A stretch of 43,525 nt of DNA from Phycisphaerales bacterium (GTDB taxonomy: Bacteria > Planctomycetota > Phycisphaerae > Phycisphaerales > UBA1924), in assembly GCA_017640485.1 (NCBI GenBank), contig JAEPQP010000009.1, positions 1-43,525 of the forward strand. The letters are read 5' to 3'. The translations under genes and the position numbers were made by a program. Positions 1 to 43,525 of this stretch are shown piece after piece. The notes under the pieces were generated by a model. It was not told where the DNA came from and searched no databases. It saw only the letters and a list, made by a program, of their open reading frames with translations. The first letter of the stretch is position 1. Each line of letters opens with the position of its first letter.

Positions 1-428
1 GGCATGGTGATGCCGGTCAACTGGCGTGACATACCGACCGCGAAGTCTGCGATGTCGATGGTCTCTTGGACCTCTCCGATACCTTCTGCTTTGATTTTGC
101 CCATCTCGAGTGAGAGGAGCGAGCCGAGGTCTTCGAGCACATCGCGGTAGGCGTTCCCGATCCGGCGGACGAGCTCGCCACGCGCTGGAGCGGGGACTGT
201 GCGGAACTTCTTGAACGCATCAACTGCTTGAGCAGTGGTCTTCTCGTAGGACTCAGCATCGTCGAGTCGGACCCCAGCGAGCGGGAGGCCGGTCGAGGGG
301 TTGTCGACCACGATGATCCCGTCTTTCTCGGGGGTCTCGTTGCCTGTGATATCCATCACGACGCGGGGATGGGTGGTGAGTCCGAGTGAAACGAGCAGCG
401 GATGCGGTTGTGTGGTGGTGTGTGTCAT
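1..428 (-). CDS. ALDH7-type aldehyde dehydrogenase (alpha-aminoadipic semialdehyde dehydrogenase-like), 5' part only
   Basis: This reading frame starts at ATG 428 on the minus strand and stays open to base 1, so about 142 N-terminal residues are visible and the rest lies outside the window. The translation begins MTHTTTQPHPLL and carries the aldehyde dehydrogenase N-terminal fold, with NPSTGLPLAGVRL as the start of the NAD-binding domain. The stretch SLEMGKIKAEGIGEVQETID, followed by IADFAVGMSRQL, closely resembles the ALDH7 subfamily (antiquitin, AmaB), which oxidises alpha-aminoadipic semialdehyde in lysine catabolism. The catalytic Cys and Glu are not in the window, so activity cannot be judged. 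The subfamily assignment rests on remembered similarity. Confidence 0.85.
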   Translation of the reverse strand, partial: MTHTTTQPHPLLVSLGLTTHPRVVMDITGNETPEKDGIIVVDNPSTGLPLAGVRLDDAESYEKTTAQAVDAFKKFRTVPAPARGELVRRIGNAYRDVLEDLGSLLSLEMGKIKAEGIGEVQETIDIADFAVGMSRQLTGITM

Positions 429-548
429 TGGATGACAATACGCAGTGAAATCCGGACAGGCACGGCGAAGTGAGCGTTCATCACACGCACTCACAAAGAT
501 CTCATGATGCGAGGATTCCACGGCATATGCTGGTTGGTGAGCACGAAC

Positions 549-2195
549 ATGGATTCAACTGAGTGCATCGAGTCCTCCGCTCCAGAGCGGAAGCTCGGCG
601 TGGCGCTGCCGGTCGCCCATCTGCTGGCGCTGGCGCCGATTGACGTGTGGTTCGGGATGCTCTCTGGATCGCGTGTTCATCCCAGATACTGGATTCGACT
701 TATAGGGATTGGATTCACGAGTCTCGTCGGCACGATCTGGTCGCTTCCCGAGCGGGTGCTGTTCTGGATTGGATGGACATTGTTCAAGAAAGACCCTGAA
801 CGATTCGAGCATCCGGCGGGGGTGCTGGTCATTGTTGGGTACTACCGATCAGGGACCACGCATGCACACAACCTGATTGCCTGCAGCTCGTCGGTCATCA
901 CGCCTCGCTGGTATCAGGCGTTGCTTGGTCAGGGATGCTGGATCAGTTGGGCGATCACCCGCGTCCTGCTGGTGCCCTTTCTTGGTTCTTCTCGTCCTCA
1001 GGATGGAGTGGGGTTCGGTCCGATGTGGCCCGCCGAGGATGACTTTGCACTCGCGGGTTGGGGGCGATGCTCCCCACTCCCAGGCCGACTGATCTTTCCC
1101 CGTTCCAGAGCCCGCTGGGATCGCTGGAATGATCTCGGGAGTTGTACAGCGGATGAACGCCGACGATGGAGACGAACGCTCGCTGGATTCGCGTGGAAAG
1201 TCACTCGGCGGGATCCAACCAAACTGCTGGTTCTCAAAACACCAAACCACGGTTCGCACATCGCAGAACTCGTTGAAGTGTTCGGCGATCATGTCCGCTT
1301 CCTGCATGTATCGCGGGATCCGGAGAAGGTTCTTGAATCGAACCTACGGATGCACGATGCGTTGTCTGCTCATCTGTTGCAGGACCCGGTTGATCCAACC
1401 ACGCTCCGAGCAGATATTCTTGACGAATACGAGCAGATTGAGCGGGCGACGATCGAGCAGTCGCAGTCTCTTGATGAGGGACGGATTGCGTTTGTGCGCC
1501 ATGAGAACCTGCTTGCTGATCCGTGTACCCAGCTCGAGTCTGCGTTTGAAAGACTTGGATTGTCATTCACAGAATCCGATCGGGTGGCGATCGAGCGGTA
1601 TCTCGGAGAGCTTGGGCCGTATGTGAAACCGGTGCAGGCAGCGATTGATATGGGAACGCCCAGAGCGGATGAGCGTGAGCGGATCGAGCGGCTTCAGGAA
1701 CTGCGGCCGAGTATCGATGCGGTTGATGCGGCCCCGCTGAGTCACACGGAACCAGAGCACCCTCGAGTAGTGCGTGGAATGGTCGCGGCTGCAATCTTCA
1801 TGATCGTGTGGGGCTTGCTCTGGATCGGGGCGATCTGGGTGATTAAGCAGATCGATCCCGAGATCAAGCCTCGGCTGGATCAACTTGTCTGGATCGGGGG
1901 ATCGGTCATCGGGATCGCATCCATAAAGGCATCGCGGCGAGGTTCGAAGCAGCTCGGCATACTGGCGGCGGCGCTGACCCTGCTGGTCTTTGTGGTGCTC
2001 TCATTCCCGATCACGGTACTCAACTGGAACTTTGCGAGCGATGGGACGCGCGAGCAGTTCCTGTATCACAACACGAAGGGCGCGCTGCATGGGCTGCTCG
2101 CGCCCTCCTCATTGATTTTCGCTCTGCTGGGGATGATCACTGCGTTCCGTCACGCTGGATCGACGGGTCCCAGAGCGCCGGGTCTTGGGGGGTAA
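549..2195 (+). CDS. Sulfotransferase family protein with C-terminal membrane domain
   Basis: Probable PAPS-dependent sulfotransferase (Sulfotransfer_3 type). Counting from an upstream ATG at 504, the 5'-phosphosulfate loop is GYYRSGTTHAHNL at about residues 112-123. The 3'-phosphate-binding segment RFLHVSRDPEKVLESN lies at about 265-280. After roughly residue 420 the protein continues into about four hydrophobic segments (near 424-448, 460-476, 484-506 and 528-548), which ordinary sulfotransferases lack. It may therefore act on a membrane-associated acceptor such as a lipid or glycan; that is inference. ATG 549 is preferred because GGTGAG lies 7 bases upstream, while ATG 504 has no visible ribosome-binding site. 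The C-terminus approaches crcB with a short gap. Confidence 0.8.
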   Translation: MDSTECIESSAPERKLGVALPVAHLLALAPIDVWFGMLSGSRVHPRYWIRLIGIGFTSLVGTIWSLPERVLFWIGWTLFKKDPERFEHPAGVLVIVGYYRSGTTHAHNLIACSSSVITPRWYQALLGQGCWISWAITRVLLVPFLGSSRPQDGVGFGPMWPAEDDFALAGWGRCSPLPGRLIFPRSRARWDRWNDLGSCTADERRRWRRTLAGFAWKVTRRDPTKLLVLKTPNHGSHIAELVEVFGDHVRFLHVSRDPEKVLESNLRMHDALSAHLLQDPVDPTTLRADILDEYEQIERATIEQSQSLDEGRIAFVRHENLLADPCTQLESAFERLGLSFTESDRVAIERYLGELGPYVKPVQAAIDMGTPRADERERIERLQELRPSIDAVDAAPLSHTEPEHPRVVRGMVAAAIFMIVWGLLWIGAIWVIKQIDPEIKPRLDQLVWIGGSVIGIASIKASRRGSKQLGILAAALTLLVFVVLSFPITVLNWNFASDGTREQFLYHNTKGALHGLLAPSSLIFALLGMITAFRHAGSTGPRAPGLGG

Positions 2196-2253
2196 GTTTG
2201 GTGTACACTGGTGTGGATGCTGATTGAGAACTTGTGCATCGAAAGGGACTTGG

Positions 2254-2679
2254 ATGATCAAACTGTTGCTCGTCTTTCTCGGGGGTGGGATCGGCTCTGT
2301 TGGTCGATACGGGGTCGGACAACTGGTGGCGCGGTACACGCCTCGGGATCTTGAGCCCCCCCATTGGCTGAATCTGTACCCGATGGCCACGATGCTGGTA
2401 AATCTCTTGGGGTGCGCCGCAATCGGGATCGCGTGGGCATGGGTTGTGGCGCGGAGCGGGGGTCAGCCCTCATCAGCAATGGTGTTCTTGATTGTTGGTG
2501 TGCTGGGTGGTTTCACGACCTTCTCATCGTTCGGGTGGGAAACCTTTGAACTCCTCCAGAACGAACGCATCGGTCTGGCGGCGGCGTATGTGCTCATGTC
2601 TGTGACGCTCGGGATCCTCGGTGTGTTTGGGGGCTATACGATTGGGTCCTCAGTATTTGACCAAGGGAGTGTCGCATGA
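2254..2679 (+). CDS. crcB: Fluoride efflux channel CrcB/Fluc
   Basis: 141-residue four-helix membrane protein of the Fluc fluoride channel family, which works as a dual-topology dimer exporting fluoride. Diagnostic segments are GGGIGSVGRYGV near the N-terminus, MATMLVNLLGC in helix 2 (the conserved Asn), and GFTTFSSFGWET, the Phe-box/TFSSF region in helix 3. ATG 2254 is chosen because GAAAGGGA lies just upstream and the family normally starts with this hydrophobic helix. The stop overlaps the next gene, sixA, by 4 bases (ATGA), so the two are translationally coupled. I saw no fluoride riboswitch in the short upstream gap. Confidence 0.93.
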   Translation: MIKLLLVFLGGGIGSVGRYGVGQLVARYTPRDLEPPHWLNLYPMATMLVNLLGCAAIGIAWAWVVARSGGQPSSAMVFLIVGVLGGFTTFSSFGWETFELLQNERIGLAAAYVLMSVTLGILGVFGGYTIGSSVFDQGSVA

Positions 2680-3167
2680 TTGTGTACCTGATCCGGCACG
2701 GCGAAGCGGTTGAACAGTCACTGAGCGGTGCCGATGCGGACCGCGCGCTGACACTCAAGGGGAGCGAGCAGGCACAGGCGCTTGCGGCGTATCTCAAGCG
2801 CGAATCCGCAGTTCAAGAGAATCCGACGAGGATCGAGGTGATCGCGTCGCCGTATGTGCGAACGCGACAGACCGCGGCTCCGATCTGGGAGATTCTGGAG
2901 CAAGCGGAGAAAGTGGATGATCGACTCGCGGCGGTGAGCAGTGTTAGTGAGATCATCGAGGTCATCAGTGAGGCACAAGACCACGACATTGCTGTGGTCT
3001 CGCACAATCCGATCATCAGCAGGGCGGTTGATGTGCTGATCGATGGGCCCGAAGCACAGAGGATGTTTTTGATGGCGCCCGGTCAGTTGATCGCGCTGCG
3101 TGTGGACCCTGAGCGGTTGATCGGCACGGGCGAACTCTTCGATCGATATCGGGTCGGAGATTGTTGA
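2676..3167 (+). CDS. sixA: Phosphohistidine phosphatase SixA
   Basis: 163-residue histidine phosphatase (phosphoglycerate-mutase fold). The catalytic RHG motif is in MIVYLIRHGEAVEQ at the very N-terminus. The second arginine region is SPYVRTRQTA and the second catalytic histidine is in AVVSHNPIISR. Size and motifs match SixA, which removes phosphate from phosphohistidine in phosphorelay or PTS proteins. The gene overlaps crcB by four bases and ends 4 bases before the convergent hydrolase stop. No histidine kinase is encoded nearby, so its partner is unknown. Confidence 0.9.
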   Translation: MIVYLIRHGEAVEQSLSGADADRALTLKGSEQAQALAAYLKRESAVQENPTRIEVIASPYVRTRQTAAPIWEILEQAEKVDDRLAAVSSVSEIIEVISEAQDHDIAVVSHNPIISRAVDVLIDGPEAQRMFLMAPGQLIALRVDPERLIGTGELFDRYRVGDC

Positions 3168-3171
3168 GTGC

Positions 3172-4560
3172 TCAATCGTTCAGCTTTTCGGACTCGATGA
3201 CCTGTGCACGCATCCATTTCTCGATCTTTGCGGTCTGGAGTGGGAGACCCGCGAAAATCAGTTCGTGTCCGACGGGGTAGACCCATCGTTCGGGTGAGCC
3301 GAGGGCTTCGTAGAGTGCGTCTCCTGTTGATGCGGGGACGGCTTTATCTGCAGACGCGTGGAGCATGAGCACCGGAACATCGTGCATGGAAGCGGCGGTG
3401 TGGAGCGAGTCGAGCTTCGATCGGTCGAGATACATTTGGGTCAGCGCTTTGAGTCTTGGCTTTTCGAGTTTTTGGACTTCGAGATCGGATGGATCCGCGT
3501 CGAGATCGATCGCGTCGATCCACGCGGCGTAGTTTGAACGGACATTGATCTCGAGGAAGTTCCCGCCTCCGGCGATGAGAATCCCAGCGTCGTACAGATC
3601 AGGATCGTACATGTAGACCGTTGGCAGGATCATCGCGCCTCCTGACATTCCGAGCAGGACAACGGGCTTTGATTCTTGATCCGGGAACTGTTCATGAACA
3701 TATCGGAGCGCAGAGGACGCGGCATACGCGGCTTCCGCGGCTCGGGTGTCGAAATACGACGCGATCTCCGAAGCCACCGCTGCATCGCTGCCCTCTGGGA
3801 CGGCGTACTGCTGACGTTGCGTGAATCGTGAAGGGTGCGAGAGCATGCGAAGAACAGACCATCGCTGGGAGCGGAAGTAGCGTTCCATGCCGTCGATGAC
3901 ACCTTCGGGTGTTCCGAACATGCCTGGCATGAGGAGGATCGTCCCGATGGGCTTACGATCCTTCGTAGGTTTTCGGTATGTGAACCAGGTGCGTTCGAGT
4001 TCCAGTTGTTCCTGGAGTTCGTCACCAGTTTTGGAAAGGCCTGCGATCTGGGCGCTGATGAACTTGAACGCGAGATCCGGCTCATCGTTGGAGTCGCTTT
4101 TGCTGTCCTGATCTGGTTCGGACTCGTTGACTGGTGGTCGATGGACGAAGACATACGATCCTGGGCCCTCGGGTTTGAACTGGTAGGGTCGATCGATCTG
4201 CAGGCCTTGGGCGAGCAGTGACATATCGGCGTATTCAGTTTCCCCGGTCCGGAGGGTGTGGAATCTGGAGAGGTGGGCTTTGCGGAGTTCCGAGATCGGG
4301 TGAACGAGCGGAGCGATGACCCCCACTGCTGTGCTGGGAGTGATCTGCTCGAATCCCCAGCGACCCGGCCAGATGGTGGTCGCTTCGGATGGGAGACTCT
4401 CGTCGACGGCTGGGCTGTTTGATGACGCTCGGTTGGCGGAATGCTCTGCTGAAGTCCCATTGAATGATCGGGACATCGATTGGTCGGGGTACACGCTCCG
4501 GCACGCGGTTGATGCGCTCAGGAGCCATGCGAGTAATAGGATGTGCCCGATTGTTCTCAT
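3172..4560 (-). CDS. Secreted alpha/beta hydrolase, possible lipoprotein
   Basis: 462-residue hydrolase. The start is placed at ATG 4560 because it opens a signal sequence (MRTIGHILLLAWLLSASTAC) and has GGAG just upstream; a longer open frame reaching 5094 runs antisense over the DUF368 gene and is not coding. Cys20 could be a lipidation site, but the position -3 Ser makes the lipobox imperfect. The hydrolase core starts near residue 204 (GTILLMPGMFG). The nucleophile elbow is GMSGG with Ser306. Asp405 in HASADKAVP and His432 in PVGHELIF complete a likely triad. Residues 21-200 have no recognised domain. The substrate is unknown. Confidence 0.8.
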   Translation of the reverse strand: MRTIGHILLLAWLLSASTACRSVYPDQSMSRSFNGTSAEHSANRASSNSPAVDESLPSEATTIWPGRWGFEQITPSTAVGVIAPLVHPISELRKAHLSRFHTLRTGETEYADMSLLAQGLQIDRPYQFKPEGPGSYVFVHRPPVNESEPDQDSKSDSNDEPDLAFKFISAQIAGLSKTGDELQEQLELERTWFTYRKPTKDRKPIGTILLMPGMFGTPEGVIDGMERYFRSQRWSVLRMLSHPSRFTQRQQYAVPEGSDAAVASEIASYFDTRAAEAAYAASSALRYVHEQFPDQESKPVVLLGMSGGAMILPTVYMYDPDLYDAGILIAGGGNFLEINVRSNYAAWIDAIDLDADPSDLEVQKLEKPRLKALTQMYLDRSKLDSLHTAASMHDVPVLMLHASADKAVPASTGDALYEALGSPERWVYPVGHELIFAGLPLQTAKIEKWMRAQVIESEKLND

Positions 4561-4638
4561 GGTGTCCGCTCCGTAGTCTCTGGACATCATACCGTATTGG
4601 CTCCAAAAGACTGACTGAATTCCAGGATACGGCTTCCC

Positions 4639-5664
4639 ATGACTGCAGCACCCGAACACGACGACGCACACTCCAGCACTCCTGAAGAGAACACAGCGCA
4701 GGGGGTCCCGGTTATTCGGTGCTTGCTTGGTGGAGTGCTGATGGGGCTTGCGAATCTGGTGCCTGGGATCTCCGGCGGGACGATGCTCGTCGCGTGCGGC
4801 ATCTACACGCGGTTCATTGATGCCGTGTCGAATATCACCCGGATGAAGTTGGGCCGGAATGATCTGATGACACTCGGGCTGGTGATCATCGGCGCGGTCG
4901 TAGCGATTGGTGGGCTCGCATCGATCATCCACTGGTCGCTCGTGCATCATCGCTGGATCATGTATTCGCTCTTCATCGGGCTCACGCTGGGGGGTGTCCC
5001 GATCCTGTATGCGATGGCCAAACCGATCTCTTCGAAGGTCTGGGGCGGGGTGGTTATCGGCGCGATCCTGATGGGCGGACTGGTGTATCTCCAAGAATCC
5101 GGAACCGGGTCATCGAGCATGGATGGGCCGTTCGGATTGGTGCTCGGCGGATCCGCGGCCGCGAGCGCGATGATCCTGCCCGGGGTATCGGGAGCGTTTC
5201 TGCTGTTACTGCTCGGGCTGTACGAAACCATCATCGGCGCGATCAAGGACACGCTCTCGGCTCTCAAGGACGCTGATATTCAGGGGGTACTGGATCAGAT
5301 GTCGGTCGTGATCCCGGTGGGGATCGGGGTGGTGCTCGGCGTGGTTGTGGTGAGCAATCTCTTGCGCTGGGTGCTGCATCGCTACGAGCGGGTAACCCTC
5401 GGCGTGCTGCTGGGACTGATTGTCGCGGCTCCTGCTGGGTTGTATCCGTTCCGGGATGCTGGGATGCCTCAGCTTGGGGACACGATCAAGGGCGAGCTGG
5501 TGACGATCGAGAATCTCGAAGAGATGCAGTCTCCGGAGAATGCGAAGGACTGGGATCAGCAGATCTACGCGCCCAGCGCGTTTCAGGTCGTTGGATCACT
5601 CGGGATTGTCGTGATCGGATTCGGTGCGACGCTCGGCATCGCTCGGCTCGGACGCGAGAAGTGA
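4639..5664 (+). CDS. DUF368 family membrane protein (PopT-type undecaprenyl phosphate translocase)
   Basis: 341-residue polytopic membrane protein. The signature MGLANLVPGISGGTM near residues 35-50 is the DUF368 hallmark, and a second inverted copy of that kind of segment appears as ASAMILPGVSGAF in the middle. DUF368 members (PopT) have been linked to recycling undecaprenyl phosphate across the inner membrane for envelope synthesis. The first about 22 residues are polar. The 3' end overlaps the convergent lgt gene by 69 bases (5596-5664). It is divergent from the secreted hydrolase with a 78-base gap. Confidence 0.87.
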   Translation: MTAAPEHDDAHSSTPEENTAQGVPVIRCLLGGVLMGLANLVPGISGGTMLVACGIYTRFIDAVSNITRMKLGRNDLMTLGLVIIGAVVAIGGLASIIHWSLVHHRWIMYSLFIGLTLGGVPILYAMAKPISSKVWGGVVIGAILMGGLVYLQESGTGSSSMDGPFGLVLGGSAAASAMILPGVSGAFLLLLLGLYETIIGAIKDTLSALKDADIQGVLDQMSVVIPVGIGVVLGVVVVSNLLRWVLHRYERVTLGVLLGLIVAAPAGLYPFRDAGMPQLGDTIKGELVTIENLEEMQSPENAKDWDQQIYAPSAFQVVGSLGIVVIGFGATLGIARLGREK

Positions 5665-6726
5665 TTCATCACGATTTGGACGCAGCCAGCCGCCCATGGT
5701 CGGCCAGTTCTTTCGTGATCCGACCAACAGGACGATGACACCGACCAGCAGCATCGCGATCGAATAGGCTTGTCCTCGAGTGAGTCCACCGAACTGTGAG
5801 ATTCCGGAATCAGGCAGACGGAAATAGTCCATCGGGATGCGTCCGAGTGCGTAGATAATGAGCATCCACGAGCCGACGACACCGACGCGTCTGGGTTTAC
5901 GAGCGATGAACCAGACGACGACGAACACCAGCAGCCCATCGAAGAACGCCTGCATGAGTTGGGTCGGGTATCGCGCGGAGATCAGTGGCTCGAGCTGGGC
6001 TTTGAGCTGCTCGTCCCCTTTCTGGACAAGATCCATAATCCGCATGTATCCCTCTTCCCAGTATTGGTCGTTCGGGAGCATGTATTGCGATGAGAGTTCA
6101 GCGACGGCGCTGAGTTGTTCTTCGCTCAGATCCTGTTGGCGCTCGAGGATTTCTTGTGGGTAGCGGATCGCGTACCACGGCGCGGGTTGACCTGGTTGAG
6201 CGATGACTTTGCCGAGCAGCTCGCCATTGATGAAGTTGGCGATCCGACCGAGCATGAGTCCGAGCGGCGCGACCAGCGCGCATGTGTCCATAACATGCAA
6301 CGCCGGGCATTGACCGGTTTGTTGCCCGTTCTGGTCTTTGAATCCTTTGGAGATCCACCAGCTTGCGAGTATGACGCCGAGGAATCCGCCGTGTGAGGAC
6401 ATCCCGCCGTTGGAGAGTTGGAGGACACCCCAGAACGGGATTGCGCTGGTGAACTCGATGAGGAGCGAGGGGTCGTAGAGGAGCACATAGCCCATGCGTC
6501 CTCCGACGATGACCCCTCCGACGAGGAACATCATCGCGTCGCTGATCCGATCTTTGGGGATCGCTGTTGCGCCGCGTTGAGCGAGGACGCGGAGCAGGAG
6601 GTATGCGAGGATGAACGCGAGGATGTAGGAGAGTCCGTACCATCGGATCCCGAAGTCGCCAGAGATTCTCCAGAGGTAGGGTGACCAGTCGTGGAACCAT
6701 CCGCTGTTGAGGTGTCCACTGTTCAT
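5596..6726 (-). CDS. lgt: Prolipoprotein diacylglyceryl transferase
   Basis: 376-residue inner-membrane enzyme that transfers diacylglycerol from phosphatidylglycerol to the lipobox cysteine, the first step of lipoprotein maturation. Family signatures are IRWYGLSYILAF near residues 27-38, the HGGFLG segment, LGRIANFINGELLGK (the Lgt signature with the essential Arg), and GRIPMDYFRLPD near the C-terminus. It is longer than typical Lgt because of an acidic, Gln-rich insertion after the signature, followed by TQLMQAFFDGLLVFVVVW. The start overlaps the tatD stop (6723-6726), so it is co-translated with tatD. Confidence 0.95.
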   Translation of the reverse strand: MNSGHLNSGWFHDWSPYLWRISGDFGIRWYGLSYILAFILAYLLLRVLAQRGATAIPKDRISDAMMFLVGGVIVGGRMGYVLLYDPSLLIEFTSAIPFWGVLQLSNGGMSSHGGFLGVILASWWISKGFKDQNGQQTGQCPALHVMDTCALVAPLGLMLGRIANFINGELLGKVIAQPGQPAPWYAIRYPQEILERQQDLSEEQLSAVAELSSQYMLPNDQYWEEGYMRIMDLVQKGDEQLKAQLEPLISARYPTQLMQAFFDGLLVFVVVWFIARKPRRVGVVGSWMLIIYALGRIPMDYFRLPDSGISQFGGLTRGQAYSIAMLLVGVIVLLVGSRKNWPTMGGWLRPNRDESLLASEPSDAERRTESDHDNPE

Positions 6727-7556
6727 AGGATGGACTCGAGGAGCTGAGGATCCGGCGATGGCGCTGTGATCCCGAAGAAACGATGGGTGTTCTCGTCGAT
6801 GTGTTGATGAAACTCCGCGAACGACACACCCCGGATTTTGGCGAGAAACTCAGCGGTGTAGCGTGCGTATCCCGGCATACATGGGCGCTTGCCTCGCATG
6901 GGGTCGGGCGAGAGGAAGGGTGCGTCGGTCTCGACCATGATCCGAGAGCTTGGGACGAGTTTCGCGGCTTGTGCGACTTCTTTCGCGTTGCTGTAGGTCA
7001 CGACCCCTGTGAACGAGATGCTCGCGCCGAAATCAAGGACCATGCGGGCTTCGTCTGGAGTGCCGGTAAAGCAATGGAAGACAAACCGATCAGGGTCGAG
7101 TTTCGTGGATCGGAGGATCGGGAGCAGATCGGTGAATGCCTTTCGGCAATGGATCACGATCGGGAGTGCGTCGCCGTTGTCCCAGCAGGACTCGATCGTT
7201 GCGAGCTGCTCTGCGAGGACGGTGTGCTGGATGTCCTTCGGCGGATGGTCGTAGTGGTTGTCGAGTCCGAGCTCGCCGAACGCGACGCATTTGGGATGCT
7301 TTGCGTGCTGCTTGAGCACGGACCAGTCGTGTGGCCCTTTGTCGGCATACAGCGGGTGCACACCTGCGGTGCACCAGACCCGGTCGTGCTCGCGAGCGAG
7401 TCTCAGTGTGTCGTGGGAGTCTTGTGTGGTGGTCGCGATGGAGATCGCGCCGGTGACGCCGAGCTCCGCGGCTTCATCGATGACTTGGTCGATCCGACCG
7501 GCATAGTCGGCAAAGGTCAGATGACAGTGGGTATCAATCACACCAGAATATAGCAC
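6723..7556 (-). CDS. TatD family metal-dependent deoxyribonuclease
   Basis: 277-residue TIM-barrel hydrolase of the TatD/YcfH family. Metal ligands are visible: HxH in VIDTHCHL, Glu in GELGLDNHY, His in VIHCRKAF, His in FHCFTGTPDEA, and Asp in METDAPFLSP. Characterised members have Mg-dependent 3'-5' exonuclease or D-aminoacyl-tRNA deacylase activity. The start is uncertain: GTG 7556 and GTG 7541 (directly before IDTHCH) are both possible and neither has a convincing Shine-Dalgarno. It is the first gene of a tatD-lgt pair with overlapping stop and start, divergent from nnrD by 52 bases. Confidence 0.9.
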   Translation of the reverse strand: MLYSGVIDTHCHLTFADYAGRIDQVIDEAAELGVTGAISIATTTQDSHDTLRLAREHDRVWCTAGVHPLYADKGPHDWSVLKQHAKHPKCVAFGELGLDNHYDHPPKDIQHTVLAEQLATIESCWDNGDALPIVIHCRKAFTDLLPILRSTKLDPDRFVFHCFTGTPDEARMVLDFGASISFTGVVTYSNAKEVAQAAKLVPSSRIMVETDAPFLSPDPMRGKRPCMPGYARYTAEFLAKIRGVSFAEFHQHIDENTHRFFGITAPSPDPQLLESIL

Positions 7557-7608
7557 GCCGAGATCGGGAATCTTGTCCTTGTGCGCTGGAGTTCGTCAAC
7601 AATAGCGT

Positions 7609-8556
7609 ATGAGCAAGACCACCCTCTCAATGCTCCTTCGGCGGCCTATTGACGGACACAAGGGCTCCTTCGGCACGGTCGGTGTCATCGGCGGATCCGT
7701 CGGGAGCTTGCGTCCGGATGATCCGATTTCAGCGCAGATGATCGGCGCCCCCGCGCTGGTCGGGATGGGCGCGAATCGCGCGGGATGTGGACTGGTGAAA
7801 ATCGCTTCGGCTGAACCGATCATCAGTTCCGTGCTCACACTTGCTCCCATGGCGACAGGGTATCCGATCGCGTCCACGCTCAGCGGTTTGCTCGAGCAGT
7901 CCCACACGAGAGCGATCACTGATCGGTTGATCGAAGAGTGCGATGCTTTGGTTGTGGGTCCAGGTATGGGGACACGGGACGACACACAGTATGTGGCCGA
8001 GTATCTGATTCGAAACATTCTCAACACTTGCACGCTGATATTGGATGCAGATGCGATCAACTGTCTGTCTGCCGTGCGTGACTTGCAGAGATGTCCATTT
8101 TCACATCCAGCGCGAGTGGTGCTGACGCCGCATCCGGGTGAAGCGCGTCGGCTGATGGGTGCGCTGGGTCTCGATGGTCGTCCGGATGGATCGCAGGACG
8201 AACGGATCGATGCGTGTCGTGCGCTGGCATCGTCGACAGGCGCGATCGTTGTCCTCAAGGGACACGGAACGATTGTCTCTGATGGGACTCGATGCTGGGT
8301 GTGTGATGCCGGGCATCCATGTTTGGCGACCGGCGGGACGGGCGATGTGCTCGCGGGGATGATCGCATCGGTCGCGGCACAGATCCGTGCGAGCGAATCC
8401 AGCGAGATCGAACTCTATGACGGGGTCTGTATTGCGGTGGAAGCCCACGCGCTGTGCGGGGAGCAATGGGCTGAGGAATGGGAAGCGGATGCAGGACTCG
8501 ATCCACGCGATCTTGGTCTGCTGATCCCCTCGCTCATGGACCGATATCGGTTGTGA
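7609..8556 (+). CDS. nnrD: ADP/ATP-dependent (S)-NAD(P)H-hydrate dehydratase
   Basis: 315-residue ribokinase-like enzyme that repairs hydrated NAD(P)H. Motifs in order are KGSFGTVGVIGGSVGS, the GMGANRAGCGLVKIAS segment, CDALVVGPGMG, LILDADAINCL, VVLTPHPGEARRL, VVLKGHGTIVSD, and the anion-hole/catalytic segment LATGGTGDVLAG. These are the standard NnrD (CARKD) blocks. The epimerase NnrE, often fused at the N-terminus, is absent here and would have to be encoded elsewhere. The gene stands alone between the divergent tatD gene and the his leader region. Confidence 0.93.
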   Translation: MSKTTLSMLLRRPIDGHKGSFGTVGVIGGSVGSLRPDDPISAQMIGAPALVGMGANRAGCGLVKIASAEPIISSVLTLAPMATGYPIASTLSGLLEQSHTRAITDRLIEECDALVVGPGMGTRDDTQYVAEYLIRNILNTCTLILDADAINCLSAVRDLQRCPFSHPARVVLTPHPGEARRLMGALGLDGRPDGSQDERIDACRALASSTGAIVVLKGHGTIVSDGTRCWVCDAGHPCLATGGTGDVLAGMIASVAAQIRASESSEIELYDGVCIAVEAHALCGEQWAEEWEADAGLDPRDLGLLIPSLMDRYRL

Positions 8557-8712
8557 AACTTGGCTCGGGTTCTTTTTGAATTTGAGTAGAATCCGTGTAT
8601 CCAGTCGTTCATGCTTATCGAAACCTGTTTCAGATGAGTCCTGGTGGGTACGTTTCTGTTTTTTGGGAGACTGCTATTGCCTCTCGTATGAGTCTTGATT
8701 AGCATCCGAAGC
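8557..8712. other. Intergenic leader upstream of the his attenuator
   Basis: This 156-base stretch between the nnrD stop and the His-rich leader ORF must hold the his promoter unless transcription reads through from nnrD. There is a short weak hairpin with a T-run just after the nnrD stop (TTCTTTTT at about 8571-8578) and a small inverted repeat, GAAAC CT GTTTC, near 8620-8631. I cannot identify a convincing -35/-10 pair. Confidence 0.4.
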
Positions 8713-8772
8713 ATGTTTACTGCACAGACCCATTCCGTTCATCATTCGAGCCATTCCGTTGGCTGGTGGTGA
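8713..8772 (+). CDS. hisL: Putative histidine operon leader peptide
   Basis: A 19-codon ORF upstream of hisG encodes MFTAQTHSVHHSSHSVGWW and ends with TGA at 8770-8772. Four of eight consecutive residues (7-14) are His, all CAT codons, and a nine-base unit CATTCCGTT is repeated at 8731-8739 and 8752-8760. A short His-rich ORF directly ahead of a terminator-like hairpin and hisG is the arrangement of his attenuators in enteric bacteria. The ribosome-binding site is weak (no clear Shine-Dalgarno before ATG 8713), which is the main reason for caution. The protein itself would have no function beyond ribosome stalling. Confidence 0.65.
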   Translation: MFTAQTHSVHHSSHSVGWW

Positions 8773-8833
8773 TCGTGTAAGCAGGGAACCCTGATCAATA
8801 CACTTTACAACGCCGGCCCTTGGTCGGCGTTGT
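8761..8833 (+). promoter_or_regulatory. Putative his transcription attenuator (competing RNA pairings)
   Basis: Bases 8761-8768 (GGCTGGTG, the last codons of the leader) can pair with 8811-8818 (CGCCGGCC) as an 8-bp helix with two G-U pairs. That would occupy the 5' arm of the terminator hairpin at 8807-8833, so the two structures exclude each other. A third small hairpin, GTGTA 8775-8779 with TACAC 8799-8803 around CAGGGAACCCTG, lies between. Inferred logic: a ribosome stalled at the His codons (8731-8754) leaves 8761-8768 free and permits read-through, while one reaching the stop covers it and allows termination. Confidence 0.6.
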
Positions 8834-8841
8834 TTGTTGAT
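8807..8841 (+). terminator. Attenuator terminator hairpin upstream of hisG
   Basis: A perfect nine-base stem ACAACGCCG (8807-8815) / CGGCGTTGT (8825-8833) extends inward by three more pairs (one G-U) to a CTT loop. It is followed by a modest T-rich stretch, TTGTTGATGG. It sits between the leader peptide and hisG, about 65 bases before the hisG start, so it would stop transcription before the structural genes. The T-tract is weak, so termination efficiency is uncertain. Confidence 0.65.
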
Positions 8842-8887
8842 GGACGGTGAATCATCAACAGATTGCCCCAGGGGTCGGCTCCAAGAA

Positions 8888-8893
8888 GAGGAG
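8888..8893 (+). promoter_or_regulatory. Ribosome-binding site of hisG
   Basis: GAGGAG six bases before ATG 8900 fixes the hisG start. An upstream in-frame TTG at 8834 would put the N-terminus inside the terminator region and add residues absent from HisG proteins. Confidence 0.75.
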
Positions 8894-8899
8894 CCGAGT

Positions 8900-9775
8900 A
8901 TGGCTACAGACGAACAGAATGAAACCATCCGCTTTGCGATCCCCAAGGGACGGATGTACGACGGGGTTTCGAAGCTCCTGAGTGAAGCGGGGATCAACAT
9001 CCGGACGAGCTCGCGTGATTACCGCCCGAGTATTTCGCTCGCGAACTACGATGTCAAAATCCTGAAGCCTCGCGCGATCATCGAGATGCTGGATCTGGGG
9101 GCTCGGGATCTTGGATTCGCGGGCGCGGACTGGGTGAGCGAGGACAACGCGGATCTGGTTGAGTTGCTCGATACTGGACTCGATCGAGTCCGATTGGTCG
9201 CCGCGGTTCCTGAGGCGAGCGATGAGATCCGGCTGCTGAATCGACCCGAGGCGGTGGTTGCATCAGAGTATGTGAACATCACGCAGCGCTGGATCGATGA
9301 GCGTGGGTACAGCGCTCGGCTGATCCGGAGTTACGGCGCGACGGAGGTGCTCCCTCCTGAAGATGCGGACTGCATCATCGATAACACGGCGACCGGATCG
9401 ACGCTCGATGCGAACAACCTGCGGATCATCGATGAGCTGATGACTTCGACGACGCGTGTGTATGCGTCGAGAGCCGCGATGGAGAATCCTCAGAAACGAG
9501 AGCGGATTGACAGCTTTGTGCTCCTGATCCGCTCGGTCCTCGAGGCTCGCAAGCGGGTGATGCTGGAACTGAATGTATCGAGTGAGCAGCTCGAATCGGT
9601 GGTTTCGGTGCTGCCTTGCATGCGACAGCCGACGGTCGCACCGATGCACAACTCCAACGGATTCGCGGTGAAGGTCGCGGTTCTTCGTGATGAGCTCACA
9701 GAGGTGATCCCATTGATCAAAGCACGCGGCGGTTCGGACATCATCGTGAACCAACCAGGGCAGATCGTACCATGA
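8900..9775 (+). CDS. hisG: ATP phosphoribosyltransferase, long form
   Basis: 291 residues; catalyses the first step of histidine synthesis, PRPP plus ATP to phosphoribosyl-ATP. The N-terminus IRFAIPKGRMYDG and the PRPP-binding segment DCIIDNTATGSTL identify the catalytic domain. The last about 75 residues (from LNVSSEQLESVVSVLPCMRQ to the end) form the C-terminal regulatory domain of the long, HisZ-independent HisG, which normally binds histidine for feedback inhibition. First structural gene after the attenuator; its stop overlaps the hisC start by four bases. Confidence 0.95.
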   Translation: MATDEQNETIRFAIPKGRMYDGVSKLLSEAGINIRTSSRDYRPSISLANYDVKILKPRAIIEMLDLGARDLGFAGADWVSEDNADLVELLDTGLDRVRLVAAVPEASDEIRLLNRPEAVVASEYVNITQRWIDERGYSARLIRSYGATEVLPPEDADCIIDNTATGSTLDANNLRIIDELMTSTTRVYASRAAMENPQKRERIDSFVLLIRSVLEARKRVMLELNVSSEQLESVVSVLPCMRQPTVAPMHNSNGFAVKVAVLRDELTEVIPLIKARGGSDIIVNQPGQIVP

Positions 9776-10869
9776 AATGTGAATCTGACTCCAGAGTAGT
9801 GTGTGCAGCGGATCGGATCGGTGGGCTTAGGCCGTACAGCAGACCGGTCGAGGATCCCTCGATCTCGTTGTATCTCGACAACAACGAGGGATCGCCTCCG
9901 AGTGATCAACTATTGGGTGCTCTGAACACACTGCAAGCTTCGATGCTTGCTCGATATCCTGATGCGGGTCCGATCGAAACGATGATTGCACAGGAGTTTG
10001 GGGTTGATCCATCGCGGGTGATCCTGACCAACGGCGGCGACGACGCGATTGATCGAATCTGCCGATCGGTGCTCGGTCCGGGTGATTCGATGCTCACGCA
10101 CACCCCTGGGTTTGTGATGATCCAGCGGTACGCGCAGCTTGCGGGTTCGAGCATCGAGACTATTCCCTGGATTGACGATGCGTTCCCGATCGACGCGTTT
10201 CTGCAAGGCATTCAGGATCGCACCAATCTGGTGGCGTTGATTTCTCCATCCAATCCAACGGGGCGCGTGATCGATCGCGAGTCGATCCGAGCGATCGCGG
10301 AACGGGCTCGTGCGGGTGGCGCATTGCTGATGCTCGATCAGGCGTACATCGAGTTTGCGGATGATGATCCGATCGAGGATGTGCTCGACCTAGAGAATGT
10401 GGTCATTGTCCGAACATTCTCGAAAGCGATGGGACTCGCGGGACTGCGTGTGGGATACGCGATCGGACCGACGAGGGTGGTGGAGTGGATGCGCACAGTC
10501 GGTGGGCCGTATCCAGTTTCAGCAGTCTCGATCGAGCTTGCGCAGGAGGCGTTTCTTGGTCGGGTGGATCGGGATCCACTCATCAACCGGACCATCGATC
10601 ACCGATCGCTGCTGACACAGTTGCTGGAATCACTCGGTGCGGTGGTCCTTCCTTCGCAAGCGAACTTTGTGCTCGTGAAGTTTCAGGACGCAGGTTCTGT
10701 GTACCAAGGGCTTCTGGAACGGGGGATCCGTGTACGCGGTTTCGGTGCTGAACCACAGCTCAAAGACATGCTGCGGATCACGGTCCCTGCTGATCCCGGC
10801 AATTTCGACTTCCTGATGAACTCAATTCGCGATGTCCTTCCCTCAATAGGAGCAACGAACAATGTCTGA
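9772..10869 (+). CDS. hisC: Histidinol-phosphate aminotransferase
   Basis: 365-residue class I/II PLP aminotransferase converting imidazole-acetol phosphate to histidinol phosphate. Visible motifs are YLDNNEGSPPS near the N-terminus, LTNGGDDAIDRI, SPSNPTGRVID, LMLDQAYIEF and the PLP-lysine segment FSKAMGLAGLRVGYA. In the aspartate motif the usual DEAYxEF reads DQAYIEF, a mild deviation that keeps the PLP-contacting Asp. Start and stop overlap hisG and hisB respectively, so it sits in a continuous translational chain. Confidence 0.94.
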   Translation: MKCESDSRVVCAADRIGGLRPYSRPVEDPSISLYLDNNEGSPPSDQLLGALNTLQASMLARYPDAGPIETMIAQEFGVDPSRVILTNGGDDAIDRICRSVLGPGDSMLTHTPGFVMIQRYAQLAGSSIETIPWIDDAFPIDAFLQGIQDRTNLVALISPSNPTGRVIDRESIRAIAERARAGGALLMLDQAYIEFADDDPIEDVLDLENVVIVRTFSKAMGLAGLRVGYAIGPTRVVEWMRTVGGPYPVSAVSIELAQEAFLGRVDRDPLINRTIDHRSLLTQLLESLGAVVLPSQANFVLVKFQDAGSVYQGLLERGIRVRGFGAEPQLKDMLRITVPADPGNFDFLMNSIRDVLPSIGATNNV

Positions 10870-11458
10870 TTCACCACGCACTTCCACGCTCACTCGATCG
10901 ACCAATGAAACCGAGATCGTGGCCAAGATCAATCTGGATGGATCCGGCGCATCGCAGATCTCAACCGGACTCGGGTTCTTTGATCACATGCTCGACGCGC
11001 TTGCTCGTCACAGCGGGATGGACATTGAGCTCAGCTGCAACGGAGATCTTCGGGTTGACGACCACCACACGATCGAAGACTGCGCGTTGGTTCTGGGGAA
11101 ACTGATCGATGACGCACTCGGGGATCGGGTCGGGATCACGCGATTCGCCAGCGCCTATGCGCCGCTTGATGAATCCTTGGCTCGCGTGGTGGTTGATCTC
11201 TCTGGTCGTCCGAGTGCGATTGTTGAACTTGGATTCACAAGAGAGATGATCGGTTCGGTCGCGACGGAGAATATCACCCACTTCTTTGAATCGCTCGCTG
11301 TCGGGATGCGCGGAACACTGCATGTCGATTTGATTCGAGGGCGCAACGATCATCACAAAGCGGAAGCGGGATTCAAGGCGCTTGCACTTGCGATGCGTGA
11401 CGCTGTCAGGATCACACGCGGGGATTCGATACCTTCGACCAAGGGGACGCTGTCATGA
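10862..11458 (+). CDS. hisB: Imidazoleglycerol-phosphate dehydratase
   Basis: 198 residues, the usual size of the monofunctional enzyme that dehydrates imidazoleglycerol phosphate to imidazole-acetol phosphate. The two metal-binding histidine clusters are DDHHTIEDCAL and RNDHHKAEAGFKAL, and the substrate segment FFDHMLDALARHSG lies near the N-terminus. There is no N-terminal HAD phosphatase domain as in enteric HisB, so histidinol-phosphate phosphatase must be elsewhere. GGAG lies upstream, and the first codons overlap the hisC end by 8 bases. Confidence 0.96.
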   Translation: MSDSPRTSTLTRSTNETEIVAKINLDGSGASQISTGLGFFDHMLDALARHSGMDIELSCNGDLRVDDHHTIEDCALVLGKLIDDALGDRVGITRFASAYAPLDESLARVVVDLSGRPSAIVELGFTREMIGSVATENITHFFESLAVGMRGTLHVDLIRGRNDHHKAEAGFKALALAMRDAVRITRGDSIPSTKGTLS

Positions 11459-12048
11459 CTGATCCTGAGGTTGTCATTCTCAATACCGGGATTGCGAATA
11501 CGGCGTCGGTCATCGCGGCGTTTGAACGCTTGGGATGCCGGGTCCTGCTGACCGATGATGCTGATACTGCGCGGAATGCTGAGCTGTTGGTGCTCCCGGG
11601 TGTAGGGAATTTTTCATCTGGAATGGACGCACTTCTTGAAACAGGTCTTGATCAGGTGATCCGCGAGCGTGTTGAGCACAATCGTCCGCTTCTGGGGATC
11701 TGCTTGGGACTCCAGCTCTTGTGCACATCATCGGAAGAGTCTCCTGGTGTTCACGGGCTCGGCGTCATGGATGCATCGGTGACCCGATTCCCTGCGGGCG
11801 TACGGACACCGCAGCATGGATGGAACGCCGTGGGCGATGGGTACGCGTATTACTCGAATACATATCGAATCGAATCGATCCCGGCGGGTTGGGATGGGAT
11901 CTACAGCACACACGGCGGCGAGTTTGTTGCGTGCCTGTCGCGTGGATCGATCCTCGCGTGCCAGTTCCATCCTGAACTCTCCGGGTCTTGGGGTGAATCG
12001 TTGCTCCGGAAATGGATTCGTACCTCAGTGGAGGTGTCGTCATGCTGA
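11455..12048 (+). CDS. hisH: Imidazole glycerol phosphate synthase, glutaminase subunit
   Basis: 197-residue class I glutamine amidotransferase that supplies ammonia to HisF. The nucleophile Cys83 lies in LLGICLGLQLL, and His172 and Glu174 in CQFHPELSG complete the triad. The oxyanion-strand PGVGNFSSGM is present. The segment AYYSNTYRI replaces the more usual YFVHSY-type motif, a small oddity. It overlaps hisB by four bases and hisF by seven, as expected for subunits of one complex. Confidence 0.94.
   Translation: MTDPEVVILNTGIANTASVIAAFERLGCRVLLTDDADTARNAELLVLPGVGNFSSGMDALLETGLDQVIRERVEHNRPLLGICLGLQLLCTSSEESPGVHGLGVMDASVTRFPAGVRTPQHGWNAVGDGYAYYSNTYRIESIPAGWDGIYSTHGGEFVACLSRGSILACQFHPELSGSWGESLLRKWIRTSVEVSSC
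12030..12035 (+). promoter_or_regulatory. Ribosome-binding site of hisF
   Basis: GGAGGT six bases before ATG 12042 selects this start over the in-frame ATG at 12012, which would add ten residues before the conserved MLTQRIIPCLDID beginning. Confidence 0.75.
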
Positions 12049-12803
12049 CACAGCGGATCATTCCGTGTCTTGATATTGATAACGGGCGCGTGGTCAAGGG
12101 TGTGAAGTTTGCGGATCTTCGGGATGCCGGGGATCCTGTTGAACAAGCGCAGCGGTATCAACTCGATGGAGCGGACGAGATTGTGATGCTCGATGTCAGC
12201 GCTACGACATCCGGTCGAGCGACGGCTTTGGAGACGGTCCGTGCCGTGCGTCGTGTTCTCTCGATCCCGCTCAGTGTTGGAGGGGGGATCCGGAGTGTCG
12301 ATCACGCATTGGCTCTGCTCGCGGCGGGCGCTGACAAGGTCGGGGTGAACAGCGCCGCGGTTGAGCACCCAGAACTCGTCGGTGATCTTTCGGATCGTGT
12401 TGGAGCCCAGTGCGTTGTCCTTTCGATTGATGCGGCACTCCGCGAAGACGGGAATGGATGGGAAGTCGTCACGCGTGCGGGCACGAACCGAACCGGGATC
12501 GATGCGCTTGCATGGGCGCAACGCGCTGCGGAGATGGGGGCTGGCGAGATCCTGCTCACAAGCTTCGATCAGGACGGGACCCAGGACGGGTATGCGATCA
12601 AGCTTCTTGAAGCGGTGCGGGGTGTTACGGATCTACCAGTCATCGCATCGGGAGGAGCGGCGCATGCTCGTCACATGCTTGATGCATTCCAAGCCGGCGC
12701 CGATGCCGTGCTCGCGGCTTCGATCTTTCACAACCAGACGACCACACCCAATCAACTCAAATCCGAACTCGCCGAGAGCGGCGTAGAGGTCCGAATGCCA
12801 TGA
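12042..12803 (+). CDS. hisF: Imidazole glycerol phosphate synthase, cyclase subunit
   Basis: 253-residue TIM barrel that closes the imidazole ring using ammonia from HisH and releases AICAR. The start at ATG 12042 gives the classical N-terminus. The two catalytic aspartates fall exactly at canonical numbers, Asp11 in RIIPCLDIDNGRVVKG and Asp130 in VVLSIDAAL. Phosphate-binding loops VGGGIRS and ASGGAAHARHML are present. It overlaps both hisH and the hisAIE fusion. Confidence 0.96.
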   Translation: MLTQRIIPCLDIDNGRVVKGVKFADLRDAGDPVEQAQRYQLDGADEIVMLDVSATTSGRATALETVRAVRRVLSIPLSVGGGIRSVDHALALLAAGADKVGVNSAAVEHPELVGDLSDRVGAQCVVLSIDAALREDGNGWEVVTRAGTNRTGIDALAWAQRAAEMGAGEILLTSFDQDGTQDGYAIKLLEAVRGVTDLPVIASGGAAHARHMLDAFQAGADAVLAASIFHNQTTTPNQLKSELAESGVEVRMP

Positions 12804-14080
12804 TGATTCCATCTATTGATATCCAAAACGGGAATGCCGTGCAACTGATCGGCGGGGAGAAGAAAGCGATCGATGCGGGTGATCCGCGTCCGATCGCTGA
12901 GCGATTTTCGAGGGTCGGGGAGATGGCGCTCATCGACCTTGATGCCGCGATGGGATGCGGCGAGAACACGGAGTTGATGCGTTCACTGTGCGCTGAGTTT
13001 CCGTGCCGGGTTGGGGGTGGGATCCGGGATGTGCAGACGGCGATCGATTGGCTCGATGCGGGTGCGCAGAAGGTGATCCTCGGGACCGCGGCGACTCCGG
13101 AGATTCTGAGCGAACTCCCTAAGGACAGGGTCATCGCGGCGCTGGATGCTCGGCATGATCGGATCGTCGTCGAAGGGTGGAAGACGCAGACTCAGTCAAC
13201 CGTTGCTGAGCGGATGCTTGAGCTTCGTGAGTTGGTGTCTGGTTTTTTGGTGACCTTTGTCGAACACGAGGGTCGTATGAAGGGGCTTCCGATCGATCGT
13301 GTCAAGGAGCTCGTGGAGGTTGCGGGTGGGGCGCGCCTGACGGCAGCCGGGGGCGTACGGAATGCGGAAGATATCGCTGCGATCAATGGGCTCGGGGCGG
13401 ATGTGCAGGTCGGGATGGCTCTGTACAGCGGAGCGATCGATCTTGCGGACGGATTCTGTGCTGGATTGAAGACGGATCGAGCGGATGGGCTCTTTCCAAC
13501 GGTCGTCTGTGACGAGCGGGGTGTCACGCTTGGGCTGGTGTATTCCAGTATTGACAGTATCCGTGCGTCGCTTGAGACTGGAGAAGGGTTGTACTACTCC
13601 CGCTCAAGGCAAGATCTATGGAGGAAGGGGGCATCCTCGGGAAACTTACAAGAACTGATCCGGATCGCGGTGGACTGCGATCTTGATGCGCTGCGATTCA
13701 CTGTCCGTCAGCGTGGGAGCGGGTTCTGTCACACCGGGACTCGATCATGCTTTGGGAACACCGGCGGGATCGGCTTGCTTGAGCAGACCATCGCTGGGCG
13801 GATACAAAGTGCGCCCGAAGGGTCGTACACGCGGCGACTGCTCGATGATTCCTCACTGCTGCAGTCCAAACTCCGTGAAGAGGTGGATGAGCTGATGAAT
13901 GCATCGACCGCAGAAGAAGCCGCGCACGAAGCGGCGGATGTGCTCTATTTCGCACTGACGCGTGCAATCCAGCGTGGAGCATCGCTGGGTCAGATCGAGA
14001 AGGTGCTTGATCGCAGAGCACTCAAGGTGACTCGAAGACCAGGGAACGCGAAACCAGCGTATTTAGGAGATCAAGCATGA
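12800..14080 (+). CDS. hisA-hisIE: HisA-HisI-HisE trifunctional fusion
   Basis: 426 residues covering three consecutive steps. Residues about 1-222 are a HisA barrel (ProFAR isomerase) with catalytic Asp7 in PSIDIQNGNAVQL, Asp116 in AALDARHDRIVVEGW, and the loops VGGGIRD and AAGGVRN. Residues about 228-319 are HisI (phosphoribosyl-AMP cyclohydrolase) with GEGLYYSRSRQDLWRKGASS and zinc cysteines C293, C310 and C317 (DCDLDA, FCHTGTRSCFG). Residues about 323-412 are HisE (phosphoribosyl-ATP pyrophosphatase) with LREEVDEL and HEAADVLYF. The frame is continuous with no internal stop, and all three domains keep key residues. HisIE fusions are common; HisA joined in front is unusual to me. Confidence 0.92.
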   Translation: MMIPSIDIQNGNAVQLIGGEKKAIDAGDPRPIAERFSRVGEMALIDLDAAMGCGENTELMRSLCAEFPCRVGGGIRDVQTAIDWLDAGAQKVILGTAATPEILSELPKDRVIAALDARHDRIVVEGWKTQTQSTVAERMLELRELVSGFLVTFVEHEGRMKGLPIDRVKELVEVAGGARLTAAGGVRNAEDIAAINGLGADVQVGMALYSGAIDLADGFCAGLKTDRADGLFPTVVCDERGVTLGLVYSSIDSIRASLETGEGLYYSRSRQDLWRKGASSGNLQELIRIAVDCDLDALRFTVRQRGSGFCHTGTRSCFGNTGGIGLLEQTIAGRIQSAPEGSYTRRLLDDSSLLQSKLREEVDELMNASTAEEAAHEAADVLYFALTRAIQRGASLGQIEKVLDRRALKVTRRPGNAKPAYLGDQA

Positions 14081-15360
14081 ATCAGGATACGGAAACACTC
14101 CTGCGGATCATTTCTGCTGAGGACTTCGATCCACAGAGCACACCAAACTCCAGCGATCGTGTGCTCACTGAAGCACAGGAGATTGTTGATCGGGTGCGCG
14201 ATCAAGGCATCAGCGCGATCCGTGCGTATGCGATCCGGTTTGGCGAGCTCGATGAATCGGCGCCGATGGTCCTTGGTCGCGACGCGATGCGGTCGGCGTA
14301 CGAGGCGCTTCAACAGGAAGACCGCGAAGCTCTGGAGCGTGCCGGGGAGCGGATCGAACGCTTTGCTCGGGCACAGCGGGATGCGATCCAGACGATGACG
14401 ATGGATGTCCCCGGCGGACAGGCGGGGCACACAGTCGAACCGGTCCGTGTCGCGGGGTGTTACGCTCCGGCGGGTCGGTACCCGCTTCCGAGTTCTGTGT
14501 TGATGACCGCGATCACGGCACGAGCCGCGGGCTGCGAGCGGGTGGTGGTCTCGTCTCCGGGCGCTCAGCAAGTCGCGCTCGCGGCTTCATACATCGCGGG
14601 TGCGGATGAGTTTCTGTGTGTGGGCGGGGCGCACGCGATCGCCGCGATGGCGTACGGCTTCGAGGGGTTTGAACGCTGTGATGTCATTGTCGGGCCGGGC
14701 AATGGATGGGTCACCGCGGCGAAACGGATCGTCTCGGGAGATGTAGGGATTGACATGCTCGCGGGTCCATCCGAACTCCTGGTCCTTGCGGATGAATCAG
14801 CTGATCTTAACCTGATCGCTGCGGACCTGCTCGCGCAAGCGGAACACGATTCGGACGCGATTCCGCTGCTGGTCACGACCTGCGATGCGCACGCTCAGCA
14901 GATCCAAGCAACGATCGAAGATCAACTCGCTTCACTCCCGACGGCAGACACAGCGCGGGAGGCGCTGAAGAATGGATTTGTTATTGTGTGTGGATCACTC
15001 GAGGTTGCCATTGAGATCACCGACCAGCTTGCCCCGGAGCACTTGGAAATCATGATGGCTGACTCAGAGCGCGTTGCAGCGCGGATACGCAACGCTGGGG
15101 CGCTGTTTATTGGTTCCAAATCCGCGGAAGTCATTGGGGATTACGGAATCGGACCGAATCACACGCTCCCGACCGGACAGACGGCTCGCTTTCAAGCTGG
15201 ACTCAGCGTGGTCCACTTTCTGAGACTCCGAACCTGGATCCGGATTGATGATCCGACAGCGTGCGCTCCGGTGCTTGAAGACACCCAACGGATTGCGCGG
15301 ATGGAAGGATTGATCGGTCACGAGCGATCCGCCGCACGAAGAGCACTCGGAACACAATGA
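14077..15360 (+). CDS. hisD: Histidinol dehydrogenase
   Basis: 427-residue zinc- and NAD-dependent enzyme oxidising histidinol to histidine, the last two steps. Motifs: CYAPAGRYPLPSSVLM, GPGNGWVTAAKRIVSG, the signature run from IDMLAGPSELLVLADESADL to LLAQAEHDSDA, APEHLEIM, and the NHTLPTGQTARF substrate region. ATG overlaps the hisAIE stop by four bases, and it is the last gene of the operon. It converges on the isomerase gene at 15378 with only 17 bases between stops and no clear terminator. Confidence 0.96.
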   Translation: MNQDTETLLRIISAEDFDPQSTPNSSDRVLTEAQEIVDRVRDQGISAIRAYAIRFGELDESAPMVLGRDAMRSAYEALQQEDREALERAGERIERFARAQRDAIQTMTMDVPGGQAGHTVEPVRVAGCYAPAGRYPLPSSVLMTAITARAAGCERVVVSSPGAQQVALAASYIAGADEFLCVGGAHAIAAMAYGFEGFERCDVIVGPGNGWVTAAKRIVSGDVGIDMLAGPSELLVLADESADLNLIAADLLAQAEHDSDAIPLLVTTCDAHAQQIQATIEDQLASLPTADTAREALKNGFVIVCGSLEVAIEITDQLAPEHLEIMMADSERVAARIRNAGALFIGSKSAEVIGDYGIGPNHTLPTGQTARFQAGLSVVHFLRLRTWIRIDDPTACAPVLEDTQRIARMEGLIGHERSAARRALGTQ

Positions 15361-15377
15361 GCGGGATCGTTGAGAAC

Positions 15378-16307
15378 TCAGGTCCCTGGATCGCATGAAC
15401 GGTAGGCTTCGATGAGCTTCACCTCGCCTTCCTTTCCACCAACGGAGAGGCCGTGTTCCATCCCCATGATCCCGGCGAATCCTTTGGACTTGATGTGCTT
15501 GAACACATTGTGGTAGTTGATCTCTCCAGTAGTGGGTTCTCGGCGTCCAGGATTGTCTCCGATCTGGAAGTACGCGATCTCGTCCCAGGCGCGATCGATG
15601 TTTGGGATCAGGTTCCCTTCAGTGATCTGCTGGTGGTACAGATCGTCAAGAATTTTGCATGACGGCGAATCCACCGCTCTGCAAATCTCATAGGCGTGTC
15701 CCATCTCAGCGAGTAGCATGTTGGGATGATCGCGAGGATTGAGCGGCTCGAGGACCATCGTCAGTCCTGAGGGCTCGAGGATGTCACAGGCGCGCCTGAG
15801 CATGTCCACGGCGTACGAGGTCTGGTAGCTCAGATCCAGTCTCGGCTCGCGCGTTCCGAGCACGACTGTTGTCCATTGCGCGTTGACTCGTTTGGCAACC
15901 TCGACCGCTTTGCGGGCTTCATCGAGGAACTTCTCACGATCATCCGCGTTGTTGCGGGAGAACGATGGGCCCCAAGCGGTGCCCATGTTGAGGACAAAGA
16001 CCCCCATCTCCAGACCCAAGCGGTCCATCGCGGATGCAAGTTTCTTCTGGTCTTCAGTTGATCGCCCCGCCATCCCGTTGTCTTCCCACGCGGTGAATCC
16101 AACGTCGGCGGCGAACTCGAGTTGTGCGATGTGATCATCCCCGGCGTGATGTCTGAACATCCCAAAATGCGGCGCGAACTTCATGGAGAACTTGGCGCCC
16201 TGTCCGCTCTGTGAAATAGAGTTCGAACTCTTGATGGTTGCTGCGCGACCGAGTGTCGCGGCGGCGCCGATCGCTCCGGTGCTTGTGAGAAATGTTCTTC
16301 TGTTCAT
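15378..16307 (-). CDS. Tat-exported hydroxypyruvate isomerase-like TIM-barrel protein
   Basis: 309 residues. The N-terminus MNRRTFLTSTGAIGAAATLG is a twin-arginine signal. The mature part is an AP_endonuc_2 (xylose isomerase-like) barrel closest in appearance to the hydroxypyruvate isomerase (Hyi) family: FAADVGFTAWEDNG, TMVLEPLNPRDHPNM with a metal-binding Glu, CKILDDLYHQQITEGNL, and FQIGDNPGRREPTTGEINY. It is the last gene of a five-gene minus-strand operon, 9 bases after a Gfo/Idh/MocA dehydrogenase. Actual substrate unknown; export suggests a sugar derivative in the periplasm. Confidence 0.85.
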   Translation of the reverse strand: MNRRTFLTSTGAIGAAATLGRAATIKSSNSISQSGQGAKFSMKFAPHFGMFRHHAGDDHIAQLEFAADVGFTAWEDNGMAGRSTEDQKKLASAMDRLGLEMGVFVLNMGTAWGPSFSRNNADDREKFLDEARKAVEVAKRVNAQWTTVVLGTREPRLDLSYQTSYAVDMLRRACDILEPSGLTMVLEPLNPRDHPNMLLAEMGHAYEICRAVDSPSCKILDDLYHQQITEGNLIPNIDRAWDEIAYFQIGDNPGRREPTTGEINYHNVFKHIKSKGFAGIMGMEHGLSVGGKEGEVKLIEAYRSCDPGT

Positions 16308-16316
16308 GATGGGTTC

Positions 16317-17609
16317 CTAGATGAGTGGAGTCTTGCCTGGGACAGCGACGGGACGGACTGGGAGATCGCTCATCTCGTAAGCCTTGGGTGCGAGATCCAG
16401 TTTGGATTCCATAGCCTGCGACCATTGGACCGACTTTCCTGTGTACGCACTCATGCGTCCCATGATCGCAGTTAGGGTTGATTCTGCAACCTGCTTGGAC
16501 TCGTTCAGATACGCACCCTTCCCTGTGATCGACGCGATGAGATCCACATGTTCCTGCTCGTAGGGATTCGGGTTCTCTCCTTCGAATCTCCATGCGTTCT
16601 GTCCATCGATGATCGCGTATCCGGGACGCGAGACGGATCGTCCATGGCTACCAACCAGCACTTCTTCGACTCGCACAGCGCATCCATCGATCTGTCTGCA
16701 CATGGATTGCATTGTAATGCCGTTGGGATACTCGTATTCGATGGAGAAGTGGTCGAAGATGTTTCCATACTTCGGATCGGTGCGGACCTGTCGTCCTCCC
16801 ATCCCGGTCGCTTTGACCGGAGGGCCACCCATGGCCCAGTTGATGACATCGATGTTATGGATGTGCTGCTCACAGATGTGATCGCCGCTGAGCCAAGCGA
16901 AGTAGAGCCAGTTTCGGCACTGCCATTCCATATCGGAGTATTCGGGCTTCCGGTCGTGGACCCAGAGTCCGCCTTGGTTCCAATAGCAGCTTGCGGAGAC
17001 GATCTCTCCGAGTTGCTCGTTGTGGACCCTGTCCATGAGTGAGAGGTAGGATCGCTCATGACGGCGCTGGGTGCCTGCGACGACTGAGAGATTACTTGCC
17101 TTGGCTCGTTCACCTGCCTCAAGAACTTTGCGGATCCCGGCTGGATCGACGGCGACCGGTTTTTCCATAAAGACATGCTTCCCCGCATGGACGGCTGCGT
17201 GCATGTGGATCGGACGGAATCCGGGAGGGGTTGCGAGGATGACATAGTCGATGCTGTCGATCGCGAGGAGTTTCTGATAGGCATCGAATCCGACAAACAT
17301 GTTTGCTGGATCGACATCCACTTGGTTCATGTATTCATCATCCTCGCTGATCCAGCCGTGGGAACTCTTGAGACGATCCTCGAAAAGGTCCGCCATCGCG
17401 ACGATCTTGACCTTTGGATGCGCCTTGATCGCGTTGGCCGCGGCTCCGGTGCCCCGTCCGCCGCAGCCGATCACGCCGACCCGGATGGTGTCGTCGATTG
17501 ATCGATCGATCCGCGCTGCGAACGCGGAGGGGATCAGCGTTCCCGCGCCCAGTGCAGCGGTGGCTTTCACAAAGTTTCGACGCGTCCAGTCACTCGAGAA
17601 CTGATTCAT
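16317..17609 (-). CDS. Tat-exported Gfo/Idh/MocA family dehydrogenase (copy 1)
   Basis: 430-residue NAD(P)-dependent oxidoreductase. The start at ATG 17609 has GGAAAGGAA upstream and places the twin-arginine motif TRRNFVKATAALG near the N-terminus. The Rossmann loop is VGVIGCGGRGTGAAANAI, the EKP motif is MEKPVAVDPAG, and the catalytic-type His lies in EQHIHNIDVINWAMGG. Such exported members usually carry a tightly bound cofactor folded in before Tat transport; that is family knowledge. It alternates with TIM-barrel isomerases in this operon. Substrate unknown, probably a glycoside or sugar. Confidence 0.88.
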   Translation of the reverse strand: MNQFSSDWTRRNFVKATAALGAGTLIPSAFAARIDRSIDDTIRVGVIGCGGRGTGAAANAIKAHPKVKIVAMADLFEDRLKSSHGWISEDDEYMNQVDVDPANMFVGFDAYQKLLAIDSIDYVILATPPGFRPIHMHAAVHAGKHVFMEKPVAVDPAGIRKVLEAGERAKASNLSVVAGTQRRHERSYLSLMDRVHNEQLGEIVSASCYWNQGGLWVHDRKPEYSDMEWQCRNWLYFAWLSGDHICEQHIHNIDVINWAMGGPPVKATGMGGRQVRTDPKYGNIFDHFSIEYEYPNGITMQSMCRQIDGCAVRVEEVLVGSHGRSVSRPGYAIIDGQNAWRFEGENPNPYEQEHVDLIASITGKGAYLNESKQVAESTLTAIMGRMSAYTGKSVQWSQAMESKLDLAPKAYEMSDLPVRPVAVPGKTPLI

Positions 17610-17627
17610 GGCGTTCCTTTCCAACGA

Positions 17628-18572
17628 TTAGGTGTTGAGTGGCTCAAACACCCGGTCCATACGGGTTGCGATTTGCTTCAATCGGGCTTCGTCGCCACCC
17701 CCCACTTCTGCGGTTGCCCATCCAGAAAACATAATCTCACGGAGCGCTTCGCAGACCGCGTCCCAGTCGCTGTCACCCTCTCCGATGCCGACGCTGAATC
17801 CCTTCCAGAGCCCCTCGTCGTTGCGTTTGCTCCTTGAGAAGTCCTTGACATCGAGCTTGAGAATCCGATGTCCCAGCGTGCGGATCCATTGGTCGGGGTA
17901 TCCATAGTTCACGATGTTCCCGATGTCGAAGTACCAGCCGACATGGTCTGACTCGAACTCATCTACATAGCGAGCGGCTTCGATCGGGGAGAGCAGGAAG
18001 TTGTTCCACACATTCTCGAACGCGATCGAGATCCCCAGCGATTCAGCGAGCGGTACATGACGGCTGATCTCGATCTTGGACTGGTCATACGCATGCTGGT
18101 AATCCATCGATGCGTTGACAACCGCTGGGACGACCAGCACGCTTGTTCCTCCGAGCGCCTTGCAGTCCTTGATCGCACGCTCCAGCGCATTGCTTGCTGT
18201 CGTGCGGATCTTCTGATCGGGATGATTGAACGGCGAGCTCCAGTGCGATGACAGAACCACTCCCGGGATCTCGATCCCAGATTCCTCCTTCGCTTTGAGG
18301 ACCTCGTCGAGATCCCATGAGGACGGAGCATCCATCTCGACGCCTTCGAATCCGGCTTCCTTTGCGATGGTGAACTTCTCAAGAACAGTGGACCCGCTTG
18401 AGATCATGCCGAACTTGAGTCCCTTTCGGATTCTTGTTTGGGCATGAGCTGTTGTGGCGCTATGAGATGCTTTGGAATGACCTTTCGCGGCGCTTGAGAG
18501 CACACCGGTGCTGATCCCGGCTGCGATGCCGGCTGAGTATCCAAGGAAAGATCTCCGGTTGATGGTGTCCAT
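17628..18572 (-). CDS. Tat-exported sugar phosphate isomerase/epimerase-like TIM-barrel protein
   Basis: 314 residues with a twin-arginine leader (NRRSFLGYSAGIAAGISTG). The barrel belongs to the AP_endonuc_2 superfamily: EAGFEGVEMDAPSSWD, SIAFENVWNNFLLSP with the metal-binding Glu, VGWYFDIGNIVNYGYP, LDVKDFSRS and ATAEVGGGDEARL. These correspond to the Glu/Asp/His metal site of the family. It is clearly a different subfamily from the isomerase at 15378. It lies between the two Gfo/Idh/MocA genes with gaps of 9 and 18 bases. Substrate unknown. Confidence 0.85.
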   Translation of the reverse strand: MDTINRRSFLGYSAGIAAGISTGVLSSAAKGHSKASHSATTAHAQTRIRKGLKFGMISSGSTVLEKFTIAKEAGFEGVEMDAPSSWDLDEVLKAKEESGIEIPGVVLSSHWSSPFNHPDQKIRTTASNALERAIKDCKALGGTSVLVVPAVVNASMDYQHAYDQSKIEISRHVPLAESLGISIAFENVWNNFLLSPIEAARYVDEFESDHVGWYFDIGNIVNYGYPDQWIRTLGHRILKLDVKDFSRSKRNDEGLWKGFSVGIGEGDSDWDAVCEALREIMFSGWATAEVGGGDEARLKQIATRMDRVFEPLNT

Positions 18573-18581
18573 AGTGGTCCT

Positions 18582-19928
18582 TTAGATTTCTTCGATTGTG
18601 CCCGGGATTGGTGTGGTTGGAGTGGGTCGCTCCCCGAACGACCAAGATTGTTGGTTGAGTGCTACCTGTGAGTTCATGGCTTCTTCCCATGTCACGATCT
18701 TCCCTGAATACGCGGCCATGCGTCCCATGATCGCGAGGAGTGATGTGTGGGACATGAACTTGCCGTCGTTGACCGGGGTGTTGTTGCGGATCGATTTGAA
18801 CAAGACATCGTGTTCGCGCTGGTACATGTCGTTGCTTTTCGCAGTGCCCTTCCATGGGGTCTCACCCTCGATGGTGTGGTTCCCGTTCCAGACCTGCATT
18901 GTGCAGTTTCCTGCACTTCCTAAGAAATAGGCAGAGTTGTCCGACGGAGTATTGGGCCAGTGTCTGCACATGTGGTATCCGCGCACGCCGTTGTCGTACT
19001 CGTAGATTAGCGAGAAGTGATCCCACACATTCCCGGTTTCCGCGAGATCGGGCCGGGTCTGTCGGCCACCCACTCCGAAACATCGGACAGGGGCGCGGTC
19101 TTGCATCGCCCATGCTTGCCAATCAATCGCATGCACGGCTTGCTCCGCAACATGATCCGCTGAAAGGGGAGTGAAGTACTGCCAGTTGCGGAGTTGGAAC
19201 TCTGCGTCGCTCCATCCGCTCTTGCGAGCTTTGGGCTGGACCCATCCGGTTGTGTTGTAAGTCGTCTGGATCGTGTGGAGATCCCCGATCCCACCGATGT
19301 GGATCTTGTGCATCGTCTCTTTGACCTGGTCCTGATACCTCCAGCAGAAGCCGGACATGAGCGAGAGCGACTTGGACTTCGCGATCTTCGCGGACTCGAG
19401 CACTGAACGGACCCCCGGTGCATCCACGGCGACCGGTTTCTCGCAGAATACATGCTTCCCTGCATCAACACTCAGGCGCAGGTGCTCAGGACGGAACGCA
19501 GGAGGCGTGGTGAGCAGAATGACATCAACCCCTGACGCGATGACCTGATTGATCGCATCAAATCCTGTGAACTTGCGATCAGCGACTTGGATCTTCTTGC
19601 TCCATGCATCGGTCCCCTGCTCGTCATCGAGATCAAGCATGGACTCGTTCGTGTAATGCAGGCATGACTGGATCTGCTCCTCAAATGCATCCCCCATTGA
19701 CCACAGGACCGAACCCGGATCAGCTTTGAGCGCTTGGATGACGGCGCCGGTTCCTCGGCCTCCGCAACCGACCACCCCGACCCGGAGTGTGTTCTCCTCA
19801 CGGAGTGCGCTCAGTTTCCCGAAGCTCGGGAGCGCGAATGCGGCAGCTGCACCGATCGCTGCTGTGGACGCGGTGAACTCACGCCGTGAGAGGAGCAGGT
19901 TGGGATCAATCGGATTCGGTATCGACAT
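18582..19928 (-). CDS. Tat-exported Gfo/Idh/MocA family dehydrogenase (copy 2)
   Basis: 448 residues starting at ATG 19928 with AAGGA upstream; a longer open frame reaching 20384 overlaps the SUMF1 gene out of frame and is rejected. The twin-arginine signal is SRREFTASTAAIGAAAAF. The Rossmann loop is VGVVGCGGRGTGAVIQAL, the EKP motif is CEKPVAVDAPG, and the active-site region is EQAVHAIDWQAWAM. It resembles copy 1 in motif layout (WSDAEFQLRNWQYF versus YSDMEWQCRNWLYF), suggesting an old duplication. It overlaps the upstream SUMF1 gene by 23 bases. Confidence 0.88.
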   Translation of the reverse strand: MSIPNPIDPNLLLSRREFTASTAAIGAAAAFALPSFGKLSALREENTLRVGVVGCGGRGTGAVIQALKADPGSVLWSMGDAFEEQIQSCLHYTNESMLDLDDEQGTDAWSKKIQVADRKFTGFDAINQVIASGVDVILLTTPPAFRPEHLRLSVDAGKHVFCEKPVAVDAPGVRSVLESAKIAKSKSLSLMSGFCWRYQDQVKETMHKIHIGGIGDLHTIQTTYNTTGWVQPKARKSGWSDAEFQLRNWQYFTPLSADHVAEQAVHAIDWQAWAMQDRAPVRCFGVGGRQTRPDLAETGNVWDHFSLIYEYDNGVRGYHMCRHWPNTPSDNSAYFLGSAGNCTMQVWNGNHTIEGETPWKGTAKSNDMYQREHDVLFKSIRNNTPVNDGKFMSHTSLLAIMGRMAAYSGKIVTWEEAMNSQVALNQQSWSFGERPTPTTPIPGTIEEI

Positions 19929-20799
19929 GACGCAGTCCTTCGAGTGTTGCTTGATCGATGCTCGAAGCATCGACGACAAAGCGGAAGCCGACCCACGAGC
20001 AATCCGCGAGCCACCACTGGCTCTTCGGGATCTGGGGATCGGATTGGTTCCATGAGCTGTGTTGGCGCTGTGAGGATTCAGCGGTGCAATCTTCCGCAGT
20101 ATCTCGGTACCCACCTCCCATCGCGATGGGCTTGCGGGATTCGCTGATGACCCACTCCGCGGCATTGCCGTGGACATCGAAGAGCCCGAACGCGTTGGGA
20201 ACGAGTTGAGCAACCGGGTGGGTTGTGTGCTCTGCGTTCTCACGAAACCATGCGACCTCTGCGAGACTGCTGGAGTCGATCTCGCAGCAGTACGCACGCT
20301 CTTGCCCGCCGGTCGCGAGGTATGTCCATTCCGATTGGGTTGGGAGACGAATCTCCAGACCTGATTTGAGTGACAGCCAATCACAGAATGACTTCGCGGC
20401 TCGTTGGGTCATCCCGATCGCGGGGTATCCATCATGACCAAACCCACGATCGGGCGGCACATACGGCTTGCTTGGGCGAGAAACTGCATCAGCCGATGAC
20501 CCCTCCTCGGGTTCATCGAGTTTGTAGACAAAGATGTCGTACAGATCCCAGGTCACTTCGGTCGTGAGGACATACATCGATGGGATCTGGATTGTTCCAT
20601 CCTCCGTTTCGACGGATGAGCCGGGACAGAGTACCATCGTAAACGGCTCCGTCATTCCCGGGACACGCAGATGGATCTGTTCGAGTTCTGGGTCAGCGGC
20701 TTGAACCGTCTGCGCTCGGAGCGGATTGTGGAGACACGCAGTGAGGATCAGAAACACATACACCAACTCTGAACAGCTTCGGAAGTTGGTGTTGATCAC
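19906..20799 (-). CDS. SUMF1/FGE-domain lipoprotein, probably not a true formylglycine-generating enzyme
   Basis: 297 residues from GTG 20799 with AGAAGG upstream. The leader VYVFLILTAC has a good lipobox (LTAC). The body is an FGE-sulfatase (SUMF1) domain: MYVLTTEVTWDLYDIF, YPAIGMTQRAAKSFCDWLS, EIRLPTQSEWTYLATGG, NAFGLFDVHGNAAEWV, AMGGGYRD and SWVGFRFVV. In true FGE the segment GGSxxCxxxxC supplies two catalytic cysteines. Here it reads GGGYRDTAEDC, so the first Cys is Asp and only the second remains. It is first in the exported dehydrogenase/isomerase operon. No sulfatase is encoded in the window. Confidence 0.82.
   Translation of the reverse strand: MINTNFRSCSELVYVFLILTACLHNPLRAQTVQAADPELEQIHLRVPGMTEPFTMVLCPGSSVETEDGTIQIPSMYVLTTEVTWDLYDIFVYKLDEPEEGSSADAVSRPSKPYVPPDRGFGHDGYPAIGMTQRAAKSFCDWLSLKSGLEIRLPTQSEWTYLATGGQERAYCCEIDSSSLAEVAWFRENAEHTTHPVAQLVPNAFGLFDVHGNAAEWVISESRKPIAMGGGYRDTAEDCTAESSQRQHSSWNQSDPQIPKSQWWLADCSWVGFRFVVDASSIDQATLEGLRHVDTESD
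20730..20733 (+). promoter_or_regulatory. Ribosome-binding site of apbE
   Basis: GGAG seven bases before GTG 20741 is the best-supported start signal for the apbE-like gene. No ATG occurs upstream of the signal peptide, and the first in-frame ATG (20834) falls inside it. Confidence 0.55.
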
Positions 20800-21769
20800 G
20801 CTGGCCTTCTTTGTGTGTTTAATGGGTGTGTACCCGGTGCTGCTCTCATGCTCGCCGCGAAGAAACCCGGCTGCTCTGGAGCCGGATGGTACACGAAACC
20901 GGTATGAGTATGCAAGCGTTCATATGGGATCACGGTGCAGAATCGTCCTGTACGCGGAGTCTGAATCAAAGGCTGCGCGTGCCGCATCGACTGCGTTCAC
21001 TGAAATTGCTGATGTTGAATCCGTTCTGTCGGATTACCGATCGAACTCCGAATCCATGCAGGCAACTTCGCACCCTGCTGGAACATGGGTCGCAGTATCC
21101 CCGATGTTCCTCGAAGTACTCGAAAAGTGCGAAGAACTTCATGAACTCAGCAAGGGTGCGTTTGATCCGACAGTTGGGTCATACACCCATCTCTGGAGAG
21201 CGGCACGGAACGATAGCCAGATCCCAACGACTGCTGAGTTGGACTCTGCTCGGCATGCCGTGGGGTGGTCGAAGCTTGAGATTGATTCCGATTCGAGTTC
21301 GGTTCGGTTCAAGAGGGCTGGCATGGTCCTGGACTTTGGGGGAATCGGAAAGGGATACGCCGCGGATCGAGCGTATGAAGCGCTGCAGCGGTTGGGCATA
21401 TCCGCGGCTTTGATCGATGTTGGTGGCGATCTGTTGATCGGGGATCCGCCGCCTGATCAGCAGGACGGTTGGCTGGTGACGATTGAGACAGGTGTTGCGG
21501 AGCCTTGGACAACCCGGATTCAGAACGCAGCGGTCGCAACTTCAGGAGACAGGGAGCGTTTTTATGAACATGAGGGTGTGCGGTACTCGCACATCCTTGA
21601 TCCACGCACGGGTGTGGGGATTGTCCGACAGCCGGCCGTGACTGTGATCGCTCGCAACGGAGCACTCGCCGATGCATACGCGAGTATCGTTTCCGTGATG
21701 GGTCGCGAAGGAGTTGAACTGCTCACGGAGCATGATGCGGATCTTCGGGTGTACTTGATAGAGCGATGA
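20741..21769 (+). CDS. apbE: FAD:protein FMN transferase (ApbE-type lipoprotein)
   Basis: About 342 residues from GTG 20741. The leader contains RK, then a hydrophobic run ending VLLSC, a plausible lipobox. ApbE motifs: KGAFDPTVG, VLDFGGIGKGYAADRA, ALIDVGGDLLIG, AVATSGDRERF and YSHILDPRTG, which build the FAD and Mg sites. ApbE covalently attaches FMN to Thr/Ser of proteins such as NqrB/C and RnfG on the outer face of the membrane. No Nqr or Rnf gene is present here. Its 5' end overlaps the divergent SUMF1 gene by 59 bases. Confidence 0.88.
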   Translation: MRIRNTYTNSEQLRKLVLITLAFFVCLMGVYPVLLSCSPRRNPAALEPDGTRNRYEYASVHMGSRCRIVLYAESESKAARAASTAFTEIADVESVLSDYRSNSESMQATSHPAGTWVAVSPMFLEVLEKCEELHELSKGAFDPTVGSYTHLWRAARNDSQIPTTAELDSARHAVGWSKLEIDSDSSSVRFKRAGMVLDFGGIGKGYAADRAYEALQRLGISAALIDVGGDLLIGDPPPDQQDGWLVTIETGVAEPWTTRIQNAAVATSGDRERFYEHEGVRYSHILDPRTGVGIVRQPAVTVIARNGALADAYASIVSVMGREGVELLTEHDADLRVYLIER

Positions 21770-21781
21770 GCCCTTTTCAAA

Positions 21782-21813
21782 AAGACGCTCTCGGATATTG
21801 CCGAGAGCGTCTT
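21782..21813 (-). terminator. Rho-independent terminator (minus strand)
   Basis: A perfect 13-bp stem, AAGACGCTCTCGG (21782-21794) and CCGAGAGCGTCTT (21801-21813), encloses a six-base loop. Read on the minus strand it is followed by TTTTTGAAAAGGG, so it should terminate the gene at 21837-22451. On the plus strand it lies 12 bases after the apbE stop and may also help there, though no T-run follows in that direction. Confidence 0.85.
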
Positions 21814-21836
21814 GATGAGATTCAGCTGAGATTGCT

Positions 21837-22451
21837 TTAATCGTTGGGAGGCGTTGGATCGATCAGCGTCGTGCGGAGTGCGAGCACGGATCGCGTTCCG
21901 GGTTGACCGAGGTCCGCGAGATCGAGCACTATGGCGCTGCCTGGCGCCGCGGTATAGGCCGTCTCAAACGCGAGCATTCTTGGGGTTTGTCCGGAAATCT
22001 TGTCCGATCGCAGGATTTCGATCCCGACTCGGAGCACCGGGCCGTTCTTGGTATCGATCACGCTTGGAGAGACGGATGCGTCGAACTTGCTGTTCCCGAT
22101 CTCGATCATGAGATGCCCGGTCTCGCGATGCTGAACAAGCATTGTTGGTGTGCGGATATGCGCGTTGTCAATACTCCGGAACGATTCCGTTTCGGACATC
22201 AGTTCTTGAAACTCCGTGTTTGCCATGGTGCTTCCGGGAAGTGGGAGCGAAACGGGACGCGGGATGGACGCATCGGTCTCGAGCAAAACCGTCTGGACAA
22301 GAACCGATCTTGGATCGTTGTTGAACCCCCCACGGCTCTTGGAGCTGCTCGACAGGCCGCCCCCCATCAAAGAACCGATGATCAGAGAGAATCCTCCAGC
22401 GATAATGATGAACGCGAATGTATACTTGGCGAGATGGATAGCTTTGGACAT
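21837..22451 (-). CDS. Membrane-anchored protein of unknown function
   Basis: 204 residues from ATG 22451 (AGGAGA upstream). One hydrophobic helix near residues 9-32 (YTFAFIIIAGGFSLIIGSLMGGG) is followed by a Ser/Gly-rich linker and a soluble domain of about 160 residues with mixed beta character. I recognise no catalytic motif or family. It is transcribed alone, ends at a strong terminator, and is divergent from the photolyase gene across 180 bases. Confidence 0.7.
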   Translation of the reverse strand: MSKAIHLAKYTFAFIIIAGGFSLIIGSLMGGGLSSSSKSRGGFNNDPRSVLVQTVLLETDASIPRPVSLPLPGSTMANTEFQELMSETESFRSIDNAHIRTPTMLVQHRETGHLMIEIGNSKFDASVSPSVIDTKNGPVLRVGIEILRSDKISGQTPRMLAFETAYTAAPGSAIVLDLADLGQPGTRSVLALRTTLIDPTPPND

Positions 22452-22631
22452 TGAAGTCTCCTGAGCGTTGGGCGAATCCCCGCGGCGCGGGGAGTACATG
22501 GAGAACGCCGAGGGAGATCGCGTAATGCACTGGTATACGGTTCTTGCGCTCGATCGGTTCTTGATTCCTCAGACACGCTTGTTTTACAGAGACACGCGCA
22601 TCCACTTTCACCTAACTAACGAAACCACAGC

Positions 22632-24194
22632 ATGAGCTCATCATCATCCATCCGGAAGCTCGCGTTTCTCCTCGGCGATCAGCTGGACATGAACTACCTA
22701 GATTCGCTCGGTCTTGATCAAGACCAGGACCTGATCTGTATGAGCGAGGTTGCGGATGCGTCGGAGAATCCGCCGAGTCATGTGCAACGCACCGTGCTCT
22801 TCCTCTCGGCGATGCGCCACTTCGCCGAACAACTCAAGGACGATGGGTGGAATGTCTCATACACAACACTGACCGACCAAGACAACACACAGAACTTCGA
22901 GAATAAACTGGAACGGTACATCAATGACTCAAATCCTGAAGAAGTGGTCATGATCGAACCCGGTTCACATTCTGTGATCGAATCGATCGAGCGCGCGTGC
23001 GAGTCGTGCGGCGTAGATCTTGATATGATCGAAGACCCACACTTTCTGTGCACGCACGATGAGTTCAACGAATGGGCGTCTGGACGAAAGCAGCTCACGA
23101 TGGAGTATTTCTATCGTGAGCAGCGCAAGAAACATGACATCCTTATGGACGATGGGGAACCTGAGGGCGGTGAGTGGAACTACGACAAGCAGAACCGCAA
23201 GAGTTTCAAGTCTGAACCTGATGCTCCCGATGTTCCGAGGTTCAAACCCGACAAAGTCACCAAGTCTGTTCTGAAAGATATCCAGTCCGAACTCCCGGAT
23301 CTTCCCGGGAATTCAGACGGCTTTGGATGGGCGGTCACGCGTGAGCAGGCCTTGGAGTGCCTGGATGACTTTGTATCGAATCGTCTGCCGCGGTTTGGGG
23401 ACTATCAGGACGCGATGTGGTCTGGGAAGAGTTCCTTGTATCACTCGCTGCTCGCGCCTGCACTGAATCTCAAACTCTTGAATCCTCGCGAGGTCTGCCA
23501 AGCCGCGGTTGATGCGTATGAATCGGGGGATGCGCCGATCAACGCCGTCGAGGGTTTCATCAGACAAATCATCGGTTGGCGTGAGTTCATCCGAGGCGTG
23601 TACTGGTTTGAGGATACAGACTACGCGGATCGCAATGAACTCGAGCAGTACGGTTCACTCCCCGAGTTCTACTGGGACGCTGAAACCGACATGGCGTGCA
23701 TAAAGGACGCGATCAGCAGTGTGATCAATCATGCGTACGGGCACCACATTGAACGGCTCATGATCACAGGGAACTTTGCTCTGATCGCGGGGGTCGAGCC
23801 GCAACAAGTGGATGCGTGGTATCGCGGGATGTACGCGGATGCGATCGATTGGGTGACGACACCCAACACCATCGGGATGGCGATGCACGCCGACGGGGGT
23901 GTTGTGGGCACGAAGCCATACGCGGCGAGCGGGAACTATGTCAAGAAGATGAGCAACCATTGCAAAGGTTGCCGATTCGATGTCAAGAAGAAGGTCGGTG
24001 AGGATGCGTGTCCGTTCAATACCTTCTACTGGGATTTCTTAATCCGGAACGAGAAGCGGTTCAAAGAGAACCACAGAATGTCACTCATCCTGAAACATCT
24101 GGACAAGTTCAGCAAGGATGATCGTGTCGAGCTGACAGTGCATGCACAAGAACTCCGCGACGAAATGGGGATCGGCGAGATTGACAAGGACTGA
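22632..24194 (+). CDS. FeS-BCP family (6-4) photolyase / cryptochrome-like protein
   Basis: 520-residue photolyase-related protein (DPRP family). The N-terminal antenna domain starts KLAFLLGDQLDMNYL. The C-terminal FAD domain contains GFIRQIIGWREFIRGVYW, HHIERLMITGNFALIAGVEP and the WVTTPNTIGMAMHADGG segment. Four cysteines, C356, C444, C447 and C460, have spacing 88-3-13, the same as the [4Fe-4S] ligands of Agrobacterium PhrB as I recall them. This class repairs (6-4) photoproducts using blue light. It ends 12 bases before the convergent AbgT gene. Confidence 0.92.
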   Translation: MSSSSSIRKLAFLLGDQLDMNYLDSLGLDQDQDLICMSEVADASENPPSHVQRTVLFLSAMRHFAEQLKDDGWNVSYTTLTDQDNTQNFENKLERYINDSNPEEVVMIEPGSHSVIESIERACESCGVDLDMIEDPHFLCTHDEFNEWASGRKQLTMEYFYREQRKKHDILMDDGEPEGGEWNYDKQNRKSFKSEPDAPDVPRFKPDKVTKSVLKDIQSELPDLPGNSDGFGWAVTREQALECLDDFVSNRLPRFGDYQDAMWSGKSSLYHSLLAPALNLKLLNPREVCQAAVDAYESGDAPINAVEGFIRQIIGWREFIRGVYWFEDTDYADRNELEQYGSLPEFYWDAETDMACIKDAISSVINHAYGHHIERLMITGNFALIAGVEPQQVDAWYRGMYADAIDWVTTPNTIGMAMHADGGVVGTKPYAASGNYVKKMSNHCKGCRFDVKKKVGEDACPFNTFYWDFLIRNEKRFKENHRMSLILKHLDKFSKDDRVELTVHAQELRDEMGIGEIDKD

Positions 24195-24206
24195 ACACAC
24201 TCAACC

Positions 24207-25847
24207 TCAACCGGTCGGAGCGGCGAGTTGATAGGTTGTCTCCGCTCCTGGACCCACTGGGATTCCCAACACAAAGACCCAGAGATAGAACAGAGCGGTC
24301 CACGCGATCAGGAAGAAGATCGAGTACGGCAGCATCGTCGCGACCATGGTCCCGATCCCGAGATTCTTCTGGTATTTGGTCGCGACGGCGAGAATCAGCC
24401 CGAAATAGCTCATCATCGGGGTGATGATGTTCGTCGTTGAGTCTCCGATCCGATACGCAGCTTGGATGACCTCTGGGCTGTACCCGATCGCCATGAGCAT
24501 CGGGACGAAGATCGGTGCGGTCACGGCCCACTGGGCGCTCGCGGATCCAAGCATCAGATTCACAAAGCAGCACATCAGGATGAATGGAACAAAGACCAGC
24601 GGGTTGTCGAGATTCATCGCAACAATCGCATCGGCGCCCAGCACAGCGAGGATCTGCCCCAATCCGGAGTAGTTGAAGAATGCGACGAACTGAGCCGCGA
24701 AGAACACGAGCACGATATAGAGTCCCATGCTCCGCATTGCGCCGGCCATCGCGTCAATGACATCTCGATCGTTGCGCATCGTCCCGACTATTCGGCCGTA
24801 GACGAATCCCGGAATTACAAAGAAAATGACGATGATCGGGACCACACTCCTCAGCAGTGGTCTGAATGCCTCGGGACCCTCTGCGAGTGGATCCGGGTTC
24901 CGGAGCACACCCCATCCTGGGAGAGTCCCCGGCTCGAGCATTGGACCCGCGGCATAGAGAACGCCGAGCACGACCAGCAGCATGCTGAGTCCTGCAAAGA
25001 GCAGTCCTTTGCGTTCGGTTGGGGTCACGGGGTCCAAGGCTGTGCGCTCGCCAAGATCTTCGGACGCCTGGCTCTCGTCATAGGTCCCGAGTCGTGGCTC
25101 GACGATCTTTGCGGACACGAACCAGCCGATCGCGGTAATCATGAAAGTGCTCGCGATCATGAAATACCAGTTGACGGCGGGATGAACCTCGTAAGAGGGA
25201 TCCATAATCTGTGCGGCTTCTTCAGTGATCCCTGCGAGTAGCGGATCAACCGTCCCGATGAGCAGGTTCGCGGAGTATCCGCCGGAGACTCCTGCGAACG
25301 CAGCGGCCATCCCCGCGAGTGGGTGACGGCCGAGCGAGTGGTAGATCGCCATCGCGAGAGGGATCAGGACGACATACCCCATCTCGCTCGCGGTGTTGCT
25401 CAGGATTCCTGAGAAAATGACCACCACTGTGACCAGGTTCTTCGGTGCACCAAGCACCAACGCGCGGACCGTGGTCGTCAAGAGTCCGGATCTTTCTGCC
25501 ACTCCGACACCAAGCAGCGCAACAAGCACAGTCCCGAGCGGGACGAATCCGGTAAAGTTGGTCACCAGACTCTCGCTCATCCAGCGGATGCCTTCGCCGG
25601 ACATCAGACTGCGGACTGTGAAGACCGCACCCTCCGCGTTTGGACGCGGATCCTCAACAGACAAACCCACACTCGCGGCGATCTGTGAGATCACCACAAC
25701 CGCGAGCGCAAACAACGCGAAGAGCGTGACCGGGTGCGGGAGCAGGTTCCCCAACCATTCGACGACTGCAAGGAATCGCTTGAAGATGCCTGAGTGCTGC
25801 TCTGGCGGGTTTTGATCAGAGGGTGCCTGTTGTTGATCTGGATCCAT
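24207..25847 (-). CDS. AbgT family transporter
   Basis: 546-residue polytopic membrane protein starting at ATG 25847 (MDPDQQQAPSDQ). Family-typical segments include GNLLPHPVTLFALFALAVV, FVPLGTVLVALLGVGVAERSG, FSGILSNTASEMGYVVLIPL, GVSGGYSANLLIGTVDPLLAG, and near the C-terminus GDSTTNIITPMMSYFGLIL. AbgT proteins take up p-aminobenzoyl-glutamate or export antibacterial antimetabolites such as sulfonamides. The substrate cannot be chosen from sequence alone. It lies downstream of the MscS gene on the same strand with a 127-base gap. Confidence 0.92.
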   Translation of the reverse strand: MDPDQQQAPSDQNPPEQHSGIFKRFLAVVEWLGNLLPHPVTLFALFALAVVVISQIAASVGLSVEDPRPNAEGAVFTVRSLMSGEGIRWMSESLVTNFTGFVPLGTVLVALLGVGVAERSGLLTTTVRALVLGAPKNLVTVVVIFSGILSNTASEMGYVVLIPLAMAIYHSLGRHPLAGMAAAFAGVSGGYSANLLIGTVDPLLAGITEEAAQIMDPSYEVHPAVNWYFMIASTFMITAIGWFVSAKIVEPRLGTYDESQASEDLGERTALDPVTPTERKGLLFAGLSMLLVVLGVLYAAGPMLEPGTLPGWGVLRNPDPLAEGPEAFRPLLRSVVPIIVIFFVIPGFVYGRIVGTMRNDRDVIDAMAGAMRSMGLYIVLVFFAAQFVAFFNYSGLGQILAVLGADAIVAMNLDNPLVFVPFILMCCFVNLMLGSASAQWAVTAPIFVPMLMAIGYSPEVIQAAYRIGDSTTNIITPMMSYFGLILAVATKYQKNLGIGTMVATMLPYSIFFLIAWTALFYLWVFVLGIPVGPGAETTYQLAAPTG

Positions 25848-25974
25848 GGTTCCACAGGATACCAAAGTTGGAATCCACGCATGCGGATATGGGTCGCAAT
25901 TTCACAAAGAACATCTCTGCGACGATCTGTTTCAGAGCAGCACCGCTCACTGAGATCGCCGCGCGATTCTGAAC

Positions 25975-27273
25975 CTACTCAGCCCGGGCGTTCTCGTCTA
26001 AGAGATTCTCGGCCTCTTCAGACTCGGATTGCGCCATCTCGATTGCTGTGATCTCGGGCGCGGTGGATTGGGGAGCTTCCTCTTCACTGATCGGTGACTT
26101 GGATTGTCCTGTGTCCATGATCGATTCGGTGGATTCTCCCGAATCCATTTTGATCTTGTAGATCGGTTCAGGCATATCGATATCCAGTTCGTCGTAGCGT
26201 GACTTGATCCGCTGCATCGCGAAGCTCCGGACTTTCGAAAAGCTGTGGGTGTCCTGATCGACCCATCCGAAGAGTTGGATCGTGATGCTGGAATCTCCGA
26301 GCTCAGTGATGACCCCGATCGGTCCCGGTTCTTGGAGGACGCCATCGGTTTCTCCGACCACTTCGATCCCGGTCTGGATCGCGAGCCGGAGGTCGACATC
26401 GTATCCGACCCCGACAGTAAAGCTGAATCGTCGGCGAGGATCGCGCGTGTAGTTGGTGAGTGTGGTTTTGAACACGACCGCATTCGGGATACGAACGATG
26501 TTGCCATCGAATGTGGTCAGGACAGTCGTCCGAGTGTTCATGGAGGTCACCAGTCCCTCGTATCCATCAATCACCACATGATCGCGAGGGCGGAAGGGTT
26601 GTCGAAGACTTAAGAGGATACTTGCGATGTAGTTCTCGACGAGATCTCGGAATGCGAACCCTATCGCGAGTCCGAACACTCCCGCGGCTCCAAGCACACC
26701 GCCGATCAATGCGACCGCGTCCATAATTTCCAGCGCGATCAGTAATCCGATCAGGAGCAGACCCAGTTGAACGGCTCGCTGAGCAATACCCTGAAGAAAT
26801 GGATTCTTGATAAATCGCGCAAAGAGTGCATCCATCTTTCCCACGATCCACGCAAAGAAAAGTGCGACGAGCAGTACGGCGATTGCGATCGGGATCAGAG
26901 GGAGATAGCCGAGCATGCGATCAATGCGTTCGCTGACACGGCCCGCGGCTCCGCTGACGCGATCATTGATGTTCATCGACAGCTCGATATTGTTCTTGAA
27001 CTGATCTGGATCAAGCGTTGCCAATAGCAGTTTGTCGGCTTGCTCGATTGAGTCGGCGTCGTCCGCAATACCATCGATGAAAACGAACTCGCCTTCTGTA
27101 CTAATACGGATTTCCTGGAGCCCTTCGATACTCTCAAGGACTTCGAGGATCTGATCAGGAGTGAGCGAATCAGGAGCCGTCTGCAGAGCTGGTGGATCGG
27201 GTTGCAACGCGAGCGTGTGTGTGCTCAGCATGCTCAGGATACAGATCATCAGTGTGCGAGTGAGACGGGTCAT
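25975..27273 (-). CDS. MscS family mechanosensitive ion channel with N-terminal periplasmic domain
   Basis: 432 residues from ATG 27273. A signal peptide (to about THTLALQ) precedes a small domain of about 80 residues (LTPDQILEVLESIEG then EGEFVFIDGIADDADS) that resembles a BON-like fold. Then come transmembrane helices (LIPIAIAVLLVALFFAWIV, LGLLLIGLLIALEIMDAVAL) and the pore-lining helix LGAAGVFGLAIGFAFRDLVENY. The MscS beta domain follows: PFRPRDHVVIDGYEGLVTSM and GNIVRIPNAVVF. The C-terminal about 75 residues are acidic and low complexity. Likely an osmotic release channel. Confidence 0.88.
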   Translation of the reverse strand: MTRLTRTLMICILSMLSTHTLALQPDPPALQTAPDSLTPDQILEVLESIEGLQEIRISTEGEFVFIDGIADDADSIEQADKLLLATLDPDQFKNNIELSMNINDRVSGAAGRVSERIDRMLGYLPLIPIAIAVLLVALFFAWIVGKMDALFARFIKNPFLQGIAQRAVQLGLLLIGLLIALEIMDAVALIGGVLGAAGVFGLAIGFAFRDLVENYIASILLSLRQPFRPRDHVVIDGYEGLVTSMNTRTTVLTTFDGNIVRIPNAVVFKTTLTNYTRDPRRRFSFTVGVGYDVDLRLAIQTGIEVVGETDGVLQEPGPIGVITELGDSSITIQLFGWVDQDTHSFSKVRSFAMQRIKSRYDELDIDMPEPIYKIKMDSGESTESIMDTGQSKSPISEEEAPQSTAPEITAIEMAQSESEEAENLLDENARAE

Positions 27274-27532
27274 GGCTGTGGCATCCGATCTTGCGTGACT
27301 TTGGCTCTTCGAACTCGATTGATGAGTCTCCGTTGGTTCACGGAGAGACCACCAATGGTACCTGATCACGTATTGATCCGATTCATACTGCAAGCAGATC
27401 ACCATTGGACCAGATTTGATGATCAGGACATAGTGGAAATTTCTGAATCCTTACAAATACCTATTATTTTTCTTTCATGATGGCTCCGATGCGTTCTGAC
27501 CGCGTATATTCGGATATTGTTTGGAGCTACTT
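27274..27532. other. Divergent intergenic region between MscS and radical SAM genes
   Basis: 259 bases without a gene. It is visibly more AT-rich than its surroundings, especially 27410-27480 (a TTACAAATACCTATTATTTT-like stretch), and probably contains both divergent promoters. TATATT near 27505 could be a -10 element for the plus-strand operon, but I see no matching -35. I recognise no operator. Confidence 0.4.
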
Positions 27533-28819
27533 ATGAATCTCTCTCAGAAACTCTCGATCCTTGCTGATGCTGCCAAATACGACGCTTCGTGCGCCAGCAG
27601 CGGTTCTCGTCGCAGCCGAAAGGAGGGCATGCTTGGGGATACTGACGGGGTCGGGATCTGCCATTCCTACACGCCGGATGGACGATGTGTCTCGCTCTTG
27701 AAACTGCTCCTGACGAACTACTGCATCTACGACTGTCGGTTTTGTGTCAATCGTGTGTCGAGTGACACGCCTCGTGCTCGATTTTCGGTTGATGAGGTTG
27801 TGTGGCTGACGATCGAGTTCTACAAGCGGAACTACATCGAGGGGTTGTTCCTCAGTTCAGGGATTATCCAGTCACCGGACTACACAATGGAGCGGCTCGC
27901 CGAGATCGCGCGAAGACTCCGTCAGCAAGAACAGTTCAATGGCTATATCCATCTCAAAGCAATCCCCGGTGCGGATCCGGAGCTCATCGATCGCGCGGGG
28001 ACCTACGCGGATCGCTTGAGCGCCAATATCGAGCTTCCGACCGATGATGATCTTGCACAGTTCGCGCCGGAGAAATCCGTTCGATCCGTTGATCTCACGA
28101 TGTCATGCATCAAAGACAAGCGTGATGAAGCGCGACACGAACGCAAGAAGTTCAGGAGTGCGCCGAGCTTTGCTCCGGCGGGTCAGAGCACGCAGTTGAT
28201 TGTTGGCGCGACCCCATCACCCGATGCGACGATCCTTCAACAGTCCTCTCGGCTGTATAAGGCGCACAAACTCAAGCGGGTGTACTACTCCGCGTTTAGC
28301 CCGATCCCCTTTGCAGACGGCGATCTCCCGGCAACCACCCCCCCACTCATTCGAGAGCATCGGCTGTACCAAGCGGACTGGTTGCTGCGGTTTTATGGGT
28401 TCGATGTGGACGAACTCACCACACAGAGCGATCCCGATCTGTCGCTCGATATCGACCCGAAACACGCGTGGGCGCTGCGGAACCCTGATTTCTTTCCGGT
28501 TGACATCAACAAAGCATCTCGTGAAGCACTCCTGAGAATCCCGGGGATCGGGGTGCGGAATGTGAGCCGGATACTCAAAGCACGCAAGAATCGTTCACTC
28601 CGGATCGCGGATCTGCGGACGATGCGAATCGCACTCAAACGAGCGCAGGCGTTCATCGTGACTCCTGATTGGAGACCCCCGGAAGTTTCAAATCGATCCG
28701 TTTCACATGCATCGGACGAAGAATGCGACCGTAAACCACCAAACGAGCCCAACTCTCCTCCAGCAAAGACACAGAAGCTCGCAGAAGCCGGGATGTCCGC
28801 TCTGTTTGGAGAACTCTGA
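27533..28819 (+). CDS. Putative DNA modification/repair radical SAM protein
   Basis: 428 residues from ATG 27533 (GGAG upstream). The radical SAM cluster is NYCIYDCRFCVNR with C64, C68 and C71 (CxxxCxxC). It continues FLSSGIIQSPDYTMERL and GYIHLKAIPGADPELI. Near the C-terminus a helix-hairpin-helix, INKASREALLRIPGIGVRNVS, indicates DNA binding. This is the family annotated as the radical SAM protein linked to uracil-DNA glycosylase (TIGR03916 as I recall). It overlaps the next gene by one base (TGATG), a textbook pairing. The chemical reaction is unknown. Confidence 0.9.
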   Translation: MNLSQKLSILADAAKYDASCASSGSRRSRKEGMLGDTDGVGICHSYTPDGRCVSLLKLLLTNYCIYDCRFCVNRVSSDTPRARFSVDEVVWLTIEFYKRNYIEGLFLSSGIIQSPDYTMERLAEIARRLRQQEQFNGYIHLKAIPGADPELIDRAGTYADRLSANIELPTDDDLAQFAPEKSVRSVDLTMSCIKDKRDEARHERKKFRSAPSFAPAGQSTQLIVGATPSPDATILQQSSRLYKAHKLKRVYYSAFSPIPFADGDLPATTPPLIREHRLYQADWLLRFYGFDVDELTTQSDPDLSLDIDPKHAWALRNPDFFPVDINKASREALLRIPGIGVRNVSRILKARKNRSLRIADLRTMRIALKRAQAFIVTPDWRPPEVSNRSVSHASDEECDRKPPNEPNSPPAKTQKLAEAGMSALFGEL

Positions 28820-30270
28820 TGGAGTGCTTGGACCACGCACCGCAGCTCGCCGACCCAGAGGGGTGCTACGACACATTCTTGAAAATCGCGGCGTATCTGA
28901 TTGAGCAATCGACCCCGCCGGGCGGAGTCGATTGGCAGGACTCTGTGACTGGACTCCCCTCGCTCTTTCCAAGCACTCTTTCTCAGAGTGTGCTGGATGA
29001 ACGACTGGATGATTCGCAACTCCGATCCGTGCTCGGACGATCTGGGGAGCTGGCATCGTGTCATTCTGATTATCATCGCTGGACACTTCTGTACAAGATC
29101 GCTTGGAGAACTCAGAACGGCGAGCGTGCGCTGATGGGTGATATTCTTGATCCGGATGTCCGCGAACTGGATCGCCTTGCGCACACAGTTCGGCGCGACA
29201 TCCACAAGATGAAAGCGTTTGTTCGCTTCAAGCGTCTTCAAGACGACAACCAAGAACGCTACATCGCGTGGCATCGACCCGATCATCGCATCCTGCGGCT
29301 CGCGGCTCCTTTCTTTGCTCGCAGATTCGGTTCGATGCGATGGACCATCTTTACCGAGCATGAATCCGTCAGTTATGAGGAGGGTTCGCTCGTGTTTGGT
29401 AAGGGAATCCCGGCGAGCGATGTCGACAATGTGGATGAGATCGAGGAACTTTGGAAGGCGTATTACCGATCAATATTCAATCCCGCGCGGATCAAGATCA
29501 ATGCGATGGTCAAGGAGATGCCTCGGAGGTACTGGAGCACTCTCCCGGAAGCCGACATCATCCAGCAGCTGCTCGATGAAGCACCGAGTCGGGTGCGCAA
29601 GATGATCGAAGCCCAGACACACGGCGAGGGTGCGGCGGCGTTCCTTCCCGATGATCCCGTTTCACTCCCTGTGCTTCAAGAACACGCCGAACATTGTGCG
29701 GGATGCGGGATAGCCGAGATGGCAACACGGACAGTGTTCGGAGAAGGCCCTCAGAAAGCACCGATCATGCTGATCGGAGAGCAACCGGGCGACGAGGAGG
29801 ATCGTGTGGGACGACCGTTTGTCGGACCGGCGGGGCAGGTGCTTAACCGAGCACTCGAAGCCGCCGGTCTTGATCGATCGGAGTTGTATATCACGAATGC
29901 GGTCAAGCATTTCAAGTATGAGCCGCGTGGGAACCAGCGGGTGCACCGGAGAGCGAGCGCTCGCGAGATCCGAGCGTGCTCGCACTGGCTCAACGCGGAG
30001 ATCGCTCAGGTTCAACCAGAGGTCATCGTGCTGCTCGGTGCGGCCGCGGGACAATCACTCTTTGGAGCGGGGTATCGGGTCGGTGCACATCGTGGCCAAA
30101 CGATCGATCATCAGCGAGTTGCATCCAAGATCGTCCCGACGATTCATCCTTCGATGGTGCTCCGATCAACTGATTCAGATCGAAGCTCGGTCTTTCAGGA
30201 TCTGGTCAACGACCTCCGGCACGCAGCAGAAATCCTCGGCGCTCGTGATCTTCAAGATGAACTTGGATGA
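28819..30270 (+). CDS. DUF4130 - UdgX uracil-DNA glycosylase fusion
   Basis: 483 residues. Residues about 1-265 are the DUF4130/TIGR03915 domain (DIHKMKAFVRFK, RRFGSMRWTIFTEHES, YYRSIFNPARIKINAM, MPRRYWSTLPEA). Residues about 285-480 are a UdgX-like glycosylase: HCAGCGIAE cysteines, motif GEQPGDEED (320-328), GRPFVGPAGQVLNRAL, the R-loop NQRVH with His376, and HPSMVLR (443-449). UdgX uses the R-loop histidine to form a covalent bond with DNA after uracil excision; the usual KRRIH reads NQRVH here with the His kept. C293, C296 and C387 are candidate Fe-S ligands. Confidence 0.92.
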   Translation: MECLDHAPQLADPEGCYDTFLKIAAYLIEQSTPPGGVDWQDSVTGLPSLFPSTLSQSVLDERLDDSQLRSVLGRSGELASCHSDYHRWTLLYKIAWRTQNGERALMGDILDPDVRELDRLAHTVRRDIHKMKAFVRFKRLQDDNQERYIAWHRPDHRILRLAAPFFARRFGSMRWTIFTEHESVSYEEGSLVFGKGIPASDVDNVDEIEELWKAYYRSIFNPARIKINAMVKEMPRRYWSTLPEADIIQQLLDEAPSRVRKMIEAQTHGEGAAAFLPDDPVSLPVLQEHAEHCAGCGIAEMATRTVFGEGPQKAPIMLIGEQPGDEEDRVGRPFVGPAGQVLNRALEAAGLDRSELYITNAVKHFKYEPRGNQRVHRRASAREIRACSHWLNAEIAQVQPEVIVLLGAAAGQSLFGAGYRVGAHRGQTIDHQRVASKIVPTIHPSMVLRSTDSDRSSVFQDLVNDLRHAAEILGARDLQDELG

Positions 30271-30286
30271 AATCTCGATCTGTTGC

Positions 30287-31249
30287 TCAGTCTTCTTGAC
30301 CGATCGCGATCGCATCGCTGGGCTGGTTTTTGACACCCATCAGTGCTGCCGCTAAAGCTTCGATCTGGTCCTCAGTGAGTGACGGGAGTCGCGATGCGGG
30401 TCTGGTGATTACACCCGCGTAGAGCCGAGCAGTCGATTCCGCGGCCCCAAGATCAAAGACTACACGGATGGTCTTTGAGACTGGGTCAACACGGGGTTCG
30501 ATATAGCGAACACGACCCACCACCGTGGACAGATCAAGATCATCGATCATAAGCGCGTAGTGCTCACCTGCTTTGAGATGATCAGCGATCGACATCGGGA
30601 GATGGAGGTCCACACAGAGTCCATCGTCGGAGATGATTTCGACAAGTGGGTTCCCGGCTGAGACCATCGCGCCGGGGTCCTCATGGATCCGGACCACCAC
30701 TCCATCAAAGGGAGCGCGGACATAGTGTTCTTCTAAGCGGGTCTGGGCGAGCTCAAGACTCGCCGCGGCTTCGGTCTGGGACTCTTGTGCATTGCGGAGA
30801 TCCGTGATCGCGATCTCATAATCAGACTGTGCATCGATCAGTTCAGCTTCTGCAGCGGCTTGCTGCTCCCATGCTTTGCGGATCCTTGAGAGTGAGTCTT
30901 CCGACTTCTTCAAGACGGCTTGCGCGTGCTCAACCTGTGCGTTCCGATCCGCTTGCGTTTGTGCGAGATTCAACGCAGCACGAACGACACGATCATCGAG
31001 GACCGCGACAACCTGCCCCTTGCGGACACGATCACCCTCCTGAACACAGATCTCGCCGAGCAAAATGTCAAAGGATGACGAGAGTGTCACTTCGTTGCGT
31101 GGACGGATAACACCCGGAAGGACATCGTGGTCCCCGACTTCAAGGACTCGCACGATCTCCTCGATGCGGTACTCGGCTTTGCTGCTCTCTTGCGGGGATT
31201 GGATCACGAGTGAAGAGAACATGATCAAGAATGTGATGATTGGTTGCAT
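30287..31249 (-). CDS. HlyD/RND-type periplasmic adaptor (membrane fusion protein)
   Basis: 320 residues with an N-terminal signal (MQPIITFLIMFSSLVIQS). The barrel-sandwich half-motifs flank a coiled coil: GEICVQEGDRVRKGQVVAVL near residues 65-85, a helical hairpin rich in Ala/Glu/Gln from about 90 to 175, then HYVRAPFDGVVVRIHEDPGAMV. A beta-barrel domain follows (VDLHLPMSIADHLKAGEHYAL) and VDPVSKTIRVVFDL. It is the last gene of a five-gene operon, 10 bases after the M50 fusion. No inner-membrane pump or outer-membrane channel is adjacent. Confidence 0.87.
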   Translation of the reverse strand: MQPIITFLIMFSSLVIQSPQESSKAEYRIEEIVRVLEVGDHDVLPGVIRPRNEVTLSSSFDILLGEICVQEGDRVRKGQVVAVLDDRVVRAALNLAQTQADRNAQVEHAQAVLKKSEDSLSRIRKAWEQQAAAEAELIDAQSDYEIAITDLRNAQESQTEAAASLELAQTRLEEHYVRAPFDGVVVRIHEDPGAMVSAGNPLVEIISDDGLCVDLHLPMSIADHLKAGEHYALMIDDLDLSTVVGRVRYIEPRVDPVSKTIRVVFDLGAAESTARLYAGVITRPASRLPSLTEDQIEALAAALMGVKNQPSDAIAIGQED

Positions 31250-31259
31250 AGGTGATCTC

Positions 31260-33395
31260 TCAGTTCGATGCTGACTGCTTGACTCGGTTCAAGAAACGCT
31301 TGATTCGGCGCTCGAGGAAGCGAGCGATGGTGATGTTGTGTGCTGGAATTTTCGCCTTGAGTTCGCTCCCGATCAGATCCGCGTCGATCCTCCGGATGCT
31401 GAGATCGATCTCTACAAATGAATCGATCACTGTCCCTGTCGCGCTGTTCATCGGCACCAATCCTTGAGGCATGGCTTGGAGAATTCTTGGTTCGACGTCC
31501 TTGGTCGCGACCGGACCGATGCGAGTTACAACCCCGACGATGTCTTGATTCGGATGTGACGGTGATCGGCAGATGAGTTCATCGCCGACTTCGAGGGTTG
31601 CGGATTGGAAATCGAGTGCCCGTACATGGATCACCCCTTCAATCTCTCCAGAGCCGTAGATCAGGATCGGATCACCACGATTGACAAAGGCACCTTCTTG
31701 ATCGATCAAGAGATCAAGCACGCGACCGTCAGCGGTTGCATTGATCGTGAGTGCTTGGCTCTGCTCATTGAGTTGGTTGTACTGCTGGAGCACCTGTTCG
31801 GATTTGTAGAGTTCGATGATCGCTTCAGCCGGGGACTCGAGTGATGCAAGACGGACCTTGTTCTGGCTGGTCTGTGCGTCGGCTTGGAGGCTTTCGAGTC
31901 TCGACTTGATGTCATGATTCTCGAGTGCGATCAGCAGCTCACCTTGCGAGAGTGTGCTCCCGACTTCATCGGGGAGTTCGATGATCGTCCCGGATTCTGG
32001 CGCCCTGATCGAGCTGACCTGCTGGAACGAGATCACGCCCTTTGAGTCGATCTCATGTGGGATCGGGATCATCCCGATCCCTGAAAGGGCGATCACCACC
32101 GCGCCCGCGGTCAGGGAAATTGCGCGGAATCGGACAGCGGCGACTTCTGGAGACGAGATGACATACTTTCCTATGCCGTAGAGCCCACGAACGATGGTGA
32201 TCCCATTGAGCACGATCGCGAGGAGAATTCCTACGCTACCAAACTTGAGTACAAGCACGGTAGAGATGGTGATCATCACGACGCCGCGGTATCCCATCTG
32301 TGCGAGACCGAACCCGACCAGAGCGAGGTTTGGTTGGATTGGGTCGCCGTCGATATTTTCTTTGAGTCCGAAGCAGGTCCGCTTAAAGAAATCTGCGACC
32401 GCTTCTTGACAGCGCTTCCGGAGGTTTGGAACACCTGCGAGATCACTCACGAGGTAGTACGCATCGTATCGGAGCAGCGGATTGAGGTTGAAGAGCGCCG
32501 TGGTGACTGTTGAGAGAATCATCACCTGATACGCAACTGTGTTGACGGTCGATGGCTCCGTCAAAGCCCAAACGAACACCGCGATCGCACCGACGATGGA
32601 TTCGAAATATACGCCTCCCAGCGTGACAATCGCACGCTGGTGGGTTTTGTTGAATCCCCAGGAGTCTGTCGCGTCCACATACGCGAGCGGTGTGAAGAGC
32701 ACCAAAAAGACACCCATCTCCGGCACATACCCCCCAAACGCTCGGCACGCGAACGCGTGACCAAACTCGTGGACCACCTTCAATCCGATCAGAGAAGCAA
32801 CGAGCAGGAAAACATTGTTCCCATCGAGCATCGCAAGCACCGGTGACGAAAGGTCCCCAGAACGGGATACAACGACTGCTCCCGCGACGGTGACGAGTGC
32901 ACACCACAAGAGGAATCCGGGGAGCGTAAACAACCACCCGAAGAGCGGGAGTGTCCTGCCGAGCAGTTGGTTTGGATTACAAACTGGGATCTTCATAAAG
33001 AAGATACCCATCACCCGACCGATACTCTCTGCTCGTTTGCGTTGCTCGTATCTCTGGTAGAGCGTGTCCGCGTTGTTGATCGGGAGACTCAGCAGATTCC
33101 GCTGGTGGAGATCGAGGACGAACTCATAGAAACTCTCAACATCCTCCGCATCGAGGATATCCAGACCCACGAGTTGCTCGAAGATTTCGCCGAGTGTTCC
33201 CTGCCCACGGATCGCATTGATAACCAGATAGTCCTCTGGATCAAAGCGGTGCGAGGCAAAGGTGATCGGATCGCGGATGACATATCCAGGACCGGCACGG
33301 AAGTTGTGACGGCTGATATCGAGATCGCCGCGCACAGAAACGACGACTTCCTTGAGTCGATCAGCGAGACCGGGTTGGGTTGGTGGAGCTGTCAT
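31260..33395 (-). CDS. PqqD-like / M50 (site-2-type) metalloprotease / biotinyl-lipoyl fusion protein
   Basis: 711 residues. Residues about 25-105 look like a PqqD-type winged-helix peptide-binding domain (HRFDPEDYLVINAIRGQGTL). A membrane metalloprotease core follows, with HEFGH at 209-213 in LKVVHEFGHAFACRAFGG and the second zinc motif NLNPLLRYDAYY at about 303-314. Several more helices precede residue ~440. The C-terminal third is HlyD-like: SIRAPESGTIIELPDEVGSTLSQGELL, a coiled coil, then NATADGRVLDLLIDQEGAFVNRG. Such proteins are annotated as putative peptide zinc metalloproteases; function is unproven. Overlaps the upstream gene by one base. Confidence 0.85.
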   Translation of the reverse strand: MTAPPTQPGLADRLKEVVVSVRGDLDISRHNFRAGPGYVIRDPITFASHRFDPEDYLVINAIRGQGTLGEIFEQLVGLDILDAEDVESFYEFVLDLHQRNLLSLPINNADTLYQRYEQRKRAESIGRVMGIFFMKIPVCNPNQLLGRTLPLFGWLFTLPGFLLWCALVTVAGAVVVSRSGDLSSPVLAMLDGNNVFLLVASLIGLKVVHEFGHAFACRAFGGYVPEMGVFLVLFTPLAYVDATDSWGFNKTHQRAIVTLGGVYFESIVGAIAVFVWALTEPSTVNTVAYQVMILSTVTTALFNLNPLLRYDAYYLVSDLAGVPNLRKRCQEAVADFFKRTCFGLKENIDGDPIQPNLALVGFGLAQMGYRGVVMITISTVLVLKFGSVGILLAIVLNGITIVRGLYGIGKYVISSPEVAAVRFRAISLTAGAVVIALSGIGMIPIPHEIDSKGVISFQQVSSIRAPESGTIIELPDEVGSTLSQGELLIALENHDIKSRLESLQADAQTSQNKVRLASLESPAEAIIELYKSEQVLQQYNQLNEQSQALTINATADGRVLDLLIDQEGAFVNRGDPILIYGSGEIEGVIHVRALDFQSATLEVGDELICRSPSHPNQDIVGVVTRIGPVATKDVEPRILQAMPQGLVPMNSATGTVIDSFVEIDLSIRRIDADLIGSELKAKIPAHNITIARFLERRIKRFLNRVKQSASN

Positions 33396-35290
33396 CAGTC
33401 GAACCAGAACCTCAATCGTGCAGCGTCAACAATGCGATGGACGGCGAGCCACCAGTTGGTACGTTCTCCAACCTCGACCTGCGCGACGCCGGACATACCC
33501 GGGCGGAGCCAGGACTGATCCTCCGGGAGCGTGGCTTCTGCGATGAACACCGACTGCCCCTCGCGCTGGACACTTGCTGGAGTTAGTTCGCCGAGCGTGC
33601 TGAATCCGGGGAGTTCAGGACGGGCATGACTCGCGAAGCGGAGTCGGTTGCCCTCGATCAGATCCGTGACCCGATCGGGCGGCACACGCAGCTCGATCGA
33701 CATCGAACCATCTTGGGCCACGGAAGCGATGGGTTGACCGGTCGAGACGATCCGCCCGGTCAGTTCACTGAGCTCTGGAGCCATCACAACCCCGGCGTAT
33801 GGCGCTTTGATCACTGAATCGACGATCTGATTCTTAAGGAGCGTGATCCGGGCTTGCATTGAGCGGATTTCACCTTGTGCGATGGACGCTCCTGCGGGAT
33901 TGCCTTGCGCGATCTCGCCGGAGAGTCTGAGTCGGGCGTTTCCGAGCTCGGATTCGAGATTCATGAGTTCCAGCTCGATACTGGTCGTGTCCATGGTCAC
34001 CAGTTGTTGATCCGCTTGGACCCGATCACCGTTCCGCACATGCACCGATGCAATCTGACCATCGAACGGTGCTGAGACCAGCTGCTCGTGCTTTGCGACG
34101 ATCACAGCGGGGACTGAGACGCGGTACATCCGGGTCCCCATTGCTACCCACGCGATCATGGAGAGTAATGCGATGAGCATCAGTTTCCGACGGAGTGTAT
34201 TGGGACCCGCGAACCAGTTCACCGCGGCACGCGTGGTTTTGATTGCGTGCTTTGGGAGTGACTCGGTCGCTTTGGTCACCAGCGGGATGGCGCCAGCAAG
34301 CGGGACCAGGAGTTTCTTCGCAGATTCAATATCATCAGTATCGAACGGCTCATCAGCGGATCGTCTAAATGAGACCACGGCGAGCGGGCCGTCCCCGGTA
34401 TCGATCGGAATGCTCAGCACGCTGGCGCCATTGACCGAAGCTCTCCACGCTTGGTGAAGCATACCTTCTTCAGCCGAAGGCGCATCTTCCCAGCGATCTC
34501 TTGACTGTGCGACGACCGGGCAGCCGGCATCAACACATTCGCCCATCGCTTGCTCGATCTTCTGGACGCCTGGACTGCGGAGCTTCACGGTGTCAAGACC
34601 GGAAATACAAACCACCCTGACCTTGTCATCGCGCACAATACCCATCGTGGCTTGGTCGCAGTTGAATCGCTGACGGGCTGAGTTTGTGATGGTGAACGCG
34701 AACTGCTGGATTGAGCTGAACTGACCCGCACGCGAATACACGCGAGCGATGTCACTCATCTCAACCGTGCTCTTGTTCGATGACTTGCGTGTGAGAATCG
34801 CGGCGATCTGCAAGCACGCAGCGCGGAGGTTGAGCTGCACACGCTCCGCATGGGCTGTGGAATCGCATCGGACCAAGATCGCGACGGCTCCGAATGGATC
34901 TCGTCCCGCGTTGTCGATCGGGCACGCAATCACAGCATGCTGCGGGTTGCCGTCCGGACCAAAGAGGCGAGCGATGGATGATGCACGCGATCTGGCTTCG
35001 AGCGCTGTGGACCTGAGATAGGACCGCCATTTCTCGACCCCATCGGGAACACCGTTGCACACGAGATCGACTTCATCTCCCGACAGCCCGATCGTCAGGG
35101 ATCCGGATAATGAACCAAAGTGCTCGACAACGACATTGAGGAATGCCTCTGCCTTCTCGCGTGCGCTCCCAGACTCGCGCTCGATCGCGGAGATTCCCGA
35201 GAGGAGATCCGATGGCTTTTCGGGCGCATCATCGCGCCACGCCTGCTCGGCGGATGAGTTGGTCTTGATGGATTTGGAAGGAGTGTTCAT
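33395..35290 (-). CDS. GAF-domain HlyD-type adaptor fusion
   Basis: 631 residues. Residues about 45-165 and 190-335 look like two GAF-type sensory domains (HAVIACPIDNAGRDPFGAVAIL; SVLSIPIDTGDGPLAVVSF). A single transmembrane helix at about 369-385 (LMLIALLSMIAWVAMG) follows. The C-terminal part is a membrane-fusion protein: LVSAPFDGQIASVHVRNGDRV, a helical hairpin, VIKAPYAGVVMAPELSELTG and WLRPGMSGVAQVEVG. The topology implies cytoplasmic GAF domains and a periplasmic adaptor. It lies 30 bases after the PilZ gene and overlaps the M50 gene. Confidence 0.83.
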   Translation of the reverse strand: MNTPSKSIKTNSSAEQAWRDDAPEKPSDLLSGISAIERESGSAREKAEAFLNVVVEHFGSLSGSLTIGLSGDEVDLVCNGVPDGVEKWRSYLRSTALEARSRASSIARLFGPDGNPQHAVIACPIDNAGRDPFGAVAILVRCDSTAHAERVQLNLRAACLQIAAILTRKSSNKSTVEMSDIARVYSRAGQFSSIQQFAFTITNSARQRFNCDQATMGIVRDDKVRVVCISGLDTVKLRSPGVQKIEQAMGECVDAGCPVVAQSRDRWEDAPSAEEGMLHQAWRASVNGASVLSIPIDTGDGPLAVVSFRRSADEPFDTDDIESAKKLLVPLAGAIPLVTKATESLPKHAIKTTRAAVNWFAGPNTLRRKLMLIALLSMIAWVAMGTRMYRVSVPAVIVAKHEQLVSAPFDGQIASVHVRNGDRVQADQQLVTMDTTSIELELMNLESELGNARLRLSGEIAQGNPAGASIAQGEIRSMQARITLLKNQIVDSVIKAPYAGVVMAPELSELTGRIVSTGQPIASVAQDGSMSIELRVPPDRVTDLIEGNRLRFASHARPELPGFSTLGELTPASVQREGQSVFIAEATLPEDQSWLRPGMSGVAQVEVGERTNWWLAVHRIVDAARLRFWFD

Positions 35291-35320
35291 ACTCGAAGTT
35301 GTTCCTGGAAACTGCTAGAA

Positions 35321-35743
35321 CTAAATGAGTCCACCATCGTCATCTGAGGAGCCATCGTTTGGGAGGGTGACGGGTTCGAGGAAGCGGAGCCCCGCTTCGT
35401 ATGCATCCGGGCGCACTGTTCTTCCTCGCAGACACAGGGCGTACACCGGTGGGATATCGAGTTCTGTGCGCTCAAAGCTGATGAGGTAGACATCCCCGAT
35501 CGCGAGCGGTCGGGCGAGCAGGATCTGCGTCCCACCCGAAGAGATATCACCCGTGACACCCTGGAACCGGACCCCTGTTCGGGCGCTCATGCTCGCGGGT
35601 TCGACAAAGACCTTTACCCGTACCGAACGACGAGCGTGCCCACGCATTTTCTTCACGGCTTCGCTGGAACTCTGCGCGAGTTCGTCGATCAACGAGTCGG
35701 CATCCGAGTTATTCAGGATCGAGTTGTCATTGGCATTGATCAT
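35321..35743 (-). CDS. PilZ domain protein (c-di-GMP receptor)
   Basis: 140 residues from ATG 35743 with GGAG nine bases upstream. Both halves of the PilZ c-di-GMP site are present: RxxxR as R38-R42 in ARRSVRVKV and D/NxSxxG as D66-S68-G71 in TGDISSGGTQIL. The beta barrel continues IGDVYLISF and ends YEAGLRFLEPV. The first about 30 residues are helical and acidic. It starts 13 bases after the giant repeat gene and precedes the GAF-HlyD gene, so c-di-GMP probably acts on this system. Confidence 0.88.
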   Translation of the reverse strand: MINANDNSILNNSDADSLIDELAQSSSEAVKKMRGHARRSVRVKVFVEPASMSARTGVRFQGVTGDISSGGTQILLARPLAIGDVYLISFERTELDIPPVYALCLRGRTVRPDAYEAGLRFLEPVTLPNDGSSDDDGGLI

Positions 35744-35756
35744 CTGTTATCTCCAA

Positions 35757-38700
35757 TCACCGGCGCTTCCCACGCGATGCGTGCTCACTGCTCTGCTTTT
35801 CGCTGTTACTGTCACGCGCTCCCAGCGAGCGGACCAATCCCCACAACACGGAGAAGGTGCTCGCGAATCGCTCGGTTGCAGACGACTTGTCTGATTCTGC
35901 GTTCCCGCTGAGTTCCTCGGAGGTCCCCATTCCACGATCTTGCGTTTCGCCCGCAGCACCCACTTCTTGGTCAGCGTTCTCTGCTCGGACAAACTCGAAC
36001 AACGGTTCGTTGGGTGGAGGCACCGGGGCGTCGGACTCGGTCCCCTCGGCGACGATCGGCATGATCTCGCCGATGAAATCTTCACCCATCTGCGCGACTT
36101 CCTCGATATCGGTGGATCCCACCGCGATCTCATTGAGTGAGTCGTCGATCTCGTTAAAGGTGCTGTCGAGTTCGGTCTCCATTGAGACAACGCCGAGGTC
36201 GTTCTCATCGCCCCAGTCGATCTCGCGAGGGCCTTGAGCTTTCTCATCGGTTTCATTGTCTGCTTCAGGATCTTCTGAAACCTGCGGATAGACCTCAACA
36301 TCGATCGTTGCTTCGGACATCGCAACGGAGTCACCATCCGTTGTCGTTGCGGTGACCTCGAGTTCAAACTTGCCCGAGTACGCTGGATCTGGATCCATGG
36401 AGAGCCCCTCGAGTTCATCGAGTGAGAGTGTCCAAGATCCGTCGCCGTTGTCAATCCCAGCGTTCAGGCTTGCACCCTTGGGAACGCCGCTGATGGTAAT
36501 CTCGATGGATTCTGATCCATCGGTATCGGTGAGTGACGCGTCAATCGAGAGCGGGATCGGGTTGTTCTGGAGCCCCTTCGCGGAACTGGTTTCGAGATCT
36601 GGAGCATCCGCAACAGCCTCCACATCAACGGTGATGGATGCGGTAGATGTGGCGGTGTCACCATCTGCTTCCACAGCAGTCGCTTCAACACTCAGGTCAA
36701 AGCTCCCCGAGAAGTTCTCTGGAGGGTTCACACTCAGATTCTCGAGTTGTCCAGGATCCAAAGTCCATGTACCGTCGCCGTTATCTGTGCCAGTCGACAG
36801 TGTCGCCCCCTCAGGAACTCCTGAGATCACGACTTGTGAGATCGATTCGGAACCATCTGTATCACTCAGAGCTGGCGAGATATCCAGATCAATCGAAGAG
36901 TCCTCGTTACCTGAAGCATCTGCAACAGTCAAGAATGGTGAATCTGCGACACCTTCAACCTCAACAGTGAGTGTTGAGTTGATCGATGCTGAATCCCCGT
37001 CTGTTTCTGTTGTGATGGATTCGATCTCGAGTTCAAAGCTCCCTGAAAAGTTCTCAGGTGGGGTGATTGTGAGATCTTGGATCTGATCGCTGCTGATCGT
37101 CCAGGTGCCGTCGCCGTTGTCTGTGCCCGACGAGAGAGTTGCACCCTCTGGAACATTGGAAATATTGATAGTTAGTGACTCTGATCCGTCGGCGTCTACA
37201 AGATCGGATTGGATGTTGAGTGATATAGGTGAGTCTTCCTGACCTGTAACAACTGAATCACTTACCTCTGCAGAATCTGCCACGCCTTCAACAGAAACGG
37301 TAATCGTCGAGCTTGAGGATGCTGTATCACCGTCCGCTTCGGTCGAGGTGGCATGGACCTCCAGATCAAATGTTCCTGAGAAGTTCTCAGGCGGAGTCAC
37401 ACTCAGCCCGTCGAGTTGGTCTGGTTGCAGACTCCATGTCCCGTCCCCGTTGTCGACACCCGCTGAGAATGTCGCGCCATCGGGAACATTCGACACGACG
37501 ATCGAGAGGGATTCTGAGCCATCGGTGTCGCTGAGTGATGGTGCGATGTCCAGATCGATCGGTGAGTCTTCAAGACCCGAGGCATCAGAGACGGTCAACA
37601 ATGGAGAATCAGCCACTCCTTCAACATTCACGGTGAGTGTTGAGGTCGAGGTCGCAGAATCACCGTCGGCTTCGGTCGAGGTTGATTGGATCTCGAGATC
37701 GAAGCTCCCAGAGAAGTTCTCAGGCGGTGTGACGCTCAATCCATCGAGCTGATCGGGCTGTAGGGTCCAGGTCCCGTCGCCGTTGTCGGTGCCTGCTGAG
37801 AGACTTGCTCCCTCTGGGACATTCGAGATAACCACGGAGAGTGACTCGGAGCCGTCGGTGTCTGACAGCGTAGAACTGATATCGAGCTCGATTGGTGAAT
37901 CTTCGAAGCCGGATGCGTCAGTGACACTCAGGGATGGTGCATCGGCTACGCCTTGAACATCCACACTCAATGAGGTCTGAACGACCGCAGTATCCCCATC
38001 CACTTCGGTGGTTGTCGCTGCGATCTGGAGATCGAAGCTTCCCGAGAAGTTGGAAGGAGGCGTGACACTCAGTCCATCGAGCTGGTCCGGCTCCAGAGTC
38101 CATGTGCCATCACCGTTGTCGACTCCCGCAGAGAGCGAAGCGCCTTCGGGGACATTGGACACCACGACTGTGAGCGTCTCGGATCCGTCCGCATCATTGA
38201 GCGTCGAGCTGATGTCCAGATCGATCGCTGAATCCTCGAGACCCGATGCATCCGACGCGGACAGCTCCGCGACATCGGCGACACCAGAAACAGTGACCGT
38301 GAGTGTTGATGGATCCGATGTAGCGGTATCGCCGTCAGCTTCTGTGGAGGTTGCGGCGATCTCAAGATCAAAGCTTCCTGAGAAGTTCTCTGGCGCTGTG
38401 ATGCTCAATCCATCGAGTTGATCGCTTGTGAGTGTCCATGTGCCGTCACCATTGTCAACACCCGCCGAGAGCGATGCGCCTTCAGGAACATTGGACACGA
38501 CCACCGAGAGTGTTTCTGAGCCATCGGTATCTGTCAGATTCGAACTGATATCGAGCTCGATCGGTGAATCCTCGAATCCCGATGCATCGCTCACTGACAA
38601 CGCAGGGGTATCCGCGACACCCTGCACATCAACGGTGAGTGACGATGCAACTGTTGCTGTGTCGCCGTTTGCTTCTTGGGTGGTCGATTCGATCTGAAGA

Positions 38701-41700
38701 TCAAAGCTTCCTGAGAAATCTGAAGGCGGCGTGACACTCAATCCATCGAGTTGTCCTGGTTCCAGCGTCCAAGACCCATCCCCGTTCTCAACACCTGCCG
38801 AGAGCGTGGCGCCTTCGGGGACATTGGAGATCACGACAGTGAGGGTCTCGGATCCATCGGAATCCACCAGTGATGATTTGATGTCAAGATCGATCGCCGC
38901 GTCTTCATATCCCGAGGCGTCCGATGAGGTCAACTGTGCCGCATCGGCTTCTGCGACGACATTGATGGTGTGCTCGCCTTGGGTTTCTGACCAGAGATCA
39001 CCATCGAACGCGGAGAACTGCAATGATGTGGTTCCGCTCCAGTTCTCGTTGGATTCGAAAGTCAGTGATCCATCATCGACCAGTGCTTTGTCGATGACTT
39101 GCCCTTCGCTCACTTCAACACCATCGAGCATGAGCGTGCCGTTGGCTGGCAGGCTGTCGATCCGGATTGATTCGACCGAGTCACCGGTATCGAGCTCGAG
39201 TGTGTTGAGCTCGATCGTCGCGACACCATCTTCACTGATTTCGACAGATCCTGCTTGCACAATCGGCGCGTCGTTGACGCCGTCAAGATGAACCGTGAGT
39301 TCCGCGGTTGTGGTGGTTGAATCTCCCGAATCGGGCTCGGTTGAAGTCACCGAGAACTCGAGATCGAAGTTCATGTCGTAGTTTGCTGATGGCGTGACAC
39401 TCAAGCTGCTGAGATCCCACCCAGTCAGATCAACATCCTGACCCAGCGCAGTAGCGGTGTTCACACCATCACTGAATACGGATCCCGCTGGAGCTCCGGA
39501 CACGGTGATGCTGCTGATCTCTTCTGAGCCATCCGCATCGGTGAGCGATGTGCTGACATCGAGTGAAATACTGGAATCTTCCGATCCGAATGCATCGGAG
39601 ACTTCAACAACCGGAGCATCGGCTACACCACTGACATTGATCGTGAAGGTCGCGTCGGATTCGGACCAGACCTCGCCGTCTGAGACACAGAAGTCGAACT
39701 CGGTCGAACCAGACCAGTCAGCGCTTGGCTCGAAGGTTAATCGACCGCGTGATACATCGTGCGCCGAAACCTCATCTCCTGCTTCGACCGCTACGCCGTC
39801 GATCAAGAGCGTCCCGTTCGTAGGCAGGTTCTCGATGCGGTAGCTCTCGGGTTGATCTCCGGAGTCAACCTCCATGGATCCCAGCGAGATGACCGCTGTT
39901 TCATCCTCATTCACTTCAACCGTTCCATCCACGGCGATCGGGGGATCGTTGACCGCATCGATGTGGACATCGATTGTTGCTGCACCGGTTGTGCTGTCTC
40001 CGCTGTCTGCCTCGGTCGAGGTTGCAGAGATGGTGAGTGTGAAATCAGAATCGTGATTGTCTGCAGGGATGATCTGCAGATCATCGAGTTGCAAGCCGCT
40101 GATGTCTGCGGTGCCGTCCCATGCGGTCACGGTTGTCACTCCATCGGTCAAGATCGAGCCCGCTGGTGCGCCGGAAACATTGATCGAGGTGATCGATTCG
40201 GAGCCGTCGGTATCGCTGAGTGCGACATCAACCGACAACGCTATCGGTGATTCCTCGGTCCCGTTTGCGTCCGCAGTGCTGATCACTGGAGCGTCCGCTT
40301 CACCCACAACAACGATGGTCTGGGTCGCGGGCTCAGCGGACCACGCTTCGCCGTCGGAGACGCTGAAGGTGATCCCGGTGCTTCCGCTGTAATCCGAGGC
40401 GGGTGTAAAGACCAGATCTCCGGATTCGATCTGCTCGGCGGTGAACACATCACCCGCATCAACAGCATTGCCCTCAAAGGTCAATGATCCGGTCGATGGG
40501 AGCGAATCAATACGGAAAGAAGTGATCTCTTGATCGATATCCGGATCGGATCCTGCAAGCACCACTGGGGTCGGGGTGTCTTCTGTCGCGACTGTGGTTG
40601 CGTTGATTGGGTCCGGTGCATCGTTGATGCCGGTGACGGTCACAGTGACGGTGTCCACGACTGTGTGCTCGCCATCGGTCGTGGTGATCTGGAAGGTCAG
40701 TTCGGTATCCGAAGCGACATTGGGCGACTCGAAAGTCGGGTCAATGGAGAACGGGTCCGACAGATCAACATCAGGACCACCGGTCTGGATCCACTCGTGC
40801 ATGAGCGTGGTCCCCTCAGGGTCCGACGCGTTCGCGGAGAGTTGAACCGCTGTTTCCTCATCGATACTGAAGTCCGGCCCAGCATCCAGAGTCGGCGCAT
40901 CGTTGTCCGCGTTGATGAGCACCACCACGGTATCCACAACCGTGTGCTCTCCATCGGAGACCTCGAGCTCGAAAGTCGCGTAGGAGTTCGAGATCTGGTC
41001 CGGTGCTGTGAATGTCGCTGTTGCGGTATCGGCGCCGTCGAGCGTCACGCTCGGACCACCCGTCTGGGTCCATGTGTAGGTGAGATTTTCGCTATCAGGA
41101 TCACTCACGGTCGATGCGAGCGTCACAAAATCATTCTCATTCACACTCTGGAATGGGCCTGCATCAACGATCGGGATGTCGTTGACCCCATCAACGCTGA
41201 TCACCACTGAATCGATCACATCCGCGATGCCGTCCGAAACGGTGAGTTCAAAGGTGATCTCTTCAGTGCCATCGGTATCCGGCGCTTCAAATGTCGGGGT
41301 TGGACTGTTTGGATCGGAGAGTTCGACCTCTGGGCCGCCGGTCTGGACCCATGTGTAGGTCAGTTCATCGCCGTCCTCGTCGGACGCCGCAGAGGTCAGC
41401 TGGACGAGCTCACCCTCGGTTGCTGTCTGGTCTGGACCCGCAGACACACTCGGGAGTGTGTTGCCCGGCTCGACATTGAGAATGACCTGGTCTGTAGAGA
41501 TGTTGGTTCCGTCGGACACCTGCAGTTCGAAGGTGATCTCTCCGGGTTCATCGAGCCCGCGCGTTGAGAAACGAAGCTCTGGGCTGTTCCCACTCCGGAT
41601 CTTGACATCTGGACCGCCCGTCTGGACCCATCGATAGGACAGGTTCTGTCCTTCTGAGTCTGAGGCACTCGATCCAACACTGTAGAGACTGCCACGGACA

Positions 41701-43525
41701 TGCTCAGCGTTGTCGTCGACATCGACGCTTGGACCATCATTATCCGCTTCAACAATCACATTGACACGAACTGTGTGTGATCCGCTCTCGTCCTCAACGG
41801 TGACATCGAAGCTATAAACTTCGTTGTCCGTGAGTTCTGGAGCTGTAAATGTTGGGCTCGCGGTATCCGCTCCGTTGAGATCGATGGTCTCGGTTCCCGC
41901 GACCTGAGTCCAGGTGTACTGGACATCATCGCCGGCATTGGTCACACCGATATTCAGCGTAGTGAGTTCACCCTCGGTCGCCATGATGGTTGGGGGCGCT
42001 TCAACTTGCAACGGCCCGCTTTGACCAACTCCTGCATCTCCGCCGTCTTGTTGATTGCCGTCGCCATTGTCACCACCATCCTCGGCTCCGCCATCACCGG
42101 CCTGCGGATCATTGGGATCGGCTTCACCGCCCTGATCTTCTTCCCCTTGCTCGCCGGCGTTCTGATCACCGCCGTTTTGTTCGTTCCCGCCTTGAGCACC
42201 GCCGTCAGCCCCCGCTTGGGCACCGTCTCCTGGATTGCCATCCCCACCACCCGCATCGACGGCGTTGGCGTTGACTTGTACTGTAATCGTATCGATTGTG
42301 GTCGATGTACCGTCGGTCACCTCGACCTGGAAGACCAGTTCGGCGTCCTCATCGACCGATGGTGCACCAAAGGTCGCTTCGGATGAACCAGCATCGCTGA
42401 TCTCGACTTCTGGACCCGAAATCTGGGTCCAGTTGTACAGCACGGCTTTCCCTTCCGGATCCTCACCGTTCGCCGTGAGTGTCCCCGTATCACCAGAATC
42501 AACAGCGAAGTTTGCGCCGGCTTCTACAGTTGGCGCGTCGTTGACCGCGTTGACCAGCACATCGACCGTACCGACCGACGAGACATCGCCGTCGCTTGCG
42601 GTCACTTCAAAGGTGAGCCAAGAATTCGTGATTCCCTCTGGAGAGGTGAATGTTGGGTTTTGAGAATCCGTTCCGCTGAGTTCAACCGGAGTCCCACCGA
42701 CCTGTCTCCATGAGTAGGTCACCCCTTCGCCCTCTGGATCGGTTGCACTTGCTGACAGCTCGACCGCTTCATGCTCACCAACCACTTGTGATGGAAGTGA
42801 AGTAAACTCAGGAGCATCATCATCGGCATTGATCGTGACCATCACACTGTCGGTCGATTCGTTGACGCCGTCAGAGACTGTGAGCTCGAAGCTGACATTG
42901 GTATTCACCACACCCTCTGGTGCATCAAAGGTAGCGGTTGGTGCGTTTGCATCTGTGAGCGTAACCGGTGGTCCGGAGGTTTGTCTCCAGGTATAGGTGA
43001 GTTCGTCGCTGTCTGAATCATCCGCGGTTGCAACGAGTTCAACTGTCTTCCCTTCCTCGACCTCGAAGTCTTCACCCGCACTGATCACGGCCGCATCATC
43101 GACGGCATCGACATGGATCGTGACAAATTCCACGACTTCAGTCTCGCCGTCCGATGCGGTCAGTTTAAAGACCAGATCGGTGCTCTCCGTTGACTGATTT
43201 GCTGTGAATGTTGGGTTCAATGAATCCGCGTTCTCAAGTTCGACCGGTGGTCCAGAGACTTGTTCCCATGTCTGGATTGTTGCGTACCCCTCAGGATCTA
43301 CGACCGATGCGCCGAGCGTGACCGCATCCCCCTCATTCACGGTTTGATCCGCGTCCATGTCGATGACAACCGGATCATTTTCCGCTGAGATCGCGATCGT
43401 GATGTACTGGGTCCCGGTGTTGGTGCCGTCAGACACCTCGGCGCGGAAACGGAGCACTGTATCGCTGTCTGATTCTGGCGCTTGGAATGAGGGCTGGCTG
43501 GTGTCCGTGCCGTCCAGTTCGACGA
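35757..43525 (-). CDS. Giant PKD/cadherin-like repeat surface protein, N-terminus beyond window
   Basis: The frame is open from the window edge to TGA 35757-35759, giving about 2589 visible residues; the start and any signal peptide lie past 43525. In order: about five Ig/PKD-like repeats (motifs YTWTQTSGPxV and FELTVSDG), a Gly/Asp/Gln-rich linker, five more PKD-like repeats, three cadherin-like repeats (NDAP...ED...SGSTGITFSVSDGE) alternating with two variant modules, eight tandem 111-residue modules (ASGFEDSPIELDI, NVPEGASLSAG, DNGDGTWTL, FSGSFDLEI), and a 178-residue acidic tail ending in a short hydrophobic stretch and a basic end. The many Asp residues suggest calcium binding. Likely an extracellular adhesin; first visible gene of the operon. 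Confidence 0.88.
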   Translation of the reverse strand, partial: VELDGTDTSQPSFQAPESDSDTVLRFRAEVSDGTNTGTQYITIAISAENDPVVIDMDADQTVNEGDAVTLGASVVDPEGYATIQTWEQVSGPPVELENADSLNPTFTANQSTESTDLVFKLTASDGETEVVEFVTIHVDAVDDAAVISAGEDFEVEEGKTVELVATADDSDSDELTYTWRQTSGPPVTLTDANAPTATFDAPEGVVNTNVSFELTVSDGVNESTDSVMVTINADDDAPEFTSLPSQVVGEHEAVELSASATDPEGEGVTYSWRQVGGTPVELSGTDSQNPTFTSPEGITNSWLTFEVTASDGDVSSVGTVDVLVNAVNDAPTVEAGANFAVDSGDTGTLTANGEDPEGKAVLYNWTQISGPEVEISDAGSSEATFGAPSVDEDAELVFQVEVTDGTSTTIDTITVQVNANAVDAGGGDGNPGDGAQAGADGGAQGGNEQNGGDQNAGEQGEEDQGGEADPNDPQAGDGGAEDGGDNGDGNQQDGGDAGVGQSGPLQVEAPPTIMATEGELTTLNIGVTNAGDDVQYTWTQVAGTETIDLNGADTASPTFTAPELTDNEVYSFDVTVEDESGSHTVRVNVIVEADNDGPSVDVDDNAEHVRGSLYSVGSSASDSEGQNLSYRWVQTGGPDVKIRSGNSPELRFSTRGLDEPGEITFELQVSDGTNISTDQVILNVEPGNTLPSVSAGPDQTATEGELVQLTSAASDEDGDELTYTWVQTGGPEVELSDPNSPTPTFEAPDTDGTEEITFELTVSDGIADVIDSVVISVDGVNDIPIVDAGPFQSVNENDFVTLASTVSDPDSENLTYTWTQTGGPSVTLDGADTATATFTAPDQISNSYATFELEVSDGEHTVVDTVVVLINADNDAPTLDAGPDFSIDEETAVQLSANASDPEGTTLMHEWIQTGGPDVDLSDPFSIDPTFESPNVASDTELTFQITTTDGEHTVVDTVTVTVTGINDAPDPINATTVATEDTPTPVVLAGSDPDIDQEITSFRIDSLPSTGSLTFEGNAVDAGDVFTAEQIESGDLVFTPASDYSGSTGITFSVSDGEAWSAEPATQTIVVVGEADAPVISTADANGTEESPIALSVDVALSDTDGSESITSINVSGAPAGSILTDGVTTVTAWDGTADISGLQLDDLQIIPADNHDSDFTLTISATSTEADSGDSTTGAATIDVHIDAVNDPPIAVDGTVEVNEDETAVISLGSMEVDSGDQPESYRIENLPTNGTLLIDGVAVEAGDEVSAHDVSRGRLTFEPSADWSGSTEFDFCVSDGEVWSESDATFTINVSGVADAPVVEVSDAFGSEDSSISLDVSTSLTDADGSEEISSITVSGAPAGSVFSDGVNTATALGQDVDLTGWDLSSLSVTPSANYDMNFDLEFSVTSTEPDSGDSTTTTAELTVHLDGVNDAPIVQAGSVEISEDGVATIELNTLELDTGDSVESIRIDSLPANGTLMLDGVEVSEGQVIDKALVDDGSLTFESNENWSGTTSLQFSAFDGDLWSETQGEHTINVVAEADAAQLTSSDASGYEDAAIDLDIKSSLVDSDGSETLTVVISNVPEGATLSAGVENGDGSWTLEPGQLDGLSVTPPSDFSGSFDLQIESTTQEANGDTATVASSLTVDVQGVADTPALSVSDASGFEDSPIELDISSNLTDTDGSETLSVVVSNVPEGASLSAGVDNGDGTWTLTSDQLDGLSITAPENFSGSFDLEIAATSTEADGDTATSDPSTLTVTVSGVADVAELSASDASGLEDSAIDLDISSTLNDADGSETLTVVVSNVPEGASLSAGVDNGDGTWTLEPDQLDGLSVTPPSNFSGSFDLQIAATTTEVDGDTAVVQTSLSVDVQGVADAPSLSVTDASGFEDSPIELDISSTLSDTDGSESLSVVISNVPEGASLSAGTDNGDGTWTLQPDQLDGLSVTPPENFSGSFDLEIQSTSTEADGDSATSTSTLTVNVEGVADSPLLTVSDASGLEDSPIDLDIAPSLSDTDGSESLSIVVSNVPDGATFSAGVDNGDGTWSLQPDQLDGLSVTPPENFSGTFDLEVHATSTEADGDTASSSSTITVSVEGVADSAEVSDSVVTGQEDSPISLNIQSDLVDADGSESLTINISNVPEGATLSSGTDNGDGTWTISSDQIQDLTITPPENFSGSFELEIESITTETDGDSASINSTLTVEVEGVADSPFLTVADASGNEDSSIDLDISPALSDTDGSESISQVVISGVPEGATLSTGTDNGDGTWTLDPGQLENLSVNPPENFSGSFDLSVEATAVEADGDTATSTASITVDVEAVADAPDLETSSAKGLQNNPIPLSIDASLTDTDGSESIEITISGVPKGASLNAGIDNGDGSWTLSLDELEGLSMDPDPAYSGKFELEVTATTTDGDSVAMSEATIDVEVYPQVSEDPEADNETDEKAQGPREIDWGDENDLGVVSMETELDSTFNEIDDSLNEIAVGSTDIEEVAQMGEDFIGEIMPIVAEGTESDAPVPPPNEPLFEFVRAENADQEVGAAGETQDRGMGTSEELSGNAESDKSSATERFASTFSVLWGLVRSLGARDSNSEKQSSEHASRGKRR
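36290..38945 (-). repeat. Eight tandem ~333-bp coding repeats
   Basis: Eight consecutive modules of about 111 residues, each beginning near VAD(A/S/T)P and containing NVPEGASLSAG-type, DNGDGTWTL-type and FSGSFDLEI-type segments. Similarity is also visible in the DNA (recurrent GAAGTTCTC and CCATCGAGTTG stretches). The middle copies are most alike, while the copy nearest the C-terminus (SAKGLQNNPIPLS) has diverged. Boundaries are approximate. Confidence 0.8.
38946..40649 (-). repeat. Alternating cadherin-like and variant modules
   Basis: Three units of the NDAP...VNEDET...LTFEPSADWSGSTEFDFCVSDGE kind alternate with two units of the SDAFGSEDSSISLDV...GAPAGS kind. The latter are longer relatives of the tandem modules that follow. 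This hybrid zone connects the PKD-like half to the tandem array. Boundaries are approximate. Confidence 0.65.
40650..42011 (-). repeat. Second PKD/Ig-like repeat block (five units)
   Basis: Five units of about 92 residues, each with YTWTQTGGPxVxL, PTFxAP and FELxVSDG-like segments, and an inter-repeat NDAPxxDAGP junction. One unit (SYRWVQTGGPDVKIRSG) is more divergent. Boundaries are approximate. Confidence 0.7.
42012..42260 (-). other. Low-complexity Gly/Asp/Gln/Asn-rich linker
   Basis: About 83 residues made almost entirely of Gly, Asp, Asn, Gln, Glu and Ala (for example GGAQGGNEQNGGDQNAGEQG) separate two blocks of PKD-like repeats. The linker stays in frame, so it is part of the protein, probably a flexible acidic spacer. 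Confidence 0.8.
42261..43525 (-). repeat. First PKD/Ig-like repeat block (four and a half units visible)
   Basis: Units of about 93 residues with WRQTSGPPVTL, PTATFDAPEG and FELTVSDGV-type segments. The first unit is cut by the window edge and continues beyond it. The order of units follows the same pattern as the second block. Confidence 0.7.

Follow-up and report, generated by a model that had tools for sequence, protein, structure and literature searches.

The window analysed here is a stretch of 43,525 nucleotides from a Phycisphaerales bacterium of the phylum Planctomycetota. It carries a his operon, complete 3' of the putative attenuator (hisGCBHF-A/I/E-D), and nnrD is the gene upstream of the leader region. 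The features of the locus, all on the forward strand, are as follows.

8677-8705, + strand: candidate sigma-70-type promoter, TTGCCT (8677-8682) and TAGCAT (8700-8705) with 17 nt between them, a weak match that homologous leaders support
8713-8772, + strand: leader peptide hisL, a 19-codon open reading frame encoding MFTAQTHSVHHSSHSVGWW and a stop codon, with homologous His-rich leaders at 100 of 111 close hisG loci
8736-8775, + strand: possible segment 1:2 hairpin, the His10-His14 region (8736-8753) with the leader end (8760-8775), from the minimum-energy fold
8761-8818, + strand: antiterminator predicted in the nascent-RNA fold, 8761-8772 and 8775-8779 pairing with 8799-8803, 8805-8808 and 8811-8818, with an apical hairpin at 8782-8793
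8807-8839, + strand: intrinsic terminator, stem 8807-8818/8822-8833 and loop 8819-8821, with compensatory changes at 6 of 9 pairs
8877-8895, + strand: hairpin GGCTCC/GGAGCC with the hisG Shine-Dalgarno sequence inside it, of uncertain role; the model works without it
8900-9775, + strand: hisG, ATP phosphoribosyltransferase (passing the cut-offs of TIGR00070 and TIGR03455), with which the controlled operon begins
9772-15360, + strand: the remainder of the operon, hisC, hisB, hisH, hisF, the hisA-hisI-hisE fusion and hisD

The original prediction proposed a 19-codon open reading frame with four His in residues 7-14 ahead of hisG, and translation bears this out: His occupies residues 7, 10, 11 and 14 (codons 8731-8733, 8740-8742, 8743-8745 and 8752-8754), and at least four His in 18 codons has P = 1.7e-4 given the 1.6% His of the neighbouring genes. 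All four regulatory codons are CAT, and the neighbouring genes favour CAC, 31 to 9. Within the operon, 12800-14080 encodes one protein of 426 residues that unites HisA, HisI (PRA-CH) and HisE (PRA-PH) domains.

Conservation of the leader and of its start

HisG served to gather relatives, both in searches of whole genomes and on named contigs, and upstream DNA was obtained for 60 further loci. The close set comprises 111 non-redundant loci whose HisG is at least 44% identical, and a leader was counted when it held at least four His per 10 residues. Such a leader is present at 100 of the 111 loci, against 0.43 expected from shuffles and 3 on the reverse strand; these are counts over related loci and not independent events, and most of the shuffles preserve base composition only. 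One of the 100, at L091, is probably spurious, as it falls inside the coding sequence of a HisR-like gene. Median values for the leaders are 20 residues in length and 6 His, and their His codons are CAT in 354 cases and CAC in 275; both codons being used, selection appears to act on the amino acid and hence on translation. The hosts named include Phycisphaerales, Phycisphaeraceae, Pirellulaceae, Planctomycetaceae, and Mariniblastus and Blastopirellula metagenome-assembled genomes. Judged from sequence, the His codons, the terminator and the pairing of the leader end with the terminator 5' arm are kept throughout Phycisphaerae and the Pirellulaceae/Planctomycetaceae relatives. Relatives without the His codons, or with both pairings broken, had been named as evidence against the idea, which survived this comparison with all three features conserved.

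The start of the leader is conserved as well. In the window the -10 box ends 7 nt ahead of the leader ATG; its promoter boxes, at about 8 of 12 matches, are weak and fall below threshold in a promoter scan. Across the homologous leaders, the distance from the end of the -10 box to the start codon is 5-11 nt (13 in one), and TTGAC lies 33-40 nt 5' of the start codon at 66 of 101 loci, with 0.98 expected and a maximum of 5 in 200 shuffles. A Shine-Dalgarno-like motif precedes 6 of 101 leaders, compared with 82 of 98 hisG starts. The absent Shine-Dalgarno had been counted as a weak point; the absence is real, but with so few SD-like motifs and the -10 box so regularly spaced it is a conserved feature rather than a weakness, and it would follow from a promoter that sets the transcription start at or near the leader start codon. 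We infer that the leader mRNA is leaderless across the family, with +1 predicted on the start codon or at most a few bases from it.

Upstream of a second, distant type of HisG from the same phylum (about 33% identity), a His-rich open reading frame occurs at just 2 of 36 loci, and upstream of trpE in 30 relatives it occurs at none, nor was a convincing Trp-leader family seen there. A covariance model spanning the His codons, the leader end and the terminator gives matches below E 1e-5 that all lie just 5' of hisG, one per genome; eight weaker matches were inspected and set aside as generic gene-end terminators, with no second His leader among them. Rfam searches of the window and 16 relatives, at gathering and relaxed thresholds, returned nothing beyond chance matches, including no match to a his T-box riboswitch, and none to His_leader (RF00514). 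Because most genomes of the family have no full match to leuA or ilvB, these genes are unusable as further leader tests. The trpE model was matched in all 51 genomes searched, and roughly half of the family's near-complete genomes, including some from the window's genus, lack hisG. Amino-acid prototrophy thus looks patchy in this family on gene content, hisG often being absent and ilvB and leuA mostly giving no full match.

In addition, close HisG proteins, mostly with His leaders, are found at L041, L048, L051, L069, L072, L074 and L078, on contigs titled Myxococcota, Armatimonadetes, Spirochaetes, Euryarchaeota, Bacteroidetes, Myxococcales and Zixiibacteriota. These may be mislabelled or misbinned contigs, or cases of gene transfer.

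Some loci lack the leader. A YerC/YecD gene (TrpR-family, HisR-like) lies directly 5' of hisG at L088-L090 and also at L091, an apparent swap of regulator as far as gene order indicates. At L102 (about 350-420) the promoter and the hairpins are kept and the leader is eroded (MTKALHQLQHCMKPLASGECR), mixing Gln codons (CAG) with two His codons; this attenuator is perhaps decaying or changed in specificity.

Terminator, alternative pairing and ribosome position

The hairpin predicted at 8807-8833 is confirmed, with 12 pairs, and folding of the region 8713-8841, a check proposed at the outset, gives z = -3.57, with none of 200 shuffles as stable. The T-rich tail (TTGTTTGTTG, 8830-8839) has an interrupted T-tract, in agreement with the original view that it is a modest one. 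Among leader-bearing loci, a terminator follows the leader in 88 of 101, usually 23-50 nt after the stop codon and with an arm of the ACGCCGGC type, and the median score was reached by 0 of 505 shuffles. In an alignment of 41 sequences, 94.9% of the terminator cells are paired and two-sided changes occur at 6 of 9 pairs (0 of 500 shuffles). RNAalifold, applied to the whole region, shows the terminator alone, which is expected because the two structures are mutually exclusive.

The competing pairing was originally described as the leader end (8761-8768) against the 5' arm (8811-8818). The eight pairs between GGCTGGTG and CGCCGGCC, two of them wobbles, are indeed there, but the extent was understated: a nascent RNA lacking the 3' terminator arm folds in the window with 17 long-range pairs at -25.1 kcal/mol (z -2.7). 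In the window's genus the leader-end partners are GGCCGGCG or GGTCGGCG opposite CGCCGGCC or CGCCGACC; the window's GGCTGGTG departs from these leader ends through C-to-T changes, and the pairs survive as wobbles. Among 87 nascent-RNA folds, 78 contain at least 5 pairs between the leader and the 5' arm, with a mean z of -2.13. Moreover, when partners were swapped among 66 non-redundant loci, leader ends scored better with their own 5' arm (18.21) than with a swapped one (17.52; 38 of 20,000 permutations); no such preference was seen for a control stretch farther upstream (11.39 own, 11.34 swapped). Pair counts in the alignment (70.7% paired, two-sided changes at 5 of 8 pairs, 4 of 500 shuffles) back the antiterminator less strongly, and covariation is modest because the terminator 5' arm is nearly invariant. 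The inner antiterminator helix, taken alone, is weakly supported by the sequences (own versus swapped, z 1.84, p about 0.04). Without a ribosome, the segment 1:2 hairpin could possibly sequester the antiterminator strand; it comes out weak when the window's nascent RNA is modelled.

To model translation, a ribosome footprint was shifted codon by codon along the nascent RNA, and the share of the 5' arm that pairs with the leader side was read out. In the window this share reaches about 0.80 when His 7, 10 or 11 occupies the A site and is 0.50 at His 14, then 0.07-0.16 from codon 16 up to the stop codon and 0.16 at the stop itself. Averaged over 87 loci, it is 0.69 at His codons, 0.31 at the stop and 0.41 without a ribosome, and the His value exceeds the stop value in 80 of them. 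The drop at the stop codon partly follows from masking, so the informative half is the shuffle control: when the RNA that separates the ribosome from the terminator is shuffled, the His value falls from 0.73 to 0.34. The proposed logic, in which a stall at His codons favours antitermination and a ribosome at the stop codon favours termination, is thereby reproduced in silico. In an equilibrium model of the window, the terminator is at 0.97-0.98 at every ribosome position; since it is always favoured at equilibrium, the switch must be kinetic.

Proposed mechanism and alternatives

We consider it very probable that this Planctomycetota element is a classical ribosome-mediated his attenuator acting on a leaderless leader-peptide mRNA. 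From the leader, the terminator, the alternative pairing, the promoter spacing and their conservation, we infer the start site, the stalling, the termination and the response to histidine. Transcription would begin on the leader ATG or no more than a few bases away, and a ribosome would load without a Shine-Dalgarno sequence. With charged tRNA-His plentiful, the ribosome would reach the stop codon and cover 8761-8772, the terminator at 8807-8833 would form and transcription would end. With charged tRNA-His scarce, the ribosome would stall at His codons 7-14 and leave 8761-8779 free to pair with 8799-8818, so that no terminator forms and hisG to hisD are transcribed.

The same region might be explained by a hairpin that merely terminates the nnrD transcript, a His-rich reading frame arising by chance and a hisG promoter located downstream. 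The position of nnrD upstream in the window and the similar GCCGGC terminators at the ends of other genes in these genomes fit such a view, but chance would have to place a His-rich frame at 100 of 111 loci, at similar spacing to the hairpin and with a promoter at its start, and to match terminators with their own leader ends better than with swapped partners; we regard this as extremely improbable. Another possibility is translational attenuation, in which the leader ribosome governs access to the hisG Shine-Dalgarno sequence, for example through the 8877-8895 hairpin. That hairpin persists as GGCTCC/GGAGCC among near relatives, and L036 and L038 rebuild it as GGTCGG/CCGACC. Pairing of the Shine-Dalgarno sequence is seen at no more than 16 of 46 loci, however, while 88 of 101 retain the terminator and its T-rich tail. 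Given this narrow conservation the hairpin was rejected as the main switch, and translational attenuation is very unlikely.

A trans-acting factor might also control the operon, leader translation being incidental; it could be a repressor, or else a small molecule or protein that binds the leader RNA. TrpR-family (YerC/HisR-like) genes do adjoin hisG in some relatives, but they are found where the leader is absent (L088-L091), and the preservation of His through both CAT and CAC codons points to selection on the amino acid, and so on translation. We give this explanation almost no credence. The classical attenuator on a leaderless mRNA is the reading that we prefer.

Known attenuators and meaning for Planctomycetota

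Attenuation of the his operon through a His leader is established in the enteric bacteria E. coli and Salmonella (PMC3896937). Their hisL (RF00514) resembles the planctomycete element in its His-rich peptide of about 18 residues, its terminator and antiterminator, and its position 5' of the his operon. The planctomycete leader differs from enteric hisL in having no Shine-Dalgarno sequence and lying right behind the promoter, in being compact, with three or four segments, and in having no Rfam match. The enteric his leader has more segments. Outside the enterics, comparative genomics has proposed his attenuators in Firmicutes (Bacillus cereus group, Peptostreptococcaceae, Erysipelotrichales), likewise with a run of His codons, a terminator and an antiterminator 5' of his operons; these belong to another phylum, and leaderless leaders go unmentioned in the available part of that account (PMC9413887). 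In bacilli, His leaders also lie 5' of hisS-family genes (PMC2965389). Leaderless attenuator peptides are known from trpL of Sinorhizobium meliloti (PMC7298713) and from trpL, leuL and ilvL of Streptomyces lividans (PMC8079986). These share with the planctomycete leaders an attenuator peptide mRNA that begins at the start codon, a start that in planctomycetes is a prediction, and they concern other amino acids and other phyla. The same operon also has an alternative regulator in HisR, a TrpR-family repressor of his genes (PMC9413887); unlike the leader it is a protein repressor, and HisR-like genes occur at leader-less loci.

Within the open-access literature, no planctomycete his attenuator and no leaderless his example were found, and to that extent this agrees with the original remark that no described case in this phylum was known to its author. 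The mechanism is known; the phylum, the family and the leaderless his leader are apparently undescribed. The leaderless start is the main difference from known his leaders.

These results extend ribosome-mediated amino-acid attenuation to Planctomycetota, with a family that is not in Rfam. The leader and the covariance model permit direct annotation of planctomycete genomes, and the leaderless start offers a clean system in which to study initiation without a Shine-Dalgarno sequence. In Gemmata, internal membranes have reportedly prompted claims that transcription and translation are spatially separated. Classical attenuation needs a ribosome close behind the polymerase, and thus the element would serve as a genetic assay for transcription-translation coupling in planctomycetes. 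We see an even chance that leaderless his attenuators across the phylum represent an old Planctomycetota regulator, for which a HisR-type repressor was swapped in for some lineages, and which would require coupled transcription and translation in organisms where such coupling has been questioned.
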